A stretch of DNA of 64,000 bases, taken from positions 1-64,000 of the forward strand of contig CAUJET010000091.1 in assembly GCA_963169665.1 (NCBI GenBank), written 5' to 3'. Positions 1 to 64,000 of this stretch are shown in pieces. The translations under genes were made by a program, and so were the position numbers. Within the stretch, counting starts at the first letter, position 1; each line of letters starts with the position of its first letter. The notes beneath the pieces were generated by a model that was not told the DNA's origin, made no database searches, and saw only the letters and a program-made list of their open reading frames with translations. The DNA comes from Actinomycetota bacterium. GTDB taxonomy: Bacteria; Actinomycetota; Acidimicrobiia; Acidimicrobiales; Ilumatobacteraceae.

Positions 1-750
1 AAGGCGCTCGCCCACCGCTTCCACGCAGCGGGCGCCCGTGTGGTCGCCGCCGACCGAAACGGCGAGGGTGCGCAGCGCACCGCAGAGGAACTCGACGCCC
101 TGCGCCCCGGGAGCGCGCTCGGCGTGACAGCCGACGTGGGCACCGAGGCCGGCAACGTCGCGCTCATCGGCGCGGCCGACGACGCGTTCGGCCAGATCGA
201 CCTGTTCTTCGCCAACGCCGGCGTCGGCACGGGCACCGACCTCGACACGCCGGAGTCCGTCTGGGAGACGGCGTTCGCCGTGAACACCCATGCGCACCGC
301 TGGGCCGCCAAGCACCTCGTACCCGGCTGGGTCGCGAGGGGCGACGGCTACTTCTGCTCCACCGCGTCGGCCGCCGGTCTGTTGAGCCAGATCGGGTCGG
401 CGCCGTACTCGATGACCAAACACGCCGCCGTCGCCTTCGCCGAGTGGCTGAGCATCACCTACGGCGACCGCGGCGTGAAGGTGAGCTGTCTGTGCCCGCA
501 GGGCGTGAACACCGACATGCTCAACGGCGGTGACCTCGGTGGCGACAACCTCGGCGGCAGCGTGGTCCGCTCGGCCGGCGTGGTGCTCGAGCCCGCCGAC
601 GTGGCCGAGGTGGTGCTGCAGGCGATCACCGACGAGCGGTTCCTGATCCTCCCCCATCCGGAGGTGGCCACGTACGTGCAACGCAAGGCGACCGATGTCG
701 AGCGGTGGCTCGGCGGGATGCGCAAGCTCCAGGCCCGCATCGCCGGCTGA
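1..750 (+). CDS. SDR family oxidoreductase (5' partial)
   Basis: The reading frame is open from base 1, so the N-terminus and the usual TGxxxGxG dinucleotide-binding loop lie outside the window. What remains carries the FFANAG motif of classical short-chain dehydrogenases, an STASAAG stretch holding the expected catalytic Ser, and a YSMTK motif supplying catalytic Tyr and Lys. A CPQGVNTDM segment follows, as is common after the catalytic helix. The protein should reduce or oxidise a small hydroxyl or keto substrate with NAD(P)H in the cytoplasm; the substrate cannot be told. About 249 residues are visible, nearly the full size of the family. Confidence 0.9.
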   Translation, partial: KALAHRFHAAGARVVAADRNGEGAQRTAEELDALRPGSALGVTADVGTEAGNVALIGAADDAFGQIDLFFANAGVGTGTDLDTPESVWETAFAVNTHAHRWAAKHLVPGWVARGDGYFCSTASAAGLLSQIGSAPYSMTKHAAVAFAEWLSITYGDRGVKVSCLCPQGVNTDMLNGGDLGGDNLGGSVVRSAGVVLEPADVAEVVLQAITDERFLILPHPEVATYVQRKATDVERWLGGMRKLQARIAG

Positions 751-814
751 CCGTCGACACCCCCGACACCCCCGAACGGCCCGTGCGCACCCGCACCGAA
801 CCACTGACGACGCG

Positions 815-1081
815 ATGACCGACCCCGTCGTGCTCGAACGCCTCGGCCTCCGCAAGGGCAAGGCGATTCGCTTCCGCAGGACATCCGCGGGACGATGGGT
901 CGAAGGTCGCATGTGGGGGATCGCTCCCGATGGCAGCATCAAGCTGTACGACCCGGACGGTTCCGCGAGGAACCTGCGCCCCGACGCCGTCGAGGTGCGC
1001 CGACCCGGCAACAAAGGACGACTTCGATGGCAACTCGTGAGCGACGTCGCGGTCACGTGGGAGCAGCTCGAGCTGTTCTGA
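815..1081 (+). CDS. small hypothetical protein, 88 aa
   Basis: I do not recognise this family. The 88-residue product is basic in its first half and ends in a hydrophobic-acidic tail (TWEQLELF). A GRWVEGRMWGIAPDG stretch followed by KLYDPDGSARNL suggests a small beta-rich, SH3-like fold, but that is only inference. The ATG at 815 lies 64 bases after the SDR gene. Its 3' end overlaps the likely start of the DUF2207 gene by 55 bases (less if the internal GTG at 1057 is that gene's start), so the two may be co-translated. Codon use matches its neighbours, which supports it being real. Confidence 0.65.
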   Translation: MTDPVVLERLGLRKGKAIRFRRTSAGRWVEGRMWGIAPDGSIKLYDPDGSARNLRPDAVEVRRPGNKGRLRWQLVSDVAVTWEQLELF

Positions 1082-2877
1082 TCGGCTGCTCCGGCCTGCT
1101 GCTCGGCCTCATGGCCGGCGCACTCCTCTCGCTCGGCACCACCGCGTCACCGATCTCCGGTGCGTCATCGGTGGAGGCAGCCGACAAGTCCTTCGCCATC
1201 GATGCACTCGCCACGGTGGCCGAGCTCCGGTCCGACGGCTCGATGTTCGTCACCGAGCGGGTCACGTACCGCTACGACGGCGGCCCGTACGAGTTCGGGA
1301 TCCGCAGCTTCCAGCGCAACCGGAACCAGATCGACGACTTCACCGCGGCCGACGAACAGGGGCCGCTCGAGGTCATCGAGCCCGCCGACTCGATCAGCGG
1401 CGACTGGGAGTGGAAGCTGCGGGGGCCGACGTCCGACGCGACCGTCACCTACACGCTCACCTACCTCGTCGATCCCATCGTGATCCCGGGACTCGACGTC
1501 ACGGAGCTGAACTGGCAGTTCGTGGGCACCGATCACCCGGGCATCGGACGGGTCGACATCGACCTCCGCTTCCCCCTCGTCGTCGTGCCGTCCACACCCG
1601 AGTCACCGGACACCGACGTGAACGTGCTGCGCGGGTGGGCACACGGCCCGAGCAACGGCACGATCCGGCTCGAGGTGTCCGAGGTGATCGCATCGGTGCG
1701 CGACGTCCCCGCCGGCCAGTTCGTCGAGATCCGTGCGGTGGCCCCGTCGACCGCGTTCACGATGCTGGGCAGCGAGAATCGGCTCGCCACGATCATCGCC
1801 CAGGAACGTCGCTACCAGGACACGCGAGCCCAGCAAGCCGACGACCAACGCAACGGATGGGCCCTCAGCTCGCTGCTCGCCGCCCTCGGGGCGGTCGGCA
1901 CCGGCGTGCTCTGGCTCGTCGGCGGGCGCGAATCGACGAGCCGCGAGGTCCTCGGCGACTACTGGCGCGAGCCGCTCGACGAGCCGCCGGCCGTCGCGCT
2001 CGCCAACCTGCACCGCGGCTCGGTCGACCAGGGCCACACGGTCGCGGGCACGCTGGTCGACATGGCCCAACGCGGCTATCTGCGCATCATCGGCGAACGC
2101 GAGGAACGCTTCGGTCCCGACAAGGTCGTGCACCGATACCACTGGCTCGGCAAGCCCTTCGCCGACGACGTGCTGCCCTACGAGAAGGACCTGCTCGAGA
2201 TGGTGTTCCGGGGCGCCACCGAGACCACCTCGGAGGACGTCACGAGCTGGGCGAAGGAGAACCAGACCGAGGCCAAGCGACTGCTCGACGGCGTCACCGC
2301 CGGGGTGAAGGCCGAGTACGACCGGCGGGGCTATGCCGATCAGAGCAACCGCGCCCTCGTCGGGCTGCTCGCCGGCGTGTGCGGTGGCGTCGCCGTCGCC
2401 GGCTGGATCGTGAAGGCGACCACCGGCTACGGGCTCGGCTGGTGGGGCGTCGCACTGGCCGCCGGCCTGTTCGGCATCGGCGCCAAGCTGCTGTCGAACC
2501 GCAACCAGGCATCGGTCGAGTCGGCCGCCAAGGCGGAGGGCCTGAAGCGCTACCTGAAGGACTTCTCGCGCCTCGAGGACGCACCGGTCGGCCACCTGAT
2601 CCTGTGGGAGCGCTACCTCGTGTACGCCGTCGCGCTCGGCGTCTCGGCCGAACTGGTCCGCGGGCTCGCCCTTCGCCTGCCCCAAGTGGTCGCCGATCCG
2701 GCGTTCGGCGCCTGGTACGTCGGCACCCACGGGCGCTTCGACGGGTTCGATCAGGTGGAGACCTCGTCGGGTTCGTCCTTCGTGGCGGCGAGCACGCCGA
2801 ACAACACCGGCTCCGGCGGCGGCTTCTCCGGTGGGGGCGGCGGCGGCGGAGGTGGCGGCGGCTTCGGCGCACGCTGA
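1027..2877 (+). CDS. DUF2207 domain membrane protein
   Basis: The 616-residue product starts with a basic n-region and a hydrophobic segment (about residues 17-40) that looks like a signal peptide or anchor. A long extracytoplasmic beta-rich region follows, with the YRYDGGPYEFGIRSF pattern near its start that is typical of DUF2207. A membrane segment near residues 275-295, a cytoplasmic block, two more membrane segments near 440-485, and a second soluble block follow. It ends in a Gly/Ser-rich tail with a run of 11 glycines, a hallmark of this family. Function is unknown; such proteins sit in the envelope. The start at 1027 gives a good signal peptide; GTG at 1057 is an alternative. Confidence 0.85.
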   Translation: MATRERRRGHVGAARAVLIGCSGLLLGLMAGALLSLGTTASPISGASSVEAADKSFAIDALATVAELRSDGSMFVTERVTYRYDGGPYEFGIRSFQRNRNQIDDFTAADEQGPLEVIEPADSISGDWEWKLRGPTSDATVTYTLTYLVDPIVIPGLDVTELNWQFVGTDHPGIGRVDIDLRFPLVVVPSTPESPDTDVNVLRGWAHGPSNGTIRLEVSEVIASVRDVPAGQFVEIRAVAPSTAFTMLGSENRLATIIAQERRYQDTRAQQADDQRNGWALSSLLAALGAVGTGVLWLVGGRESTSREVLGDYWREPLDEPPAVALANLHRGSVDQGHTVAGTLVDMAQRGYLRIIGEREERFGPDKVVHRYHWLGKPFADDVLPYEKDLLEMVFRGATETTSEDVTSWAKENQTEAKRLLDGVTAGVKAEYDRRGYADQSNRALVGLLAGVCGGVAVAGWIVKATTGYGLGWWGVALAAGLFGIGAKLLSNRNQASVESAAKAEGLKRYLKDFSRLEDAPVGHLILWERYLVYAVALGVSAELVRGLALRLPQVVADPAFGAWYVGTHGRFDGFDQVETSSGSSFVAASTPNNTGSGGGFSGGGGGGGGGGGFGAR

Positions 2878-2887
2878 GTCGTCGCAG

Positions 2888-2893
2888 TACGTT
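2888..2893 (+). promoter_or_regulatory. -10 hexamer, leaderless promoter
   Basis: TACGTT ends 7 positions before the ATG at 2900, so transcription would begin at or next to the start codon. It sits in the 22-base gap after the DUF2207 stop codon. No Shine-Dalgarno sequence precedes the ATG, in keeping with a leaderless mRNA. Confidence 0.45.
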
Positions 2894-2899
2894 GCGGCC

Positions 2900-3943
2900 A
2901 TGGCCGTACGTCTCGATCCCTCCGACGAATACATGCACGAGTTGGGCCCGGAGTCCAACTTCAACGAGAGCATGTACATCAACTGCTTCGATCCCGAACA
3001 GCAGGTGGGCGGCTGGTTCCGCATCGGCAACCGCGCCAACGAGGGCTACGCCGAGATGACGGTGTGCCTGTACCTCCCACCCGCGGATGGCCAGGAAGGT
3101 CGCAGCGTCGGCTTCATGTACAAGCGGCCCGCGATCGACAACAACGACCGCTTCGACGCCGGCGGCCTCACGTGGACGATCGTCACGCCGTTCGAGGAAC
3201 TGAAGATCGACTACACCGGCAAGGTCGTGCTGCTCGACGAGCCCGAGCAGATGGCGAACCCGAAGGAGGCGTTCACCAACAACCCGTACGGCGAGTGCGA
3301 GGTGCACCTCACCTTCACCGGTCAGGGACGCCCGTCGATGTTCGGCGGCGAGCCCGACACCCCGCACGAGGCCCCCGGCGAGGAGTTCGCGAAGGGCCAC
3401 TACGAGCAACTCATCCAGGGCCACGGCACCATCCGCGTGGGCGACCGCGAGTGGGAGATCGACGGGCACGGCCTGCGCGACCACTCGTGGGGCCCGCGCT
3501 ACTGGCAGGCGCCGTGGTACTACCGCTGGCTCACTGCCAACGTCGACCGCGACTTCGGCTTCATGGCCAGCCGCGTGGCGAAGAAGGACGGCCCGGGCAC
3601 CCGCGGCGGCTTCGTGTGGGAGCAGGGCGAGATGCACTACTGCGACGACGTGAGCATCACCACCGACACCCGCGGCGAGGAGAGCTACCACGACCGGATC
3701 ACCGGCGTGTTGCGCTCCACCCGGTCGGGCAAGGAGTGGAGGTTCAAGGGTGAGGTCATGGACCTGATCCCGCTGCGCAACCGGCGCCAGGATCCCGACG
3801 GCAACTGGCTCATGACGCGCATCAGCGAGGGCATGACCAAGTGGACCGTCGAGAGTGGGCCGTACGAGGGCAAGGTCGGCTACGGCTTGAGCGAGTACCT
3901 CGACCAGATCATCGACGGCCAGCCGGTCGGTATCGCCGAATAG
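2900..3943 (+). CDS. DUF7064/DUF7065-like lipocalin-fold protein
   Basis: A 347-residue soluble protein with two beta-rich halves. Around residues 193-199 is the GLRDHSWGPR motif that marks the DUF7064 group, relatives of CrtC-type hydratases and Diels-Alderase-like lipocalin folds. The N-terminal SMYINCFDPE and GGWFRIGNR stretches also fit that group. Its role in actinobacteria is unknown; members often sit near lipid or steroid catabolism genes, and acyl-CoA ligase and DinB-like genes lie close by. The ATG at 2900 was chosen over an upstream in-frame ATG inside the DUF2207 gene because a -10 hexamer lies directly before it. Assignment of the exact family number is from memory. Confidence 0.7.
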   Translation: MAVRLDPSDEYMHELGPESNFNESMYINCFDPEQQVGGWFRIGNRANEGYAEMTVCLYLPPADGQEGRSVGFMYKRPAIDNNDRFDAGGLTWTIVTPFEELKIDYTGKVVLLDEPEQMANPKEAFTNNPYGECEVHLTFTGQGRPSMFGGEPDTPHEAPGEEFAKGHYEQLIQGHGTIRVGDREWEIDGHGLRDHSWGPRYWQAPWYYRWLTANVDRDFGFMASRVAKKDGPGTRGGFVWEQGEMHYCDDVSITTDTRGEESYHDRITGVLRSTRSGKEWRFKGEVMDLIPLRNRRQDPDGNWLMTRISEGMTKWTVESGPYEGKVGYGLSEYLDQIIDGQPVGIAE

Positions 3944-3951
3944 CTCCGTCC

Positions 3952-3980
3952 CCCGGCGCGACCAGCGTCGGTCGCCCGGG
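3952..3980. terminator. hairpin between convergent genes
   Basis: CCCGG-C-GCGACC, a 6-base loop, then GGTCGC-CCGGG form an 11-bp stem with one bulged C. It fills the gap between the DUF7064-like stop and the stop codon of the minus-strand DinB-like gene, so it could stop transcription from both sides. No T-tract is present. Confidence 0.55.
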
Positions 3981-4709
3981 TCAGGTGAGGGCGGGGTAGG
4001 CGAGGAACCTCGCCGCGACCGCCGCGTCACCGACCACGTCGATCGACGACGCCGGGCGGCGACGCCACAGCGCGAGCAGCAGATCGCTCGCCGAACCCCG
4101 CAGCGCGCAGTCACCCTTCGCGTGGGCACGCTCGATGTCGTAGGTGCCCTCGCCGTTGAGCACCACCGTCCACTCCCCCGGCACGTCGCCGCAGTGGAGG
4201 TGCACCGAACCGCCCGGCGCCACGGTGCCCTCCGCCGCCTCGTCGGCGAACCACATCAGGAACTCGTCGATGCCGTCGCTCGCGAGGTGCGGTTCGACGC
4301 CGGTGTCGAGGCCGGCCGCGGCCTCCGCATCCCACCGGTGGATCGCGGTCTCGTGCGCCATTCGACGGATGACGAACCCAGCGGTCTTGTCCGTCGACCA
4401 GGTCCAGTTGGGATGTGCGGGATCGGCCGCGGTCAGGGTCGCCACGGTGGCGCGCAGCCCGTCGCGGTACCACTCGACCAACTCGGCATCGGCTGGGCGT
4501 CCGGGCTGCTCGTACCCCTCCCACGTGTCGCGCTGCTCGGCGACGATCGTCCGCCAGAAGTGGTGCACCTCGCCGAGGTGGTACACGAGGTCGGCGAGGT
4601 CCCACCCGGGGCACCCCGGCACGGGAGCGCCGAGGTCGGCGTCGCCGCACATCTGGGCGAACACCTCGCCGTCGCGGGCGAGGGCCTGGAGGAAGTCGTG
4701 CGTCTGCAT
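3981..4709 (-). CDS. DinB/maleylpyruvate isomerase-type metal-binding protein
   Basis: The 242-residue product has the N-terminal four-helix pattern of mycothiol-dependent maleylpyruvate isomerases and relatives: a GCPGWDLADLVYHLGEVHHFW stretch near residue 35 supplies a metal-binding His, and HETAIHRWDAE near residue 125 supplies the others. The C-terminal part (about 150-242) is an SCP2-like domain common in the actinobacterial TIGR03083 group. It probably uses mycothiol or binds a metal in small-molecule detoxification. The ATG at 4709 is preceded by a GAGCAT -10-like hexamer 8 positions upstream. The gene converges on the DUF7064-like gene. Confidence 0.8.
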   Translation of the reverse strand: MQTHDFLQALARDGEVFAQMCGDADLGAPVPGCPGWDLADLVYHLGEVHHFWRTIVAEQRDTWEGYEQPGRPADAELVEWYRDGLRATVATLTAADPAHPNWTWSTDKTAGFVIRRMAHETAIHRWDAEAAAGLDTGVEPHLASDGIDEFLMWFADEAAEGTVAPGGSVHLHCGDVPGEWTVVLNGEGTYDIERAHAKGDCALRGSASDLLLALWRRRPASSIDVVGDAAVAARFLAYPALT

Positions 4710-4753
4710 GGCCGCGATGCTCGCGCATCCGCGAGCGGCGCGCCGGCGTCGGG

Positions 4754-6409
4754 TCAGGCGTTGCGGATCGCCGCCGCCGACTGCAGGCCGAGGTCGGCGA
4801 TCGCCTGCTCGCGCATCTCGACCTTGCGTACCTTGCCGGTGACGGTCATCGGGAACTCGGTGACGAACGAGACGTACCGCGGGATCTTGAAGTGGGCGAT
4901 GCGGCCCCGGCAGAAGTCGCGGATGTCGTCGGCCCCGACGGTGGCGGGGTCGACGGCATCGGCGAGTCTGACCCAGGCCATGATCTCCTCGCCGTACCGC
5001 TCGTCGGGCACGCCGATCACCTGCACGTCCGCCACCGCCGGGTGCGTGTACAGGAACTCCTCGATCTCGCGCGGGTACACGTTCTCGCCGCCGCGGATGA
5101 TCATGTCCTTGATGCGGCCGACGATGTTCACGTACCCCGCGTCGTCCATCACGGCCAGATCGCCGGTGTGCATCCAGCCGGTCGCATCGATCGACTGTGC
5201 GGTCTTCTCCGGTTCGTCCCAGTACCCGAGCATCACCGAGTACCCACGTGTGCAGAACTCGCCCGGCTCGCCGAGCGCCACGACGTCGCCCGTGCCGGGA
5301 TCGACGATCTTGATCTCCACGTGCGGCGCGGCGCGACCGACGGTGCCGCACCGACGGTCGAGGGTGTCGTCGGTGGCGGTCTGGGTGCTGACCGGCGACG
5401 TCTCCGTCATGCCGTAGGCGATGCCCACCTCTGGCATGTGCATCGTCGAGGTCACCTGCTTCATCACCTCGACCGGGCAGGGTGAACCGGCCATCAACCC
5501 GGTGCGCAAGCTCGACAGGTCGAGGCCGGCGAGCTCCGGCGTGGCGAGTGCCGACAACTCGGCGATGAACATCGTCGGGACGCCGAACAGCGAGGTGCAC
5601 CGCTCGGCCTCGAGCGCCCGAAGGGTCGCCGTCGCGTCGAACGCCGCCTCCGGGTAGACGACGCAAGCGCCATGGGTGGTGGCACCCAGGTTGCCCATCA
5701 CCATGCCGAAGCAGTGGTAGAGCGGGACGGGCACGCACACCCGGTCGAGCTCGGTGTAACGCAGCCCCTCGGCCACGAAGTAACCGTTGTTCAAGATGTT
5801 GTGGTGCGACAGCGTCGCACCCTTCGGGAAGCCCGTCGTGCCGCTCGTGTACTGGATGTTGATCGGGTCGTCGAACTGCAGGGTCGACGCACGTGCACGC
5901 AGCGCGTCGCGCTCGGCCGCCGTGCCGCCGGCACGGAGCGCATCCCACTCGTCGCTCCAGAAGAACACCGCTCGTTCGAGCGCCGGGAGATCGGCGCGCA
6001 CCGACGCCACCATGTCGACATAGTCGCTCGTCCTGAACGCCGGTGCGGCGACCAGCACGCGGCACCCGGATTGCCGGAGCGCATAGGTGAGCTCGTGGGT
6101 GCGATACGCCGGGTTGACGTTCACCAGCACGACCCCGATCTTCGCCGTCGCGTACTGCACGAGCGCCCACTCGACGTGGTTCGGCCCCCAGATGCCCACG
6201 CGATCGCCCCGTGCGAGACCGAGCCGCATCAGACCGATCGCCAGGTCGTCGACGGCCGCGTCGAACTCGCCGTAGGTGTAACGCACCCCCTGGTGAACGC
6301 TGACGAACGCGTCGCGATCCCGGTGCGCGGCCACCGTGCGTTCGAGGTTGGCGCCGATGGTCTCGCCCAACAGCGGGGTCCCCACGGCCCCATGTGCATA
6401 GCTCCCCAT
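4754..6409 (-). CDS. AMP-dependent fatty-acyl-CoA ligase
   Basis: A 551-residue ANL-superfamily adenylating enzyme. Motif A3 is [16 protein letters not shown], motif A5 is [10 protein letters not shown], and the hinge motif is [16 protein letters not shown] followed by [16 protein letters not shown]. The conserved catalytic Lys lies in the C-terminal [11 protein letters not shown]. The enzyme activates a carboxylic acid with ATP and loads it on CoA in the cytoplasm, feeding beta-oxidation or lipid synthesis. Chain-length preference cannot be told. The ATG at 6409 was chosen because TACCAT lies 7 positions upstream; the open frame continues far upstream antisense to the S9 peptidase gene, but that part has no ligase similarity. 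It is divergent from the S9 peptidase gene. Confidence 0.93.
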
Positions 6410-6415
6410 GGCCGG

Positions 6416-6421
6416 ATGGTA
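6416..6421 (-). promoter_or_regulatory. -10 hexamer for acyl-CoA ligase
   Basis: On the minus strand TACCAT ends 7 positions before the ATG at 6409. It supports this start and a leaderless mRNA. Confidence 0.5.
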
Positions 6422-6440
6422 CCGCTGCCGGGGGTCGTGT

Positions 6441-6468
6441 CGATCCGGTGCCGATCCGGCGCTACGGT
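6441..6468 (+). promoter_or_regulatory. -10 hexamer and direct repeats upstream of S9 peptidase
   Basis: TACGGT (6463-6468) ends 8 positions before the ATG at 6476. Just upstream, CGATCCGG occurs twice (6441 and 6452) at an 11-base period, which would place both copies on one DNA face. The repeats sit in the 66-base divergent gap and could bind a regulator of either gene. Confidence 0.4.
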
Positions 6469-6475
6469 CGGAGAC

Positions 6476-8452
6476 ATGTCGCATCGCGAGATCGCCGAAC
6501 GGATCATCGGCAACGTCCTGCAGGCCTCCTCGCCCGCCGTCTCCCCCGACGGCCGCCAGATCGCGTTCGTCGTCACCCGCGTGGAACTCGACGACAACGC
6601 GTACCGTTCGCAGGTCTGGCTGGCCCGAACCGACGGAGGCACGCCCCACCCGATCACCTCGGGTGACGACGACGGCCAGCCGGTGTGGAGCCCCGACGGG
6701 CAGTTCCTCGCGTTCACCGCGCACCGCAGCGACAAAGAGGGCGAGACCACGCTGCACCTGCTCCCGATCGGGCTGCCCGGCGAGACACGCACCATCGCAT
6801 CGATGCCCGAGGGCATCTCCGACGTCCGCTTCAGCCCCGACGGGACGATGATCGCGTTCACCAGCCGCACCCGCCACGAGCGCTACTCGGCCAAGGACGA
6901 GCGCTGGCAGGCGCCGCGCAAGATCGACCGCTTCTTCAGCCGTCTCGACGACGTCGGATGGGTGATCGATCGGCCCAAGCACGTCTACCTCGTGCGCACC
7001 GACGGTTCGGGCGCGCCGCGCAACCTCACGCCCGGCGAGTTCCAGCACGACGGGGTGAGCTGGCTGCCCGACTCCAGCGGCGTGGTCACCTCCGCGCAGC
7101 GCCATGCGACCTGGGACCTCGACTTCGCCCAGGACCTCTACCGCGTCGGCCTCGACGGCACGGTCACCGCGCTCACCGCGCAGTCCGGGCTGTACTTCCT
7201 CCCGTCGGTCTCCCCTGCCGGCGACCGCGTCGCCTTCCTCGGCTACGACGACCCGAACGAGATGCCGCAGAACGCGCACATCGGCGTGGTCGGCATCGAC
7301 GGCGGCGTGCACACGTTCCTCAGCACCGGCCTCGACCGCACCTTCGAGACGACGGCGGGCGCCCGATCGGCGGTGTGGGAGTCGGCCGACGCCCTCCTGG
7401 CAGTCGCCGAGGACCGTGGCGAGACCCACCTGTTCCGCATCACGTCCGATGGCGGCTCGCCGCAGCGCCTCACCGAGGGTGCGATCACGGTGAAGCAGTT
7501 CGACTCGGCCGGGGGCACCACGGCAGCCACCATCGGTGCGGTCGACGGCGTGGCCGACCTGTTCGTGCTCGACGCCGACGGTCCCCGCCGGATCACCGCG
7601 TTCGCCGCCCGGTACCGCGAGGTCGTCCGGCCCCAGCGCTGGGAGCGGTTCACCGTGCCCACCACCGACGGCACCGCCGAGATCGACGCCTGGATCATCC
7701 GGCCGGTCGGCTTCGACCCCGACCGCCGCTATCCGGTGATGCTCAACGTGCACGGCGGTCCGCACACGCAGTACGGCGAGACCTACTTCGACGAGGCCCA
7801 GTTGCAGGCGGCGGCCGGATTCGTCGTGGTGATGTCGAACCCACGCGGCTCCTCGGGACGGGAACAGGCGTGGGGGCAGGCGATCATGGGTCCGAATCAC
7901 CCGACTGCGCCAGGCACCGGCTGGGGCGGCGTCGACGTCGATGACGTGCTCGCGGTGCGCGACCACGTGCTCCAGCACTTCGTGTTCTGCGACCCCGACC
8001 GCGTCGGGATGATCGGCGGCAGCTACGGCGGCTTCATGGCCACCTGGCTGGCCGGCAAGCACAGCGACAAGTTCCGGGCCATCTGCAGCGAGCGTGCCGT
8101 GAACAACATGCTCAGCGAGGAGTGGACCAGCGACATCGGGTCGATCTTCCGAACCGAGGTCGGCCCCACGCACCTCGACGACGCCCCGGCCTACGAGTCG
8201 TTCTCCCCGGTCCGCTTCGTCCGCGACATCACAGTGCCGATGCTGCTGCTCCACAGCGAGAACGACCTGCGCTGCCCGATCGGCCAGGCCGAGGAGCTGT
8301 TCATGGCGTTGCGCCTGCTCGGCAAGGACGTCACCTTCTACCGGTTCCCCGGCGAGGGGCACGAGCTCACGCGGAGCGGCTCACCCGTCCATCGGGTCCA
8401 GCGGGCCGAGATCGTCCTCGACTGGTTCAGCGAGCAGCTCGCCTCCCGCTGA
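6476..8452 (+). CDS. S9 family prolyl oligopeptidase-type peptidase
   Basis: The 658-residue product has an N-terminal beta-propeller (about 1-390) with repeated S-P-D-G blades such as [10 protein letters not shown] and SPDGQFLAF, and a C-terminal alpha/beta hydrolase domain. The catalytic triad is visible: Ser516 in GGSYGGF, Asp597 in ENDLRCP and His629 in GEGHELTR. This matches acylaminoacyl-peptidase/DPP-type enzymes that cut short peptides. No signal peptide is seen, so it is likely cytoplasmic. The start at 6476 has a -10 hexamer 8 positions upstream. The last 72 bases overlap the 3' end of the convergent helicase gene. Confidence 0.93.
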
Positions 8453-11005
8453 CGGGTCGGGATCCTCCGACGAGTCGCTCCAGGGTCCGAGCGCCTGCAG
8501 CTCGAGCGTCGGCGCACCGTCGGCCATCGCCCGTTCGAGATCGACCGTCGCGACGAATCGCCACTCGCGGTCGCCGGCAGGGTCGACGAGGTACTGGGTG
8601 ACCACCCATCGGCCGGGTTCGTCGACGAGCTGGTGCTCGCGGGCCGAGCGCGCCTCGGCGTCGATGCCGATCGAGTCGTACTCGCGCCAATAGGGCGCCA
8701 TCGTCGCCCAGATGCGCGACTCGTCCCATGCGGTGCCGTCGGCCGCCTGCTCGCCACATCGCTGCGCGAGCAGGGCGTACTGGCGGCGCGCCAGCAGCTC
8801 GACCCATCCGAAGGCAGCCGTCCGCACCGCGGTGCGCCATGCCGCCGGCGGACCGGTGGGCCCCACGTGTGGCGCGGCCGGCACGGCGTGCTCGTGCACC
8901 GGCCCGCCGGCGAGCAGGGTCCACTCGTCGAGCAGCGTGGCGTCGGTGGCCCGGATGAGCGCCCCGAGCCAGTCGACCACGTCCTCGAGCTCGTCGACGT
9001 ACACGTCGTCGGGCAGCGACCGGTCGAGCGTGCGCCAGGCGTCGGTGAGATATCGAAGCACCAGACCCTCGCTGCGGTCGAGCCGGTAGCGGCGCACGAA
9101 CGTGGCGAAGCTGTCGCCGGCCTCGAGCATCTCGCGCACGATCGATTTCGGCGACGGTTGCTCGGCCACCCACGGGTGATGGGTGCGGTACTCGGTGAAG
9201 CACGCGTCGAGCAGTTCGGCCAGCGGCTTGGGCCAGCTGACGTGTTCGAGCAGTTCCATGCGCTCCTCGTACGGCACGCCCTCGCTCTTCAACCGCGCGA
9301 CCTCGGCGCCCTTCGCGGTGTTCTGCTGGGCGTACAGGATCTGTCGGGGATCGTCGAGCACGCCCTCGACCACGCTCACCACATCGAGCACGTAGGCGGG
9401 GTCGTCGTGGTCGAGCGTCGTGACGACCTCGATCGCGAACGGCATCAGCGGCGCCGAGAACCGGAGCGCGGCCCGCTCGTCGGTGCCGGCCTGCAGGGTG
9501 CCCACGCGCACGCCGGCGCACCTGCCGCGCTCGTCGCGGACGCGCTCGGCCACCCCTGCGGCCTCGAGGCTGCGGTACACCGCGATCGCCCGCTTGCGGT
9601 GCTGTCGCTTGCGTTGGTCCGAGTCGTGGTTGGTGCGGAGCAGGTGCTTCAACGCCGCCGGGCCATCGGGCCGGGACAGCACGGAGGCGACGAGGTCCGC
9701 GGTCACCCGGAACCGGGACACGAGTGGCTCGGGCTGGCCGTTGACGAGGCGGTTCATCGTCGCCTCGTCGTAGTGCACGAACCCCTCCGGAGCCTTGTGC
9801 TTGGTGGCCTTGCGCTTCGCCTTCGGGTCGTCACCGGCGCGGCTGAGCGCCTTGGCGTTGTCGATCACGTGGTCGGGTGCCTGCGTCCACACGTGGCCGT
9901 CGGGATCGAACCCCGGCCGGCCGGCACGGCCCGACAACTGCCGGAACTCGCGCACGGTGAACACGCGCACCTTGGTGCCGTCGAACTTCGTCAGCGCGGT
10001 CATCAGCACCGTGCGGATGGGGATGTTCACCCCGACGCCGAGCGTGTCGGTGCCGCAGATCACGGGCAGCAGCCCTTCACCCGCGAGGCGTTCCACGAGA
10101 CGGCGGTACCGCGGGAGCATTCCGGCGTGGTGCACCCCGATCCCGTTGCGGATCAGTCGCTCGAGGGTCTCGCCGAAGCCGCGCGCCATCTTGACGCCCG
10201 ACATCGCGGCGGCGATCGCCTCACGCTGCGCCCGGGTGGTGACGTTGAGGCTCACGAGGCCCTGCGCACGTTCGATCGCTGCCGCCTGGTTGGCGTGCAC
10301 GACGTACACGGGGCTGAGGCCGTCCTTGACGGCGTCGAGCACGCTGTCGCTCACCGAGGTCATCCGCCATTGGTGGTGGAGCGGCGTGGGCCGATCGACG
10401 GAGGTGACCGAAGCGACCGTGCGCGCCGACCGCTGCTGCAGGTCGTCGACGATCGCGGTCATGTCGCCGAGGGTGGCCGACGCCAGCAGCATCTGGCAGC
10501 CGGTGAGCTCGAGCAACGGCACCTGCCACGCCCAGCCCCGATCCGGGTCGGCGTAGTAGTGGAACTCGTCGAGGCACGCGAACCCGATGTCGCTCGCCGC
10601 GCCGGTGACGAGGGCGTGGTTGGCGAGCACCTCGGCCGTGCACACGAGCACCGGCGCGTCGGCGTTGATCGCGGCATCACCCGTCGCGAGCCCCACCTGT
10701 TCGGCGCCGAGGAGGTCGACGAGGTCGAAGAACTTCTCGGCGACGAGCGCCTTGATCGGTGCGGTCCACACGGCCCGCCTGCCCTCGTTGAGCGCGAGCA
10801 CCACCCCGGCCATCGCGACGAGGCTCTTGCCCGAACCCGTGGGGGTGGCCAGCACGACGTGCTCACCAGCGGCGAGGGCGAGTGCGGCTTCCTCCTGGTG
10901 CGGGTACATCGGCCGGCCGCCGTCGGCGGTCCACGTGGCGAAGGCGTCGAGCACCAGCGACGGATCGCTGCCCGGTGGCGGGAGGAGCTCGACCAGCGAC
11001 GACAT
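8381..11005 (-). CDS. DEAD/DEAH-box helicase with DUF3516 domain
   Basis: An 874-residue Ski2-like superfamily 2 helicase. Walker A is ATPTGSGKS (residues 53-61), Walker B is DEFH (146-149), SAT motif III is ASATL, and the second RecA domain has GIGVHHAGMLPRYRR, GTDTLGVGVN and QLSGRAGRPG. The C-terminal half (about 390-874) fits DUF3516, the tail found in actinobacterial members. It probably unwinds RNA or remodels RNA-protein complexes using ATP. Convergent with the S9 peptidase, it ends 72 bases inside that gene. Divergent from the acyl-CoA ligase gene across a 112-base region with 13-bp repeats. Confidence 0.92.
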   Translation of the reverse strand: MSSLVELLPPPGSDPSLVLDAFATWTADGGRPMYPHQEEAALALAAGEHVVLATPTGSGKSLVAMAGVVLALNEGRRAVWTAPIKALVAEKFFDLVDLLGAEQVGLATGDAAINADAPVLVCTAEVLANHALVTGAASDIGFACLDEFHYYADPDRGWAWQVPLLELTGCQMLLASATLGDMTAIVDDLQQRSARTVASVTSVDRPTPLHHQWRMTSVSDSVLDAVKDGLSPVYVVHANQAAAIERAQGLVSLNVTTRAQREAIAAAMSGVKMARGFGETLERLIRNGIGVHHAGMLPRYRRLVERLAGEGLLPVICGTDTLGVGVNIPIRTVLMTALTKFDGTKVRVFTVREFRQLSGRAGRPGFDPDGHVWTQAPDHVIDNAKALSRAGDDPKAKRKATKHKAPEGFVHYDEATMNRLVNGQPEPLVSRFRVTADLVASVLSRPDGPAALKHLLRTNHDSDQRKRQHRKRAIAVYRSLEAAGVAERVRDERGRCAGVRVGTLQAGTDERAALRFSAPLMPFAIEVVTTLDHDDPAYVLDVVSVVEGVLDDPRQILYAQQNTAKGAEVARLKSEGVPYEERMELLEHVSWPKPLAELLDACFTEYRTHHPWVAEQPSPKSIVREMLEAGDSFATFVRRYRLDRSEGLVLRYLTDAWRTLDRSLPDDVYVDELEDVVDWLGALIRATDATLLDEWTLLAGGPVHEHAVPAAPHVGPTGPPAAWRTAVRTAAFGWVELLARRQYALLAQRCGEQAADGTAWDESRIWATMAPYWREYDSIGIDAEARSAREHQLVDEPGRWVVTQYLVDPAGDREWRFVATVDLERAMADGAPTLELQALGPWSDSSEDPDPSAGGELLAEPVEDDLGPLDPMDG

Positions 11006-11033
11006 GCAGGGTCCAGTGTGCCGGGCCGCCGTC

Positions 11034-11039
11034 TACGAT
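11034..11039 (+). promoter_or_regulatory. -10 hexamer upstream of repeat leader
   Basis: TACGAT is a good -10 element in the helicase/ligase divergent region. It would start transcription near 11046, directly in front of the 13-bp repeats, placing them in a leader of about 70 bases for the ligase mRNA. Confidence 0.4.
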
Positions 11040-11048
11040 CCGTGCACC

Positions 11049-11107
11049 GGGATCTGGCACTGGGATCTGGCACCGGGATCTGGCACTGGGATCTGGCACT
11101 GGGATCA
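11049..11107 (+). repeat. 13-bp tandem repeats (GGGATCTGGCACT), 4.5 copies
   Basis: Four consecutive 13-bp units start at 11049, 11062, 11075 and 11088; unit 2 ends in C instead of T, and a 7-base partial unit (one mismatch) begins at 11101. The bases just before (GTGCACC) look like the end of a decayed earlier unit. The array lies between the divergent helicase and acyl-CoA ligase genes and runs up to the ligase Shine-Dalgarno sequence. It is too short-period and spacer-free to be a CRISPR array. Confidence 0.9.
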
Positions 11108-11112
11108 GGGGG
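11107..11112 (+). promoter_or_regulatory. Shine-Dalgarno of acyl-CoA ligase
   Basis: AGGGGG lies 5 bases before the ATG at 11118 and decides this start over the out-of-frame ATG at 11113. Confidence 0.6.
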
Positions 11113-11117
11113 ATGCC

Positions 11118-12683
11118 ATGGAAGAACTGATCTACCCACGTCTGTTGCTGACCGCGGCCGCACGGCGCACCGACCGGCCGGCCTTCGTCGACGACGACGG
11201 CACCACCGAGTTGCTGGTCGATCACGTCGATCGGTCGCTGCGCGTGGCCGATGCACACCGGTCGCAGTTCGGGTTCGCGCCCGACGACCGCTTCGCCGTG
11301 TTGGCCGGCAACAGTCGCCACTACGTGAACCTGTGGCACGCGGCGTTCTTCGGCGGCGGCGTGGTGAACCCGCTCAACACGCGGCTCGCACCCGCCGAGC
11401 TGGCGTTCATCCTGCGCGACTCGGGTTCGCGGGTGCTGTACGTCGACGCCGGGTTCGCACCGCTGGCCGCCGAGATCCGCGACCAGGTGCCCACGCTCGA
11501 GCAGGTGGTGCTGATCGGTGCGGGCGACGATCTGCCCGTCGACGCCCGCCTCGACGAGGTCGCCGCGAGCGGCGAGCCGACCGTGGTCGACGTGCGCGAG
11601 GACGACCTCACGGTGCTGATGTACACCGGCGGCACCACCGGGCTGCCGAAGGGCGTCCTGCACACCCAGCGCACCAACACGCTGAACGTGTACCGGATGG
11701 GGTTCATGTTCGGGTTCTTCACCGAGCGCAGCACGTTCCTGAACGCCACGCCGATGTTCCACGCCGGCGGGTCGATGGGCACGATGGGGATGCCCTGCAG
11801 CGGGGGCACGACGGTGATCCATGCGTCGTTCGACCCGGCTCGTCTGATCGCCGACGTCGAACGACACCAGGTGACCCACATGGGGCTGGTGCCCACGATG
11901 ATCGGGATGATGATGAACCATCCCGACTTCGACCCGGCGAAGTTCGCCTCGTTGAAGATGATGGGATACGGCGCCTCACCGATGCCTGCGGCGCTGCTCG
12001 ACCAGATCCGCACCCGACTCCCCCACCTCGCGCTCACCCAGACCTACGGCATGACCGAGGCGTGCGCCGTGCTCACCTGTCTCACGGCCGAGGATCATCG
12101 CGCCGGCGGGCCGCCGATCCGCTCGGCGGGGCGTGCGGCGCCGGGCGTCGAGCTCACCGTGCGCGACGCCGACGGCGCACCGGTCGCCACGGGCGAGGTC
12201 GGCGAGGTGTGGGCGAAGGCCGGCAGCTTCAGCGTCGGCTACCTCGGCCGGCCCGAGGAGACCGCCGCGGCCTTCGTCGACGGCTGGTACCGCACCGGCG
12301 ATGCCGGCTACCTCGACGACGAGCAATACCTGTACCTCGTCGATCGCACCAAGGACATGATCGTCACGGGCGGTGAGAACGTGTACTCGAGCGAGGTGGA
12401 GAACGCCCTGGCGTCGCACCCGGCGGTGCTGCAGGTCGCGGCGATCGGTATCCCGAGCGACCGGTGGGGCGAACAGGTGCACGCGGTCGTGGTGCAGCGA
12501 CCCGGCACCGAGGTCACCGCCGACGAGCTGATCGCCCACGCGCGCTCGCAGATCGCCGGCTTCAAGGTGCCGAAGTCGATCGAACTGCGCAGCGATCCGC
12601 TGCCGCTGTCCGGGGCGATGAAGGTGCTCAAGCGCGAGCTGCGTGCACCCTATTGGGAGGGCCGCACGCGGGCGATCGACTGA
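11118..12683 (+). CDS. AMP-dependent acyl-CoA synthetase
   Basis: The 521-residue ANL enzyme has YTGGTTGLPKGVLHTQ as its nucleotide-binding loop, TYGMTEACAV as motif A5, and GWYRTGDAGYLDDEQ with DRTKDMIVTGGENVY at the domain hinge. The Lys expected near the C-terminus is in LSGAMKVLKRELR. It makes acyl-CoA from a free acid, ATP and CoA; sequence alone does not show which acid. Length is typical of FadD-like and long-chain ligases of actinobacteria. Unlike many neighbours, this gene has a leader containing tandem repeats and a Shine-Dalgarno sequence. It converges on nudC with a 24-base gap. Confidence 0.92.
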   Translation: MEELIYPRLLLTAAARRTDRPAFVDDDGTTELLVDHVDRSLRVADAHRSQFGFAPDDRFAVLAGNSRHYVNLWHAAFFGGGVVNPLNTRLAPAELAFILRDSGSRVLYVDAGFAPLAAEIRDQVPTLEQVVLIGAGDDLPVDARLDEVAASGEPTVVDVREDDLTVLMYTGGTTGLPKGVLHTQRTNTLNVYRMGFMFGFFTERSTFLNATPMFHAGGSMGTMGMPCSGGTTVIHASFDPARLIADVERHQVTHMGLVPTMIGMMMNHPDFDPAKFASLKMMGYGASPMPAALLDQIRTRLPHLALTQTYGMTEACAVLTCLTAEDHRAGGPPIRSAGRAAPGVELTVRDADGAPVATGEVGEVWAKAGSFSVGYLGRPEETAAAFVDGWYRTGDAGYLDDEQYLYLVDRTKDMIVTGGENVYSSEVENALASHPAVLQVAAIGIPSDRWGEQVHAVVVQRPGTEVTADELIAHARSQIAGFKVPKSIELRSDPLPLSGAMKVLKRELRAPYWEGRTRAID

Positions 12684-12707
12684 CGGCCGGCACTGAGGTC
12701 GGGGAGC

Positions 12708-13511
12708 TCAGCCCTCGGCGACCCACATGTCGATGAGCTTGCGGGCGATGGAGATGCGCGGCGGGATGTTCGGCAGCTCGTCGCGCCGGTACCACTGCGC
12801 GTCCATGATCTCGGTCGGGTCGCACACGATGTCGCCGCTCAGCCAGTTGGCCCGGAAGCCGAGCATCAGGCTGTGCGGGAACGGCCAGGGCTGGCTCGAC
12901 ACGTAGGTGGGCGTGTCGATCTCGATGCCCACCTCCTCACGGACCTCGCGGATCACCGACTGCTCGAGCGACTCGCCCGGCTCGACGAAGCCGGCGAGGC
13001 AGCTGTACATCGGCGCCCGGAACGCGACGCCCCGGGCGAGCAGCGCCTCGCTGTCGGCACCCTCGCCTCGCGTGACCAGGGTGATCATCGCCGGCGCGAG
13101 GCGCGGGTAGGCGAGCAGGTTGCACGACGGGCACTTCATCGAGCGGTCGTTGTCCGAGCGCACGGTCGCCGCGCCGCACCGACCGCAGAACCTGTGGGTG
13201 CGGGCCCATTCGGCGAGCTGCACGGCCCGACCGGCGATCGCCCACTCCTCCTCCGACGACCGGCCGAAGTAGGTGAACAGGTCGGTCGCCGCACCGTAGG
13301 AAGGGTCCTCGCCGTGCGGGACGTCGACGGCCCAGACCGCCTCTGCGCCGTCGTCGCGCTGGTACATGCCGAGGAAGTGGTGTTCGGCATCGTCGATCTC
13401 GATCCGGTCGGACACGAACACCGAGGAGCCGATGACGTGGATGTACCGGTGGGTCGTGACGGTCGTCGTGGGCTGCAACGCAGGAATGAAGCTGGACACG
13501 GCGCCCACCAT
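12708..13511 (-). CDS. nudC: NAD(+) diphosphatase
   Basis: The 267-residue protein has a zinc ribbon with CGRCG and CPSC pairs (near residues 109 and 128), a Nudix box GFVEPGESLEQSVIREVREEVGIE in two pieces centred near residue 185, and the SQPWPFPHS signature that is specific for NADH pyrophosphatases. It hydrolyses NAD(H) to NMN(H) and AMP, and NudC enzymes can also remove NAD caps from RNA 5' ends. Here many mRNAs may be leaderless, so cap removal would be of interest, but nothing in the sequence shows it. The start is separated from the divergent thiolase start by only 11 bases. Confidence 0.95.
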   Translation of the reverse strand: MVGAVSSFIPALQPTTTVTTHRYIHVIGSSVFVSDRIEIDDAEHHFLGMYQRDDGAEAVWAVDVPHGEDPSYGAATDLFTYFGRSSEEEWAIAGRAVQLAEWARTHRFCGRCGAATVRSDNDRSMKCPSCNLLAYPRLAPAMITLVTRGEGADSEALLARGVAFRAPMYSCLAGFVEPGESLEQSVIREVREEVGIEIDTPTYVSSQPWPFPHSLMLGFRANWLSGDIVCDPTEIMDAQWYRRDELPNIPPRISIARKLIDMWVAEG

Positions 13512-13516
13512 AGGAT
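13511..13516 (+). promoter_or_regulatory. -10 hexamer of thiolase, leaderless
   Basis: TAGGAT ends 7 positions before the thiolase ATG at 13523. It overlaps the start codon of the divergent nudC gene, so transcription of the two genes may interfere. Confidence 0.55.
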
Positions 13517-13522
13517 CGCGCC

Positions 13523-14701
13523 ATGACCAACATCGTGATCGTCGACGCCGTCCGCACGCCCATCGGCAAGCGCAACGGCGGCCTGTCCACCCTGCACCCG
13601 GCCGAGCTGCTCGCCACCGTCCAGCGGGCGATCGTCGAGCGCTCGGGCATCGACCCGGCCGAGATCGGCCAGGTCATCACCGGCTGCGTGAGCCAGGTGG
13701 GCGAGCAGGCGTTCAACATCGGCCGCACCGCATGGCTCAGCGCCGGCATGCCGATGCACGTCGCCAACACCACCGTCGACACCCAGTGCGGTTCGAGCCA
13801 GCAGGCCACCAACCTCGGTGCCGCGCTGGTGGGCAGCGGCGTCGTCGACGTCGCCCTCGCCTGCGGCGTCGAGTCGATGAGCCGCATCCCGATCGGTGTG
13901 GGTGGCAGCAAGAACCTCGGCCTCGGCATCCCGATCCCGAAGACCTACTTCGAGCAGTACGAGATGACCTCGCAGTTCGAGGGTGCCGAGCGCATCGCCG
14001 ACAAGTGGGGCATCACCCGCGACGACACCGACGCCTTCGGCTTCCGCAGCCAGCAGCTGGCCGCCCAGGCATGGAACGAGGACCGCTTCTCGGGTCAGTA
14101 CATCTCCGTCCAGGCACCCGACCGCAACGATGACGGCACCCTCGCCGACACCACGCACACCGTGTCGCGCGACGAGGGCCTGCGCGAGACCACGATGGAG
14201 AAGCTCGCCAGCCTGAAGCCCGTCGCCCGCGAGAACGGCGTGCACACGGCCGGCAACTCGAGCCAGATCTCCGACGGTGCCAGCGCCGTGCTGATGATGA
14301 CCGAGGAGAAGGCGGCGGCGCTCGGCCTGAAGCCCCGCGCTCGCATCGTCGACACCTGCCTCGTCGGCACCGATCCGGTCCTCATGCTCACCGGCCCGAT
14401 CGACGCCACCCAGCGAATGCTCGGCCGCACCGGCCTGTCGATCGACGACATCGACGTCTTCGAGATCAACGAGGCCTTCGCATCGGTCGTGCTCGCATGG
14501 CAGAAGGAAGTGGGCGCCAACCCCGACCGCGTGAACCCCAACGGCGGCGCCATCGCCCTCGGTCACCCGCTCGGTGGCACCGGCGGCTTCCTGCTCACCA
14601 AGGCCCTGTACGAGCTCGAGCGGTCGGGCGGCAGGTACGGCCTCGTGTCGATGTGCTGCGGTGGCGGTCTCGGCACCGGCACGATCATCGAACGCCTCTG
14701 A
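13523..14701 (+). CDS. acetyl-CoA C-acyltransferase (thiolase)
   Basis: A 392-residue thiolase. Catalytic Cys89 sits in DTQCGSSQQA, the GHPLGGTGG motif near residue 350 brings the catalytic His, and the second Cys is in SMCCGGGLGTGT near the C-terminus. The NEAFASV motif is also present. It cleaves 3-ketoacyl-CoA to acetyl-CoA and a shortened acyl-CoA, or condenses acetyl-CoA, in fatty acid or steroid side-chain metabolism. The paralogous acyl-CoA ligases nearby fit beta-oxidation. The last codons and stop lie inside a 14-bp tandem duplication that continues past the gene. Confidence 0.95.
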   Translation: MTNIVIVDAVRTPIGKRNGGLSTLHPAELLATVQRAIVERSGIDPAEIGQVITGCVSQVGEQAFNIGRTAWLSAGMPMHVANTTVDTQCGSSQQATNLGAALVGSGVVDVALACGVESMSRIPIGVGGSKNLGLGIPIPKTYFEQYEMTSQFEGAERIADKWGITRDDTDAFGFRSQQLAAQAWNEDRFSGQYISVQAPDRNDDGTLADTTHTVSRDEGLRETTMEKLASLKPVARENGVHTAGNSSQISDGASAVLMMTEEKAAALGLKPRARIVDTCLVGTDPVLMLTGPIDATQRMLGRTGLSIDDIDVFEINEAFASVVLAWQKEVGANPDRVNPNGGAIALGHPLGGTGGFLLTKALYELERSGGRYGLVSMCCGGGLGTGTIIERL

Positions 14702-14731
14702 TCGAGCGCCTCTGATCGAGCCTCTGATCAG
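14693..14731 (+). repeat. 14-bp tandem duplication across thiolase stop codon
   Basis: CGCCTCTGATCGAG occurs at 14693-14706 and again at 14707-14720, followed by a partial third copy to about 14731. The first copy contains the TGA stop at 14699-14701. Confidence 0.85.
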
Positions 14732-14747
14732 ACGCTCGTCCATGTGT

Positions 14748-14764
14748 TGCCGCCGTTGGCGGCA
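14748..14764. terminator. hairpin 1 downstream of thiolase
   Basis: TGCCGCC-GTT-GGCGGCA makes a 7-bp stem with a 3-base loop. It is the first of two hairpins in the gap between the convergent thiolase and channel genes. Confidence 0.5.
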
Positions 14765-14782
14765 TATCCAGTGATCTCGGCC

Positions 14783-14808
14783 CCGAGGGCGCCTGCCGGC
14801 GCCCTCGG
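14783..14808. terminator. hairpin 2, bidirectional terminator candidate
   Basis: CCGAGGGCGCC, the loop TGCC and its perfect complement form an 11-bp, very GC-rich stem. It is placed midway between two convergent genes and has no T-run on either side, as is usual for high-GC actinobacterial terminators. Confidence 0.65.
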
Positions 14809-14846
14809 TCCGCGTCCGGACTCGACCCCGCCGGGTTCGACCCGAC

Positions 14847-16751
14847 TCAGGTCAGGCCGGGGGCCACGACGATGATCTCGTCGTCGACGCCCAACGACAA
14901 GGGTGCCGACTTCGCCGGGTTCACGACCACCTCGCCGGTCGCTGTGCGGCGGTAGCCGATCGCGCTGTGGCCGAGCGAGGAGGCCGTGGCCACGACGTCG
15001 GCGAACGACGTCGCCTTGTGCGCGCCGTACTGGAGCGTCTCGCGCAGCTCGATCGAGCAGCCGGTGCGGTCGAACAGGTCGACGAACACCTGCGACAGCT
15101 CGTGGCGCTCGCTCAGCTGGGCGAGCATGAGGCTGGTGAGCTCGTCGCTGACGATGAAGTCGTCGGCACCGGTGGCGACGGCGAGCGGGGCGTTGCGCTG
15201 GTCGAGCAGCTCGGCCACCATCCGCACCGGGCCGACGTCCTCGTGCTGGCGCACGTGGCGGAAGGCGAGCAGCGTGAGCAGGGTGCGCGAGTCGGCGTCG
15301 TCGATGCTGCCGTCGCGGTACCCGAGCACGATCACCTCGTGGAACGAGATGCGCGCCGCATGCAGCGCCACGATCTCGGGACCGCCCGTGAGCACGGTGA
15401 TCTCCACCTCGACGTTCTTCGGCGACACCTCGGCCCGCACCTCGTCGGGATCGACCTTCGTGGGGTCGACGAGCACTTCGATCGTGGTGTTGGCACCGAG
15501 GAACTCGTCGAGTTCGTCGATCACGCGCGGGCCGAGCGCGCTCCAGCCCGCGATCACGATCCGGCGGGTGCCCTCCTGCGGTGTCGGGGGCCACACCTCG
15601 CGCACGGTCGGCGTGACGCCGAGCTTCGCCAGGGTGAACAGCGAGTCGTCCTCGACGATCGCCACGAGCTGGTCGCCCGGCGCCAGCACGTGGCCGGGTT
15701 CGGGGTTGAGCACCACCCGGCCGGAGGCATCGAGCACACCCATCACCGCCGACCGCTCGAACGCCAGCTGGCACTCGGCGTAGGTGCGGCCCACCAACTC
15801 GGGGAACGGTGCGAAGTAGAGCTCGTCGCCGTCGAAGTCGAGGAGTTCGCGGAACACGGTGCTCAGCCCACGCTGGCGGCAGGCCTGAGCGGTGAGTTCG
15901 GCGACGACGTCGTCGGAGCTGACCGTCACCAGCTTCTCCCCCATCAGCGCCTGCAGCGACCGGGCGGTGTCGGCCGAGCTGACCTCGGCGACGATGTGGG
16001 TGTCGTCGCGCATCGCCGTGGCCCGCGTGGCGAGCAGCACCTTCACGGTGGCTGCGTCGTCGCCGTCACCGACCACGATCACCGAGCGTGCCGCGGCCAG
16101 ATTGACGAGCTCGAGGTTGCGCGGCATCCACGGCTCGCCGCTGCGGCAGACGAGGCGGGTGGTGCGCAGATCGGGAATGGCGAGCCGGAGGGTCTCCTCC
16201 ATCTCGGTCTTGTCGTGGCCGGCGAGCACCACGACGGTGGCGTGCTTGCGGCTCTCGTTGGCGATCACGAGCTCGCTCACGATCGCGGTCACCCGGGTCG
16301 ACCAGCCGAGGATCACGGTGTGGTCGTGCTCGATGACGTGGCTGCGGCCCTTGCGCAGTTCCTCGATGCGCTGGTCGACCGCGTTGGCGATGAGGCCGAT
16401 GAGGCTGCCGGCGAGGAAGATGCCGGCGACGGTGATCATCAGCCCGACGATGCGGGTGACCCAGCCGATGTCGCCGGCGAAGGTGCCGGCGTCGACGACG
16501 CGCAGCATCGACTGCCAGATCGCCTCGACGATGCCGAGGTCCTTGCCCGCCTCGCCGTTCACGCCGGTGAGGCGGAACAGGGTGAGCACGAGCGCGGTGA
16601 CGACGATGATCGCCAGCGTGAGCAGGCCGAGCCAGCCGATCACGACCGACGGCCCGCGCGACAGGGCGAGGTCGAACCGGTAGCGCAGGCGGTCCCGACG
16701 TCCACCGCGGGGCGGCGCAGCAGACGCGGGCGAGGGTTCCGTCTCGATCAT
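14847..16751 (-). CDS. CASTOR/POLLUX-like putative ion channel with RCK domains
   Basis: The 634-residue protein has two N-terminal membrane segments (roughly residues 35-60 and 100-125) flanking a pore-like region, then a long cytoplasmic part with tandem Rossmann-type RCK/TrkA-N folds; one starts at HTVILGWSTRV and another at RIVIAGWSALGPRV. TrkA-C-like segments such as APGDQLVAIVED are interleaved. This layout is that of the CASTOR/POLLUX/SYM8 channel group. It likely controls K+ or other cation flux across the membrane in response to a nucleotide ligand. The ATG at 16751 was chosen over an ATG 39 bases upstream because TACCGT lies 8 positions before it. Confidence 0.85.
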   Translation of the reverse strand: MIETEPSPASAAPPRGGRRDRLRYRFDLALSRGPSVVIGWLGLLTLAIIVVTALVLTLFRLTGVNGEAGKDLGIVEAIWQSMLRVVDAGTFAGDIGWVTRIVGLMITVAGIFLAGSLIGLIANAVDQRIEELRKGRSHVIEHDHTVILGWSTRVTAIVSELVIANESRKHATVVVLAGHDKTEMEETLRLAIPDLRTTRLVCRSGEPWMPRNLELVNLAAARSVIVVGDGDDAATVKVLLATRATAMRDDTHIVAEVSSADTARSLQALMGEKLVTVSSDDVVAELTAQACRQRGLSTVFRELLDFDGDELYFAPFPELVGRTYAECQLAFERSAVMGVLDASGRVVLNPEPGHVLAPGDQLVAIVEDDSLFTLAKLGVTPTVREVWPPTPQEGTRRIVIAGWSALGPRVIDELDEFLGANTTIEVLVDPTKVDPDEVRAEVSPKNVEVEITVLTGGPEIVALHAARISFHEVIVLGYRDGSIDDADSRTLLTLLAFRHVRQHEDVGPVRMVAELLDQRNAPLAVATGADDFIVSDELTSLMLAQLSERHELSQVFVDLFDRTGCSIELRETLQYGAHKATSFADVVATASSLGHSAIGYRRTATGEVVVNPAKSAPLSLGVDDEIIVVAPGLT

Positions 16752-16758
16752 GCCACAG

Positions 16759-16764
16759 ACGGTA
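16759..16764 (-). promoter_or_regulatory. -10 hexamer of channel gene
   Basis: On the minus strand TACCGT ends 8 positions before the ATG at 16751, in the 108-base gap after the globin gene. Confidence 0.45.
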
Positions 16765-16840
16765 CCGGCATGACCACACTCTGCACACAACTTGACACGA
16801 TGAGTGTCTTTCTCGCTGCTCCGTGTGGCAGCCTCGCTCG

Positions 16841-16859
16841 ACCGGTCAGCTCGACCGGT
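16841..16859 (-). terminator. hairpin after globin gene
   Basis: ACCGGTC-AGCTC-GACCGGT forms a 7-bp stem directly downstream of the globin stop codon (minus strand). The same stretch can be read as two direct copies of GCTCGACCGGT separated by two bases (16836-16859). Confidence 0.5.
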
Positions 16860-17255
16860 TCAGAACGACGCCAAGTCGGCAGCCCCGATCATCACCGTGG
16901 CCAGCGCACCGGAGGTCGCCGCCCACGCATTGCGCACGTCGGCACCGTACGCGGGCCCGAGCAGCTGCTCGAGCGTCCACAGCAGGGCGATCCGGACCGC
17001 AGCCACGTCGCCCACCTCACCCCCGGCGGCCACGTGGGCCTCGGCCAGGCGCTGGGCTCGACGGACGACCTCGTGGAGGTCGTGCAGCGCCGCGACGACG
17101 GCACCGAGCGCGGCGACCGGTTCGGCGGGGAGCACCGGCACGAGGTGCGGGGCGATCTCGGCGACCCTCCCGCGGAACATCGCCGAGGCACGCTCGCCAT
17201 CGCGTTCGACGTCGGCGAAGGTGGCCTGCACCAACTCGATCTGCGCCCGGTTCAC
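16860..17255 (-). CDS. divergent single-domain globin
   Basis: The 131-residue product reads like a bacterial globin: IELVQATFADVE at the A helix, FRGRVAEIAP at the B helix and ALLWTLEQLLGPAY at the G helix match flavohaemoglobin-type globins closely. His74 in LAEAHVAAG falls where the proximal haem ligand is expected. The CD1 position, normally Phe, appears to be Leu42, and the usual E7 Gln/His is not obvious, so the distal pocket is unusual. The GTG at 17255 has AGGAAGG 8 bases upstream; an ATG 90 bases further upstream would add an Arg-rich tail without globin similarity. It might sense or detoxify O2 or NO. Divergent from the nuclease gene. Confidence 0.7.
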   Translation of the reverse strand: MNRAQIELVQATFADVERDGERASAMFRGRVAEIAPHLVPVLPAEPVAALGAVVAALHDLHEVVRRAQRLAEAHVAAGGEVGDVAAVRIALLWTLEQLLGPAYGADVRNAWAATSGALATVMIGAADLASF

Positions 17256-17285
17256 CCGATCCCCTTCCTGCCCGACGGCCGTGGC

Positions 17286-17316
17286 CCGATCCGTCCGATC
17301 CGTCCGTCCGATCCGT
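17286..17316 (+). repeat. CCGATCCGT direct repeats, 3 copies
   Basis: CCGATCCGT occurs at 17286, 17295 and 17308, with a CCGT half-unit between copies 2 and 3. It lies in the 115-base divergent region between the globin and nuclease genes and may bind a regulator. Confidence 0.6.
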
Positions 17317-17370
17317 GGCCGGGGCTGATCGTCCCGGCGACGCAACAGCGACGCCAGGAAGGGTCAGGGG

Positions 17371-17958
17371 ATGGCCGGGGGAAATCCGTCGAGCGGGGAT
17401 AGACACCCTCACGTGCGCCGCCCTGCCCGCCTCCGCCTGTCGACCGTGGTCGCCGTGGCCTCGCTCGCGGGCTCGGCCTGCAGCGGACTGCCCGGCGCTG
17501 CGAACGATGGCGCGCCGGCGAGCACCGTCGTCGCAGCCAATGCCACCGTCGAACGCGTGGTCGACGGCGACACGGTCGTCGTCGACGTCGACGGCCGGCA
17601 CGAGACCGTCCGCCTCATCGGCATCGACACGCCCGAGACCGTGAAGCCGAACGCGCCCGTCGAGTGCTTCGGCCCCGAGGCATCGGCCGCGACGAAGGGC
17701 CTGCTGCCCGAGGGCACGCCGGTCCTGCTCGAGCGCGACGTCGAGGCGCGCGACGACTACGACCGCCTGCTCGTGTACCTCCACCGCGCCACCGACGGCA
17801 TGTTCGTCAACCTCGAACTCGTCCGCAGCGGCTACGCCACCCTGCTCACGTTCCCGCCCAACGTCGCCCACGTCGACGACTTCGTGGCCGCCGCCGAGGC
17901 CGCTCGCACCGAGGGGCTCGGCCTGTGGTCGGGCTGCAGTCAGCCCGGTTCGGGATAA
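17371..17958 (+). CDS. thermonuclease-like (SNase) lipoprotein
   Basis: The 195-residue product has a basic n-region, a hydrophobic stretch and a lipobox LAGSAC (Cys near residue 36), so it should be lipidated outside the membrane. The rest is a staphylococcal-nuclease fold: VERVVDGDTVVVDVDG, RLIGIDTPE and a C-terminal AAEAARTEGLGLW. Arg and Asp residues of the SNase active site are present in RLIGIDTPE and ERDVEARDDYDRLL. It likely cuts extracellular nucleic acids. The ATG at 17371 has AGGAAGG 8 bases upstream; GTG at 17413 would give a shorter signal peptide. Confidence 0.88.
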   Translation: MAGGNPSSGDRHPHVRRPARLRLSTVVAVASLAGSACSGLPGAANDGAPASTVVAANATVERVVDGDTVVVDVDGRHETVRLIGIDTPETVKPNAPVECFGPEASAATKGLLPEGTPVLLERDVEARDDYDRLLVYLHRATDGMFVNLELVRSGYATLLTFPPNVAHVDDFVAAAEAARTEGLGLWSGCSQPGSG

Positions 17959-17969
17959 CGTTCGCGCCG

Positions 17970-18812
17970 ATGACCGCCGATCGATCGCTCGCCGAACGCC
18001 TGGGACACGCCCCCGACGCCAAGCTGCTGATCATCTCGTGCGACGACCTCGGCTCGTGTCATGCGGCCAACGTCGGCGTCTACAGCGCGCTGCGCGACGG
18101 GGTGGCCACCTGCGCGTCACTCATGGTCCCGGCCCCCTGGGCCCGCCACGCGGCCGCCGCCTACGACGGCGACGACCTCGGTGTGCACCTCACGCTCAAC
18201 TGCGAGCACGAGACCTATCGGTACGGCCCGATCACCCACGCCCCGTCGCTGTTGTCGGGCGAGGGCGGCTTCCCCCGCGACGTGCCCGACCTGTGGGAGC
18301 ACGCCGATCCCGCCGAGGTGCTGCGCGAGTGCCGCGCCCAGATCGAACGCGCCCTGGCGTGGGGCATCGACGTGTCGCATCTGGCGCCGCACCTCACGTC
18401 CATCACGTTGCGGCCCGAGTTCTTCGACGTGTACCTCGAACTCGCGATCGAGTTCCGCCTGCCCGTCCGGCTCCCCTCCACCATCAGCGCCGAGCAGGCG
18501 GGCTTCCCGTTCCGCCGGTTGGCCGAGGAGGAGGGCGTGGTGTTCCCCGACCACTTCGACCACGACTGGCGTGCCGGCAGCCGCGACCGCGTGTACGACG
18601 CGATCCGGGAGCTGCAGCCAGGCGTCACCGAGATCCACGTGCAGCCGGCGATCGACACGCCGGAGGTGCGAGCGCTGTCAGCGCAGGCCGAGGGCTGGAT
18701 CGACGACCTCGCGCTCGTCACCACCGATCACACGTTGCGCGAACTCTTGCGCGACAGCGGTGCGGTGCTGATCGGCTACCGGGCGCTCAGGGACGCGATG
18801 CGAGCCGGCTGA
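17970..18812 (+). CDS. ChbG/HpnK (YdjC) family deacetylase
   Basis: A 280-residue protein of the YdjC/ChbG/HpnK fold. It has ISCDDLGSCHAAN with the DD metal-binding pair near residue 25, DLGVHLTLNCEHE near residue 70 and SHLAPHLTSI with a His pair near residue 135. These sites bind a divalent metal and act on N-acetyl groups of sugars such as chitooligosaccharides or on hopanoid precursors. No signal peptide is seen. It follows the nuclease gene by 11 bases, so they may be co-transcribed, and its 3' end overlaps the convergent SCP2-like gene by 26 bases. Confidence 0.85.
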   Translation: MTADRSLAERLGHAPDAKLLIISCDDLGSCHAANVGVYSALRDGVATCASLMVPAPWARHAAAAYDGDDLGVHLTLNCEHETYRYGPITHAPSLLSGEGGFPRDVPDLWEHADPAEVLRECRAQIERALAWGIDVSHLAPHLTSITLRPEFFDVYLELAIEFRLPVRLPSTISAEQAGFPFRRLAEEEGVVFPDHFDHDWRAGSRDRVYDAIRELQPGVTEIHVQPAIDTPEVRALSAQAEGWIDDLALVTTDHTLRELLRDSGAVLIGYRALRDAMRAG

Positions 18813-19020
18813 TCGCCGCCGCTGCGTCTCCGTTGCGCAGCACCTCGAACAGCACGCCGGTGTGTCCGGCCGCCTTCAGCTTCCCCTGCATGAACGCGAC
18901 GGACGGTTCGAGCGCTGCGTCGGCCACCGCGACGGTGATCACCACGTCGGCGTCGTCGGGTCCCTCGACGGCCTCGTCCTTCTTGCCGAAGGCCACTCGG
19001 TACTGCACGCGGGCGTCCAT
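18787..19020 (-). CDS. small SCP2-like protein, 77 aa
   Basis: A 77-residue protein with a VVITVAVADAALEPSVAFMQGKLKAAGHTG core that resembles the C-terminal half of SCP2 sterol-carrier domains, which bind lipid or acyl-CoA in a hydrophobic tunnel. The match is short and moderate. The ATG at 19020 is 2 bases after the mca stop, so translation is very likely coupled. A role as a substrate-binding helper to Mca is a guess from position. The 3' end overlaps the ChbG-like gene on the other strand by 26 bases. Confidence 0.7.
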   Translation of the reverse strand: MDARVQYRVAFGKKDEAVEGPDDADVVITVAVADAALEPSVAFMQGKLKAAGHTGVLFEVLRNGDAAAAISRLASRP

Positions 19021-19022
19021 GA

Positions 19023-19952
19023 TCAGTCCTCGCCTCCGCTGACCACGAACCCGGGTCGTGCCGGCTCACGCAGGCCGGCGAACAGATCGTCCTCGTACTC
19101 GCCCTCGGCGGGCACGCCCACCAACGACCGGGCCAGGATCCAGTCCTCGTACGGGTACACCGATGCGAGCTGGTGGTCGTCGAGACCGAACCACCACGGC
19201 TCGGTGGGATCGACCTGGGTGGCGTGTGCCTTCAGCGATCCGGTGCGCGCCCACAGGTAGTCACCGATGTCGAGCTTGGTGGTGATCCGCTCGTCCTGAC
19301 CTGGCCGGTCGAGCCACGCCTGGTCGAACGGCGACTCGCCACGGATGCGCAGCATGCCCTCGTGCACGGCGATCAGCCGGGCCTTGCTCCAGGTGGAGTA
19401 GTAGAGCTTCGACGGCTGCCACGGTTCGCCGAGTTCGGGGTACCACGCGGGGTCGCCCGCACGCTCGAAGGCGGGGATCGAGATGTCGTGCACCTTGAGG
19501 TGATCGGGGTGCGGGTAGCCGCGCTGGTCGTCGCCGTAGGTGATGATCACCTGCGGGCGCTGCGCCCGGATGACCTGCACCAACCGGCCCACGGCCTCGT
19601 CGAGGTCGGCCATGTGGAACGAGTCGGGATGGCTGTTCGCCTCGCTCTCGGGCATGCCCGAGTCGCGGTAGCCGAGCATGACCACCTCGCTGAAACCGAT
19701 GACCTCGGCGGAGCGCTGCAGCTCGAGCGGCCGGAGCTCGGCCAACACCTGCTTCTCCTGCTCTGGCGTGAGTCCGTGGAACGGCTGTCCCGGCTCGCGC
19801 AGGTGCGGGTTCTGCAGGTCGCCCTCCTCGCCGCCGGTGCAGCAGACGAGAACGGTGCGCACCCCCTGACGGCCGTACATCGCGAGGGTGGGCGCACCCT
19901 TCGACGCTTCGTCGTCGGGATGGGCGTGCACGGTGAGGATGCACAGGGTCAC
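19023..19952 (-). CDS. mca: mycothiol S-conjugate amidase
   Basis: The 309-residue product is a PIG-L/LmbE-type zinc amidase with AHPDDEASKG near residue 10 (His and Asp zinc ligands) and YPHPDHLKVHD near residue 148 (third ligand). The length and conserved blocks (CTGGEEGDLQNP, LGYRDSGMP, WWFGLDDHQLASVYPYEDWILARS) fit Mca rather than MshB. Mca cleaves mycothiol conjugates of toxins to release mercapturic acids for export. Its presence argues for a mycothiol-producing actinobacterium. GTG at 19952 has TAGCGT 7 positions upstream. It is divergent from the PEBP lipoprotein gene. Confidence 0.93.
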   Translation of the reverse strand: MTLCILTVHAHPDDEASKGAPTLAMYGRQGVRTVLVCCTGGEEGDLQNPHLREPGQPFHGLTPEQEKQVLAELRPLELQRSAEVIGFSEVVMLGYRDSGMPESEANSHPDSFHMADLDEAVGRLVQVIRAQRPQVIITYGDDQRGYPHPDHLKVHDISIPAFERAGDPAWYPELGEPWQPSKLYYSTWSKARLIAVHEGMLRIRGESPFDQAWLDRPGQDERITTKLDIGDYLWARTGSLKAHATQVDPTEPWWFGLDDHQLASVYPYEDWILARSLVGVPAEGEYEDDLFAGLREPARPGFVVSGGED

Positions 19953-19958
19953 GTGACC

Positions 19959-19964
19959 ACGCTA
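19959..19964 (-). promoter_or_regulatory. -10 hexamer of mca
   Basis: On the minus strand TAGCGT ends 7 positions before the GTG start at 19952, supporting that start and a leaderless mca mRNA. Confidence 0.5.
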
Positions 19965-19981
19965 GCGACCGCCGACTGCCG

Positions 19982-19987
19982 TAACAT
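19982..19987 (+). promoter_or_regulatory. -10 hexamer of PEBP lipoprotein gene
   Basis: TAACAT ends 8 positions before the ATG at 19995. Together with the mca hexamer it makes a compact divergent promoter pair within 42 bases. Confidence 0.5.
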
Positions 19988-19994
19988 CTCCCTC

Positions 19995-20690
19995 ATGCGA
20001 GCGCGGGCGGCATCTCTCTTCGTCGTCGCGTCCGTCTGCACCGGCGTCGCCCTGGCGAGCTGCAACGACGACGGACGCACCCTGCGCGATCCCCGTCCCG
20101 ACCAGCAGGGCAGCGTGTCGACCATCGCGGCGCCCACCTCCACATCGATCGACCCGAACGTCCCGCTCGAGACCGCGGAACTGAACCCGCTGCCCCTCGG
20201 CTCGGGTGACCTCCCGGTCCCAGCGCCGGCCGACACCGGCGACATCCCGCTCCAGGAGATGGTCACTGCGCCGTGGTCGGACGGTGGCACCATCCCCGAT
20301 CGCCACACCTGTACCGATCTGAACCTCGCACCGGCACTCAGCTGGTCGCCGGCGCCGACGGGTACGGTCGAGATCGCCGTCACCCTCGTCGACCAGGACA
20401 ACCCCACGTTCGTGCACTGGGTGATGTCGGGCATCGACCCGCTGTCGACGTCGCTCGGCGAGGGCATCGTCCCCGAGTTCGCCGTCGTCGGCCTGAACGG
20501 CAACGGCCAGGCCGGCCACACCGGGCCGTGCCCGCCCGCCGGCGAGGTGCACACCTACGTCTACACCGTGCATTTCCTCGACCAGCAGACCGAACTGGCC
20601 GATGGCGGCCCCGGCGCCGATCTTCAAGCATTCGTCAACGGCGCCACGTTCGCGAGCCTCAGCGTCGTCGGCACGTATAGTCAGGCCTGA
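19995..20690 (+). CDS. YbhB/YbcL (PEBP) family lipoprotein
   Basis: The 231-residue product begins with a lipoprotein signal (ALASC lipobox, Cys near residue 18), then a Thr/Pro-rich linker to about residue 85. A phosphatidylethanolamine-binding-protein fold follows: LAPALSWSPAPTGTVEIAVTLVD and FVHWVMSGIDP match the ligand-site strands, and GHTGPCPPAGEVHTYVYTVH matches the GPxPP-G-HxY signature of bacterial YbhB/YbcL proteins. The role of bacterial PEBPs is not settled. It lies 2 bases upstream of the GGDEF-EAL gene, so the two form an operon. Confidence 0.9.
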   Translation: MRARAASLFVVASVCTGVALASCNDDGRTLRDPRPDQQGSVSTIAAPTSTSIDPNVPLETAELNPLPLGSGDLPVPAPADTGDIPLQEMVTAPWSDGGTIPDRHTCTDLNLAPALSWSPAPTGTVEIAVTLVDQDNPTFVHWVMSGIDPLSTSLGEGIVPEFAVVGLNGNGQAGHTGPCPPAGEVHTYVYTVHFLDQQTELADGGPGADLQAFVNGATFASLSVVGTYSQA

Positions 20691-20692
20691 GT

Positions 20693-22792
20693 GTGACCAG
20701 CACGACGGACCCGTCACCTCAGTTCCCACAGTCAGGATCAGCCATCGATCAGCCGCTGCCTTCGTTGCCGGTCGCGATCTTCCAAGCCGACCGGGACGGC
20801 CGACTCACCGCGGCCAATGCAGCGTTCCGCGCCCTCGCGCTCGGTGGCGACGTGCCGTCGCCGCGCACCACACCGTGGTCGAATGCACACCCCGCCGACC
20901 GGCACACGGCCGAACTCACCTGGCGCGAGGCCACCGATGCGGAGGCGGACTTCGCGGTCGAGTTCCGCGTGTGGCACCGCGACGGGCGGCTGCTGTGGGT
21001 CCGGGTGAACGCGAGCCCGATGCGCGACGAGCTGGGACGACTCGAGGGCTACGCAGGCGTGGCGGTCGACGACACGGAGACCGTCGGCAAGCGACTGCTG
21101 CTCGAACGCCTCCTCGGCGTCGTCGAGCCATCGGCCGATGCGGTCATCATCCTCGACCGCAACGGTGCGCCGGTCTACACGAACCAGACGGCCCGGGTGC
21201 TCTTCGGGGTCGACGACGCCGTCGACCTCATCCGCGATCCGTCGGTGCGAGGGCTGCTGCAGACCATCCGCGACCAGATGCCGCGCGAGCTGCTCACCTC
21301 GTCGGACACGTCGCAATGGTCGGGCGAGGTCGGCTTCCGCGGCCCCGACGGTCTCGAACGGATCCTCGACGTCGACCTGGTGATCCATCGTGACCACCAG
21401 GGCGTCATCGAGTACTGGGGCGGCGTCATCCGCGACGTCACGGCCCGCAACCACATGCAGGCCGAGCTGATGCGCCAGGCCACCCACGACGGGCTCACCG
21501 GGCTGCCGAACCGCATCCTCCTGCTGCGCACCACCGCCGACGCGCTCGACCGCATCCGCGGCACCCGCGCTCACGTGGCGCTGCTGTTCCTCGACCTCGA
21601 CAAGCTCAAGGACGTCAACGACAACGCCGGCCACGACGTGGGCGACGCCCTGTTGGCCCAGGTGGCCAACCGCGTGGCGCACGCCACCCGGCCCGCCGAC
21701 GTCATCGCGCGCATCGGTGGCGACGAGTTCGTCGTGCTCTGCAACGGCAGCATCGACGAGCACTCCGCGCTGGAGCTGGCCGAGCGCATCCGCCTCGCGC
21801 TCAGCGGCAAGATCATGATCCGTGGTGTCGAGGTGGAGCTCACCGTGAGCGTGGGCGTGGCGCTCGCCGACAGCACCCACCTCGAGGGCGTGCCGTCGGC
21901 CGACGCAGCGCTCACGCTGCTCCGACATGCCGACGCCGCGATGTACACGGCCAAGCGCCGCGGCCGGTCGCGCGTCGAGATGTACACCGAGGCGATGCGG
22001 GCCGCGAGCGTGGAGCAGAAGGAACTCGCCGCCGAACTCGAGCGTGCGCTCGCCAACGACGAACTGCGCCTCGCCTACCAGCCGATCATCTCCACCCACA
22101 GCGGCCGTGTCGTCGGCGCCGAGGCACTGCTGCGCTGGGATCACCCCACTCGCGGTCGCCTGCTGCCCGCACAGTTCCTGCACCTCGCGAACGAGTCGGG
22201 GGCGATCGTGCCCATCGGCGACTGGGTGATCAGCCAGGCCTGCCAGGATGCGAGCGCCTGGCTCGCCGCTGGGCTCGTCGAGCGCACCTTCAGCGTGCAC
22301 GTCAACGTGTCGCCGCGACAGCTGCAGGAGGGCACCTTCGTCGAGCGTGTCACCTCGATCGTCCGGTCGATGGATCTCAACCCGTCGCAGCTCACGATGG
22401 ACTTCGACGAGGTCACGCTCAACGACTCCCAGAGCGGCACCACGCGGGCCCTGCAGACGTTGCGCCGCTTCGGTGTGCAGCTCGCGCTCGACGACTTCGG
22501 GGTCGGGGTCAGCTCGCTCACGGCGCTGCGCGTGTGCGAGGCCGACGTGCTCAAGCTGGACGGCACGGTGGCGCGCACCCTCGGGGCCAACGGCGACGAC
22601 GATCCGATCGTGCGGGCGATCATCCAGCTGGCGCACGCGCTCGAGATGCAGGTGGTGGCCGAGTGGGTCACGTCCGCCGACCAGTTGCACCGCCTGCGCA
22701 TGCTCGGCTGCGACATGGTGCAGGGCTACCTGCTCGGCGAGCCGATCGCCGCCGACGTGTTCGCCGCCCGCACGGGACGCGCCACCGGCTGA
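20693..22792 (+). CDS. PAS-PAS-GGDEF-EAL cyclic-di-GMP enzyme
   Basis: The 699-residue protein has two N-terminal PAS-like segments (about 20-130 and 140-255), a GGDEF domain with intact GGDEF at 342-346 and an RPAD inhibitory site correctly placed five residues before it, and an EAL domain starting with GAEALLRW near 475. Most EAL metal/catalytic positions are kept (DDFG, K in LKLDG, E in VVAEW, final QGYLLGEP), but the usual first Glu of the ELTE motif appears to be Asp in MDFDEVT. It should make c-di-GMP; the hydrolase half may be weakened. The start is GTG at 20693, 2 bases after the PEBP stop. Confidence 0.92.
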   Translation: MTSTTDPSPQFPQSGSAIDQPLPSLPVAIFQADRDGRLTAANAAFRALALGGDVPSPRTTPWSNAHPADRHTAELTWREATDAEADFAVEFRVWHRDGRLLWVRVNASPMRDELGRLEGYAGVAVDDTETVGKRLLLERLLGVVEPSADAVIILDRNGAPVYTNQTARVLFGVDDAVDLIRDPSVRGLLQTIRDQMPRELLTSSDTSQWSGEVGFRGPDGLERILDVDLVIHRDHQGVIEYWGGVIRDVTARNHMQAELMRQATHDGLTGLPNRILLLRTTADALDRIRGTRAHVALLFLDLDKLKDVNDNAGHDVGDALLAQVANRVAHATRPADVIARIGGDEFVVLCNGSIDEHSALELAERIRLALSGKIMIRGVEVELTVSVGVALADSTHLEGVPSADAALTLLRHADAAMYTAKRRGRSRVEMYTEAMRAASVEQKELAAELERALANDELRLAYQPIISTHSGRVVGAEALLRWDHPTRGRLLPAQFLHLANESGAIVPIGDWVISQACQDASAWLAAGLVERTFSVHVNVSPRQLQEGTFVERVTSIVRSMDLNPSQLTMDFDEVTLNDSQSGTTRALQTLRRFGVQLALDDFGVGVSSLTALRVCEADVLKLDGTVARTLGANGDDDPIVRAIIQLAHALEMQVVAEWVTSADQLHRLRMLGCDMVQGYLLGEPIAADVFAARTGRATG

Positions 22793-22820
22793 TCGTCGCG
22801 GCCACCGCCATCGGGCGGGC

Positions 22821-24209
22821 TCAGTCGAACCAGCGCGGCAGCATCACCGAGAACCGTGCGCCGCCGAGCGGCGATTCGCCGCACACCACGCTGCCGCCCT
22901 GGACATCGGCGAAGGTGCGCACGAGATAGAGGCCCATGCCCGTCCCGGGATGCGTGGCGGTTTCGTCACCCCGCACGTACGCGTCGAACAGAGCGGCCCG
23001 CATCGGGACTGCGATGCCCGGCCCGTCGTCGTCGACGTGGACCACCAGGTCCCGATCGCCGTGCACGTCGATCGAGACCTCGATGCGCGAACCGACCGGC
23101 GTGTGCTTCAGTGCGTTCACCACGAGGTTGTCGACGATCCGTTCGGTGAGCACCGGATCGGCCACGGCGGCGTGCCCCACAGCATCGGGGACCAGGACCA
23201 CGGTGTGATCCGGCCCGTCCGCCTCGCTGAGCACGCGGCCGATGAGACCGTGCAGCGACACCCGCTGGGTCACGAGATCGCTGGAGCCGTGCAGCAGGCG
23301 GTCGAGCGAGGTGAGGTCGGCCAACAGCCGAGAGGTCCGACGGGCATCGCCACCGATCCGACGGGCGAGTTCGCGCCGTTGCTCGACGGTCAACGCATCG
23401 CTGCTGTCCTCGAGCAACGACGCCATGAGATGGATCGCCGCCACGGGCGAGCGCAGATCGTGGGACACCGCGGAGATCAACGCGGTCTTCTCGTCGAGCC
23501 GGCGGCGGAGTGCCACCTCGCCGAGATGGCGGGTGACGGCGACGTCGAGGAGCGCTGCCGCCCGCTCGGCGAGCACGACGAACCACTCGCTCGGCGGCCG
23601 CCCACTGGCGTGTTCCACCGAGATCCGGCCGTGTGGGGCCAGCTCGACGATGACATCCGATCTGCCCGGCACCGACTTCCCGATCGTGATCGGCTGCATG
23701 CCGTGCAGGGTGACCGTCACCTGCGAACCATCGGTCTGCCGCGACAACAATTCGGCCACGCGGGCAGCGGTCGTCGCGACCGGCGTGCCGGCAGCCATGG
23801 AGTCGTAGATGCCGTCCATCAGGCGCTGCACCGTGGTGTCGGACATGATGAACACGAAGCCGCGCACCTCGGGGTTCTCACACTGGTTGTTGGCCGCGAT
23901 GTCGAACGATCTCCAACCGCCGTCGATCATCCGGAACCGGATCCGGTTGACGGCGACGCGAGCCGGGTCGCTGCCGTAGGGATGCGGATCGGCCCGCTCG
24001 GCCTCGAGCAATCGGGCGACGCCGTCGAGGTCGTCGGGATGCACGAACTCGAGCGCGTTCGCGCCGATGAGCTCGTGGGCGCTCCACCCTGTGAGATCGC
24101 TCGCCGACGGGCTGATCCAGAGGATCTGGAGCGACTCGTCGACCAGCGCGGTCACGTACGCCATCCCCTTCTCGAGCCCGGCCACGAGGCGCCGGACGAC
24201 ATCGTCCAT
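22821..24209 (-). CDS. PAS-domain sensor histidine kinase
   Basis: A 462-residue soluble kinase. Residues about 10-130 form a PAS domain (SASDLTGWSAHELIG), followed by a linker and a HisKA domain with the phospho-acceptor His250 in SAVSHDLRSPV. The ATPase domain has an N-box DNLVVNALKHTP, a G1 box DDDGPGIAVP and a G2 box GTGMGLYLV. No membrane segment is seen, so it senses a cytoplasmic signal. No response regulator is adjacent, so its partner is elsewhere. It converges on the GGDEF-EAL gene with a 28-base gap; both are PAS-led signalling proteins. Confidence 0.92.
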   Translation of the reverse strand: MDDVVRRLVAGLEKGMAYVTALVDESLQILWISPSASDLTGWSAHELIGANALEFVHPDDLDGVARLLEAERADPHPYGSDPARVAVNRIRFRMIDGGWRSFDIAANNQCENPEVRGFVFIMSDTTVQRLMDGIYDSMAAGTPVATTAARVAELLSRQTDGSQVTVTLHGMQPITIGKSVPGRSDVIVELAPHGRISVEHASGRPPSEWFVVLAERAAALLDVAVTRHLGEVALRRRLDEKTALISAVSHDLRSPVAAIHLMASLLEDSSDALTVEQRRELARRIGGDARRTSRLLADLTSLDRLLHGSSDLVTQRVSLHGLIGRVLSEADGPDHTVVLVPDAVGHAAVADPVLTERIVDNLVVNALKHTPVGSRIEVSIDVHGDRDLVVHVDDDGPGIAVPMRAALFDAYVRGDETATHPGTGMGLYLVRTFADVQGGSVVCGESPLGGARFSVMLPRWFD

Positions 24210-24246
24210 CGATGCGCGCTTCCGCTACCCGGTGATCGCCGATGGC

Positions 24247-25575
24247 TCAGTGGCTGATGGCCAACCCGTCGAGCGAGTCCGCGAACTTCTCGAGGGCAGC
24301 GGCGCGACGGGTGGGCACGTGCTCGATCGACGGCTCGCTCGGGCGGTAGCGCTTCAGCACTTGGCGGGCGACGGTGACCTTGTGCACCTCGTCGGGGCCG
24401 TCGTAGATGCGGGCGGCGCGAGCAGCCCGGTACATCGACTCGAGCGGCAGGTCGGTGGTGTAGCCGAGCGAACCATGGATCTGGATGGCGCGGTCGATCA
24501 CGTTGTAGAGCACCTTCGCGCCCCAGAACTTGATCACGCCGATCTCCACCCGGGCGTCGCTGTAGTGCTTGCCGGCAGCGTGCAGCTGATCCATCTTCCA
24601 AGCGGCCTGCAGGGTGAGCAGTCGTGCGGCCTGCATCTCGGCGTAGCTCTCCGCGATCCAGTCCTGCACCATCTGCTTCTCAGCGAGGATCGACCCGTGC
24701 GCGTAGCGTGTGAGCGCCCGCTCACAGAGCAGGTCGAAGGCCCGCTGGCTCTGGCCGAGCCAGCGCATCGCGTGGTGGATGCGGCCGGGGCCGAGGCGCT
24801 TCTGGGCGAGGGCGAAGCCCTGCCCGATGCCGGCCTCGCCGCCCACGATGTTCTCGAACGGCACGCGCACGTTCTCGTACAGGATCTCGGCGTGACCGCC
24901 GGGCTCGCCGGTCTTGTGGTCGGGTTCGCCCATCGTCGGCACGTCGCGCAAGATGTTGACGCCCGGCGTGTTCGTGGGCACGACGATCATCGAATAGTTC
25001 TTGTACGGCGTCTCGTGGTCACCGGTCTTCACCATCACGATGAGGATGTCGGCGATCGACGCGTTGGACGAGAACCACTTGTGCCCGTTGATCACCCATT
25101 CGTCGCCGTCGCGCATGGCCGTGGTGGAGAGCAACGTCGGGTCGGCACCGGCGCCCGGTTCGGTCATCGAGAAGCAACTGCGGATCTGGCCGTCGAGCAG
25201 CGGCGTCATCCACTTGTCGCGCTGTTCCTGGGTGCCACCGACCGCAAGGAGTTCGGCGTTGCCGCTGTCGGGCGCGTTGTTGCCGAAGATGCTCGGCGCG
25301 TAGGCGCACTGGCCGAGGATCTCGTGCATCAGGCCGAGCTTCACCTGGCCGAAGCCGAGCCCGCCCATGTCGGGCGGCAGGTGCGCGGCCCACAGGCCCT
25401 GTGCCTTCACCTGCTCCTTCAGCGGGGCGACGAGCTTCATGAAGACCTGACGCCCTTCCGGGGTGCGCCACTCGTGGGCGAGCGTCTCGAGCGGGATGAT
25501 CTCCTCCCGCACGAAGTCGCGCATCCACGCCAACTTCGCCTCGAACTCTGGTTCTGTCTCGAAGTCCCATGCCAT
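24247..25575 (-). CDS. acyl-CoA dehydrogenase
   Basis: The 442-residue flavoprotein has the family signatures CFSMTEPGAGADPTLLST (FAD and substrate loop, about residue 150) and HGSLGYTTDLPLESMYRAARAARIYDGPDEVH at the C-terminus, with the usual GGxGF-type N-terminal motif as MGGLGFGQ. It oxidises an acyl-CoA to its enoyl form with FAD in beta-oxidation. The C-terminal group resembles long-branch ACAD10/11-like members. The ATG at 25575 was chosen because TAGGGT lies 9 positions upstream; an in-frame upstream start would add 13 residues. Divergent from the CPBP protease gene. Confidence 0.93.
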   Translation of the reverse strand: MAWDFETEPEFEAKLAWMRDFVREEIIPLETLAHEWRTPEGRQVFMKLVAPLKEQVKAQGLWAAHLPPDMGGLGFGQVKLGLMHEILGQCAYAPSIFGNNAPDSGNAELLAVGGTQEQRDKWMTPLLDGQIRSCFSMTEPGAGADPTLLSTTAMRDGDEWVINGHKWFSSNASIADILIVMVKTGDHETPYKNYSMIVVPTNTPGVNILRDVPTMGEPDHKTGEPGGHAEILYENVRVPFENIVGGEAGIGQGFALAQKRLGPGRIHHAMRWLGQSQRAFDLLCERALTRYAHGSILAEKQMVQDWIAESYAEMQAARLLTLQAAWKMDQLHAAGKHYSDARVEIGVIKFWGAKVLYNVIDRAIQIHGSLGYTTDLPLESMYRAARAARIYDGPDEVHKVTVARQVLKRYRPSEPSIEHVPTRRAAALEKFADSLDGLAISH

Positions 25576-25619
25576 GGCCGCGGACCCTAGTTCGGCCCCG
25601 ATCCGTACACTCACCCGTA

Positions 25620-26294
25620 GTGTTCGCCGCCTCGCTCGAGTCCTGGCCAGATGTCCTCACCACGGTGTTGTCGCTGGCCGTGCTCGGGTTCATGGCCACG
25701 CGACTGGTCACCGGGGTGCGCGTCGCCCGGTCCACGTCGGGTCGGGCCGTGGTGCGCGAGGTGCGCCGCCGGATCGCCTGGCGACACGTGTGGCCGGTGC
25801 CGATCGTGCTGGCGGCAGTGATCCTCGTCGCGGGTGCGCTGATGCTCGTGCCCGGCCTCGACTGGGGCTGGTGGGGTGCCCTCGGGGGCGAGGGCAACCC
25901 CGTCTTCGGCAGCACCGACCAGACCAGCGGCACGGTGTGGGAGTGGATCATCCCGCTCGCGTTCATGGCGATGCTGCTGCCGGCACTGCCGCTGTTCGCG
26001 AACGCCGAGGAGCGCATGTTCCGTCGCGGCGCCGAGGCCTGGTCGACGAGGCGACGGGTGCTCAAGACGCTGCAGTTCGGACTCGTGCACGCCCTCATCG
26101 GCATCCCCATCGGGGCGGCGTTCGCGCTCTCGATCGGCGGCGCCTACTTCCTCCGTGTGTACCTGCGCTCGTACGCCAGGTCGGGGTCCACGTCGGACGC
26201 GACGATGGAGTCGACGACTGCGCACACCGTCTACAACGGTGTCATCATCGGCGTCGTGCTCCTCGCCCTCTGCCTCACGGCGCTCCTGCCATGA
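25620..26294 (+). CDS. CPBP-family (CAAX/Abi) intramembrane protease
   Basis: A 224-residue protein with about four to five membrane segments. The three CPBP motifs are present in order: EERMFRR (E130-E131 to R134-R135), FGLVH (F153, H157) and HTVYN (H202, N206). These form the glutamate/histidine catalytic site of Rce1-type proteases that act within the membrane. Substrate unknown. The GTG start at 25620 has TACACT 9 positions upstream. A DUF971 gene and a rhomboid protease gene follow within 11 and 10 bases, so all three are probably one transcription unit. Confidence 0.75.
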   Translation: MFAASLESWPDVLTTVLSLAVLGFMATRLVTGVRVARSTSGRAVVREVRRRIAWRHVWPVPIVLAAVILVAGALMLVPGLDWGWWGALGGEGNPVFGSTDQTSGTVWEWIIPLAFMAMLLPALPLFANAEERMFRRGAEAWSTRRRVLKTLQFGLVHALIGIPIGAAFALSIGGAYFLRVYLRSYARSGSTSDATMESTTAHTVYNGVIIGVVLLALCLTALLP

Positions 26295-26304
26295 CGGACC
26301 CGTC

Positions 26305-26715
26305 GTGACCCTGCGCCCCGCATCAGCGGTCGACATCGACATCGTCCGCGACCGGCAGGTGACGATCACCTTCGACGACGATGTCGTGGCCGTGTACCCG
26401 GTCAAGGCGTTGCGGGCCGGGTGCCCCTGCGCCAGTTGCCGGGGATGGCGCGAACGGGGCGAGGCGGCCTGGCCGCGGCCGGGCATGTCCGACGACGTGA
26501 CCATCGGCCACGCCGAGCTCACCGGCGCCTGGGGCCTGTCGATCGACTGGAGCGACGGCCACAGCACCGGCATCTACGCCTGGTCGGTGCTGCGCGACTG
26601 GTGGGACCGCGGCCTGATGGGCGAGCTCGTCGCCGATCCCACGCCCGATCCCACGCCCGGTCCCACGCCCGATCCCCACCCGAGCCCGGGCCCCTCCGCG
26701 GACGACCCTCGGTAG
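26305..26715 (+). CDS. DUF971 domain protein with Pro-rich tail
   Basis: The 136-residue product starts with a DUF971 (GBBH-like N-terminal) domain: ITFDDDVVAVYPVKALRAGCPCASCRGW and a WGLSIDWSDGHSTGIYAWSVLRDW block near residues 75-95. The Cys trio in CPCASC could bind zinc or be tied to Fe-S chemistry, as proposed for this family. The last 25 residues are a low-complexity PDPTPGPTP tail encoded by a 12-bp tandem repeat. The GTG start lies 11 bases after the CPBP stop; no other in-frame start fits. Confidence 0.82.
   Translation: MTLRPASAVDIDIVRDRQVTITFDDDVVAVYPVKALRAGCPCASCRGWRERGEAAWPRPGMSDDVTIGHAELTGAWGLSIDWSDGHSTGIYAWSVLRDWWDRGLMGELVADPTPDPTPGPTPDPHPSPGPSADDPR
26635..26681 (+). repeat. 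12-bp coding tandem repeat
   Basis: GATCCCACGCCC occurs at 26635 and 26647, then as GGTCCCACGCCC at 26659 and a decayed fourth copy at 26671. It encodes the DPTP-type tail of the DUF971 protein. Confidence 0.85.
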
Positions 26716-26718
26716 CCT
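26713..26718 (+). promoter_or_regulatory. -10 hexamer of rhomboid gene
   Basis: TAGCCT overlaps the TAG stop of the DUF971 gene and ends 7 positions before the rhomboid ATG at 26725, so the protease may also have its own leaderless transcript. Confidence 0.45.
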
Positions 26719-26724
26719 TTCGCC

Positions 26725-27615
26725 ATGTCACTGCCGCCGCCGCCCCCGCCCGCGCAGCCGACCGTCGGAGCCGGCACGGGCATGCTCCCTCGCTGCTACC
26801 GCCACCCCGATCGCGAGGCCGGACGCAGCTGCACGAGGTGCGGCAAGTCGGCCTGCAGCGAGTGCCTCGTGCAGGCCGCCGTCGGCTCGCACTGCGTCGA
26901 CTGCGCGAAGGCGGCCAGGCCGCCGGTGGCCACCCGGGCCAAGTACTGGAACGCACGACAGCACACCCTCGTCACCTACGTGCTGATGGCCGTCAACATC
27001 GCCGTGTTCCTCTTCGTCACCGTCTCCGACCCGAGTTCGCTGGGTGGCCGCGGGAGCGTCAGCCAGGCGCAGATCGACCTCGGACTCAACGAGTTCTTCC
27101 TCGCGGATCGCAACGAGTGGTACCGCCTGATCAGCTCGGGCTTCCTCCACTTCGGCGTGATCCACCTCGCGTTCAACATGCTGATGCTGTACCAGCTGGG
27201 CCAGCTGCTCGAGCGCCCGCTGGGACGTGCGAAGTTCGCCCTGCTCTACGGGGCGAGCCTGCTCGGCGGGTCGTTCGGCGTCCTGCTGCTGACCAGCAAC
27301 CCGTTCGCGATCACCGGCGGCGCCTCGGGAGCAGTGTTCGGACTCATGGCAGGTGCCGCGATCGGATTGCACCGCCAGGGCGTGAACATCATGAGCACCG
27401 GGCTCGGCACCACGCTGCTGCTCAACTTCTTCATCACGTTCACGGTCAGCGGCATCTCGATCGGCGGCCACCTCGGCGGTGCCGTCGCCGGCGCCGTCTG
27501 CGGCTTCGTGATGCTGGCCCCGCGGTGGAAGCCCGTGCCGTCGTGGGCCAAGTGGGCGACGCCCGCTGCCGTCGCCGTCATCTCCGTACTGGGGAGCGTC
27601 CTGGTCGTCGGGTAG
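26725..27615 (+). CDS. rhomboid family intramembrane serine protease
   Basis: The 296-residue product has a Pro-rich start, a B-box-like zinc-binding segment (CYRHPDREAGRSCTRCGKSACSECL, about 24-48, with a further CVDC near 57) and then a six-helix rhomboid domain. Catalytic Ser201 is in GGASGAVFG and His249 in GGHLGGA; the oxyanion-site HLAFNM motif is near residue 150. It cleaves membrane-anchored proteins inside the bilayer. The zinc-finger start is common in actinobacterial rhomboids. It follows the CPBP and DUF971 genes closely. Confidence 0.93.
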   Translation: MSLPPPPPPAQPTVGAGTGMLPRCYRHPDREAGRSCTRCGKSACSECLVQAAVGSHCVDCAKAARPPVATRAKYWNARQHTLVTYVLMAVNIAVFLFVTVSDPSSLGGRGSVSQAQIDLGLNEFFLADRNEWYRLISSGFLHFGVIHLAFNMLMLYQLGQLLERPLGRAKFALLYGASLLGGSFGVLLLTSNPFAITGGASGAVFGLMAGAAIGLHRQGVNIMSTGLGTTLLLNFFITFTVSGISIGGHLGGAVAGAVCGFVMLAPRWKPVPSWAKWATPAAVAVISVLGSVLVVG

Positions 27616-27624
27616 AACCGGTCC

Positions 27625-28998
27625 ATGTTGACCGGTGAGCAGTACCTCGCTTCACTCGACGACGGACGCGCCACGTACTTCGAGGGCGAGCGCGTCCACG
27701 ACCTGCCCGGGCACCCGCTGCTCGGCCCGGCCGCCCGAACCGTCGCCGGGGGCTACGACTGGCTCGCCACCCAGGCCGTCGACGGCCGCAGCCCGCTGGC
27801 CACGGTGCCGGCGAACCCCGAGGAGCTGCGGCACATGGTCGACGTGGTGCATCACGCCGGGATGATGGCCCACGTCACCTACACGTCGATCATGACGCTG
27901 GCCACCGCCGGCGGGCGGATCGCCGACACCGCACCCCAGTACCTCGAGCCGATCAACGCCTGCATCGAGCACGCCCACGCCTCCGACGTGCGCATCACCC
28001 AGTGCATCACCGACGCCAAGGGCGATCGGTCGCGGCCACCGCTGAAGCAGGACGATCCCGATGCGTACGTGCACGTCGTCGACCGCCAACGCGACGGCGT
28101 GGTGGTGCGCGGTGCGAAGTTGCACATCACCGGCGCCTCGCTCGGCCACGAGCTCCTCACGATCCCGACCAAGGCGATGAAGGCGGGCGAGGAGGACTAC
28201 GCGATCGCGGCGCTCATCCCGGTGAACTCGCCGGGGGTGAAGATCATCAACACCACGTACGCCACCCGGCACCACGACGTGCGCGACTTCCCCATCTCGG
28301 GCAACGGTGCCGCGCCCGAGGGCTTCGTGGTGCTCGATGACGTGTTCGTGCCGAACGAGCGGATCCTGCTCGACGGCGAAGTGGCGCTCGCCGCGGTCTT
28401 CGCCCACTCGCTCGGCCTGTGGGAGCGGCTCGGCGGTCTCTCGGGCATGGCCGACGGCGCCGACCTCCTGGTGGGGTTCGCCCAGCTGATCGCCGAGGCG
28501 AACGGGCTCGGGGGCGAGGCCCACATCAAGGAGAAGATCTCCGAGATGATCATCCACGCGACGGTCATCCGGGCCTGCCTGGAGGCGGCACTGTCGAACG
28601 CCGAATCGGGCCCGCTCGGAGCGGCGTTCCCGAACGAGTTGTACACGAACGCCGGCAAGTACACGGGGGCGGCGAACTACCACCTGATGGTGCGCCACCT
28701 CCACGACATCGCGGGCGGCGCGATCCTCACCGCCCCCTCGATCGCCGACCTCGAACACCCCGAGACCGGGCCGCTGATCCGCAAGTACATGGGCACCCGC
28801 GAGGGCGTCGACGGCGAGTACCGCACCCGCTTGTTCCACGCGATCCGCGACCTCACGGCCGACGCGTACGGCGGATGGCAGGCGGTCACCAACATCCAGG
28901 CCGGCGGTGGGTTGTACGCCCAGCGGATCGTCACCCGCAAGCACTACGACCTCGACGCCGCCAAGCAGCACGCCCTCGCCGCAGCCGGCCTCACCTGA
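27625..28998 (+). CDS. 4-hydroxyphenylacetate 3-hydroxylase (HpaB) family protein
   Basis: The 457-residue protein follows the HpaB/4-HBD fold: an N-terminal LTGEQYLASLDDGR segment, a central acyl-CoA-dehydrogenase-like FAD region, and a C-terminal helical bundle with REGVDGEYRTRLFHAIRDLT. The relative 4-hydroxybutyryl-CoA dehydratase uses a [4Fe-4S] cluster held by three Cys and one His; I see no matching Cys pair around residues 70-90 and only three scattered Cys overall. A reduced-flavin monooxygenase acting on a phenol is therefore more likely. The final 8 bases overlap the convergent membrane protein gene. Confidence 0.75.
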   Translation: MLTGEQYLASLDDGRATYFEGERVHDLPGHPLLGPAARTVAGGYDWLATQAVDGRSPLATVPANPEELRHMVDVVHHAGMMAHVTYTSIMTLATAGGRIADTAPQYLEPINACIEHAHASDVRITQCITDAKGDRSRPPLKQDDPDAYVHVVDRQRDGVVVRGAKLHITGASLGHELLTIPTKAMKAGEEDYAIAALIPVNSPGVKIINTTYATRHHDVRDFPISGNGAAPEGFVVLDDVFVPNERILLDGEVALAAVFAHSLGLWERLGGLSGMADGADLLVGFAQLIAEANGLGGEAHIKEKISEMIIHATVIRACLEAALSNAESGPLGAAFPNELYTNAGKYTGAANYHLMVRHLHDIAGGAILTAPSIADLEHPETGPLIRKYMGTREGVDGEYRTRLFHAIRDLTADAYGGWQAVTNIQAGGGLYAQRIVTRKHYDLDAAKQHALAAAGLT

Positions 28999-30100
28999 CG
29001 CCGTTCGACACCTTGGTCCTGCGCGTCGGCCGGAGCCGCACCTTGGGCCGGGGCGGCATGCGATCGCTCGACCACCGTGCCGGCGGTGCCATCACCAGCG
29101 CACACAGCTGCAGCAGGACCGCGTCGTAGTTCACGCGCCAGCCGGCGAAGTCCTGCCAGGCCTTGTCGCGGTCGGCCTTCAACGGAACGCCCGCCGCCTG
29201 CAGCTCGACGCACAGCAGGTCGAACTCACGGCGGCTCACCGAGATCGGCGCGTCCGGTGACGGGTCGGGGTCGTAGGGCATCCCGAAGAAGTCGGCGATC
29301 CGGCGCAGGCTGAAGAAGCCGGTGCGCAGCATCAGCGGCCCGCGGGCCTCGTACGGGCGGTCGACCACCGAGGCCGCCAGCGCCGCGGTGTCGAGCACGC
29401 ATCCGGCCGCGGTGATCCAGCTCCGCTCCGGGTGCGGCGACCGGAAGTAGACGAGGGAGGGATGGCTCGTGTGGCTCTCCTCCACGTCGACGAACCAGGC
29501 TTCCCACGGGATGAACAGGTCGTCGGCGAGTCGGTCGAGCATCCGGATGCGCGAGTACCGGGTGAGCAGCTCGGCGGGCGACGGCGGCAGGCCGGCCCGC
29601 ACCTCCAGCATCCCGACGAGCGACTCCCGTCGGCTGAAGGCGCCGTAGATCGTGGGCAGGTACGAGATCATCAGCGAGACGAGCACGAGACCGAGACCGG
29701 CCTCGACGAATGCGATCACCACGCGCCACGTGCCCGGTGGACGAACGAACCCGAGCGTCAACAGCGACGAACCGCTCGTCACGAAGGCCTCGGTGAGCGG
29801 ACGGACGCCGGTTCCCCAGTCGATCGCGGTGAACCCGGCCACCACCAACGACACCCATTGCGCGGGCAGGGTCACGAGCGCGATCGGCGAGTAGAGCGCC
29901 AGGGCCGCGTCGCGCTGCTCGAACGACCGGCTCGGCCGGGCGATGAGGTCGAAGACGCGCCGCCATGCCACGAAGTGCACCCGGGTGAGCGAGCTCTGGT
30001 AGGCCCGGGGCACCACCACCGTCTTGATCGCCGACCCCAGTGTGTAGAGCACGAGACCCACACCCGCGACGACGGCGACCACCTGCGCAACGATCACCAC
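28991..30100 (-). CDS. membrane protein with potassium-channel-like pore loop
   Basis: A 369-residue protein with membrane segments near residues 3-25, 75-95 and 125-150. Between the last two lies a re-entrant segment SGSSLLTLGFVRPPG resembling the K+ channel filter (TLGF in place of TVGY), so a two-helix ion-channel-like pore is plausible. The remaining 220 residues are cytoplasmic and not recognised. The start is GTG at 30100 (or GTG at 30097). It is divergent from the DUF47-PiT phosphate operon. It could be a channel or only structurally similar; no family name is assigned. Confidence 0.6.
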   Translation of the reverse strand: MVIVAQVVAVVAGVGLVLYTLGSAIKTVVVPRAYQSSLTRVHFVAWRRVFDLIARPSRSFEQRDAALALYSPIALVTLPAQWVSLVVAGFTAIDWGTGVRPLTEAFVTSGSSLLTLGFVRPPGTWRVVIAFVEAGLGLVLVSLMISYLPTIYGAFSRRESLVGMLEVRAGLPPSPAELLTRYSRIRMLDRLADDLFIPWEAWFVDVEESHTSHPSLVYFRSPHPERSWITAAGCVLDTAALAASVVDRPYEARGPLMLRTGFFSLRRIADFFGMPYDPDPSPDAPISVSRREFDLLCVELQAAGVPLKADRDKAWQDFAGWRVNYDAVLLQLCALVMAPPARWSSDRMPPRPKVRLRPTRRTKVSNGVR

Positions 30101-30191
30101 GTCACCCCGCGTCCATGCCCGTCATTCGCGCCCGTCGTCCACATCCGTCACAGGTCGGCACTCTGCCACAGGTGACGGGACCAACAGCCCT

Positions 30192-30213
30192 GTTCACCCG
30201 TGGTTCACCTGTG
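30192..30213 (+). promoter_or_regulatory. PHO-box-like direct repeat
   Basis: GTTCACCCGTG and GTTCACCTGTG are two adjacent 11-bp units. This matches the Streptomyces PhoP box, whose core is GTTCACC direct repeats at an 11-bp period. It lies 3 bases upstream of a -10 hexamer and 18 bases before a phosphate transport operon. Confidence 0.75.
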
Positions 30214-30215
30214 CG

Positions 30216-30221
30216 TAATCT
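30216..30221 (+). promoter_or_regulatory. -10 hexamer of phosphate operon
   Basis: TAATCT directly follows the PHO-box repeats, which take the -35 position, as expected of an activator-dependent promoter. The ATG at 30231 is 10 positions downstream, so the mRNA is leaderless or nearly so. Confidence 0.55.
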
Positions 30222-30230
30222 TGCGCCCGC

Positions 30231-30848
30231 ATGCGCTTCCGCCTGATCCCACGAGACGAGGGGTTCTATCCCCTGTTCGACCAGCAGGCCGCGCACGCGG
30301 CCGCCACGGCCCTGCAGCTCGAGAAGCTGATGCGGTCGCTCCCGGTGCTGCCGGATCGCGTCGACACGATCGTCGCGGCCGAGCGTGCCGGCGACGAGGT
30401 GATGCGCTCCGTTCGGCTCCGCCTCGAGACCTCGATCGTCACCCCGTTCGATCGGGAGGACATCCAGAGCCTGGCCAACCACCTCGACGACGTCCTCGAC
30501 GAGATGCGCGCCGCTGCCGACCTCGCCCAGGTGCACAAGGTCACCTCGTCACTGCCCGGCGTCGGCGATCTCGTCGGCCTCCTCTGCAGGATCGCCGACG
30601 CGAACGTCGAGCTGATCGCCAAGCTGCCCACGTTGAAGAAGCTCAGCGACGACATCGATCGCATCGACATGCTCGAACGCGAAGCCGACGGCGTCTACCG
30701 ACGGATCATGGCCGAGCTCTTCAACGGCGATCACGACGCCCTCGAGATCCTGAAGTGGAAAGACGTCGTGGAAGCCATCGAGCGCGCCATCAACGCCGTC
30801 CAGGACGCGAGCGACGTGGTGGAAGCCATCGCCGTCAAGCACGCCTGA
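30231..30848 (+). CDS. DUF47 family phosphate transport regulator (PhoU-like)
   Basis: The 205-residue, all-helical protein begins with RLIPRDEGFYPLFDQQA, the typical DUF47 start, and continues with PhoU-like helices containing acidic ExxxDE-type clusters such as EREADGVYRRI that can hold metal ions. DUF47 proteins pair with PiT transporters and are thought to gate them. The PiT gene follows 12 bases later. Regulation by a PhoP-type activator is suggested by the repeat upstream. Confidence 0.92.
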   Translation: MRFRLIPRDEGFYPLFDQQAAHAAATALQLEKLMRSLPVLPDRVDTIVAAERAGDEVMRSVRLRLETSIVTPFDREDIQSLANHLDDVLDEMRAAADLAQVHKVTSSLPGVGDLVGLLCRIADANVELIAKLPTLKKLSDDIDRIDMLEREADGVYRRIMAELFNGDHDALEILKWKDVVEAIERAINAVQDASDVVEAIAVKHA

Positions 30849-30860
30849 TCCGAGCGCTCG

Positions 30861-31874
30861 ATGTCCACCCCGCTGTCGCTCGTGGTCCTGGTGGTCGCGA
30901 TCGCGCTCGTCTTCGACTTCGTGAACGGATTCCACGATGCGGCCAACTCGATCGCAACCGTCGTGGCGACCCGCGTGCTGACGCCGGTGCAGGCCGTGAT
31001 CTGGGCGGCCTTCTGGAACTTCGCCGCCTTCCTCGTGCTGCCCCTGAAGGTCGCCAACGAGATCGCCAAGATCATCGATGCGAGCGCCGTCTCGATCGGC
31101 CTCGTCTTCGCCGGACTCGCGGGCGCCATCTTCTGGAACGTGCTCACCGCTCGCCTCGGGCTGCCGTCCTCGTCGTCGCACGCCCTCATCGGCGGTCTGC
31201 TCGGTGCCGGCCTGGCCAAGGCCGGTCCCGATGTCGTGAACTGGGAGAAGATCAAGCGGACCGCCGTGTTCATCGTCTACTCCCCGCTGGTGGGCCTGGC
31301 CCTCGGGTTCGTGCTCGTCGTCGGCGTGATGTGGATCGTGCATCGGATGACGGCGAAGCGGAAGGTGGAGCGCACGTTCCGCGGCCTCCAACTGGTGTCG
31401 GCCGCTGCGTTCAGCCTCGGGCACGGCGCGAACGACGCCCAGAAGACCATGGGCATCATCGCCGTCCTCCTCATCGGCGCCAACCGGCTCGATCCGGGCG
31501 TGCTCGAATCCGCCGACGGACTGCCGCTCTGGATCGTGCTGTCGTGCCACGGGGCGATCGCCCTCGGCACCATGTTCGGGGGCTGGAAGATCGTGAAGAC
31601 GATGGGCAACAAGCTCACGAGGCTCCAACCGATGGGTGGCGTGTGCGCCGAGAGCGCTGCCGCGATGACGCTCTTCTTCACCTCGTACAAGGGGATCCCG
31701 GTCAGCACGACCCACACCATCACCGGGGCCATCGTCGGCGTCGGTTCGGCGAACCGCTTGAGCGCGGTCCGGTGGAACGTCGCGAGCCAGGTCGTGTGGG
31801 CGTGGGTCCTCACGATCCCGGGCAGCGCGGCCGTTGCGGCACTCACCTACGGCGTCGTGGCGGTGCTGTCGTGA
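30861..31874 (+). CDS. pit: inorganic phosphate transporter, PiT family
   Basis: A 337-residue membrane protein with about ten membrane segments. Both PiT signature repeats are present: FDFVNGFHDAANSIATVVAT near residue 15 and LGHGANDAQKTMGI near residue 188 (GANDxxKxxG). It carries low-affinity phosphate-metal uptake driven by the proton gradient. It sits between the DUF47 regulator and a small membrane protein whose start overlaps its stop by 4 bases (GTGA). Confidence 0.95.
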   Translation: MSTPLSLVVLVVAIALVFDFVNGFHDAANSIATVVATRVLTPVQAVIWAAFWNFAAFLVLPLKVANEIAKIIDASAVSIGLVFAGLAGAIFWNVLTARLGLPSSSSHALIGGLLGAGLAKAGPDVVNWEKIKRTAVFIVYSPLVGLALGFVLVVGVMWIVHRMTAKRKVERTFRGLQLVSAAAFSLGHGANDAQKTMGIIAVLLIGANRLDPGVLESADGLPLWIVLSCHGAIALGTMFGGWKIVKTMGNKLTRLQPMGGVCAESAAAMTLFFTSYKGIPVSTTHTITGAIVGVGSANRLSAVRWNVASQVVWAWVLTIPGSAAVAALTYGVVAVLS

Positions 31875-32053
31875 GCGGCCTCGACCGGCGAGCGGTCTTC
31901 TTCGCGATCGCCGGGATCGTCTGTCTCGTGCTCGTGCCGGTCACGCCGAGCGACTTGCAGTGGGTCGGCTTCACGATGGCGGTCACCTTCGCCGTGCTCG
32001 CCGCCGCGTCGCTGCTGGACGACCTCTCGCGCTCGAGATCCCGCCGCGGCTGA
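31871..32053 (+). CDS. small two-helix membrane protein, 60 aa
   Basis: GTG at 31871 overlaps the PiT stop in a GTGA arrangement, showing translational coupling. The 60-residue product has two hydrophobic stretches (about 10-25 and 30-48) joined by a short TPSDLQW loop and a basic SRSRSRRG tail that would stay inside. I do not recognise the family. Position implies a role with the phosphate transporter, perhaps as a small accessory subunit; this is inference. Confidence 0.65.
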   Translation: MSGLDRRAVFFAIAGIVCLVLVPVTPSDLQWVGFTMAVTFAVLAAASLLDDLSRSRSRRG

Positions 32054-32062
32054 CCGGCGATC

Positions 32063-32085
32063 GTGTCACACCCTCTTGCGAGGAT
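32063..32085 (+). promoter_or_regulatory. PafBC/RecA-NDp-like promoter of HNH gene
   Basis: GTGTCACAC (32063-32071), an 8-base spacer and GAGGAT (32080-32085) follow the architecture TTGTCRGTG-N8-TANNAT known for LexA-independent DNA-damage promoters bound by PafBC. The TGTCA core, spacer length and ANNAT part match; the outer bases differ. The -10 ends 7 positions before the GTG start. A near-copy occurs at 36016. Confidence 0.5.
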
Positions 32086-32091
32086 GGGGGT

Positions 32092-33459
32092 GTGAACGGT
32101 GGGGCGGACACTCACGAACATCTCGACGCGGTGTTGCGCGGGATCGATGTCGCGGTGTTGTTGCGTCATGTCACCGACCGGTTGCTCGAACACGGCGCCG
32201 AAGCTGCGGACGGTCTCGACGACACCGCCTTGCACGAGACCGTGGTGATCGTGCATCGCGAACGCTCACGGCTCGGGGTGGCGTTCGCGGAGTTGTTGGC
32301 GGAGTGGGACACACGCCGGATCTGGGAGTCCGACGGCTCCCGCAGCCCCGCCCACCGGCTGGCTCGCGAGACGAGGTCATCGGTCGGTGCCGCACGTGAG
32401 GATCTGCGACGCGCCCGACGTGTGCGGCACCTCCCGCTGGCGCGGGAGGCGATCGCGGCCGGCGTGTTGTCGCTCGATCACCTGGATCTTCTCGGTCACG
32501 TCAACACGGCCGAACGTCGGCATCTGTTCGCACGTGATGAAGCGCTCCTCGTGCGGAAGTGCAGCGAACTGTCGTACGCCGATGGTGCCCGGCTGGTGCG
32601 CTATTGGGCCGGTCACGCCGACGAGACCCTCGCCGACCAACGGGCTGCTACCCGACCCGATGACCGGGCAGACGATGACGCTGCGGCGGCGCCTGATGAT
32701 GCGAACGCGCCACCCGACGACGAGTACGAAGCGCACGCACCGACCACCGGGTCACGGTTGCACGCGTCGCGGACGCTCGACGAGGCGCTCGTGATCGACG
32801 GGACCCTCGACGCGATCGACGGCACCATCGTCGAGAACGAACTCGACCGGCTCGCGGACGAGATCCGCCTCGCCGACCGTGCCGCCGGCATCGACCGCTC
32901 ACCCGCACAACGCCGAGCCGCCGCACTCGTGGAGATGGCACGACGGTCCGCCACTGCACCCGAACACGGTCGCCGACCGCGACCGCTGTTCACCGTGCTC
33001 GTCGGCGAACGCAGCCTCGACCGGCTCTGCGAACTCAGCAACGGCATCGTCCTCACCCCCGCCGCGCTGCTCCCACACCTCACCGAAGCCGACATCGAAT
33101 CCGTCCTGTTCGACGGCCCCAGCACCATCGTCGCCGTCTCCTCACGGCGCACCTTCACCGGCGCCGTCAGACGAGCCGTCCAGGTTCGAGACCGACGCTG
33201 CAGACACCGATCCGACTGCGACGTCCCCGCCGACGACTGCGACGTCGACCACATCGTCCCCGCATCCAAGGGCGGACCGACCAGCCAGTTCAACGGCAGG
33301 TTGGAATGCAAGGTCCACAACCGCATCCACCACCTCCACGACCACGACACCGACCCCATGCCAGAACGGCCACTCGACCGACTCGACGAACTCCGGGCCA
33401 AGATCCGCTGGCGCTGCCGCAACGACCCCTGGTACCTCGACACAGACGACGACGCGTGA
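32092..33459 (+). CDS. DUF222 domain HNH endonuclease (13E12 repeat family type)
   Basis: The 455-residue protein has the long helical DUF222 domain (about 1-340) typical of actinobacterial 13E12-repeat proteins and a C-terminal HNH nuclease: RRCRHRSDCDVP, CDVDHIVPASKGG with His387, and FNGRLECKVHNRIHH. It should bind and nick or cut DNA; the biological role of this very abundant family is not known. A disordered acidic stretch with many Asp/Ala lies near 180-215. The start is GTG at 32092, leaderless by the -10 hexamer 7 positions upstream. The gene is not flanked by inverted repeats or other signs of a mobile element. Confidence 0.9.
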   Translation: MNGGADTHEHLDAVLRGIDVAVLLRHVTDRLLEHGAEAADGLDDTALHETVVIVHRERSRLGVAFAELLAEWDTRRIWESDGSRSPAHRLARETRSSVGAAREDLRRARRVRHLPLAREAIAAGVLSLDHLDLLGHVNTAERRHLFARDEALLVRKCSELSYADGARLVRYWAGHADETLADQRAATRPDDRADDDAAAAPDDANAPPDDEYEAHAPTTGSRLHASRTLDEALVIDGTLDAIDGTIVENELDRLADEIRLADRAAGIDRSPAQRRAAALVEMARRSATAPEHGRRPRPLFTVLVGERSLDRLCELSNGIVLTPAALLPHLTEADIESVLFDGPSTIVAVSSRRTFTGAVRRAVQVRDRRCRHRSDCDVPADDCDVDHIVPASKGGPTSQFNGRLECKVHNRIHHLHDHDTDPMPERPLDRLDELRAKIRWRCRNDPWYLDTDDDA

Positions 33460-33550
33460 ATCAGCCCGCCGCAGGGTGAAGACCCGACCTGGGACGATCA
33501 GGGTGTCGATGGGGCGACTCCTGCTGAGCTCGACGACCTCCGCCGGAACG

Positions 33551-35008
33551 TCAGTCCTGGCGGTCTCCCCACATGGTCTGACGCTCGCTGTCGATATCGG
33601 TCTCGAGCACGTCGAGCTGGTCGACGATCAGGCAGGACCGAGCCGGCAGATACGGGTTCCATCCCGGCATCGCTCCGTCCGGTCGACCGTCGCGGGCGAA
33701 CGTGGCCAGCACCGTCGACCATCTCGACGCAACCTCACGCACCTCGGCGAGCCTGGCGTCGTACAGCGCAGGGTCGTCGACGGGCTCCATCGTGTCGAAG
33801 ACGAACCCGAGGTCGGCTGCGTGGGTGACGCCGAGCTCCCCAGCGAGCGACCCGGTCGGCTCGACATCGAACCGGTACAGCCATCCGCCGGGCCCGGCCT
33901 CGCATGCCGCCTCTGCCACGCGGATCGCGGTCCGGCGGAAGTGATCGGTCCAGACCGCGGTGTGGATCTCGGTGGGGTCGTCGCCGAGCGCGACACCGAG
34001 CGCGGTGAGGTAGGTCGACGGGTCGCCGCCCTCGAAGGTTCCCGCTGCGAGTCCTTCGGCGATGAGCCGGAGCACCGCAGGTCGCATCCCGGACATCATC
34101 GACGTGAGCAACGTCCCCTCGTCCCGGGTCGTGCCGGCGATGATCGGGACACCGCGAGAACCGAGGGCTCGAATGGCCTCGACCGGGAACTGCGTGACGA
34201 CGGTGCCGTCCACGCAGCCGCCAGCGGTGAATCCGATGCCCTGCTGCAGCTCGAGGATTCGCTCCACCGGGAGTGCTCGCAGTCGCTCGGGCAGATCGAT
34301 CGGGTCGACCTCGAGGGTGCCGCCCAGGATCGAGACGACCTCGGGCGGCGCCGGCTGAGGCGGGCCGGCGCTGAGCACGATGGCGCGGTGGAACAGGCCC
34401 GCTGCCGCTGGGGCCCCGAGGAGCGCCAGGACCGACACACCACCGCCCGACTGCCCGAACAAGGTGACGTTGCCCGGGTCACCCCCGAATGCAGCGATGT
34501 TCGAGCGGACCCACTCGAGGGCGAGGATCTGGTCGAGGAAGCCGTGCGACGCCGATCCCGCACATGCCTCCCCGCACGGCGACAGATCCGCGAAGCCGAG
34601 CAAGCCGAGTCGATACCCGACCATCACGACCACCACGTCGTTCGCGCGGGCCAGCGGTGCCCCGTCGTACTCGTTCGCCGATCCGAACGCGAGGCCGCCG
34701 CCGTGGAGCCAGACCATCACCGGCCGGGAGCCGGCGAGCGACGGTGTGTACACGTTCACGCGCAGACAATCCTCGTCAACGATGCCTGGCGCCGGCGGCG
34801 CCCCGAAGGGTGTGGCCATGGGCGGTTGAGGTGGTCGAGGGCCGAAGTCGGTCGCGTCGAGCGTCCCGACCCAGGGCGCACGCGGCTCGGGACGGGCGAA
34901 GCGCCGATCCCCGACCGGCGCTTCGCCGTACGGGACCCCGAGAAAGCGGAACACACCATCGACGACGATGCCCTCCACCGATCCTGACTGTGTCATGGCC
35001 GTGGTCAT
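33551..35008 (-). CDS. type B carboxylesterase
   Basis: The 485-residue protein is a carboxylesterase/lipase family B alpha/beta hydrolase. It has FLGVPYGEAPVGDRRF at the N-terminus, the oxyanion hole WLHGGGLAFG, the nucleophile elbow FGQSGGGVSV (GQSGG in place of the common GESAG), TRDEGTLL with the acid residue and GVTHAADLGFVF with the catalytic His. It hydrolyses carboxylic esters. The ATG at 35008 overlaps the stop of the upstream phosphotransferase-like gene by one base (TGATG), so they are translated together; ATG at 34996 is an alternative. Confidence 0.93.
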   Translation of the reverse strand: MTTAMTQSGSVEGIVVDGVFRFLGVPYGEAPVGDRRFARPEPRAPWVGTLDATDFGPRPPQPPMATPFGAPPAPGIVDEDCLRVNVYTPSLAGSRPVMVWLHGGGLAFGSANEYDGAPLARANDVVVVMVGYRLGLLGFADLSPCGEACAGSASHGFLDQILALEWVRSNIAAFGGDPGNVTLFGQSGGGVSVLALLGAPAAAGLFHRAIVLSAGPPQPAPPEVVSILGGTLEVDPIDLPERLRALPVERILELQQGIGFTAGGCVDGTVVTQFPVEAIRALGSRGVPIIAGTTRDEGTLLTSMMSGMRPAVLRLIAEGLAAGTFEGGDPSTYLTALGVALGDDPTEIHTAVWTDHFRRTAIRVAEAACEAGPGGWLYRFDVEPTGSLAGELGVTHAADLGFVFDTMEPVDDPALYDARLAEVREVASRWSTVLATFARDGRPDGAMPGWNPYLPARSCLIVDQLDVLETDIDSERQTMWGDRQD

Positions 35009-35940
35009 CAGCTGCCGCTCCGCTCCTGTTCGTCGCTGGCCGCGATCAGACGTCCGAGACGTCCCGAGGCGCCCTCCATGCCGGCCACGTCCTCGCGGAA
35101 GGCCGCGTACTGCAGTTCCCCGAGGGCGATGTGCAGCTCGTACAGCGGCAGCAGCCCGTCGATGTCGTCGTCGGGGAAGCGCAGCCTGGCGAGGTCGAGC
35201 ACCTGGCGACGGTCGATCGCCGGGAACCAGGGGATGCAGTACACGATCCAGGCGATGTCGTAGAGCGGGTCGCCGGCGAGCGCGTTCCCCCAGTCGAACA
35301 CCGCGGTGATGGAACCGTCCGGGCCGATCAGGTGGTTGAGCAACAGGTCGGCGTGCACCAATCCGCGAGTGGCGGGGATCGCGTCGGAGCGACGAGCGAG
35401 CGCCGCACCGCCACGACGAAACGCATCGCTCGCGCTCGGGTGCGCCGACAGCTTGCGACGCCAGCCGACCAGTCGGACCTCGTCACGATCCGCCACCGAG
35501 CACAGGTACTCCGGCCACGAGGCGGCAGGGGCATCGGCCCCCGGGGCGAGCCAGATCCCGTACCCCTCGCCGGGCAGCTCCACGCGGCGGATCGCAGCGA
35601 GCACCTCGAACAGCCCCTCGATGGCCGCAGGGACCCGAGCGGTCTCGAGATCGGCGAGCTTCGTCCCGTGGTGGCGTCGGGTGACGACGGCGTGGCAGCC
35701 CAGCGCGTCGCCCATCTCGAGCACCTCGGGAACCGGCAGCCCGGGCTGTCGCCAGGTCGCGGCGACGCACTCCTTCTCGAAGTCGTCGCGTTGGTGGCCG
35801 ACGCGCAGCACCCATTCGTCCGACCCCGTCGCGAAGCCGTACGCGCTCGACCAACCGCCGCCCTGCAGCGTGACCAGATCGGCCACCGGACCGAAGCGCT
35901 CGGTCAGGAAGCGGTCGATCTGATCGAGGGTCGGCATCAT
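35008..35940 (-). CDS. aminoglycoside phosphotransferase (APH) family kinase
   Basis: A protein of about 310 residues with an APH/ChoK-type kinase fold. The catalytic loop is LVHADLLLNHL (HxDxxxxN with Ala for the common Gly) and the metal-binding DFG equivalent is FDWGNALAGDPLYDIAW. It probably phosphorylates a small hydroxylated molecule or an acyl-CoA-dehydrogenase-linked substrate rather than an antibiotic, since these folds are widespread in actinobacteria. The start is uncertain: ATG at 35940 or 35937 begins the recognisable domain, while ATG at 35970 would add 10 residues. It is coupled to the esterase. Confidence 0.82.
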   Translation of the reverse strand: MMPTLDQIDRFLTERFGPVADLVTLQGGGWSSAYGFATGSDEWVLRVGHQRDDFEKECVAATWRQPGLPVPEVLEMGDALGCHAVVTRRHHGTKLADLETARVPAAIEGLFEVLAAIRRVELPGEGYGIWLAPGADAPAASWPEYLCSVADRDEVRLVGWRRKLSAHPSASDAFRRGGAALARRSDAIPATRGLVHADLLLNHLIGPDGSITAVFDWGNALAGDPLYDIAWIVYCIPWFPAIDRRQVLDLARLRFPDDDIDGLLPLYELHIALGELQYAAFREDVAGMEGASGRLGRLIAASDEQERSGS

Positions 35941-36015
35941 CGATGCCGAGTCTGCACCAGCGCCGACCATCCGATGGGCGGATTTCCCGTGGCGCCCGGC
36001 TTCCGCCGATCGGTC

Positions 36016-36038
36016 GTGTCACACCCCTTCTGCATGAT
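36016..36038 (+). promoter_or_regulatory. PafBC/RecA-NDp-like promoter of 65-aa gene
   Basis: GTGTCACAC (36016-36024), an 8-base spacer and CATGAT (36033-36038), ending 7 positions before the ATG at 36045. Element sequence, spacing and distance to the start are the same as at the HNH gene, although the genes encode unrelated proteins. Confidence 0.55.
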
Positions 36039-36044
36039 GCGGGT

Positions 36045-36242
36045 ATGGCAACTCGTCACCGCAACTCCCGCACCGAGGCTCCCGAGCAGCTGTCGTTGTC
36101 GATCGACTCGCCGCTGCCCGTCCAGTTCCGGCTCGACCGCCGCACCCGCGAGCGTGGCCTCGCCCACATCGCCGAGATCCGTCGCCAGCTGGCCGAGCGC
36201 CAGGGCCTCTCCCCCGCCTGGGTGCTCGACCAGGCGGCCTGA
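36045..36242 (+). CDS. small hypothetical protein, 65 aa, possibly DNA-damage regulated
   Basis: The 65-residue product has a polar N-terminus, a QLSLSIDSPLPVQFRL stretch and an amphipathic, Arg-rich helix (RRTRERGLAHIAEIRRQLAERQG). I do not recognise it. The basic helix could bind DNA or a protein partner. The reading frame opens further upstream, but the -10 hexamer 7 positions before ATG 36045 makes this the natural start with no leader. Its promoter is nearly identical to that of the DUF222 HNH gene 4 kb away, which suggests shared control by the PafBC-type damage response. Converges on the luciferase-like oxidoreductase gene with a 15-base gap. Confidence 0.65.
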   Translation: MATRHRNSRTEAPEQLSLSIDSPLPVQFRLDRRTRERGLAHIAEIRRQLAERQGLSPAWVLDQAA

Positions 36243-36257
36243 TCGCCGTACCGGGGC

Positions 36258-37271
36258 TCAGGCGTTGGGCGCCAGCGCCTTCACGGCGTCCCAGTGCTTC
36301 AGCTCCGGATCGAACGGCATGATCGCCAGGCTGCTGGTGGTCACGCCGTTGTCGAAGTAGCGCTGGATGGTCGCCCGGCACTGCTCGGGTGAGCCGTGCA
36401 CGATCAGCTGGTCCACCAGCTCGTCGGGGATCGCTGCCAGCGCTGCCTTGCGGTCGCCCGCCTGCCAGGCGTCCCACATCGGCTGGAGCACATCGGCCCG
36501 CCCCAGCCAGCGGTGGAAATCGGCGTACACGGGCACGTTCAGATAGGCGGCGATCGCGAACTTGCCGGCCGCGCGAACGGCCTCGGCGTTCTCGCTCGGA
36601 CAGCAGAAGATGCGGGCCACGATCTCCTTCGGCACGCCACCGGCGGCATCTCGCACCACACCGGCGACCTGGCTCACGTCGTCGGGCGACAGCCAGTTGA
36701 TGATCGCCCCGTCGCCTTCACGGGCGGCCAACTTCAGCATCCCCTCGCGCAGCGCGGCCACCAGGATCGGGGGCTGCTGCTCGGGACGGATGCCGAGGCG
36801 GAAGCCCTGCACCTCGAAGGTGTCGTAGCTCTTCGCGACCTTCTCGCCACCGAGGGCATCGCGCAAGAAGCGCACCACGTCGCGGACCTTCTTGTACGGC
36901 TCGACGAACGGCACCCCGTTCCACCGCTCGACGATCACGTTGCTGCTCGAGCCGATACCGATCGCGAATCGGCCGGGGGCGGCATCGGCCAGCGACGCCA
37001 CGCTCTGGGCGAAACACGCCGGCGACCGGGTGAAGGCCGGCACGATCGCCGTCCCGAGCCGCAGGCGCGGCTCCCACGCCGACGCGAGCGCCAGCGGGGT
37101 GAACGCATCGGCGCCGTCGGCCTCGGCCGACCAGATGTCGGTGTAGCCCATGTCGGCGAGCTCGACGAGCTTGTCGCGGTGGCTGTGGAGCGGACCGGGC
37201 AGGGGCACGGTCATGCCGGGGCGGACGGGCATCCCAGACGTCTGGGGCGAAGCGGTGGCGGCGTCGGTCAT
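36258..37271 (-). CDS. LLM class (probably F420-dependent) oxidoreductase
   Basis: The 337-residue TIM-barrel protein of the luciferase-like monooxygenase superfamily has the strand/loop markers ADMGYTDIWSAEADGADAFTPLALASAWEP, RLRLGTAIVPAFTRSPACFAQSVASLAD and RFAIGIGSSSNVIVERWNG. In actinobacteria this group mostly uses coenzyme F420 to oxidise or reduce alcohols and lipids; substrate unknown. The ATG at 37271 lies 4 bases after the stop of the upstream thioesterase gene, showing an operon. It converges on the 65-residue gene. Confidence 0.88.
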   Translation of the reverse strand: MTDAATASPQTSGMPVRPGMTVPLPGPLHSHRDKLVELADMGYTDIWSAEADGADAFTPLALASAWEPRLRLGTAIVPAFTRSPACFAQSVASLADAAPGRFAIGIGSSSNVIVERWNGVPFVEPYKKVRDVVRFLRDALGGEKVAKSYDTFEVQGFRLGIRPEQQPPILVAALREGMLKLAAREGDGAIINWLSPDDVSQVAGVVRDAAGGVPKEIVARIFCCPSENAEAVRAAGKFAIAAYLNVPVYADFHRWLGRADVLQPMWDAWQAGDRKAALAAIPDELVDQLIVHGSPEQCRATIQRYFDNGVTTSSLAIMPFDPELKHWDAVKALAPNA

Positions 37272-37275
37272 GAGC

Positions 37276-38076
37276 TCAACCCTTCCAGAAACGGACGATG
37301 CAGCTCTGACTGGCCGTGGCCAACAGCGTGCCGTCCTCTGCGAACATGTGCACGAGCCCGTGGCCGAAGCCGCGCTCGACCGCGTGGACGCGGATGTCGA
37401 GCAGCACCCATTCGGTCGGCACCAGGTGCACCACGCGCAAGGTGTTGTCGAGGCTGTTGCCGCCGCCGCGCACGCCGAGCGCCTGGCCGACGCCCATCGG
37501 CACGAAATCGCCCAGCACGGCGAGCGTCGCTGCGTCGACACCCTCGATCACGTCGGGGATGCGGGCCCACATCAGGGTCTGGCCGTCGCCATGGGTGCCG
37601 TCGAGGTCGGCGAAGTCACGGCCCTTGGCGAGGCGCTCCTCGATCCGGTCCGAGATCGTGCCGTCGACCGGCAGCCGATGCTGGCGCTCCTCGCAGTCCT
37701 CCGATCGAGGGACGTCCGGCATGGTCTCCCACTGCCCCGCCACCTCCATCTGGCGTTCGCCGAGGGCGGCGTTGACCGTCAAGATCTCGCGGTTGCCCAC
37801 ATGGCACACGGCCCTCGCCTGGGTCATCTGATGGCCTTCGACCGCGAGGGTGACGTCGATGTCGAGGATCTCCCCCGGCTTCGCGTACGACAGGTACTGC
37901 GCGGTCGCCCAGATGGTCTGCCGCCCGCTCGTGCCCTCCATCGCCGAAATCGCCGCGCCGAGGCCCGACCCGCCGAACAGGAAGCCCCCCATGGTGCTCA
38001 CCCCCTGGGTGACCTCCATGCTCCAACGAAACGGGTTGTGGCTCTGTTGCAGGCCGAGGAAGCTCCGGGTGTCCAT
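37276..38076 (-). CDS. acyl-CoA thioesterase (TesB-like hotdog) protein
   Basis: The 266-residue protein has two hotdog halves: GGFLFGGSGLGAAISAMEGTSGRQTIWATAQYLSYAKPGE in the first and GDFVPMGVGQALGVRGGGNSLDNTLRVVHLVPTEWVLLDIRVHAV in the second, the latter matching acyl-CoA thioesterase II-type domains including the SLDNTLR motif with Asp. It should hydrolyse acyl-CoA to free acid and CoA. The ATG at 38076 begins the similarity; TAGAGT lies 11 positions upstream. The F420-type oxidoreductase gene follows after 4 bases. Confidence 0.85.
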   Translation of the reverse strand: MDTRSFLGLQQSHNPFRWSMEVTQGVSTMGGFLFGGSGLGAAISAMEGTSGRQTIWATAQYLSYAKPGEILDIDVTLAVEGHQMTQARAVCHVGNREILTVNAALGERQMEVAGQWETMPDVPRSEDCEERQHRLPVDGTISDRIEERLAKGRDFADLDGTHGDGQTLMWARIPDVIEGVDAATLAVLGDFVPMGVGQALGVRGGGNSLDNTLRVVHLVPTEWVLLDIRVHAVERGFGHGLVHMFAEDGTLLATASQSCIVRFWKG

Positions 38077-38111
38077 GGTCCCGCCGACTCTACGGCGGTC
38101 CCCCCTCGCGA

Positions 38112-39542
38112 TCACACGGTGGCGAAGTAGACCGGCTCCGAATCGAAGCCGGCCGTGACGTAGAGGACGCCCGCACCGACCTCTTGCTGGGGGACGACGA
38201 AGCACATCGTGCCGGTCACCGATCCGCCTGCGAAGACGTCGGTGAACTGGTCGAGCTCACCGTTCACGACCCCGCAGAAACCGGCGCGCTGCACGTTGCC
38301 GCCGCCGACCCACTTCGCGTTGACGTCGAAGCCCGATGCCGAGCCGGTGCCGCTGTAGGCGAGTGCGACGTCGACGCCGACGAACCGGAAGCCCTCGGGC
38401 GGCGGGTCGTTGAACGTGTTGTCGGCCAACACCTGGTCGGTGATGTCTCGGGCGGGCGAGGCCACTGCGAACGCCCACCCCTCGCCGACGTCGCTCGCCG
38501 CTCCGATCGGGAGCGCGCCGGTGGTGCGGCTCTCGGTCGCCGCGGCACCGGGCTGTGGCCCGACCACCGGACCGAACGGTTCGATCGGGGCCGGAGGCGT
38601 CGTCGCATCGAGGAAGACCTCGTTCTCGAAGAAGAAATCGGACGACGCATACAACTGCAGCACGGGCGGGTCGGCCGGTGTGGTGACGAAGCAGATGTTG
38701 CCGACGATGGCGCCGCCCGCGAACACGTCGGTGAAGATGTCGAGGGGCTGTGGGATGACGCCGCAGTTCGTGTCGAGTTCGACCGCAGCGGCTCCGATCG
38801 CGGAGATCGTCGGCGAGAAGAACGATTCGGGGTCGTCGAGTCCGAAGTACCCGAGTGCGACGCGCACGATGGTGAACGTCGAACCGACCGGGGGCGGTTC
38901 GTTGAAGTCGTTCTCGGCCATCACGGCGGGGGTGGCGTCGGGCACCACGTCGACGACCTGCAGCCGCCAGCCGTCACCGATGTCGGCGACCGACCCCAGC
39001 GGGACCGGCGCCTCCCGCGTACCGCCCTGCCCGGCAGGAGCGCCGGCGACCAGAACACTGGCGGGCGCCGTGACCGGGACGGTCGTGGCCGCGCCGGCGG
39101 TGGTGTCGGGTGCCTGGGTCGCCTCGGTCGCCGGGACCGCGGTCGTCGCAGGCGCCTCCGTGTCGTCGGGCGCCTCGGTGTCCTCGGGGGCGTCGGTGTC
39201 GTCCGACCCCGCGAATTCGGTGTCGTCACTCGCCGACTCGTCGCCGCCTCGGGTGACCACGAACCCGACCGTGGCCAGGACGACGGCGAGCGCAGCACCG
39301 ATCACGATCATCATCGACCGCCGCGAGGCCTTCGAGCCGTTGTCGGGGGCGGACGGCAGTGGCGTCTGCTGGAACGCAACCTGCTGGAGCGGTGTGTGTT
39401 GGACCGGCGGCATGTAGGCGGGGGCCGGCCCGGCACCGGGAGGTGGGAGCGCGGAGGCACCCGCGCCGGCGCCCTGGTCGCTCGGCGGCGGAGGCGGAGG
39501 CGGCGGTGGGAAGGACGACGGAGGAACCGGGGGTTCAGCCAC
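38112..39542 (-). CDS. membrane-anchored protein with two DUF4352-like domains
   Basis: The 476-residue protein has a Pro-rich cytoplasmic start (about 1-72, with a run of nine prolines), one membrane segment (about 76-96), an acidic Thr/Asp-rich linker (TDAPEDTEAPDDTEAP) to about 165, then two similar extracellular domains of about 140 residues. Each domain has the pattern ADIGDGW/SDVGEGW, ND-FNEPPP/NTFNDPPP, a CGV Cys, FTDVFAGG and a second Cys in ICFV/MCFV. This resembles DUF4352-type immunoglobulin-like folds with a disulphide. Its function is unknown; a surface-exposed binding role is likely. Confidence 0.78.
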   Translation of the reverse strand: MAEPPVPPSSFPPPPPPPPPSDQGAGAGASALPPPGAGPAPAYMPPVQHTPLQQVAFQQTPLPSAPDNGSKASRRSMMIVIGAALAVVLATVGFVVTRGGDESASDDTEFAGSDDTDAPEDTEAPDDTEAPATTAVPATEATQAPDTTAGAATTVPVTAPASVLVAGAPAGQGGTREAPVPLGSVADIGDGWRLQVVDVVPDATPAVMAENDFNEPPPVGSTFTIVRVALGYFGLDDPESFFSPTISAIGAAAVELDTNCGVIPQPLDIFTDVFAGGAIVGNICFVTTPADPPVLQLYASSDFFFENEVFLDATTPPAPIEPFGPVVGPQPGAAATESRTTGALPIGAASDVGEGWAFAVASPARDITDQVLADNTFNDPPPEGFRFVGVDVALAYSGTGSASGFDVNAKWVGGGNVQRAGFCGVVNGELDQFTDVFAGGSVTGTMCFVVPQQEVGAGVLYVTAGFDSEPVYFATV

Positions 39543-39603
39543 ATCCGGACCGTACCACCACGATCGGGGGAGCCTCGGGAGGCTGCCGAGCGCCGTCGTC
39601 CGC

Positions 39604-39609
39604 TACCGT
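39604..39609 (+). promoter_or_regulatory. -10 hexamer of amidase gene
   Basis: TACCGT ends 8 positions before the amidase ATG at 39617, in the 74-base divergent gap. Confidence 0.45.
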
Positions 39610-39616
39610 CCGGTGC

Positions 39617-41023
39617 ATGGGTGACACACCGTGGACGGGCGACGCATGCGGCCTCGTGGAGGAGTTCCGCGCCGGCCGGCGCTCGCCGATCGAGGAGCTG
39701 CAGGCGTCCTACGCCGCGATCGACGCGAGCGAGCTGAACGCCTTCGGCTATCTCGCTCGTGAGGAGGCCGAGATCGCAGCTCGCGCTGCCGACGTGTCGC
39801 TCCCGTTCGGCGGCGTGCCGATCGGCGTGAAGGAACTCGACCAGGTCGAAGGGTGGCCCGACACCGAGGCATGTGTGGTGTTCGCCGACCGGATCGCGAA
39901 TCAGACGTCGTTCATGGTCGATCGCTTGCGACGGCGCGGCGGCGCCGTGACGGTCGGGCAGACGACGGCCAGCGAGTTCGGCGGGGTGAACGTCACGCGC
40001 ACCGTCCTGCACGGCGCGACGCACAACCCGTGGCAGCAGGGGCGCACGCCCGGCGGATCCTCCGGCGGCAGCGCGGCGGCGGTCGCAGGTGGCCTGGTCA
40101 CCCTCGCCACCGGCGGCGACGGCGGCGGCTCGATCCGCATCCCGGCCGGCTTCACCGGCCTCGTCGGTCTCAAGTCCACGTACGGTCGCATCCCCCGCGG
40201 ACCGCGTGCCGAGAACGGCAACTACACCGTCACCGTCGGCCCCATGGCGCGCAGCGTGCGCGACACGGCACGTTGGTTCGACGTGTGCAACGGGCACGAC
40301 CCGCGAGACCAGTTCAGCCTGCCCCGCGAAGACGGGTGGGAACGCGACCTCGGCTCGCACGTCGGTTCGCTGCGCGGTGCGCGAGTGGTGTTCGACCCGG
40401 AGTGGGGCGGGGCCGTCGTGGCACCTGCGATGTGGGAGCAACTCGAGGAGGCCGGCGAGCACCTCGTCCGCGAGCTCGGCATGCGCCGTGTCGAGCTCGA
40501 CACCTCGCTGCCGTCGATGGGTGCGGCCTGGAGCATCAGCGGGATGATCAGCATCTTCACCGAGCTCGGCGACGCCTGGCCCGGCTGCGCGGACGTGCTG
40601 ACGCCGGAGATGCGCAGCGGCCTCGAGGTCGCGCCGCAGCGCTACGGCATCGAGGCGCGGGCGAAGATCGAGCACCGGCGCATGGAGCTGAACCAGCGCA
40701 TGGCGGAGATCTTCGATCCGGCCGAGGGCGTCGACTTCGTCATCACCGCCAGCAACCCCGATGTCGCCTTCGATGCCGAGGGACCCCTGCCGAAGTCGTT
40801 CGGAGGTGTGCACGCCGGCGCTGGCAACAACGGCAAGCTGACCTTCCCAGCGAACCTGCACGGGAACGCCGCGATCTCGGTCCCGGCCGGCACGCTCGAC
40901 GGGTTGCCGATCGGTCTGCAGGTCGTGGGCCGTCACTTCTCGGAGCAGGCGCTCCTGGACGTGGCGCTGACGATGGAGCGCACGCGGCCCTGGCCGCTCG
41001 TCGCTCCATCGTCGCCACGGTGA
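39617..41023 (+). CDS. amidase (amidase signature family)
   Basis: The 468-residue hydrolase shows the Ser-cisSer-Lys triad: catalytic Lys in GVPIGVKELDQV, the Gly/Ser-rich TPGGSSGGSAAAVAGG with cis-Ser, and the nucleophile Ser in GDGGGSIRIPAGF. It hydrolyses amide bonds; substrates in this family range from simple amides to nylon oligomers and cannot be read here. The ATG at 39617 is backed by a -10 hexamer. The next gene, an MFS transporter, overlaps by 4 bases (GTGA), so the amidase substrate or product may be its cargo. Confidence 0.92.
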   Translation: MGDTPWTGDACGLVEEFRAGRRSPIEELQASYAAIDASELNAFGYLAREEAEIAARAADVSLPFGGVPIGVKELDQVEGWPDTEACVVFADRIANQTSFMVDRLRRRGGAVTVGQTTASEFGGVNVTRTVLHGATHNPWQQGRTPGGSSGGSAAAVAGGLVTLATGGDGGGSIRIPAGFTGLVGLKSTYGRIPRGPRAENGNYTVTVGPMARSVRDTARWFDVCNGHDPRDQFSLPREDGWERDLGSHVGSLRGARVVFDPEWGGAVVAPAMWEQLEEAGEHLVRELGMRRVELDTSLPSMGAAWSISGMISIFTELGDAWPGCADVLTPEMRSGLEVAPQRYGIEARAKIEHRRMELNQRMAEIFDPAEGVDFVITASNPDVAFDAEGPLPKSFGGVHAGAGNNGKLTFPANLHGNAAISVPAGTLDGLPIGLQVVGRHFSEQALLDVALTMERTRPWPLVAPSSPR

Positions 41024-42408
41024 CGGGGGTCGCGGAACCGCCGGCTCCCGACCGCACCCGGATGGAGCCGGGTCTCCGGCTGCTCGCCGTGGGACTGGTG
41101 CTGGGCGTCACCCTGGTCGCGTTCGAGACCACCGCGGTGATCACCGCGCTTCCGACGATCACCGACGAACTCGGTGGCGACGCGCTGTACGGCGTGGCGC
41201 TGGCGGCGTACACGCTCGCCAACATGCTCTCGATCGTCGCCGCAGGGCGGCTCGCCGATCGCAAGGGTCCGTTGCCGGTGTTCCTCACGTCGGTGACGGT
41301 CTTCGTGCTCGGCCTGATCGTCGCTGCCGTCGCACCCAACATGGCGATCGTGGTCCTCGGCCGAACCCTGCAGGGCGCCGGCGGTGGCGGGTTCGGTCCG
41401 ATCGCCTACCAATTGGTCAAGCGGGTGTACCCCGACGACCGGCAGGCGACGATGTACGTGTACCTGTCGGCCGGGTGGGTGCTACCCAGTCTGGTCGGCC
41501 CCGCGTTCGGCGGTCTGGTGACCGACCATCTCGGCTGGCGGTGGGTGTTCGCCGGCATCGTGCCGATGGCGATCGCGGTCGGCGCGATCACCAGTCGACC
41601 GATGCGTCGCTACGGCCCCAGCGCCGCGACCGACGACCCCGACGAGCTCGCAGCCGATCGTCGCAAGATCGCCACCGCCGCGGGGGCCGCCTTCGGCGTC
41701 GCGGTGCTCGTGGTCTGCCTGCCGGCGTCACAGTGGTTCGTGATCGTCGGCGGCGGACTGATCGGCGGGCTGATCGCGGTGCGCATGCTCTCCCGGCTGC
41801 TGCCGGCCGGCATCGTGCGCGCTCGGCGTGGGCAGCCGGCCGTCCTCGCGTGCCGCCTGCTCGCCACGTCGACGTTCATGGGCGTCGACGGATTCGTGCC
41901 GCTGGCGGCCGACCGCATCCACGGGGCGAGTCCGATGGTGCAAGGCTTCACGATCATCGGCGCCGCGCTCACCTGGACCGGCGGTCAGGCCCTCATCGCA
42001 CGACGCCCCGACGTGCGACCGCAGTCCGCCGTCCGATTGGGCTTCACGATCCTCGGCCTGGGCGCCGTCCTCGTCACACCCGTCCTGTGGAGCAACTGGC
42101 CGTTGTGGGCCACCTTCCTCGGATGGGCGGTCGGCGGCATCGGCATGGGCGTGCTCTACAACCCCACGACGGTCGCGGCGATGAGCTACGCCACCGACGG
42201 CAGCGAGGGTGACACGGGTGGCCAGATGCAGTTGGTCGACTCGTTGGGCTTCTCGCTGATGGGTGGCGTCGGCGGTGCAGTCGTGGCGTTCGCCGATCGC
42301 TCGGCGTTCGCGCTGAGCAGCGCGATCGGGGTGTGCTTCGCGATGGCGATCGGCTGCGCCCTCGTCGGCATCGTCGCTTCCCGTGGGGTGCGCGCCGCCG
42401 GCGGGTGA
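41020..42408 (+). CDS. MFS transporter, EmrB/QacA-like
   Basis: A 462-residue membrane protein with 12 or more membrane segments. The first half has the drug-exporter pattern LVAFETTAVITALPTITDELGG and motif A-like AAGRLADRKGPLPVF, with an RTLQGAGGGGFGPIAYQLV motif C region. These fit proton-driven efflux carriers of the DHA2-like group. The start is GTG at 41020, overlapping the amidase stop by 4 bases. Export of a compound linked to amidase action is a reasonable guess, but import cannot be excluded. Confidence 0.9.
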   Translation: MTGVAEPPAPDRTRMEPGLRLLAVGLVLGVTLVAFETTAVITALPTITDELGGDALYGVALAAYTLANMLSIVAAGRLADRKGPLPVFLTSVTVFVLGLIVAAVAPNMAIVVLGRTLQGAGGGGFGPIAYQLVKRVYPDDRQATMYVYLSAGWVLPSLVGPAFGGLVTDHLGWRWVFAGIVPMAIAVGAITSRPMRRYGPSAATDDPDELAADRRKIATAAGAAFGVAVLVVCLPASQWFVIVGGGLIGGLIAVRMLSRLLPAGIVRARRGQPAVLACRLLATSTFMGVDGFVPLAADRIHGASPMVQGFTIIGAALTWTGGQALIARRPDVRPQSAVRLGFTILGLGAVLVTPVLWSNWPLWATFLGWAVGGIGMGVLYNPTTVAAMSYATDGSEGDTGGQMQLVDSLGFSLMGGVGGAVVAFADRSAFALSSAIGVCFAMAIGCALVGIVASRGVRAAGG

Positions 42409-42443
42409 CCGACGCCGCCAGCTCCCGATGAGCACGGATGGCG

Positions 42444-42459
42444 TGTGTCGGCCGACACA
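42444..42459. promoter_or_regulatory. 16-bp perfect palindrome (operator candidate)
   Basis: TGTGTCGGCCGACACA is a perfect 16-bp palindrome in the gap before the CoA transferase, 17 bases before the ATG at 42476. It has the size and symmetry of a TetR- or GntR-type operator. Confidence 0.5.
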
Positions 42460-42475
42460 TGCCACCATGCCCGCC

Positions 42476-43651
42476 ATGGGGCCACTCGAAGGTGTGAAGA
42501 TCGTCGACCTGTCCGTGATGATCTCCGGTCCGTTGGCCGGGATGATGCTCGCCGATCAGGGCGCCGACGTGGTGAAGGTCGAGTCGCCGGGGCTGGGCGA
42601 CATCATGCGCTTCCTCGGCACGAGCAAGGGCGGGATGACCGGCATCTTCGCCAACAACAACCGGGGCAAGCGCAGCATCGTCGTCGACATGAAGCAGGCC
42701 GAAGGTGTCGAGGTCGTCCGCAAGCTGATGAGCGACGCCGACGTGGTCATCCAGAACTTCCGGCCGGGCGCGATGGAGCGACTCGGCCTCGGCTACGAGG
42801 ACGTGAAGGCCTTCAACGAGGACGTCATCTACGTGAGCATCAGCGGCTTCGGGCCCGACGGCCCATACAGCCACCGGCGCGTGTACGACAACGTGATCCA
42901 GGCCGCGTCAGGGCTTGCGTCGGTGCAGACCGATCCGGCCACGGGCGTTCCATCGCTGTTCCGCACCCTCATCTGCGACAAGGTGACGTCGTACACGGCA
43001 GCACAGGCCATCACCGCGGCGCTGTTCGCACGGGCCACGGGCAAGGCGAAGGGACAGCACATCGTGCTGGCCATGCTCGACGCCGCGGTGTCGTTCATGT
43101 GGCCCGACTCGGCGATGGACGCAGCATTGCTCGACGACGATGCGAACCGCACCCCGACCATCGGATCGAACTACGCGGTCACCACCCTCAACGACGGACA
43201 CGTGGCCGTCAGTGCGGTCACCGACTCGGAGTTCAAGGGGTTGTTCGCTGCGTATGGACGCCCCGACCTCGGCGACGATCCTCGCTTCTCGAACGCCGTC
43301 GCCCGGATGCAGAACCTGGCCGATCTCGTGCCCCTGATGCGCGAGTTCGCCGAGCGCACGTCGGTCGACGACTTCATGGCGGGTGCCGAGACCCATGATG
43401 TGCCAGCCGCACGTGTGAACTCGCTCGACGAACTGCCGCACGATCCGCAGGTCGTGCACAACGAGATCTTCGTCGAGCGCCAACACCCGCTCGCCGGCAC
43501 GATCCGCGAACCGCGTCCCGCACCGAGGTTCTCGGAGACACCTGCCAGCGTGAGCGCACCCGCTCCTCGCTTCGGCGAACACAGCGACGAGATCGCGACC
43601 GCGCTCGGTTTCGACGCTGCCGCCCTCCGCGCCGCGGGCGTCATCCACTGA
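42476..43651 (+). CDS. class III CoA transferase (CaiB/BaiF family)
   Basis: The 391-residue enzyme starts with GPLEGVKIVDLSVMISGPLAGMMLADQGADVVKVESPG, the family's standard opening, and has NNRGKRSIVVDMK and VVIQNFRPGAMERLGLGY. The expected catalytic Asp near residue 200 fits AMLDAAVSF. It moves CoA between carboxylic acids, for instance succinyl-CoA to a fatty or bile-type acid. ATG at 42476 was chosen because the family alignment starts there; ATGs at 42467 and 42428 are possible, but the latter would put a palindromic operator candidate inside the gene. Confidence 0.92.
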   Translation: MGPLEGVKIVDLSVMISGPLAGMMLADQGADVVKVESPGLGDIMRFLGTSKGGMTGIFANNNRGKRSIVVDMKQAEGVEVVRKLMSDADVVIQNFRPGAMERLGLGYEDVKAFNEDVIYVSISGFGPDGPYSHRRVYDNVIQAASGLASVQTDPATGVPSLFRTLICDKVTSYTAAQAITAALFARATGKAKGQHIVLAMLDAAVSFMWPDSAMDAALLDDDANRTPTIGSNYAVTTLNDGHVAVSAVTDSEFKGLFAAYGRPDLGDDPRFSNAVARMQNLADLVPLMREFAERTSVDDFMAGAETHDVPAARVNSLDELPHDPQVVHNEIFVERQHPLAGTIREPRPAPRFSETPASVSAPAPRFGEHSDEIATALGFDAAALRAAGVIH

Positions 43652-43760
43652 CCTCGATCAGCTGACGGCGACGACTCGCCGGTCCACGTCGCCGGGGCGA
43701 ACGGCCCTTGACGCGGAGCCGCTGCGGGCGGACGGTGTTGTCGAGGAAGTTGGAGCACGT

Positions 43761-43768
43761 GGAGGAGG
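43761..43768 (+). promoter_or_regulatory. strong Shine-Dalgarno of lipoprotein gene
   Basis: GGAGGAGG ends 7 bases before the GTG at 43776. It is among the strongest ribosome-binding sites in the window, where many genes have none, and it fixes the GTG start. Confidence 0.75.
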
Positions 43769-43775
43769 TGCCCTC

Positions 43776-44531
43776 GTGGATGGCGCTCGATGCTTCATCG
43801 TCGTCACCGCGATCGTGTCGCTCGTGGGCGCCGGATGTGGCTCCGACCGTGTGAGCGAACCGTCGTCCGATTCCTCGTCTGTCACGACGGCGGCTCCGGA
43901 CGCCACGACCGTTCCCGATGCCACGATCATCGATCCGCCGACGACAGGGCAGGACGCCGTCCAGCCGACGTCGACGGCATCGCTGCCACCGGCACCGGCC
44001 ACGCTCGCTCCGGCGCCCGTCGACCTGCTCGACCCGGCTGCCTGGATCGGGCATCGGTACGCCGAGGAAGAGGTGGCGGACCCGTTCCAGCACGTGATCC
44101 TCGACGGGTCGGTCACCCACTTCATCACGATGCGGTACGGCACGACGTCCGAGCCGGATCCGATCGGGTTCCCGGCGTTCGTTCGTCCGGATCCCGGCGG
44201 CTACGGGTACTCCGGCACCGAGCCCGGTCCGTGGGTGGTGCTCGCATGGCAGCCGGCCGATCCGATGAACCAGCCGGCTGGAGGACCCGTCACCGACGCC
44301 CTGCTCACCTCGTCGGTGGAGGGCGAGATGCCGATGAGCGGGTGTCGTTCCAACGCGGGAGAAGCCGGGGTGTACCTCGGCTTCGTGGTCTACGACCCCA
44401 CGTACGTGCCCGACGGTACCGAAACCGCCCCCTTCCCGGTGACGAAGGCATGGCGCATCGCCGACGACCTCCGATTGGAGCCGATTGCCGCCGATGGCGT
44501 CGAGTGCGACTGGTACGAGTTCGGGGACTGA
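43776..44531 (+). CDS. putative lipoprotein, 251 aa
   Basis: The GTG-started product has a signal peptide with lipobox LVGAGC (Cys near residue 21), a Ser/Thr/Ala-rich linker to about residue 85, and a C-terminal domain of about 165 residues with conserved-looking aromatic and Pro positions (FPAFVRPDPGGYGYSG, WVVLAWQPADP) and two Cys (SGCRSN and ECDWYEF) that may form a disulphide. I do not recognise the domain. It should be anchored on the outer face of the membrane. Two Cys and lack of membrane helices beyond the signal fit a secreted fold. Confidence 0.72.
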   Translation: MDGARCFIVVTAIVSLVGAGCGSDRVSEPSSDSSSVTTAAPDATTVPDATIIDPPTTGQDAVQPTSTASLPPAPATLAPAPVDLLDPAAWIGHRYAEEEVADPFQHVILDGSVTHFITMRYGTTSEPDPIGFPAFVRPDPGGYGYSGTEPGPWVVLAWQPADPMNQPAGGPVTDALLTSSVEGEMPMSGCRSNAGEAGVYLGFVVYDPTYVPDGTETAPFPVTKAWRIADDLRLEPIAADGVECDWYEFGD

Positions 44532-44618
44532 CCCGACGGCGCTGGGCGCGCGATGATCCGGCAGCAGTTGTCGGTCTCAGGTTCCGGGCGCGTTTCGCGT
44601 GACCAAACGTTGCGCTCC

Positions 44619-44624
44619 TAGCAT
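44619..44624 (+). promoter_or_regulatory. -10 hexamer of malic enzyme gene
   Basis: TAGCAT ends 10 positions before the ATG at 44634, giving a leader of a few bases or none. Confidence 0.4.
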
Positions 44625-44633
44625 CGACCCCTC

Positions 44634-46040
44634 ATGGCTACGACCCCGACCGCTGCGTTCTCCATCACCCTCGACTGCCGCCTCGACAACGTGCCCGGCA
44701 CGCTCGGCAAGCTCTGCGTCGCCATCGGCGAGGCGGGCGGCAACATCGGCGCGCTCGACGGGTTCGATGTCCGCGGCCCCGAGCTCCGCCGTTGTCTGGT
44801 CGTGCACTGCCGCGACGAGGCCCATCAGCAGAAGGTCGTCGAGGCCGTCCGCGACCTGAAGGGCGTCACCTTGGTGGACTGGTGGGACCGTACGTTCCGC
44901 ATGCACGAGGGCGGCAAGATCGAGACCACCGCGCTCGCGCCGGTGAACGACCGCGACGACCTGTCGATGGCGTACACCCCCGGCGTTGCCCGCGTGTGCA
45001 TGGCCATCCACGAGGATCCCGCGCTCTCCCATCGCTACACGATCCGCAAGAACACCGTCGCCATCGTCAGCAACGGCACCGCAGTGCTCGGCCTCGGCGA
45101 CATCGGCCCCGAAGCGGCGATGCCCGTGATGGAGGGCAAGGCGATGCTGTTCAAGGAGTTCGGTGGCGTCGACGGCTTCCCGGTGTGCATCACGGCCCGC
45201 ACGGCCGACGAGGTCGTCGACTTCGTGCAGCGCATCGCCCCCACGTTCGGCGGCATCAACCTCGAGGACATCAAGGCGCCGGAGTGCTTCGAGATCGAGG
45301 AGCGCCTGAAGGCCAGCCTCGACATCCCCGTGTTCCACGACGACCAACACGGCACCGCAGTCGTGACCCTGGCTGCACTCTGGAACTCGCTGAAGATCAC
45401 CGGCAAGAAGATGGAGGACCTGACGGTCGTCATCGCCGGCATGGGCGCCGCCGGTGTGGCGATCGGCAAGATCCTCATCAACGCCGGCGTGGGCGAGATC
45501 ATCGGCTGTGACCGCACGGGTGCGGTGTACCAGGGCCGCAGCGATCTCAACGTCGCCAAGGAGTGGTTCGCCGAGCACACCAACCCGTCGCGCAAGATGG
45601 GCACGATCGGCGACGTGCTGCACGGTGCCGACGTGTTCGTGGGCGTCAGCGGGCCCGACCTCATCACCGCCGCCGACCTGCGCAACATGGCGAAGGACCC
45701 GATCGTGTTCGCGATGGCCAACCCGAACCCGGAGATCCGTCCCGAGGCCGCCGATGGCCTCGCCGCCGTGATGGCCACGGGTCGCAGCGACTACCCGAAC
45801 CAGATCAACAACGTGCTCGCCTTCCCGGGCCTGTTCCGTGGCGCGCTCGACGTGAACGCCACCGACATCACCGAGAACATGAAACTCGCAGCGGCGATCG
45901 CGATCGCCGAGTCGGTCGCAGACGCCGAGCTGTCGCCGGCGTTCGTCGTGCCGAGCGTCTTCGACCGCAGCGTCGTCGAGCGCGTGGCGCCTGCCGTGAG
46001 CCGGGCCGCGATCGCCGACGGCGTCACCCGCCTCACCTGA
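44634..46040 (+). CDS. NAD(P)-dependent malic enzyme with N-terminal ACT domain
   Basis: The 468-residue protein has an ACT-like regulatory domain (about 8-85: LDNVPGTLGKLCVAIGEAGGNIGALDGF) fused to a prokaryotic malic enzyme. SMAYTPGVARVC holds the catalytic Tyr, TVAIVSNGTAVLGLGDIGPEAAMPVMEGKA carries metal and active-site residues including Lys, FHDDQHGTA binds metal, and VIAGMGAAGVAIGKI is the nucleotide-binding Rossmann loop. It converts malate to pyruvate and CO2. The ACT domain suggests allosteric control by an amino acid or similar ligand. Confidence 0.95.
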   Translation: MATTPTAAFSITLDCRLDNVPGTLGKLCVAIGEAGGNIGALDGFDVRGPELRRCLVVHCRDEAHQQKVVEAVRDLKGVTLVDWWDRTFRMHEGGKIETTALAPVNDRDDLSMAYTPGVARVCMAIHEDPALSHRYTIRKNTVAIVSNGTAVLGLGDIGPEAAMPVMEGKAMLFKEFGGVDGFPVCITARTADEVVDFVQRIAPTFGGINLEDIKAPECFEIEERLKASLDIPVFHDDQHGTAVVTLAALWNSLKITGKKMEDLTVVIAGMGAAGVAIGKILINAGVGEIIGCDRTGAVYQGRSDLNVAKEWFAEHTNPSRKMGTIGDVLHGADVFVGVSGPDLITAADLRNMAKDPIVFAMANPNPEIRPEAADGLAAVMATGRSDYPNQINNVLAFPGLFRGALDVNATDITENMKLAAAIAIAESVADAELSPAFVVPSVFDRSVVERVAPAVSRAAIADGVTRLT

Positions 46041-46047
46041 TGCGCGC

Positions 46048-46086
46048 GTGATCGCTTCGGTCCGCATGTCGTGCCCGAGCGATCAC
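46048..46086. terminator. 9-bp stem inverted repeat between convergent genes
   Basis: GTGATCGCT (46048-46056) and AGCGATCAC (46078-46086) are perfect inverted copies separated by 21 bases, in the 58-base gap between malic enzyme and serine hydrolase. It may act as a weak bidirectional terminator. Confidence 0.45.
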
Positions 46087-46098
46087 ACGTAGCGGACG

Positions 46099-47481
46099 TC
46101 AGCTGTTGACGGCGACGGCGGACATCTCGAAGATCCACAGTCCGCTCGTGAACGGGCGATTCGGATCGCCGCCGTCGGGGTCGCCCTCGACGAACCCGGT
46201 GCCTCGGTCGTCGACGAGGTAGACGCCGAACAGGTCGTTGGCGTGATCGATCCATGGCCGGAACCCGAACTTGCCGTCGCTGGACACGACGACGCCGTGC
46301 CCGTCGGCATCGACGCCGTCGAGCCACTCCCCCAGCCCGTACGGCGTCTTCAACGCCACCCGGTACGCGGCGGCGAACACGTACTCGACGCCCGCGATCT
46401 GATCGGTCTGCATCTCGGTGACCGCCGACTCGCTCAGGATGCGCGTGCCATCCGGTGCGACGCCGTCGTGCACGAGCATCTCGAGGAACCGTGCGTAGTC
46501 GCCGAGCGTCGACGCAGCCCCTCCCGCCGGCATCGGGTGCGTCACCTCCTGCGACGTCGGATCGGCGATCTGGAAGAACACCGTGCGGTCCATGCCGAGC
46601 GGCCGGGCGATCCGCTGGTCGAAGAGGTCGAAGAAGCTCTGGCCGGTCACGATCTCGGCGATCGCGCCGGCGACGTGCATGTGCTGGCTGCCGTACCGGA
46701 AGGCGGCGCCCGGCTCGTGCACCACACCGTTGCGGAGGATGTCGGCGGCGCACTCGCGAAGCGTGCCCGAACCCGCCGCCACGCACGGCACTCGCTCGTC
46801 GGCGATCAGACCAGAGGTGAACGACAACAGTTGTCGCATGGTGATCGTGCCGACCCGAGTGTCCGCCAGCTGGGGGACATACGTCGCGATCGGTTCGTCG
46901 AGCGAGAGCACAGCGTCGTCGACGAGGGTCATGATCGTCGCTGCGGTCAACCACTTGCTCCCCGACGCGATCGGCACCCTGGTGTCGAGCGTGTACTCGC
47001 CCCACACCTCCTGCTCGACGATCTCGCCGTGCTGGATCACGAGCAACGATGCGCCCGGCAGACCTGCGGCCTCGACCGCTGTGGTCACGCGTTCCTGCAA
47101 CGCATCGAACCGCTGGTCGTCGACGATCACCGGCTCGACAGCGCTCACGTACCCGCCCACGGGCACCGCCGCCGTGGTCGACGCCGCCGTCGCTGCGGTC
47201 GGCGTGGCGTCGCTGGGTTCGGTCGCGGTGGTCTCGATCGCGCTGGTCTCGGTCGCTGGGGCTTCGGCGACCGTTGTTCCCGGCGAATCGTCGCCCGCCG
47301 GCGCTGGTGTCGATGACGTCGCCCGGTCCGCTATCGGCTCCGCCACGGTCGCCCGAGGTGAACTGTCCGCACATGCTGAACCGAACAGTGCGAGCAGGGC
47401 GGTGAGCGCGATCGTCCCCATCGACGAACGACCGCGGCCCTGACCTCGATCTCGTCTCCACGCCCCGCCCCGCTCCGCCAC
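46099..47481 (-). CDS. serine hydrolase (class C beta-lactamase-like) lipoprotein
   Basis: The 460-residue product has an Arg-rich n-region, a hydrophobic segment and lipobox LFGSAC, then a Thr/Ala/Pro-rich linker to about 120 and a beta-lactamase/D-alanyl-D-alanine-carboxypeptidase-like domain. The SxxK motif is in IASGSKWLTAATIM, and a Tyr motif appears as FRYGSQHMHVAG (YGS rather than YxN). Members act as esterases, peptidases or beta-lactamases on the outer surface. GTG at 47481 was chosen because GGGGAGG lies 4 bases upstream and a usable signal peptide results; ATG at 47421 would lack positive charges. Divergent from the first sigma factor gene. Confidence 0.85.
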   Translation of the reverse strand: MAERGGAWRRDRGQGRGRSSMGTIALTALLALFGSACADSSPRATVAEPIADRATSSTPAPAGDDSPGTTVAEAPATETSAIETTATEPSDATPTAATAASTTAAVPVGGYVSAVEPVIVDDQRFDALQERVTTAVEAAGLPGASLLVIQHGEIVEQEVWGEYTLDTRVPIASGSKWLTAATIMTLVDDAVLSLDEPIATYVPQLADTRVGTITMRQLLSFTSGLIADERVPCVAAGSGTLRECAADILRNGVVHEPGAAFRYGSQHMHVAGAIAEIVTGQSFFDLFDQRIARPLGMDRTVFFQIADPTSQEVTHPMPAGGAASTLGDYARFLEMLVHDGVAPDGTRILSESAVTEMQTDQIAGVEYVFAAAYRVALKTPYGLGEWLDGVDADGHGVVVSSDGKFGFRPWIDHANDLFGVYLVDDRGTGFVEGDPDGGDPNRPFTSGLWIFEMSAVAVNS

Positions 47482-47593
47482 AACGCCTCCCCTCAGTGCG
47501 ACGCCATCAAGTGTTGCACTCCGGCCACGGTCGGCGGTGCGGCAGCGTCCACCCCACTCTCGAGAAGCTGCGCATGCGACGGAACCGAATGCC

Positions 47594-48220
47594 ATGCTCG
47601 AACGTCTGTGTGACGTGGATCCGACGGCCGGTGTGAGCGAGGCGAACGACGCGATCGTTCGCGACGTCGCGCCCGACGCCGTCGCGGCCGTCGGACACCT
47701 CGAGATCGAGTCGATCGACGCAGTGCCTGTCGGCGCGACGTCGTTCACGGCGTTCTACGAACGAGAGCGCGGTGCGATCGGGCGAGCGCTCGCGATCACA
47801 CTGCGCGACGACGAACTCGCTGCCGACGCGCTCGACGAAGCCATGGCCCGCGCGTACCAACGCTGGGACCAGGTGAGCCGATACGCCAACCCGGCCGGCT
47901 GGGTGTACCGCGTGGGTCTCAACTGGGCGAGATCGATGCTGCGCAAACTCACCCGACCGGCGCGGACGCCGCGAGCGTTCGAGTTGGTGTCATCGGCGCC
48001 GACGTTCGACGCCGACATCGACCGGGCACTGCGCTCGCTCACGGTCGACCAACGGGCGGTCGTCGTGTGCCGGTTCTTCATCGGCTACTCCGAAGCGGAG
48101 ACAGCAGAGGCCCTCGGCATCAGACCGGGCACCGTGAAGAGCCGGCTCAGCCGGGCGCTCGATGCCCTCCGGTCGTCCACCCTGATCAACCCGCCGACCA
48201 CCCGGGAGGTGACCCGATGA
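47594..48220 (+). CDS. sigma-70 family (ECF-type) RNA polymerase sigma factor 1
   Basis: The product (208 residues from ATG 47594) has region 2 at about 55-120 (TAFYERERGAIGRALAITLRDDELAADALDEAMARAYQRW, then GWVYRVGLNWARSMLRK) and region 4 at about 140-190 (LRSLTVDQRAVVVCRFFIGYSEAETAEALGIRPGTVKSRLSRALDALR). No region 1 or 3 is present, as in ECF sigmas. GTG at 47537 is the only other in-frame start, and weak EPN similarity to sigma 2 extends above 47594, so the start is uncertain. The stop overlaps the propeller-protein gene (ATGA). Confidence 0.88.
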   Translation: MLERLCDVDPTAGVSEANDAIVRDVAPDAVAAVGHLEIESIDAVPVGATSFTAFYERERGAIGRALAITLRDDELAADALDEAMARAYQRWDQVSRYANPAGWVYRVGLNWARSMLRKLTRPARTPRAFELVSSAPTFDADIDRALRSLTVDQRAVVVCRFFIGYSEAETAEALGIRPGTVKSRLSRALDALRSSTLINPPTTREVTR

Positions 48221-50139
48221 GCGACTCCATCGACGAACTGGTCGACGACCCTGCGCTGCAGCTCCGTCTGCAACGCCATCTCGAGTTCTCCGCCCACGAC
48301 GCGAGGCTGCGACCGTCGCCCCTCAGCGGGATCGTCGCACGAGCGACCCGACGACGTCGTCGACATCGCCTCGCGGGTGCCAGTGCGGCATCGCTGCTGG
48401 GCATCGCCGCCGTCATGGTGGCGTTCTCCGCATCGTCATCAGCTCCAGCGATCACGCCCGCCGACATCGCTCCCGAGCTCGAGGACACGACCGTCGACAC
48501 CGCGACGACCGAGCTCTCGGCGTCGGGGACCGATGCCGTCGAGTCCCGAGACGCCGACGACGAACCACTCGCAACGGAGGCGTTGCCGCCGATGATCGGC
48601 GTGCTCGGAGCCCCTGTCGAGACGTGGCGGTCAGAGGCGCCGGATGCGGCATCGGCAGCAGTCGTCGATCAGGTGTTCCCGGCCACCGGGATGTACTCGG
48701 GCCACATCGTGTGGACGACGATGGAGCAGAGCCCTCGCGACTTCAGATCGGACGTGAGCATCTCGCCCGACGGCGTGCACTGGGACCCGGTCGCGACCTC
48801 TCCCGACCTCGCGGTGATCGGCGGTACCGAGCGCGACGGCACCCTCGTCCTCATCGGATACGCCCCGGAAGGCGACCCGGATGCGGGAGCTCTCGTCGCG
48901 GCGACGTCGGTCGACGGAGGGCAGACGTGGCAGAGGACTCCTCTCGGCTACGACCTCGGCGCGGCGTGGGAATCGGGCGTGATGACGGTGAGTCTGACGG
49001 CGAGCCAGGTGGAGGTTCGTGATGGCATCATCGTCGCGTCGATCGAACCGACGGCCATGCTCGACATCGACGCGATCGCCGGTGACGGCACGATGATGAA
49101 CGGGTACGTCGTCGACGATCTCGGGATCGCCGTCCTGGCTGCGTGCGAGCCATCGGGCGACTGCTTCGCCGGGCCGGCAAACGACACCGGTGGACGGGAC
49201 GTCGAGCAGAGGTTGACCTGGGAACAGGCGGGTCTCGACGAACGAGAGCGTTCGTACCTGACCGACGAACCATTCCTCGTCCGGATCGAGGATGGACGTG
49301 CCGAGCGGGTGTTCGACCTGCCGTCGACCTACCCAGGCGGAACGCGGCTCGGGCTCGGCGAAGGTGGGTTCCTCGCCCTCGTGCAGACCTTCCCGGACGG
49401 GGCGCCCGGCACGGTTTCCCCGGCTTCGCTGTTCGCCAGCGTCGACGGTCGGTCCTGGAGCCTCGTCGGGCGCCCAGGCGTCCAGGCCGGGGCCGTCGGT
49501 TCCGTCGGCGGAATGATCGTCGTCGCAGGGCCGAGCCTCGACACCGGATCGAACCTCGTGTTGGCAAGCTCCGACGGGGTCGATTGGCGACGGATCGAGG
49601 TGCCGTCACCGGGCGTCGAGACGTGGGACCCGATGCCGTACGGCGCGGCGATCGCGGAGGGTCGCATCGCCCTGCTGATCACGCGTCGCCTCGAACCGCA
49701 GATGGTCCGCCAGGTCGAGAACGGCGTCGTCCTCGAGTCAGAAGACGGTATGGGCGATGCAGTCGTCTACGACGAAGCGACCGGCGAGGTGTTGGGCGGC
49801 TGGACGTCGACGGGCGAGTACTCGGGCCGACTTCGCAAGGGCGACGATGCCAGCATGGTCGTGCTGGACGACTCGGGTGCGGTGATCGCCGAGTTCACCC
49901 TCGACGAAGCGATGCAGGCGATGCAGGAGCAGATGAAGCCGACCGAGATGGAGTTGAGCGTCGTGGTGTCCGACGACATCACCACCTGGTCGTGGACCTC
50001 GCTGAACGACCTCGTCGACGAACCGCTGTCGTGGGCCGAGTACATCCTCATGACCCACGACGGTCTGGTGATCCCGGCCCAGGTGGCGCTCGACCCCGAC
50101 TTCGCGACCACCGAACGTCGGATCTTCGTCGCTGCCTGA
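48217..50139 (+). CDS. single-pass membrane protein with Asp-box repeats (candidate anti-sigma sensor 1)
   Basis: The 640-residue protein has a cytoplasmic N-terminus of about 50 residues ending in an Arg-rich stretch (ARATRRRRRHR), one membrane segment (about 52-72), a Thr/Ser/Asp-rich linker and a large extracellular region. That region holds Asp-box (BNR-type) turns S-x-D-G-x-x-W at about 181-189, 231-238, 408-414 and 451-457, so a sialidase-like beta-propeller is likely. It overlaps the sigma factor gene by 4 bases, which suggests it holds the sigma factor at the membrane. No zinc-type anti-sigma HxxxCxxC motif is seen, so this role is inference. A paralogue lies at 52798. Confidence 0.75.
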   Translation: MSDSIDELVDDPALQLRLQRHLEFSAHDARLRPSPLSGIVARATRRRRRHRLAGASAASLLGIAAVMVAFSASSSAPAITPADIAPELEDTTVDTATTELSASGTDAVESRDADDEPLATEALPPMIGVLGAPVETWRSEAPDAASAAVVDQVFPATGMYSGHIVWTTMEQSPRDFRSDVSISPDGVHWDPVATSPDLAVIGGTERDGTLVLIGYAPEGDPDAGALVAATSVDGGQTWQRTPLGYDLGAAWESGVMTVSLTASQVEVRDGIIVASIEPTAMLDIDAIAGDGTMMNGYVVDDLGIAVLAACEPSGDCFAGPANDTGGRDVEQRLTWEQAGLDERERSYLTDEPFLVRIEDGRAERVFDLPSTYPGGTRLGLGEGGFLALVQTFPDGAPGTVSPASLFASVDGRSWSLVGRPGVQAGAVGSVGGMIVVAGPSLDTGSNLVLASSDGVDWRRIEVPSPGVETWDPMPYGAAIAEGRIALLITRRLEPQMVRQVENGVVLESEDGMGDAVVYDEATGEVLGGWTSTGEYSGRLRKGDDASMVVLDDSGAVIAEFTLDEAMQAMQEQMKPTEMELSVVVSDDITTWSWTSLNDLVDEPLSWAEYILMTHDGLVIPAQVALDPDFATTERRIFVAA

Positions 50140-50153
50140 CATCTCTGTGGTGA

Positions 50154-50173
50154 GGGCCTCTCGATCGAGGCCC
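50154..50173. terminator. hairpin after first sigma/propeller pair
   Basis: GGGCCTC-TCGATC-GAGGCCC forms a 7-bp stem with a 6-base loop, 15 bases after the propeller-protein stop. It separates the first pair from the O-antigen-ligase gene. Confidence 0.6.
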
Positions 50174-50255
50174 AGCTGGCGTCGACAGACCAACCCGCCC
50201 GGCCGGCATCGGCGCGACATCGCTCGAGGGAACCGAACTCGTACGGTGGGAGTGC

Positions 50256-52178
50256 ATGGGGGTGCGCTGGATTCCGTTCACCCTGGGGGCGATGGTCATC
50301 GCTGCCGTGGTGGCGGTCGACCCGGGCGGGCTCAGCCCGTTCGGACCGACCCGGTGGTGGCTCGTGTCGTCGCTGGCGCTCGCCGCCGGTGGATCGGCCT
50401 GCTGGAGCGCGACGCGGCGTCTCGACCGACGGTCGGCACGGCTCTGGGGCCTCCTCCTGGTACTGCTGACCGTGTCGGCCGTCGTCAACGGCGACACGAA
50501 GGTCGCCCTGCTCGGTCACCCGGTCCGTCACCTCGGACTGCTCACGTGGGGACTGTTCGCGCTCGTGTTCGCAACCGGCCAGCAACTGGTCCGCACCGAC
50601 GATCGGCGGATCGTCGTGCGCTCGACCGTGGTCGCCGCGGTCGGCCTCGGTGCGTGGTGCACCTGGGAGCTCGCCGTCGGGCCTCCGATCGCGCTCGCAA
50701 CCACGACCGAGCGGCTTTCGGGCCCCTTCGGGTCGGCGGCGATGCTGGGGGCGGCATGCTGCCTGCTGACCCCGATCTGCACGATGGTGGTCGTCGACCG
50801 CCACGCGTCCACGTCATGGCGCATCGCTGGTGCGGTGGGCGCCGCCACGAGCGTGCTCGCGCTGATCGGGTCGGGAACCCGTGCCGCCTGGATCGGGATG
50901 GCGATCGCAGCCGCCGTGCTGTTGGTGCGCCGTCGTCCCTCGACGCGTACCGTCCTCGTCGGGGCGGGCTCGGTCGTCGTCGCACTGGCGGTGCTGTCGC
51001 CTCGTCTCGACGACATCGTCGATCGGTCGAACGGCACCTCGTCGCGCCTCGACGAGTGGGCGCTCGCCGGCCGGGTGATCGGCGATCACGTGCCGATCGG
51101 CACCGGACCCGAGGGGTATCGCATCGCTGCCGTCGGAGCGGTCGACGCCGACTACGAACTCGTCCACGGGCGCGATCGCGTGCTTCCCGATCGTGCGCAC
51201 AGCGGACCGCTCGACGTGGCCGCCATCGGCGGATTGCCCGCGGCCACCGCGTACGTGCTGCTGGTGGGCGGCATCGTCTGGCGTGCCGTGCGCCAGATGC
51301 GCGCGGCCGACCCGATGACGACCGGCCTCTCCGTCGCCCTCGTCGCCTACGCGGTGCAGCAACTGTTGCTGTTCCCGCTCGCCGAGTTGGACGGGGTGTG
51401 GTGGCTCGTCGCCGGCATGCTCATCGCTGCAGCGCCCGACCAGGCGATGAACACCGAGGGCACCGCGCCCGCCGCCATGTCAGGAGCGGCGAGAGCGGCG
51501 GCACCGACGTCGATCACGGCGGCACCGACGTCGATTCCGACGGAGGCGACGGACCTCACGGGTGTCGACGCGACGGCGAACACCGGTGCGCCACATGCCG
51601 ATGCGACGTGGGCCGGCGTCCGACGTGGCCGGGTGCGGGCGATGGCGATCGCGGCGTTCGCGCTGGTGCCGGTGGTGTTCGTCGCCGGCGTGCTCGACGT
51701 CGCCGCCGATCGGCAGGCCCGACGAGCGATGACTGCCCGAGACACCGACACTGCGGTGACAGCAGCCGAACGATCGGTCGACCTCCGGCCCGACGATCTC
51801 CGGTACCGGTCGGTCGCGATCGAAGCGCACCGCTCGAGGGGCACGCTCGCCGACATCGACGTCGCCCTCGATCATGCCGACGCCGCGCTCCGATGGTCGC
51901 CCGACGACCCGATCGCCCTCGACGCTCGTGCCACCCTCCTGCTCGATCGAGCGGCGATCACGGGAACGACGGTCGACACCGACGCCGCGGTCGAAGCCTG
52001 GCGGCGACTCGTCGACCGGGATCCGGTTCGAGCCCGATGGCTGGTGCAGTTGGGTCGTGCCGCAGCGCTGGCCGGCGACATCGACGAAGCGCACGCAGCT
52101 CTGACGGAGGCCGCCATGCTGCGACCCGACGACGCATCGATCGCCGCACTGCTCGCCGAACTCGAGGCCCGATCGTGA
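50256..52178 (+). CDS. O-antigen ligase-like polytopic protein with TPR tail
   Basis: A 640-residue protein with about ten membrane segments in residues 1-400, including the Wzy_C-type large extracellular loop with GTGPEGYR and HSGPLDVAAIGGLPA, typical of O-antigen ligase/polymerase folds. After a Thr/Ala/Pro-rich linker with a 21-bp duplicated stretch, a further membrane segment (about 465-485) leads to a C-terminal TPR-like helical region (AERSVDLRPDDLRYRSVAIEAHR, DHADAALRWSPDDP). It may polymerise or ligate surface glycans. TACGGT lies 9 positions before the ATG. The stop overlaps the second sigma-factor start by one base, an unusual link between glycan assembly and transcription control. 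Confidence 0.82.
   Translation: MGVRWIPFTLGAMVIAAVVAVDPGGLSPFGPTRWWLVSSLALAAGGSACWSATRRLDRRSARLWGLLLVLLTVSAVVNGDTKVALLGHPVRHLGLLTWGLFALVFATGQQLVRTDDRRIVVRSTVVAAVGLGAWCTWELAVGPPIALATTTERLSGPFGSAAMLGAACCLLTPICTMVVVDRHASTSWRIAGAVGAATSVLALIGSGTRAAWIGMAIAAAVLLVRRRPSTRTVLVGAGSVVVALAVLSPRLDDIVDRSNGTSSRLDEWALAGRVIGDHVPIGTGPEGYRIAAVGAVDADYELVHGRDRVLPDRAHSGPLDVAAIGGLPAATAYVLLVGGIVWRAVRQMRAADPMTTGLSVALVAYAVQQLLLFPLAELDGVWWLVAGMLIAAAPDQAMNTEGTAPAAMSGAARAAAPTSITAAPTSIPTEATDLTGVDATANTGAPHADATWAGVRRGRVRAMAIAAFALVPVVFVAGVLDVAADRQARRAMTARDTDTAVTAAERSVDLRPDDLRYRSVAIEAHRSRGTLADIDVALDHADAALRWSPDDPIALDARATLLLDRAAITGTTVDTDAAVEAWRRLVDRDPVRARWLVQLGRAAALAGDIDEAHAALTEAAMLRPDDASIAALLAELEARS
51498..51538 (+). repeat. 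21-bp tandem duplication inside O-antigen ligase gene
   Basis: GCGGCACCGACGTCGAT followed by four bases occurs twice in a row at 51498 and 51519, encoding AAPTSIT and AAPTSIP in the linker between membrane and TPR parts. Confidence 0.8.
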
Positions 52179-52798
52179 TGGAACCGAATCCGCCCGATGG
52201 GTGTGTACCGGACGTGGACTTCACGATCGATGCTGCGAACCCACCTGGCACCCCTGGCGCGGTCACTCGAGCCGCCGACGACGCCATCGTCGTCGAGGAC
52301 GTGCGGACTCGGTTCGCCAGCTTCGAGGACTTCTACCTCTCGAGCCGAGCGTCGGTCGGTCGAGCGCTCGCCCTCACCCTGCGCGACGACGATCTCGCCC
52401 GCGAGGCCATCGACGAAGCCATGGCCCGCGCCTACCAGCGTTGGTCGCACGTCGGCCAGCTCGACAACCCCGGCGGCTGGGTCTACCGGGTCGGCCTCAA
52501 CTGGAGCCGCTCGGTCATCCGTCGACTGCGTAGGAACCCGCCCATCTGGATCGCGCAACCGGGCGACGCGCCGGCAGCGGCGCCCACCGACCCGTCGATC
52601 GACGCCGCGCTCGACACCCTGAGCGTCGACCATCGTGCCGTGGTCGTGTGCCGGCTGCTGCTCGGCCTCAGCGAGCAGCAGACCGCCGACGTCCTCGGCC
52701 TCCGCCCCGGCACCGTCAAGAGCCGTCTCGCCCGGGCGCTCGATCGCCTCCAACCACTGCTCGCTCCCCTGCTCACCCCTCCCGAGGAGAACCGCTGA
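52178..52798 (+). CDS. sigma-70 family (ECF-type) RNA polymerase sigma factor 2
   Basis: A 206-residue paralogue of the sigma factor at 47594. Region 2 (FEDFYLSSRASVGRALALTLRDDDLAREAIDEAMARAYQRW and GWVYRVGLNWSRSVIRR) and region 4 (LDTLSVDHRAVVVCRLLLGLSEQQTADVLGLRPGTVKSRLARALDRLQ) align without gaps over most of their length. ATG at 52178 overlaps the O-antigen-ligase stop by one base (TGATG); GTG at 52175 is an alternative. Its own stop overlaps the next start by one base in the same way. Three genes are thus translationally linked. Confidence 0.9.
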   Translation: MEPNPPDGCVPDVDFTIDAANPPGTPGAVTRAADDAIVVEDVRTRFASFEDFYLSSRASVGRALALTLRDDDLAREAIDEAMARAYQRWSHVGQLDNPGGWVYRVGLNWSRSVIRRLRRNPPIWIAQPGDAPAAAPTDPSIDAALDTLSVDHRAVVVCRLLLGLSEQQTADVLGLRPGTVKSRLARALDRLQPLLAPLLTPPEENR

Positions 52799-54789
52799 TG
52801 AACACCCCGCATCGCACCCCCGACCACCAGCACCTCGCCGACCGCCTCGAGCACCGCGCCGGCCACGTCGATCTCGGCCCCCCGATGCTCGACGTGGTGG
52901 TCGCCCGCGGACGTCGCCGGCAGCACCGCCGTCGCACCGCCGTCGGGATGGCCGCAGTCGTCGGCATCGCCGGCGGGTCGGTCGCCGCCGTCGCCGTGCT
53001 CTCGCGGCAGGCCGAACCCGACCGCATCACCGCGGCACCCACCGACGACCCCTCCGGCACCGACCTCGCGGCCGCCAGCACGGTGCCCGGGCCGACGAAC
53101 TCGACGCCGACCGAGGTCGTGCCTGCGCAGTTCGCGCCGTCGCCGTTCGTGTGGAACCGGGTCGACCCCGACAGTGCCGAAGCGGTCAGCTTCTACATGG
53201 GCGCTCCCGACAACACCGTCGCCGGCAGCGGACCGTTCGTGGTGTGGTCGACCGCACCGGCAGTGAGCGATGACTACTCCGGTGTGCTCTGGCGATCCGA
53301 CGACGGCCTCACGTGGGAGCAGGTCGCGTCGCCACCTGCGCTCGTGGGGCGCAACGTCGCCGAACTGAACGGGCGGTTCCTCACCTACGGCACGGCACCG
53401 ACGACTGCTGCGGGCCGGAGGAGCGATCTCGCGATCGGCACCTCCGACGACGCCGGCCGCACGTGGGCCACCACCGTGCTCCCGCTCGACACGAGCGACC
53501 TCCTGGCCGAGCAGGGCGTCACCTCGGTCGGGGTGAACGCCACCTCGATCGCTGCGACGGCCAACGGTGTGTTGGTGAGCGCTCAGGTGACGGCCAACGT
53601 CGACCTCATGTCGAAGCTCCCGACCGACGTACGCGGACTCGGGTGGGAGCTCGTCGAGTCCGGCGTGCGCGTGCCGACCGGCGAAGGCTGCGACCCCGTC
53701 ACCGCCTCGACGATCTCGTTCGGCGGCCCCGTCGCCACCGAAGCCCCCGTCGACACGGCGACGCCGACGACCACGCCCGCACCGGCGTGCGACACCCGCA
53801 TCTTCACGTGGGCGGAACTGGGGATCTCCGAACGCGCTGCGGAGGCGATGATGCATCCCGACGTGCGGATGTTCTTCTCGGCCGACGGCGCCACGTTCAC
53901 CGAGATCGACCCGGTCGGCGTCGACGACGGGGCGACCGACGTGCGCCTCACCTCGCTCGGCGACTCCTTCGTCGCCTCGGTGAACCAGGTGAACCCGGAT
54001 GGCTCGATGTCCACCGCGCTGTCCACCTCCTCCGACGGGCGCGAGTGGGCTTCCCTCGGCTCGGCCCCGGTGACTTGGACGGAAGGGTTCGGCGCCGTCG
54101 GCGACCGGCTCGTCGTCACCGGCTACGACATCGACGCCAACACGCAGGTGATCGCCGTGCGCGATCCGTCGGGCGCGTGGAACACGACCTCGATGAACAG
54201 CTTCGTCCTCCCGAGCGACGGTGTGCAGGCCTCCATGGGCGGCGGTTCGATCGCGATCGGACCGAACGGCATCTCGGTGATCGGTGCGTTGTTCGTCGAC
54301 CCGATCGCCGAGATCGGCGGCGTGACGTTCTCGGTGGACGGTTTCACCATCGAGGTCGACGACACCAGCTACACCCATCGGGTGATCGACGTCGCCACGG
54401 GCGACGTGCTCGCCACGGTCAGCATGGAGGCGTCGTCGAACCCCGAACTCGTGTCGATCGTGTACGGCGACCAGCAACCCGTGATCGAAGTACGCCGCGA
54501 GGCGGGCGGCGACGTGATCGCCACGTACACCTACGACGATCTCTCGAACGCGGTCGCCTCCGCCACCGGTGCACAGCCCGCCGGGCCGAGGATCTTCCTG
54601 ATGCACAGCCGTGACGGTGTCACCTGGTCGCGCGACGCGCTCGACGAGATCGCCGGCGAGGCCGTCACCGGCACCGGTGGCATCCGGTTGACCGACACCC
54701 AGGTGATCGTGGCAGCCAACCTCGCCGGTGAGCGCAACCCCAACGGCACTCCCAAGCAGACCCTCCTCGTCGCCACCCCCACCTCCTGA
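52798..54789 (+). CDS. single-pass membrane protein with Asp-box repeats (candidate anti-sigma sensor 2)
   Basis: The 663-residue paralogue of the protein at 48217 has a short cytoplasmic part with the same PPMLDVVVARGRRRQHRRR-like basic end, a membrane segment at about 47-69, a Ser/Thr/Pro linker and an extracellular propeller-like region with Asp-box turns at about 167-173, 216-223, 361-367, 411-417 and near 600 (SRDGVTW). Shared blocks such as FTWAELGI/LTWEQAGL and VIDVATGDVL/VYDEATGEVL show homology over the full length. It overlaps the sigma-2 stop by one base. A role as membrane sensor and sigma inhibitor is inferred from pairing only. It ends at a large inverted repeat. Confidence 0.75.
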   Translation: MNTPHRTPDHQHLADRLEHRAGHVDLGPPMLDVVVARGRRRQHRRRTAVGMAAVVGIAGGSVAAVAVLSRQAEPDRITAAPTDDPSGTDLAAASTVPGPTNSTPTEVVPAQFAPSPFVWNRVDPDSAEAVSFYMGAPDNTVAGSGPFVVWSTAPAVSDDYSGVLWRSDDGLTWEQVASPPALVGRNVAELNGRFLTYGTAPTTAAGRRSDLAIGTSDDAGRTWATTVLPLDTSDLLAEQGVTSVGVNATSIAATANGVLVSAQVTANVDLMSKLPTDVRGLGWELVESGVRVPTGEGCDPVTASTISFGGPVATEAPVDTATPTTTPAPACDTRIFTWAELGISERAAEAMMHPDVRMFFSADGATFTEIDPVGVDDGATDVRLTSLGDSFVASVNQVNPDGSMSTALSTSSDGREWASLGSAPVTWTEGFGAVGDRLVVTGYDIDANTQVIAVRDPSGAWNTTSMNSFVLPSDGVQASMGGGSIAIGPNGISVIGALFVDPIAEIGGVTFSVDGFTIEVDDTSYTHRVIDVATGDVLATVSMEASSNPELVSIVYGDQQPVIEVRREAGGDVIATYTYDDLSNAVASATGAQPAGPRIFLMHSRDGVTWSRDALDEIAGEAVTGTGGIRLTDTQVIVAANLAGERNPNGTPKQTLLVATPTS

Positions 54790-54916
54790 CCCCTCCGCGT
54801 TGGGTCGTTCCCGCGTCACCACCACGCGTTCGTGCACACACGCATCCCCGGCCCGGGCGCGTGTGTGCACGAACGCGTGGATACGACGCGGAAGTGACCA
54901 AACGCGCTGGGGGTCA
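54787..54916. repeat. stop-to-stop inverted repeat with perfect 22-bp core
   Basis: The perfect core arms are 54822-54843 and 54859-54880 (22 bp, beginning CCACGCGTTCGTGCAC) around a 15-base loop. Similarity continues outward imperfectly to both ends, so arms of 57 and 58 bases match at about 47 positions. The outermost three bases of each arm are the TGA stop codons of the two convergent genes. It fills the whole intergenic space. It could serve as a strong bidirectional terminator or be a former mobile palindrome. Confidence 0.9.
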
Positions 54917-55849
54917 GCGGGGGCGGGGCAGTTCTTGTTCGAGGGTGAGGACGGGTTCGAACAGGTCGCCCAGGTCGGCCACCCGGTCGAGCACGTCGCT
55001 CGTCTCGAACACCAGGCGCAGGTCGCCGTCGGCGCAGCGCTGCACCTCGTCCCAGGTCACCGGTGTGCTCACCCACGGCCGCACCCGGGCACGCATCGAG
55101 TACACGCCGATCGTGGTCTTGTGGCGGCTGTTCTGGCTCCAGTCGATGAAGATCTTCCCCGGCCGCTCCACCTTGGCCATGATCGTCGTCACCCGGTCGG
55201 GCAGCTTGCGCTCCAGCACCTGACCGACCGCGAGCGCGAAGTCGCCGGTGGCCTCGTGGGTGCACGGCGTGTTGAGCGGCACGTACAGCTGCAGTCCCTT
55301 CGAGCCCGAGGTCTTGCAGAACCCCTCGAGGTTCACCGAGGCCAGCACCTCCTGCACCTCGAGCGCGATCTGGCAGCACTCCACCACCGTCGCCGGCGCA
55401 CCGGGATCGAAGTCGAACACCACCGCCCGGGGCGTCTCGAGGTCTGACGACAGCGCCATCGGCACGTGCAGCTCGAGCGCGGCCAGGTTCGCCGACCACA
55501 CCAGCGAGGCCGGTTCGTCGAGCCGGCAGTACCCGATGTCTCCCCCGCGGTCACCCGGCCCGATGGCGGTCTGCACCCAGTCGGGCCGGTGCTTCGGACA
55601 CCGCTTCTCGAAGAAGCCCGGCTTGTCCGCTCCGTCAGGGAAGCGGAGGAAGGTGATGCACCGACCGGCGAGATGCGGCAGCACGAACGGCGCGATGCGG
55701 GCGTAGTAGTCGATCACCTCGGCCTTGGTGAACGCCGGCCCGGGATTGCCGGTCGACGGGTCGCTCGCCGGGTACAGCACCTTGTCGAGGTTGGTGAGCG
55801 TGAGGTCGCGCCCGCCCACGCTGACGGGCGTGCCCTTGCTCGCCGCCAT
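54914..55849 (-). CDS. ligD: LigD-type DNA polymerase/primase domain protein
   Basis: The 311-residue protein is the polymerase (PolDom) module of bacterial end joining: LTNLDKVLYP at the N-terminus, FLRFPDGADKPGFFEKRCPKH in the middle, the catalytic acidic pair in VVFDFDPG and the GSKGLQLYVPL nucleotide-binding motif. It fills gaps with ribonucleotides or deoxynucleotides at broken ends. The ligase and phosphoesterase domains of full LigD are absent here and must be encoded elsewhere. It lies 14 bases after ku in one operon and converges on the sigma/propeller block. Confidence 0.93.
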   Translation of the reverse strand: MAASKGTPVSVGGRDLTLTNLDKVLYPASDPSTGNPGPAFTKAEVIDYYARIAPFVLPHLAGRCITFLRFPDGADKPGFFEKRCPKHRPDWVQTAIGPGDRGGDIGYCRLDEPASLVWSANLAALELHVPMALSSDLETPRAVVFDFDPGAPATVVECCQIALEVQEVLASVNLEGFCKTSGSKGLQLYVPLNTPCTHEATGDFALAVGQVLERKLPDRVTTIMAKVERPGKIFIDWSQNSRHKTTIGVYSMRARVRPWVSTPVTWDEVQRCADGDLRLVFETSDVLDRVADLGDLFEPVLTLEQELPRPR

Positions 55850-55863
55850 CGTTCAGCGGCCGG

Positions 55864-56814
55864 TCACGCGCTCTTGCGGACGCGCTTGGGCTTCGCGATC
55901 GCGGCGGTGTCGTCTTCCGAGGCGTCGGATGCGTCGGCAGCAGCGGCCTTCGACGAGGCCCTCTTCGCGGTCCCCGACGTCGAGGACTTCGCGACGGCCT
56001 CCTCGTGCGGTCCGCCGGCCGGATGCCGCTTGCGCGCGTCCTTGGCGGCCTTCACGCTCGCCTCGAGCGCGGCCATCAGGTCGACCACCTTCGGTGGCGC
56101 AGCGACGGCGGCGGGCGCCTCGAACTCCTCGCCGCCCGCCTTGCGCTCGATGAGATCGAGGACCTGCTCGCGGTACTCGTCGCGATACTTGTCGGGCTCG
56201 AAACTGGCCGACAGGCTCTCCACGAGCGCCTCGGCCATCTTCACCTCCTTCGAGCTGATGTCGATCTCGTCGAGACCCTCGAGCTCGTCGATCGACTCGA
56301 TCTTCACGACCTCGTCGGCGAACACCATCGTGCTCATCAGCAACTTGCCGTCCTGGGCGCGCAGCGCGGCGACGTACTGCTTGTTGCGCATCACGAAGCG
56401 ACCGATCGCGACCTTGCCCGCTTCCTCCATCGCCCGGGCCAGCAGCACGTACGGCTTCGGCGTCTTGTCGGGGGCGACGATGTACGGCGTGTCGAAGTAG
56501 ACCGGGTCGATCTCGTCGAGGTCGACGAACTCCTCGAGGTCGATGCTCTTGGTGGCCGACGGGATGAACGGTTCGAGCTCGTCGGGGTCGACCACGACGT
56601 AACGGCCCTTCGACAGCTCGTAGCCCTTCACGATGTGGTCGTCGGGCACGTCCTCGCCGGTCTCGGCCGACACCTTCTTCAGACGGATGCGGCTCATCGT
56701 GCGGTCGTCCAACTGGTTGAACGAGACGCTCTTCTTGCTCACACCGTGGAAGAGCTTGATCGGGATGGCGACGAGGCCGAAGCTGATCGTCCCACTCCAC
56801 ACTGGTCTCGGCAT
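55864..56814 (-). CDS. ku: Ku DNA end-binding protein
   Basis: The 316-residue protein starts with RPVWSGTISFGLVAIPIKLFHGV, the standard bacterial Ku opening, followed by FNQLDDRTMSRIRLKKVSAETGEDVP and a YVLLARAMEEAGKVAIGRFVMRNKQYVAALR dimer-core block. The last 60 residues are Lys/Ala-rich (KRHPAGG, AKRASSKAAAAD, KPKRVRKSA), the usual DNA-bridging tail. It threads onto broken DNA ends and recruits LigD. ATG at 56814 was chosen; the upstream open frame has no Ku similarity. ligD follows in the same direction. Confidence 0.95.
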   Translation of the reverse strand: MPRPVWSGTISFGLVAIPIKLFHGVSKKSVSFNQLDDRTMSRIRLKKVSAETGEDVPDDHIVKGYELSKGRYVVVDPDELEPFIPSATKSIDLEEFVDLDEIDPVYFDTPYIVAPDKTPKPYVLLARAMEEAGKVAIGRFVMRNKQYVAALRAQDGKLLMSTMVFADEVVKIESIDELEGLDEIDISSKEVKMAEALVESLSASFEPDKYRDEYREQVLDLIERKAGGEEFEAPAAVAAPPKVVDLMAALEASVKAAKDARKRHPAGGPHEEAVAKSSTSGTAKRASSKAAAADASDASEDDTAAIAKPKRVRKSA

Positions 56815-56921
56815 CCCCGTAGTTTGCCCGAAATCGTCCGGTCCAAACAGCCCCGGATCGCACTGCCCGCGATTCGAGTCGGCGCGAACGAGACCGGAGC
56901 AGGATCGGATCGGTGCCGGCG

Positions 56922-57800
56922 TCAGCCGGCGAGAACGGCCCGCGCCACGAGATCGGTGCCGAACGCGGTGAGGATCGCCAGGTAGAGCAGGCCGGTCGCG
57001 GCCATCACGGCGGAGTAGTACCGCTCCTTGAGCGCCAACTTGGTCACGTACACCAGCACGATCGTCGTCACGGCGCACGCACCCCAGAACCAGCCGAGCG
57101 TGCCGTTCCACCCATCGTCGACCTCGCCGCTCCACACCGCGAGCATGCCGGTGGGCAGCAGCAGCGACGCCACCTCGATCGGCCACACCCACCCGAGGGC
57201 ACGCACGAGATCGTTCAGGTGCTTGCGGGGCAGGCCGGGCTGCACGAGATACCAGTGGCCGAGCAGCATCGCATCGGTGACCGCACCCAGGAACAGGGCA
57301 CCGGTGAGCGTGCGCAACAGGGCGACGCCCATGTTCTCGGCACCGCCGGTGCTGGCATCGATGCCGGCGGCGACGAGACCGACGAGACCGATGGCCGGCG
57401 CCACCAGGTCGAGCACCGGTGGGAATTCCGGGCCCGTGGGCGCCTCGGCGTCCACGGTTGCGGTCGCGGTTCGGTCGATGCCGGTCATCTCGGCCACGCG
57501 GGCCGACCGCCGATCGTGCTCGGCCGCCGCACCCGACACGCCGGCCACTTTGCGCTGCACCGACACCACCAGCACCGCCGTCGCCGCGATCGCGACGGCC
57601 AACGCCGAGATGTCGCGCACCGGCACGAAGCCGAACGCCGCACCCGCAGCGAATCCGCCGAGCGCCATCAACAGGTAGGTGCCGCGCAGCAGCCAGCCGT
57701 ACCCGAGACCCACTTCACGACGCCGAGTGGTGAACCAGAGGAAGAACAGACCGCCGACAGACCACTGCAAGAGGACGGTCGCTGCATCGAGCCGGATCAC
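56922..57800 (-). CDS. polytopic membrane protein of unknown function
   Basis: A 292-residue protein with about eight membrane segments in two groups (about 5-85 and 130-290), separated by a cytoplasmic stretch of about 45 residues rich in Arg, Ala and Thr. No known transporter or enzyme motif is recognised. A GHWYLVQPGLPRKHLNDLVRALGW stretch between helices contains His residues that could bind haem or metal, which would fit a role in electron transfer beside the ferric-reductase-like operon across the divergent gap. This is speculation. Start ATG at 57800. Confidence 0.7.
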   Translation of the reverse strand: MIRLDAATVLLQWSVGGLFFLWFTTRRREVGLGYGWLLRGTYLLMALGGFAAGAAFGFVPVRDISALAVAIAATAVLVVSVQRKVAGVSGAAAEHDRRSARVAEMTGIDRTATATVDAEAPTGPEFPPVLDLVAPAIGLVGLVAAGIDASTGGAENMGVALLRTLTGALFLGAVTDAMLLGHWYLVQPGLPRKHLNDLVRALGWVWPIEVASLLLPTGMLAVWSGEVDDGWNGTLGWFWGACAVTTIVLVYVTKLALKERYYSAVMAATGLLYLAILTAFGTDLVARAVLAG

Positions 57801-57827
57801 GGGGCCTCGCAGGGATCAATCACTGAA

Positions 57828-57867
57828 GGGAGGCTAACGACGTGCCGATGGACTTGTGAAGCCTCCC
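57828..57867. promoter_or_regulatory. 8-bp inverted repeat in divergent region
   Basis: GGGAGGCT (57828-57835) and AGCCTCCC (57860-57867) are perfect inverted copies 24 bases apart, upstream of both the polytopic membrane protein and the ApbE operon. It may be an operator or RNA hairpin. Confidence 0.35.
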
Positions 57868-57928
57868 GCCGGGGCGTGCTTCATCGTCTCCTCATCATCC
57901 GCCGCGCATCATCCAGGAGTGCCCTCCC

Positions 57929-58042
57929 ATGACGACCCCTGCCATGACGACACGTCTCCTCGCCGCTCGAGCCGTCGTGGCGGTCGCGGTGCTGGCCGCC
58001 ACGGTCTCGCTGTTCGTCACGGCACTGGACGCAGCCGGATGA
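57929..58042 (+). CDS. 37-aa single-pass membrane peptide
   Basis: ATG at 57929 has AGGAG 9 bases upstream and opens a 37-codon frame ending in an ATGA overlap with the next gene. The product has Arg near its start (TTRLLAARAVVAVAVLAATVSLFVTAL) and is nearly all one hydrophobic helix. The good ribosome-binding site and the stop-start overlap argue that it is translated. I do not know the family; it heads a putative flavin-electron-transfer operon. Confidence 0.6.
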   Translation: MTTPAMTTRLLAARAVVAVAVLAATVSLFVTALDAAG

Positions 58043-58689
58043 CCAGGGCGACGGGAACCACCGCACGATCGATCGGTCGACTGCTGAGCCCGACCGGCCG
58101 CCGGGCCCGGGCGTCGAAGGTGATCGCCACCGGCGTCAGCATCTCGGCGACGCTCGCCGGCGTCGGCTTCATCGCCCATGCCGACGACACCGGCAGCGAC
58201 GACGGCGATGCCGCCTCACCCGCTCCGAGCGCCGTGCCGGTCGCGGTCACCCAGACCCTCCCGGCGACGACCACCGTCATGACCCCCACCACGGTGCTCG
58301 AGCAACCAGGTCCGGCCCTGCTGCCCACGAAGTCGACCGAACCGGCGCTCGCCGTTCCTGCGCCGTCGTACGAGACGCTGCCGCCGACGGTCCCGGTCGA
58401 CTCCGCCGTGCTCGCACCGGTCGAGGCGGCCACACCCGTGACTGCGGTGCCCCGGGCGAACAACGGCGGCAGCTCGGCACCGGCGGCCACCGCTGCCCCT
58501 GCGGTGACTGCCCCCGCCGTGACTGCCCCCGCCGTGACCGCCGCCCCGGCGCCTCCGCCCGCGCCCGTCACCGAGACCACGGCACCGGCACCGCCGCCCC
58601 CGCCGGACACGACCGCTCCCCCGCCCCCACCCCCCACGCTGCCGCCGCTCACCGCCCCGCCCGACGGGTCGTCACGGGGCACCACATGA
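58039..58689 (+). CDS. Pro/Ala/Thr-rich anchored protein, possibly truncated FMN-binding protein
   Basis: The 216-residue product has a membrane segment at about 32-52 and then a low-complexity extracellular region of Pro, Ala and Thr, including a 15-bp coding repeat (about 58504-58548). It stops at PPDGSSRGTT. In related clusters the protein before ApbE has this same layout followed by an FMN_bind domain that often opens with DG-Y-G-T-like residues; here the frame ends at that point and the ApbE start overlaps it (ATGA). A deletion of the FMN domain is therefore suspected, but not proven. No S/T-G-A-S/T flavinylation motif is present in it. Confidence 0.6.
   Translation: MTRATGTTARSIGRLLSPTGRRARASKVIATGVSISATLAGVGFIAHADDTGSDDGDAASPAPSAVPVAVTQTLPATTTVMTPTTVLEQPGPALLPTKSTEPALAVPAPSYETLPPTVPVDSAVLAPVEAATPVTAVPRANNGGSSAPAATAAPAVTAPAVTAPAVTAAPAPPPAPVTETTAPAPPPPPDTTAPPPPPPTLPPLTAPPDGSSRGTT
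58504..58548 (+). repeat. 15-bp coding repeat in Pro/Ala-rich protein
   Basis: GTGACTGCCCCCGCC occurs in tandem, about three copies with small changes, encoding VTAPA units in the extracellular linker. Confidence 0.75.
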
Positions 58690-59609
58690 CCGCGACGATG
58701 ACCCACGCGCGTCTCGCAACGCGACCGGCCCATCTCGCGTTCCGGGCGATGAGCACCGACGTCACCGTCACCGTGGTCGGTGCCCAACTCGACGCGCTCG
58801 ACTGGGCTCGCCGCCGCGTCTGCGAACTCGAACAGCGGTGGAGCCGGTTCCTGCCGGAGAGCGACATCGGCCGCCTCAACCGAGCCGAGGGCAACGCACT
58901 CGAGGTGCATCCCGACACCGTCACCGCCGTCCGCGCCGCATGCGCGGCCTGGCTCGTGACCGAGGGGTGCTTCGACCCGACGGTGCACGACTCGCTGCTC
59001 CGGCTCGGCTACGACGACACGATCGAGGTGGTCCGCGAGCGCGGCGGCGGCTCCCCTGCAGTGTCGTTGCCGGCGCCTGGGTGCGCCGGCATCGAGTTCG
59101 ACGAGGCACGCTCCGTCGTGCGGTTGCCGGCCGGCGTGCGGCTCGACCTGGGTGGCATCGGCAAGGGGCTGGCAGCCGACCTCACCGTCGCCGGCCTGCT
59201 CGAGGGCGGCGCCGACGGGGCGCTCGTCTCGGTGGGCGGTGACCTCCGCGTCGCCGGCACGCCGCCCGGCGGCGACGCCTGGGTGATCGCGATCGAGGAC
59301 CCTCGCACGGAGTGCCCGCTGACGTCGGTGTCGCTGCTGTCGGGCGGTGTGGCGACGAGCACGACGCTGCGGCGCCGCTGGCGATCGGGGCAACGGCCCC
59401 ACCACCACCTGCTCGCGCCGACGACGGGCGCCAGCACGGCGAACGACGTGGTCGGTGCCACCGTCGTGGCCGACACCGCTGCGTGGGCCGATGCCCTGTC
59501 GAAGGTGCCCTTCGTCGACCCCGACCGCCACGACTGCTTCCAGCACGTGTCCTGCCTCGTCATGCGCGCGGACGGGACCTCATCGACGATCGGTGAGTTC
59601 CCCGCGTGA
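58686..59609 (+). CDS. apbE: FAD:protein FMN transferase
   Basis: The 307-residue protein has the ApbE fold: MSTDVTVTVVG near residue 23, the LDLGGIGKGLAADL helix binding FAD near residue 160, SVGGDLRVAG, GGVATSTT and the HHLLAPTTG motif equivalent to H-x-I-DP-TG. It links FMN to Thr or Ser of partner proteins outside the membrane. No Tat or Sec signal is evident, so it might act in the cytoplasm or need the upstream anchor. It overlaps the Pro/Ala-rich gene by 4 bases. No flavinylated acceptor is seen in the window. Confidence 0.92.
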   Translation: MTATMTHARLATRPAHLAFRAMSTDVTVTVVGAQLDALDWARRRVCELEQRWSRFLPESDIGRLNRAEGNALEVHPDTVTAVRAACAAWLVTEGCFDPTVHDSLLRLGYDDTIEVVRERGGGSPAVSLPAPGCAGIEFDEARSVVRLPAGVRLDLGGIGKGLAADLTVAGLLEGGADGALVSVGGDLRVAGTPPGGDAWVIAIEDPRTECPLTSVSLLSGGVATSTTLRRRWRSGQRPHHHLLAPTTGASTANDVVGATVVADTAAWADALSKVPFVDPDRHDCFQHVSCLVMRADGTSSTIGEFPA

Positions 59610-59657
59610 ACGATCCCACGACCGCACCGACGGACGACCGCCGATGAACCACCGCCG

Positions 59658-60380
59658 ATGAACGACAAGCTGGCCTGGTACGTCTCGCGTTCGAGCGGAT
59701 GGGTCGCTTTCGTGCTGCTCGCGTGCACCGTGCTGTGGGGCATCCTCGGGGTCACCCGTCTGATCGAACGCAAGGGTCTGCCCCGCTGGCTGCTCGACCT
59801 CCACCGCCACCTCGCGTTCCTCACGGTGCTGTTCACCGCGATCCACCTCGGCGGCCTCGTGGGCGACAACTTCATGCAGATCGGCTGGCGCGAGATCATC
59901 ATCCCGTTCGCGCTCGAGTACCGCGCTGGCGCAGTGGCATGGGGCGTGGTCGCCATGTATCTGCTCGTCGCGATCCAGGTGTCCTCGTGGCTGCGCAACC
60001 GGATCCCGCGACGATGGTGGCGCGGCATCCACCTCCTGTCGTACCCGGTGCTGTGGATGGTGGCGATGCACGGTCTCCGAGCCGGCAGCGACGCCGACGT
60101 CGCTGCGGTGCGGTACGGCGTCATCACACTGATCGGCCTGGTGTCGTTCCTCACCCTCGTCCGCGTCTTCACCGTCGGCCCCCGACGCCGCCGGACCGAC
60201 GTGTTCGGTCTCGACACCACCGATGCGGCAGCGGCTCCGGTCGGAGTCGGTGCCGCCGCGCGCGGTGCCCTCGGTACGCTGGCCCAGGATGATGCCGACG
60301 GGACTGAAGCCGACGAGGATGAAGCTGATCGCACTCGGGTTGACGTCGGCGATGGCGCTGACGGCCTGCGGATTGGGTGA
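59658..60380 (+). CDS. ferric reductase-like transmembrane protein
   Basis: The 240-residue protein has about five membrane segments in residues 1-175. His residues sit in RHLAFLTVLFTAIHLGG and GIHLLSYPVLWMVAMHG, the two-helix bis-haem pattern of ferric-reductase/MsrQ-like domains. The cytoplasmic tail is acidic and disordered (about 185-240). It likely passes electrons across the membrane, perhaps to a flavinylated carrier made by ApbE. The gene lies 48 bases after apbE. Its end overlaps the next lipoprotein gene. Confidence 0.85.
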   Translation: MNDKLAWYVSRSSGWVAFVLLACTVLWGILGVTRLIERKGLPRWLLDLHRHLAFLTVLFTAIHLGGLVGDNFMQIGWREIIIPFALEYRAGAVAWGVVAMYLLVAIQVSSWLRNRIPRRWWRGIHLLSYPVLWMVAMHGLRAGSDADVAAVRYGVITLIGLVSFLTLVRVFTVGPRRRRTDVFGLDTTDAAAAPVGVGAAARGALGTLAQDDADGTEADEDEADRTRVDVGDGADGLRIG

Positions 60381-60939
60381 GCGTCCCTTCTTCGAGGAAA
60401 CACCCACCGGCGTCGGCACCGACAGCGGCGACCCCGCCATCGACGCGGTCCTGCAATTGCTGGACGGCGTCGGCGGCGCACAGTTCACGGGTTCGTACCA
60501 GGCGACCCTGCTGTTCGGGGGGGTCGTGTCCGCGGCGCAGGTCACCCAACTCGGCCCGCGCCGCTCTGTCACGATCGGACAGGTCCGCTACCTGAACGAC
60601 GGCGGGTCGAGCCGCACATGCGTGCTCGACACGGGTGTCTGCGACGACGGCATCCAGGCTGCGGCGGTCAGCAACACCGGACTCACGCCCGAGTTCGCGT
60701 TCGGTGACATGGCCAAGCGGCTGCGTCGCGACGCAGCGGCTCGTATCGCGCCGTCCACCGGTTCGATCGAGACCATCGCCGGCGTCTCGGCCACGTGTGT
60801 CGACGTCGCGGTGAGTGGCGGCACCAAGCAGTACTGCGCCCTGTCCGACGGCGCCGTCGCTCGTTTCCGCGGCGCCGACATCGAACTCGACCTCATCAGC
60901 TACGCACCGGTCGTCGACGAGACGCTGTTCGACGTCTGA
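60319..60939 (+). CDS. putative lipoprotein, 206 aa
   Basis: ATG at 60319 lies inside the 3' end of the ferric-reductase-like gene in another frame (62-base overlap). The product starts with a short signal and lipobox ALTAC (Cys at 17). ATGs at 60289 and 60292 would give a longer n-region. The mature part (about 190 residues) has a GAQFTGSYQATLLFGGVVSAAQVTQLGPRRSVTIGQVRYL beta-rich start and Cys pairs (TCVLDTGVCDDG, TCVDV, QYCALS) that may form disulphides. It resembles LppX/LprG-like secreted folds only loosely. Its function is unknown; position suggests membership of the electron-transfer operon. Confidence 0.7.
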   Translation: MKLIALGLTSAMALTACGLGERPFFEETPTGVGTDSGDPAIDAVLQLLDGVGGAQFTGSYQATLLFGGVVSAAQVTQLGPRRSVTIGQVRYLNDGGSSRTCVLDTGVCDDGIQAAAVSNTGLTPEFAFGDMAKRLRRDAAARIAPSTGSIETIAGVSATCVDVAVSGGTKQYCALSDGAVARFRGADIELDLISYAPVVDETLFDV

Positions 60940-60967
60940 CGCTCGGCGTCCGACCCTCGAGGTCCCG

Positions 60968-62341
60968 TTACTCGTCGGCGAACCAGCTGCCGTGGAAGCC
61001 GTGCGGGATGCGCTGCGGCAATGGCACGGTGGCGATCGGCGCAGCGTTCATGTCCGCCGCATCGAGCACGACGAAGCTCGACGAGTTCGAGCTGGTGTCG
61101 TACAGATAGGTCACCAGGTAACCCTCGTCCTCACCGGCCGCTTCGCTCGCCGGGACGAACACCGGCTCGCCGCTCATCATCGTGGGACCGAAGTCGTGCG
61201 TCGTGCGCTGACCGGTCTGCAGGTCGTACTTCATCACGTTGGTCGGCGCGTTCATGCTGCTCGGGTCGGACCCGGCACGCGGCCCGACGGCCCAGCCGTA
61301 ACGGTTCAGCAGGCCGGTGCGGCGGTCGTCGATGCGCGGGAAGGCGTGCGACACGTCGTCGAGCTGCTCCTCGGTGACCTTGCCCGTGGTGAGGTCGAAC
61401 GCCCAGCGGTGCATGTAGCACGGCTCGAACTTGTCGGCGCCGCCCTTCCACATCGAGGCGTGGCGGCCACCGTCGAGGTACACCGTGTTGCCGTCGGCGC
61501 TCTCCCACGCGTTCATGATGTGGAAGACGTAGCAGAGGTCGACGTCGAACCAGCGCGGCTGCTCGCCCTGGCGGGCACGGTCGCGGTGCAGCAGACCGAT
61601 GCGAGCGCCGTAGCTCTCGCGCCACTGGAACGGCATGCCGCCCTGGATCGCGAGGTCGAGGTCGAACACGACCGGCATGTCGAGGAAGATCGCGTAGTTC
61701 CGGCTCAGCGCGAAGTCGTGCACCATCGTCGGCCCACCGACCTCGATCGGCTGGCTGTGGATCAGGTTCCCGGCGGCATCGGCCACGTGGTACGTGACGA
61801 ACGGTGCCGTGATCAGCTCGTAGCCGAAGAAGTGCATCTCGCCGGTCTCGGCGCAGGTGTGCGGGTGAGCGGTGAACGGGGTGGTGAGCTTGCCGCCGAA
61901 GTCGTACGGGCCGAGCGTGTCGAGCTCGGGTGACACGACGTTCGGGAAGCTGCCCTCCTCGAGCGCGAAGATCGTGCCGGCGTGTCGCACCACGTGGGTG
62001 TTGGCGAGGCCGACCGTGTAGTCGATGGTGCCGGTGAGGGCGTCCATGCGATCGGCGCCGGCGAGGGCCTTGGTGCGTACCAATCGGTTGCGGTACCACT
62101 CGGCCTTGCCGTCGCGCAGGCGGATGCCGTGCAGCATGCCGTCACCGGCGAACCAGTGCATGGTGGGGCCGTGCATCGGGTTGGCGCCGTTGCGGAAGTA
62201 CCGGCCGTTCAGGTCGGTCGGCAGGCTGCCGACCACGGGGAGGTCGAAGGCCTCGATCTCCTCCATCACCGGCGCGTAGTTGCCGCGCATGTGGAACGGG
62301 AGCCGGGCGTCGGTCGTGGTGTCGTCATCGAGAGCCGTCAT
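60968..62341 (-). CDS. carotenoid oxygenase family protein
   Basis: The 457-residue protein is a seven-bladed propeller dioxygenase. The four iron-ligand His are visible: His159 in FTAHPHT, His208 in MVHDFALS, His274 in YVFHIMNAW and His450 in HGFHGSW. The N-terminal LNGRYFRNGANPMHGP and HWFAGDGMLHG motifs are typical. It cleaves a double bond in carotenoids, apocarotenoids or stilbene-like compounds with O2. ATG at 62341 was chosen as the start of family similarity; no clear -10 or ribosome-binding site is seen. Divergent from the medium-chain reductase gene. Confidence 0.94.
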   Translation of the reverse strand: MTALDDDTTTDARLPFHMRGNYAPVMEEIEAFDLPVVGSLPTDLNGRYFRNGANPMHGPTMHWFAGDGMLHGIRLRDGKAEWYRNRLVRTKALAGADRMDALTGTIDYTVGLANTHVVRHAGTIFALEEGSFPNVVSPELDTLGPYDFGGKLTTPFTAHPHTCAETGEMHFFGYELITAPFVTYHVADAAGNLIHSQPIEVGGPTMVHDFALSRNYAIFLDMPVVFDLDLAIQGGMPFQWRESYGARIGLLHRDRARQGEQPRWFDVDLCYVFHIMNAWESADGNTVYLDGGRHASMWKGGADKFEPCYMHRWAFDLTTGKVTEEQLDDVSHAFPRIDDRRTGLLNRYGWAVGPRAGSDPSSMNAPTNVMKYDLQTGQRTTHDFGPTMMSGEPVFVPASEAAGEDEGYLVTYLYDTSSNSSSFVVLDAADMNAAPIATVPLPQRIPHGFHGSWFADE

Positions 62342-62452
62342 GACCGAAGCCTTGCACAAGGTCACAACCGATGCGGACGCGGACCACCACGACCGACTCG
62401 GGGAGGCGTCGGCTGACGACCCGGCGCGCGTGATGTGCGACGATTCGCCGCC

Positions 62453-63463
62453 ATGGCCACCAACGGTTCGAACACCCGTGTCGTGCTCGCCCGTCGCCCC
62501 GAGGCGACCGCGACCCCCGACTGCTTCTCGGTCGAGACCCTGCCGCTCGAGCCGCTCGACGCCGGGCAGATCCGCGTCGCCGTCGACTACGTGTCGGTCG
62601 ACGCCGGCACCCGCACGATGCTGCGCGGCGAGGGCTTCCACGCCCAGGTCGCACTCGGTGGGGTCATCCACGCCACGGGCGTCGGCCGGGTCATCGAGAC
62701 CACCGATCCGGCATGGCCCGTCGGCCAGGCCGTCCGCGGTCGCCTCGGCGCTCAGACCATCGCCACGGTCAAGACGTCCGGGCTCACCCGTGTCGACGAC
62801 TCGGTCGGCTCGCTGAGCCTCCACCTCGGGCCGTTGGCCGGTTCGACGGGCGTGACCGCGTGGGTCGGCGTGCGGCACATCGGCAAGGTCGTCGCCGGCG
62901 ACACCTTCGTCGTGTCGGGTGCCGCCGGCGCCGTCGGCTCGATGGCGGGCCAGATCGCCAAGCTCGACGGTGCCCGGGTGATCGGCATCGCCGGCGGACC
63001 GGCCAAGTGCGCACATCTCGTCGAGCACCTCGGATTCGACGAAGCGATCGACTACAAGAACGACGACGTCCGTGCCCGGCTGCGTGACCTGTGCCCCGAC
63101 GGTGTCACCGTGTTCTTCGACAACGTGGGCGTGCCGATCCTCGACGATGTGCTCGACAACCTCGCCATGGGCGGTCGGGTCGTCATCTGTGGCGCGGTGT
63201 CCCAGTACGACCACATGGACCGGGTCGAAGGCCCGTCGCTCTACCTGCGTCTCGCGGAGCGCCAGGCGACGATGGCCGGATTCGCCTACTTCCACACCCC
63301 GGAGCTGATCGAACCCGCGACCGCCGAGCTGACCGCATGGGTCCGCGACGGCGTGGTGTCGCTCCCGGAGACCGTGCTCGAGGGCATCGAGCGCTACCCC
63401 GAGGCCCTGCAGTTCATGTTCGAGGGCGGCAACGTCGGCAAGCTCCTGGTGAAGGCGAGCTGA
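62453..63463 (+). CDS. NADP-dependent medium-chain oxidoreductase (quinone/enone reductase type)
   Basis: The 336-residue protein has the zinc-free MDR fold: an N-terminal GroES-like part (DYVSVDAGTRTMLRG, GVIHATGVGRVIET) and a Rossmann part with SGAAGAVGSMAGQIAKLDGARVIGIAGG, then FDNVGVPILDDVLDNLAMGGRVVICGAVSQY. The FDNVG and G-AxSxY motifs match the leukotriene B4 dehydrogenase/2-alkenal reductase group. It reduces enones with NADPH. ATG at 62453 begins the similarity. It is divergent from the carotenoid oxygenase, so an apocarotenoid product might be its substrate; this is inference. Confidence 0.92.
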   Translation: MATNGSNTRVVLARRPEATATPDCFSVETLPLEPLDAGQIRVAVDYVSVDAGTRTMLRGEGFHAQVALGGVIHATGVGRVIETTDPAWPVGQAVRGRLGAQTIATVKTSGLTRVDDSVGSLSLHLGPLAGSTGVTAWVGVRHIGKVVAGDTFVVSGAAGAVGSMAGQIAKLDGARVIGIAGGPAKCAHLVEHLGFDEAIDYKNDDVRARLRDLCPDGVTVFFDNVGVPILDDVLDNLAMGGRVVICGAVSQYDHMDRVEGPSLYLRLAERQATMAGFAYFHTPELIEPATAELTAWVRDGVVSLPETVLEGIERYPEALQFMFEGGNVGKLLVKAS

Positions 63464-63477
63464 CCCGACGCCGGGTC
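63462..63477. terminator. hairpin starting at reductase stop codon
   Basis: GACCCG-ACGC-CGGGTC gives a 6-bp stem whose first bases are part of the TGA stop at 63461-63463. Confidence 0.5.
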
Positions 63478-63500
63478 GTTCGGATCCGACCCGCTCGATC

Positions 63501-63516
63501 TCCGAGCCTGCTCGGA
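63501..63516. terminator. second hairpin between convergent genes
   Basis: CCGAGC-CT-GCTCGG (7 bp with the flanking T-A pair) makes a compact stem 2 bases before the end of the M24 peptidase gene on the other strand. With the first hairpin it makes a double terminator. Confidence 0.45.
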
Positions 63517-63518
63517 TC

Positions 63519-64000
63519 TCAGCCGAGCGACACGAGGGCGTGGTTCGCGTGGTTCATCGACAGCGGGCCGGCATCGGTCGCGACGACGATGTCCTCGAGG
63601 CGCATGCCCCACTTGCCCGCGACGTAGATGCCCGGCTCGACGCTGAACGCGTGGCCCGCCTCGATCGGCTGGTCGTTGCCCTCCACCATGTACGGATCCT
63701 CGTGGGCCTCCATGCCGATGCCGTGGCCGGTGCGGTGGATGAAGTACTCGCCGTAGCCGGCATCCGCGATCACGGCGCGAGCCGCACGGTCGACGTCCTG
63801 GCACGCCGCCCCGACCACGCCGGCTCGGACCCCGGCCGCCTGCGCCTCGTGCAACACGGCGTACGCCTCGACCACGTCGGCGGTGGGTTCGCCGGTGAAC
63901 ACGCAGCGAGTGATGTCGCTGCAGTACCCGGCCATCGTGCCGCCGAAGTCGGTGAGCACGATCTCGCCCTCGCGGATCACGCGGTCGCCCGCATGGTGGT
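63519..64000 (-). CDS. M24 family metallopeptidase (Xaa-Pro aminopeptidase type), partial
   Basis: The C-terminal 160 residues are seen; the gene starts beyond the window, since codons before 63980 stay open to the edge (HHAGDRV). The pita-bread metal ligands are present: Asp in LTDFGG, Asp in CSDITR, His in HRTGHGIGMEAH, Glu in SVEPGIYV and Glu in RLEDIV. The enzyme removes an N-terminal residue before proline using two metal ions, or is a creatinase-like relative. It converges on the reductase gene. Confidence 0.92.
   Translation of the reverse strand, partial: HHAGDRVIREGEIVLTDFGGTMAGYCSDITRCVFTGEPTADVVEAYAVLHEAQAAGVRAGVVGAACQDVDRAARAVIADAGYGEYFIHRTGHGIGMEAHEDPYMVEGNDQPIEAGHAFSVEPGIYVAGKWGMRLEDIVVATDAGPLSMNHANHALVSLG

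Follow-up and report, generated by a model that had tools for sequence, protein, structure and literature searches.

The window, by which we mean the whole stretch of 64,000 nucleotides that was analysed, carries two short elements that are very probably switches of the bacterial DNA-damage response, of a kind common to recA and many repair genes across the group. We regard the element as a class-level variant (the class being probably Acidimicrobiia) of the RecA-independent PafBC or RecA-NDp damage promoter, and we put at roughly 80% the reading in which PafBC-type promoters serve a wider regulon with both window genes as members, one encoding a predicted DUF222-HNH nuclease and the other a 65-aa microprotein. 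The assignment of the two sites to the PafBC type is the promoter part of this explanation, and we hold it with high confidence. The 65-aa gene belongs to an undescribed family of tiny proteins under the damage promoter, and we propose that its product may be a damage-induced, short-lived ligand of the sliding clamp. Comparison of sequences supports the promoter identity, the regulon content, the family, its motif, and its tail; the features concerned are listed in Table 1.

Table 1. Predicted features of the two loci, with positions in the window
Feature	Position	Strand	Remarks
PafBC-type promoter, site 1	32063..32085	+	GTGTCACAC-N8-GAGGAT; full sequence GTGTCACACCCTCTTGCGAGGAT
DUF222-HNH nuclease gene, 455 aa	32092..33459	+	GTG start 6 nt past −10; predicted leaderless
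PafBC-type promoter, site 2	36016..36038	+	GTGTCACAC-N8-CATGAT; full sequence GTGTCACACCCCTTCTGCATGAT
65-aa microprotein gene	36045..36242	+	ATG start 6 nt past −10; predicted leaderless
Putative beta-clamp-binding motif QLSLSI, residues 15-20	36087..36104	+	Family motif statistics
Predicted single helix, residues 32-53	36138..36203	+	AlphaFold2 model and alignments; core RLDxxTRxxGxxx[IV]AxxRxxL
Putative ClpXP-type degron, C-terminal Ala-Ala codons	36234..36239	+	32/33 members end in AA

The sequence-only reading had placed one element ahead of an HNH endonuclease gene and another ahead of the 65-aa gene, and a check of the sequence found both where it had put them, with 6 nt between the −10 hexamer and the start codon in each case (GTG at 32092, ATG at 36045). 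The pattern GTGTCACAC-N8-NANNAT has two matches in the window against 0.00 expected, the null being 100 dinucleotide shuffles searched with GTGTCACAC-N9-ANNAT (shuffle mean 0.00, maximum 0). With two mismatches tolerated, the window shows no enrichment (10 matches versus 7.8 expected), so only the near-exact form of the element is informative. A site identical to site 1 also precedes a DUF222 paralogue on contig C174 and the copy in genome G001, with unrelated flanks, and site 2 lies inside a block that is wholly conserved in a genome of the same genus, the sequence immediately upstream having diverged.

Both window sites have the TGTCA core and N8 spacer that place them within the TGTCR/8-nt definition of PafBC-dependent (RecA-NDp) promoters, and their −10 boxes, GAGGAT and CATGAT, match NANNNT only, without the first T of TANNNT. 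The mycobacterial RecA-NDp consensus is tTGTCRgtg-8 nt-TannnT (PMC5656591). Its second half, RGTG, is absent: ACAC stands in that place at the window sites and also in the recA upstream regions of the order, and for this reason we treat the element as a form of this promoter type specific to the lineage, one that does not fit the mycobacterial consensus. Where mycobacteria have TGTCRGTG this lineage has TGTCACACCC. The mycobacterial PafBC RecA-NDp/P1 promoters are alike in TGTCR core and 8-nt spacer, in having a −10 element, in lying ahead of recA next to a LexA box, in their repair regulon, and in the accompanying PafBC genes. They differ in that the first base of the −10 is here often C or G (T in 52% of 98 sites; the recA −10, TACGGT, fits TANNNT), that the start codon here very often lies exactly 6-8 nt past the −10, and that much of the regulon here consists of DUF222-HNH genes. 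A literature search found no paper covering both Acidimicrobiia and PafBC.

Genome-wide, the element is far more frequent than its reversed control. In the source genome (5.84 Mb), TGTCACAC-N9-ANNAT has 11 matches versus 0 for the reversed pattern and TGTCACAC-N9-ANNNT has 19 versus 1; one or two of these 19 sites, such as L006 inside a gene, are probably due to chance. The complete relative G026 has 34 matches versus 0, and 26 genomes of the order together have 212 versus 30. The two window genes, once proposed to constitute a small damage regulon by themselves, are members of a regulon that has as many as about 19 exact sites in this genome and 34 in G026; a private two-gene regulon is rejected on the recA and microprotein evidence presented below. 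In a sample of the phylum, the rates per Mb for the pattern and its reverse were 2.3 versus 0.39 in the order, 5.9 versus 0.39 in three further genomes from the class, and 0.70 versus 0.21 in the remainder of the phylum, so the element is strongest in this class, yet it also occurs outside it. Start codons peak 6-8 nt past the −10 (48 start codons at 98 distinct sites), where transcription would be expected to begin at the start codon itself. The sites are predicted to be mostly leaderless, with leaders present at the recA sites and in one DUF222 subfamily.

The upstream regions of recA were scanned with only TGTC, the spacing, and ANNNT fixed, at 23 loci of the order, of which 21 had a usable upstream region. 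The element is present in 12 of the 21 (the source genome and 11 relatives), nine times as exact TGTCACAC (for example TTGTCACACCCCCTCCATAGGGT in G033 and TGTCACACCCTTTTCGTACGGT in the source genome) and three times with one base changed (TGTCAGAC, TGTCACAG, and TGTCCCAC); the other nine regions contain no close match to it. A LexA-type box, GAAC-N4-GTTC, lies upstream of recA in 21/21. Mycobacterial recA has paired promoters, the PafBC-dependent P1 and the LexA-dependent P2 (PMC11804915, PMC5656591), and recA of the order, judged by these upstream regions, is arranged in the same dual P1/P2 manner.

Many other genes behind the sites are repair genes. The sequence-only reading had named enrichment of repair genes, recA and imuB among them, as the check to make; recA has the site, and the dinB and imuB upstream regions contain none. 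In M. tuberculosis, imuB is under RecA-dependent (LexA) control (PMC8151990), and the missing sites are what would be expected if both are LexA genes. Repair-type genes behind sites in the source genome comprise recA and those encoding an SRAP protein, an AlkB-like 2OG-Fe(II) oxygenase, and an HNH protein; among the others are a DUF2786 protein and six DUF222-type proteins (6/19 exact sites). In G026 the sites precede recA, sbcD, lhr, genes for AddB-like and other PD-(D/E)XK nucleases and for an SSB-like protein, rpsF, which is usually accompanied by ssb, and several DUF222-HNH genes. Further relatives add radA-like, UvrD-like helicase, RmuC, DnaQ-like exonuclease, and LysM protein genes, the last of which recalls Rv2719c, itself a LysM protein. 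PafBC has been reported to control the Rv2719c operon in M. tuberculosis (PMC8151990).

The presumed activator is encoded in these genomes. A PafC homologue was found in 26/26 genomes, hence there is no PafC-free genome to set against the motif. The source genome's own pafC lies at C173:11495-12418, with the C-terminus of pafB just upstream, broken off by the contig end; the best PDB match of PafC is the PafC of the RNAP-PafBC complex 7p5x (E 2e-29), and the PafB proteins of G001 and G026 match 7p5x/6sj9. PafBC is activated by single-stranded DNA and redirects sigma-A RNA polymerase, PafB contacting the −26 motif (PMC11804915). Differences in the PafB recognition helix do not follow the altered motif in any simple way: the helix of G026 is mycobacterial-like, yet G026 uses TGTCACAC.

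A different regulator of repair genes, such as another WYL protein or a ClgR-like factor, could in principle own these sites; five WYL proteins are encoded in the genome, the motif half TGTCACAC is unlike TGTCRGTG, and ClgR was once suggested for the mycobacterial P1 promoter (PMC5656591). We consider this improbable, given that the spacing, the distance from the −10, the TGTCR core, the recA position, and the regulon content all agree with a PafBC promoter and that PafB and PafC orthologues are encoded in the genomes. The earlier proposal of a PafBC-like leaderless promoter in a lineage variant is supported by TGTCACAC, or a one-base variant of it, at recA, by exact TGTCACAC ahead of many repair genes, and by the PafBC orthologues. 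Still less credible, to the point of near dismissal, is that the shared element is a by-product of DUF222 gene duplication and its match at the 65-aa gene a coincidence. The share of DUF222-type genes among the exact sites of the source genome speaks for such a history, as does the identity of the window, C174, and G001 copies over 40 nt starting at the site; the same site, however, stands ahead of recA and unrelated repair genes and before nearly every relative of the 65-aa gene despite strongly diverged coding sequences. The evidence from recA and from the microprotein contradicts simple hitch-hiking with DUF222 genes, and we reject it.

The window nuclease has a DUF222 domain (Pfam PF02720, E 1.1e-9) and, by eye, an HNH-like CDVDHIVP..N..HNRIHH at its C-terminus; the window copy has no Pfam HNH match at E 0.001, and the copy L261 of genome G232 has a clear HNH. 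DUF222-HNH nucleases, which we take to be of the REP13E12 type, likewise combine a DUF222 domain with an HNH-like C-terminus and are multicopy. Window-type copies differ from DUF222-HNH nucleases generally in having their own damage promoter, and the homology between them ends at the promoter and the stop codon.

The neighbours of the microprotein gene in the window are an APH-family gene (35008-35970, −) and a long gene on the minus strand. Between the source genome and G001 it shows six synonymous codon changes and one non-synonymous change. Six relatives from other genome records are 45-98% identical, and the promoter precedes 6/6 of them, differing in two cases at one or two positions. When 198 genomes of the order were searched with a profile, a search in which many matches were weak (E up to 1e-3), 22 genomes besides the source gave matches; the promoter lies directly upstream in 21/22, exact or with at most three changes in ten bases, and the promoter and protein evidence therefore support each other. 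Reading from the promoter added members that the profile had missed (L034, L078, L213, and L230). The family so assembled is order-wide, with 33 members of 45-107 aa. Common to them are QLx[LMFI] near the N-terminus, in most cases as QLxL[LIV], the core RLDxxTRxxGxxx[IV]AxxRxxL, and a C-terminal AA. Searches of Pfam and PDB yielded no significant relative of the microprotein, tblastn against plasmids and phages no match, and a literature search no description of the family. The AlphaFold2 model, of mean pLDDT 69, is disordered save for one helix spanning residues 32-53, with values of 92 and 86 in residues 31-50, and it fits a short-linear-motif protein.

Compared with a background of ORFs from these loci that are 300 aa or longer, QLx[LMFI] occurs in 33/33 members versus 5/313, the canonical clamp-binding motif Q-phi-x-[LM]-[FLI] or Q-phi-x-[LM]-x-[FLI] (beta-clamp-binding consensus from PMC11139829) in 26/33 versus 3/313, and a C-terminal Ala-Ala in 32/33 versus 10/310; the members are related, so that these counts are not independent and are inflated. 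The window microprotein, with QLSLSI, has the canonical form, and 7/33 members deviate at the last motif position or position 4. Because QL served as a filter in one step of collecting members, unbiased support comes from the eight gathered without it: four profile matches aligned solely downstream of the QL segment (L186, L193, L201, and L205) and the four promoter-side members named above, all of which have QL. The terminal tails align loosely, and short linear motifs in general arise easily. A C-terminal Ala-Ala is an ssrA-like feature of ClpXP degrons. From this evidence we give the N-terminal QLxL[LIV] segment about an even chance of binding the beta-sliding clamp (DnaN), and the Ala-Ala end a chance just short of even of acting as a ClpXP degron. 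The full picture, in which undescribed, order-wide, PafBC-induced leaderless microproteins would bind the clamp through QLxL[LIV], remove themselves through AA, and act as a replication brake or clamp-partner switch, is put forward tentatively.

A microprotein that is induced by damage without binding the clamp is a serious contender, if one we would not call probable: QLxLL and the helix would contact DNA, RNA polymerase, or a nuclease, and the AA end would be neutral. Conservation does lie mostly in the helix RLDxxTRxxGxxx[IV]AxxRxxL, which has no known partner, and the lack of a significant Pfam or PDB match is in keeping with this. Set against it are the retention of QLx[LMFI] in every member amid variable flanks and the near-universal AA end, conservation of the kind expected of clamp ligands and ClpXP substrates.

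The proposed clamp ligand has parallels among known proteins. Hda, Pol IV, Pol V, and Pol III alpha likewise carry Q-phi-x-[LM]-[FLI], in Hda likewise within a disordered N-terminus (PMC11139829); the microprotein differs from these ligands in having no enzymatic domain, a length of 45-107 aa, and the C-terminal Ala-Ala. The sliding clamp pocket, the proposed target of the microprotein, is also where SocB of Caulobacter crescentus and RipA of Streptococcus pneumoniae act, and SocB is cleared by ClpXP (PMC5422525, PMC9690074, PMC12795458). Those two are toxins of toxin-antitoxin systems, whereas the microprotein is a damage-regulon member and putative clamp binder; no small partner resembling a SocAB-type antitoxin or adaptor was seen beside its gene in the window, and the gene has its own promoter. 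The likeness is one of proposed target, the systems being unrelated.

On the reading that we prefer, both sites would be sigma-A promoters with TGTCACACCC in the −26 region, an 8 nt spacer after TGTCACAC, and a −10 of the form NANNNT. DNA damage would yield single-stranded DNA that activates PafBC, whereupon the housekeeping polymerase would use these promoters, a mechanism taken from M. smegmatis; transcription would begin at or beside the start codon and give a leaderless mRNA. The multicopy DUF222-HNH nuclease and the 65-aa microprotein would then appear along with recA. The microprotein may briefly occupy the DnaN pocket after damage, slowing or re-routing replication as a brake, a polymerase-exchange factor, or a recruiter, before ClpXP quickly removes it via Ala-Ala. 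Induction, PafBC dependence, leaderless start, clamp binding, and degradation are the steps of this scheme that we infer.

Comparison of sequences indicates that a further class of Actinobacteria probably uses the PafBC-type response, which is known chiefly in mycobacteria, with one promoter half-site altered. The combination of TGTCACACCC-N6-NANNNT with a start codon 6-8 nt further on may serve as a predictor of damage genes in uncultured genomes. Agreement between promoter and protein evidence also brought to light a set of tiny genes that belong to no Pfam family. If the microproteins bind the clamp, they would directly link the damage response to replication control in Actinobacteria and would offer a natural template for clamp-targeting peptides.

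The DUF222-HNH unit of the window, its paralogue elsewhere in the source genome and a copy in the related genome G001 share about 87% identity. This identity begins no more than a few bases from the promoter and ends near the stop codon, and the flanking sequences of the three units are unrelated on both sides. As judged from these comparisons, the unit behaves like a promoter-plus-ORF cassette that carries its own predicted damage promoter. Also in G001, the promoter occurs twice, 58 nt apart, upstream of a single DUF222-type gene.

Other sites precede genes of different kinds. In three genomes (L091, L233, and L257) the promoter lies at the gene of a LysM-type protein, which we take to be similar in type to Rv2719c of Mycobacterium tuberculosis; the LysM domain was detected in the L233 and L257 proteins. 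A TGTCACAC site is located approximately 90-100 nt upstream of a gyrB-like gene in two genomes (L007 in the source genome and L250 in G004), and exact sites in G002 (L217 and L220) precede genes that, by eye, resemble DNA cytosine methyltransferases.

Predicted leaderless sites also accompany small proteins. Cys-rich proteins of 66-69 amino acids are encoded behind such sites in two genomes (L228 and L252), in each case followed directly by a QueG-like gene. The 105-amino-acid protein of the source genome ends in AA at its C-terminus and matched no known family; a protein in G004 (L253) has a similar start.

In three relatives, the RecA match is broken at approximately profile position 195, within a single open frame of more than 700 amino acids, suggesting that these recA genes are likely interrupted by inteins.

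Coordinates and loci of the features discussed
Feature	Genome	Locus or contig	Position	Predicted site
DUF222-HNH unit	source genome	window	32063-33459 (+)	32063-32085 (+)
DUF222-HNH paralogue	source genome	C174 (L010)		
DUF222-HNH copy	G001	L098		
Double promoter, DUF222-type gene	G001	C8 (L099)		60834 and 60892
105-aa protein gene	source genome	C39 (L002)	1180-1494 of L002	leaderless
Split recA	G003	L169/L172		
Split recA	G032	L170/L174		
Split recA	G033	L168/L173

Follow-up and report, generated by a model that had tools for sequence, protein, structure and literature searches.

ECF sigma factors are among the commonest signalling systems of bacteria. In the window analysed here, a stretch of 64,000 nucleotides (64 kb) from a member of the Actinomycetota, two such sigma factors are each encoded directly in front of a single-pass membrane protein that carries Asp-box repeats outside the membrane. 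This raises the question whether these membrane proteins are the anti-sigma factors of their neighbours and, if so, how they hold the sigma factor and what they sense.

Layout of the two modules and their sigma factors

The four open reading frames described in the original prediction are present with the sizes and the overlaps (ATGA in the first pair, TGATG in the second) that it gave. The features of the locus are:

47581..47608, plus strand: predicted ECF promoter of sigma1, GGAACC-N16-CGTCTG; strict match to a clade-wide motif of fixed spacing with a start codon behind
47594..48220, plus strand: sigma1, ECF sigma factor as read from ATG, 208 aa; probable real start GTG 47615 (leaderless, 201 aa), based on the promoter
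48217..50139, plus strand: partner1, whole ORF, 640 aa; ATGA overlap with sigma1
48217..48369, plus strand: partner1 cytoplasmic part, residues 1-51, predicted two-helix anti-sigma domain; pattern conserved in 111 aligned partners, docking modelled on the ortholog L055
48370..48426, plus strand: partner1 transmembrane helix, residues 52-70, from hydropathy
48427..50139, plus strand: partner1 Asp-box ectodomain; three strict Asp-boxes, homologous to partner2
50229..50256, plus strand: predicted imperfect promoter of the ligase gene, GGAACC-N16-AGTGCA; equivalent sites in ligase loci of relatives
50256..52178, plus strand: O-antigen ligase/polymerase (Wzy_C) and TPR gene (PF04932, 7.4e-13); probable start GTG 50262
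52178..52798, plus strand: sigma2, ECF sigma factor as read from ATG, 206 aa; probable real start GTG 52214 (leaderless, 194 aa), based on the promoter
52180..52207, plus strand: predicted ECF promoter of sigma2, GGAACC-N16-TGTGTA; second of the two strict matches in the window
52798..54789, plus strand: partner2, whole ORF, 663 aa; TGATG overlap with sigma2
52798..52941, plus strand: partner2 cytoplasmic part, residues 1-48, predicted two-helix anti-sigma domain; conserved pattern, model of the ortholog L055
52942..52998, plus strand: partner2 transmembrane helix, residues 49-67, from hydropathy
52999..54789, plus strand: partner2 all-beta Asp-box ectodomain; four strict Asp-boxes, AF2 pTM 0.72, Foldseek matches to sortilin and sialidases

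Given the promoter positions, the ATG codons of the two sigma genes either precede the promoter or fall within it, and the GTG codons are the probable starts. Module 2 consists of the ligase gene, sigma2 and partner2; the ligase gene, too, shares a TGATG with sigma2. The original prediction had overlooked the ligase gene and the promoter, and it did not recognise that the same cytoplasmic module carries many ectodomains, of which the propeller is only one. On the opposite strand, genes for a LigD primase-polymerase domain and for Ku (bacterial NHEJ; 54914-57192) adjoin module 2.

Both sigma factors match Sigma70_r4_2 of Pfam above the cut-off (2.5e-14 for sigma1 and 8.5e-12 for sigma2) and Sigma70_r2 weakly, with 22.5 and 15.2 bits against a cut-off of 24. 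They contain the sigma2 and sigma4 domains only, which is the definition of ECF (group 4 sigma-70) factors, and the AF2 model of the ortholog L055 has two helical domains matching ECF structures. The nearest NCBIfam model of both is the SigE family (TIGR02983), yet the scores of 109.1 and 94.4 bits stay below its cut-off of 141.55, and neither is a member. Both protein pairs are homologous: the sigma factors are 60% identical over a core of 143 residues, which leaves out their N-terminal extensions, and the ectodomains of the partners show 25% identity across 552 residues.

The same genome yielded 38 sigma matches. Directly behind most of the sigma genes inspected there lies a gene whose product spans the membrane once and has a short, mostly basic N-terminus but a different ectodomain. 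Many further pairs of an ECF sigma factor and an overlapping single-pass membrane protein (L041-L052) have unrelated ectodomains, one of them TolB-like by eye. These pairs are a genome-wide paralogous expansion.

Pairing and the cytoplasmic part of the partners

When genome contigs were scanned with the sigma alignment, 79 loci were found; most are from Acidimicrobiia, and a few come from Micromonosporaceae, Egibacteraceae and Nitriliruptorales. Together with further class-wide loci the clade comparison comprised 128 different sigma genes, two of which lie at a contig edge, leaving 126 that could be judged. A partner is present for 122 of the 126 (119 detected by script, two frameshifted partners and one fusion), and the junction is mostly a stop-start overlap, usually ATGA. 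No recognisable membrane partner was found for the other four clade sigma genes (L188, L189, L191 and L192, in genomes G382, G445 and G503). The original prediction had staked its reading on a gene pairing conserved in relatives, and with these numbers the pairing is indeed conserved. Within the family (221 genomes from 27 genera searched) relatives of partner2 occur in nine genomes, each time with a sigma gene upstream, of which the one in L037 is frameshifted. Such a partner also accompanies 53 of 58 less related SigE-type sigma factors. In one MAG, Acidimicrobiales MAG-27, and so far only there, a single ORF of 702 aa (L130:4953-7061) joins a clade sigma factor, the cytoplasmic module, the transmembrane helix and an Asp-box ectodomain in a natural fusion. 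Frameshifts were seen in the sigma gene of L037 (G196:C1) and in the partner genes of L062 and L065; they are probably assembly errors or decayed copies.

The domain plan of the partners, like their pairing, is read directly from the sequences. Ectodomains are variable and swappable, about half of them being of the Asp-box type, and the cytoplasmic module and the transmembrane helix are shared. According to hydropathy, partner1 and partner2 have a single transmembrane helix each. In the clade the cytoplasmic part comprises 36-63 residues (mean 42) with a net charge of about +3, and the transmembrane helix starts at residue 37-64. The conserved positions in 111 aligned partners are hydrophobic, 96-99% at three of them, and are spaced as in a helix; an Arg-rich stretch comes after them. 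Pairwise distances between cytoplasmic parts track those between the sigma factors (rho 0.31), which is not seen for the transmembrane helix (-0.06) or the outer juxtamembrane region (0.06). The short, basic, non-zinc cytoplasmic part that had been proposed was borne out, with cysteine in none of 79 cytoplasmic parts. Hence the zinc motif HX3CX2C of class I or zinc anti-sigma factors (ASDI, ZAS), which is optional in class I, is missing. Nor do the partners begin with the four-helix domain, about 100 residues long, of class I, since the transmembrane helix starts at residue 37-64 and the model has two helices. None of 71 partners searched matched a Pfam anti-sigma domain. With the cytoplasmic part as query, phmmer found nothing but chance matches in the PDB, mainly ribosomal L22; the NCBIfam matches of the partners (CU044_5270, SCO2400) lie mostly on the transmembrane region and were not counted as evidence.

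For the structure of sigma factor and cytoplasmic part, a single-chain AF2 model was made of L055, a module 2 ortholog with both genes in the same frame, by reading the TGA stop as W, purely as a device. L055 was aligned with sigma rows, the natural fusion L130 and the read-throughs of four similar loci; only six rows span the cytoplasmic part. The model reached a pTM of 0.81, with a pLDDT of 88-95 in both helices of the cytoplasmic part (H189-204 and H212-228) and about 60 in the linker. Modelled without the sigma factor, the partner2 region had a pLDDT of 37-60 with a deeper alignment, an indirect control as this is a different ortholog from L055. The original prediction also depended on a predicted contact with the sigma regions, and the L055 model indeed folds as one compact unit in a known two-helix pose. 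The sigma pose resembles that of EcfG/NepR (5uxx; Z 14.0, 2.9 A over 153), SigW/RsiW (5wuq; Z 12.9, about 3 A) and CnrH/CnrY (4cxf; Z 11.8, 2.9 A over 142), whereas RNAP-bound ECF sigma factors differ from it by about 27 A. BldN, of the class III system in which the three-helix domain of RsbN binds two sigma molecules, matches over the sigma4 domain only (59 residues).

The prediction combines a short cytoplasmic part that forms two helices with a closed sigma2/sigma4 pose, as in class II anti-sigma factors of the CnrY/NepR type, and we lean slightly towards calling the modelled pose class II-like. The partner might instead belong to another type, a class I domain without zinc or a class III domain like RsbN, the class II pose being an AlphaFold artefact. 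The known anti-sigma classes share almost no sequence (PMC7406223), and SigW-RsiW, a class I pair, also scores well. We nevertheless consider this unlikely, as the cytoplasmic part, at 36-63 residues, lacks a zinc motif and is predicted to form only two helices, whereas class I domains have four helices and a mean length of about 101 residues (PMC7406223).

A different interpretation is that the membrane protein is a co-transcribed target of the sigma factor, such as a surface lectin or adhesin, and that the sigma factor is controlled otherwise. The tight operon, the resemblance of the ectodomain to glycan-active proteins and the ligase gene, by which the targets of the sigma factor would be envelope genes, are in line with it. 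However, the partner is kept clade-wide although its ectodomain has been replaced repeatedly around a constant cytoplasmic module, SigE-type sigma factors with other promoters mostly have such a partner as well, and the predicted docking and the L130 fusion also speak against it. This makes the target reading improbable, even a little more so than that of another anti-sigma type. We regard it as likely that each membrane partner is the cognate anti-sigma factor of its sigma factor, because of the conserved pairing, the fusion, the conserved cytoplasmic pattern with its co-divergence with the sigma factor, and the docking model.

Promoters, ligase gene and ectodomain

Upstream of the clade sigma genes lies GGAACC(A/G)AA...GYGTSTR, in its strict form GGAACC-N16-YGTSTR. 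The spacing from GGAAC to the -10 element is exactly 17 in 79 of 90 clade cases, and an in-frame start codon follows 57 of 67 strict sites at 4-9 nt, as in leaderless mRNAs. Relative to single-base shuffles, in which codon structure is disregarded, the relaxed motif is enriched in the clade (63 of 125 members, 3 expected) and near chance in other SigE-type sigma factors (3 of 57, 1.7 expected). The motif thus tracks the sigma clade, which is what autoregulation would lead one to expect. Within the window, both strands together contain exactly two strict sites, at 47581 and 52180, one per sigma gene. The whole genome has nine, compared with three in a reversed control. Besides those of the two sigma genes, one of them (L227; G000:C113:37067-37094) has a start codon directly behind it, an ATG at 6 nt, and a long plausible ORF. 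This ORF encodes a lipoprotein-like product of at least 498 aa and is, from its sequence, a candidate for a further regulon gene.

A ligase homolog is found directly upstream of 26 of the 88 clade sigma genes with enough upstream DNA. A promoter site is present at 6 of 21 tested ligase loci (0.26 expected); the equivalent sites are those of L033, L034, L035, L037 and L038, most with a GTG 5-6 nt behind. The site is weaker in the window but better kept in the relatives G208, G206, G124 and G207, with GTG 5 nt behind, which suggests that the ligase gene is a target of the sigma factor; on balance, we favour this reading of the promoter sites. Asp-box ectodomains and ligase genes are associated (Fisher p 3e-5). 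However, the sigma tree shows that the two states are largely inherited together, with six changes, which leaves too small a number of independent pairs for a test; thus the correlation is no independent evidence of function and was dropped as such.

Strict Asp-boxes ([ST]xDGxx[WF]) occur three times in partner1 and four times in partner2, compared with 0.035 per protein expected from composition shuffles. At least two are present in 53 of 119 clade partners, but in only 1 of 53 partners of other SigE-type sigma factors. Other clade ectodomains, each with a single or few members, include RCC1 and SleB/peptidoglycan-binding types; the partner of L058 (5474-6541), for example, has SleB/peptidoglycan-binding matches in place of Asp-boxes. 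The AF2 model of the partner2 ectodomain is all-beta (pTM 0.72), and its best Foldseek matches are the sortilin Vps10 domain and sialidases (probability 1.0, E down to 7e-10). A large propeller had been proposed; the Asp-box repeats and these matches agree with it, but the TM-scores are low, about 0.25.

In view of these matches the ectodomain could be a membrane-anchored sialidase-like glycosidase. Yet the FRIP motif and the conserved catalytic residues of GH33 sialidases are not a feature of these proteins. Of 50 Asp-box ectodomains just 2 have a FRIP-like motif. Apart from the Asp-box residues, invariance or near-invariance is confined to a few Gly, Pro, Leu and Ser, and none of the Arg, Tyr or Glu residues is invariant. 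No partner matched a sialidase family above the cut-off. A glycosidase is therefore very improbable. That the Asp-box ectodomain binds a glycan as its ligand is conceivable, though we would rather bet against it.

Proposed mechanism and comparison with known systems

For the modules as anti-sigma systems, we infer the following course of inhibition, ligand, release and regulon output. The cytoplasmic part would consist of an amphipathic helix (L..RL..HL...A) and a second helix that ends in the Arg-rich stretch next to the membrane. Docked on the sigma factor as predicted, the two helices would clamp the sigma2 and sigma4 domains in the closed CnrY/NepR pose and keep the sigma factor off RNA polymerase. 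The Asp-box ectodomain would sense a signal from outside, presumably a surface glycan or protein, and ligand binding would lead to release of the sigma factor by regulated proteolysis or conformational change. Intramembrane proteolysis is possible, since the genome has an M50-type protease homolog, which scores below the family cut-off; such proteases are, however, near-universal. The free sigma factor would then transcribe its own leaderless operon from GGAACC-N16-YGTSTR and, in module 2, also the O-antigen ligase gene.

More tentatively, the partners may represent a large undescribed class of actinobacterial anti-sigma factors with a minimal two-helix, CnrY/NepR-like domain of no detectable sequence kinship and with swappable ectodomains, in which the Asp-box branch has a surface glycan as its signal and regulates a surface-polysaccharide ligase via a leaderless autoregulated operon. 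If true, a module of 45 residues on swappable sensors would explain many of the sigma pairs of Acidimicrobiia, the class II clamp would have a convergent second home, and an envelope feedback loop would take concrete form in an Asp-box receptor that controls the ligase for a surface polysaccharide. The defined promoter and the leaderless starts make the regulons predictable. A recognised class I domain is present in only about a third of putative anti-sigma factors (PMC7406223). The literature searched barely covers Acidimicrobiia together with anti-sigma factors, and in it, the main ECF classification aside, we found no description of Asp-box or propeller anti-sigma factors or of this sigma pairing.

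Polysaccharide-sensing anti-sigma factors (RsgI) and the class II clamp are already known; the combination, the actinobacterial setting and the Asp-box ectodomain are new as far as tested. In CnrY and NepR, both of class II, two helices embrace the sigma2 and sigma4 domains in a closed pose (PMC4598750, PMC8103513). CnrH-CnrY and EcfG-NepR share the two-helix clamp and are among the best structural matches of the L055 model, and CnrY is also short and membrane-anchored. However, no sequence similarity to them was found, the systems described here are from Actinomycetota, and the partner bears its own large ectodomain, whereas for CnrY the sensing falls to another protein, CnrX, and NepR lets go under the action of PhyR, a mimic.

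In the SigI-RsgI systems of Clostridium thermocellum, several paralogous pairs exist in which the outer domain of the anti-sigma factor senses polysaccharides (PMC12203970, PMC4711584). Several paralogous pairs and a membrane anti-sigma factor with an outside domain, in the modules described here a predicted one, are common to both systems. SigI does not belong to the ECF group, and the cytoplasmic domain of RsgI is of a different kind. In the actinobacterial groups ECF48, ECF52 and ECF53 the ECF sigma factor is linked to a membrane part, which in SCO4117 has an outside carbohydrate-binding domain (PMC8999054). These proteins resemble the L130 fusion, but they are fusions with a zinc-finger domain, whereas in the systems described here sigma factor and partner are almost always encoded by separate genes and the partner has no zinc motif.
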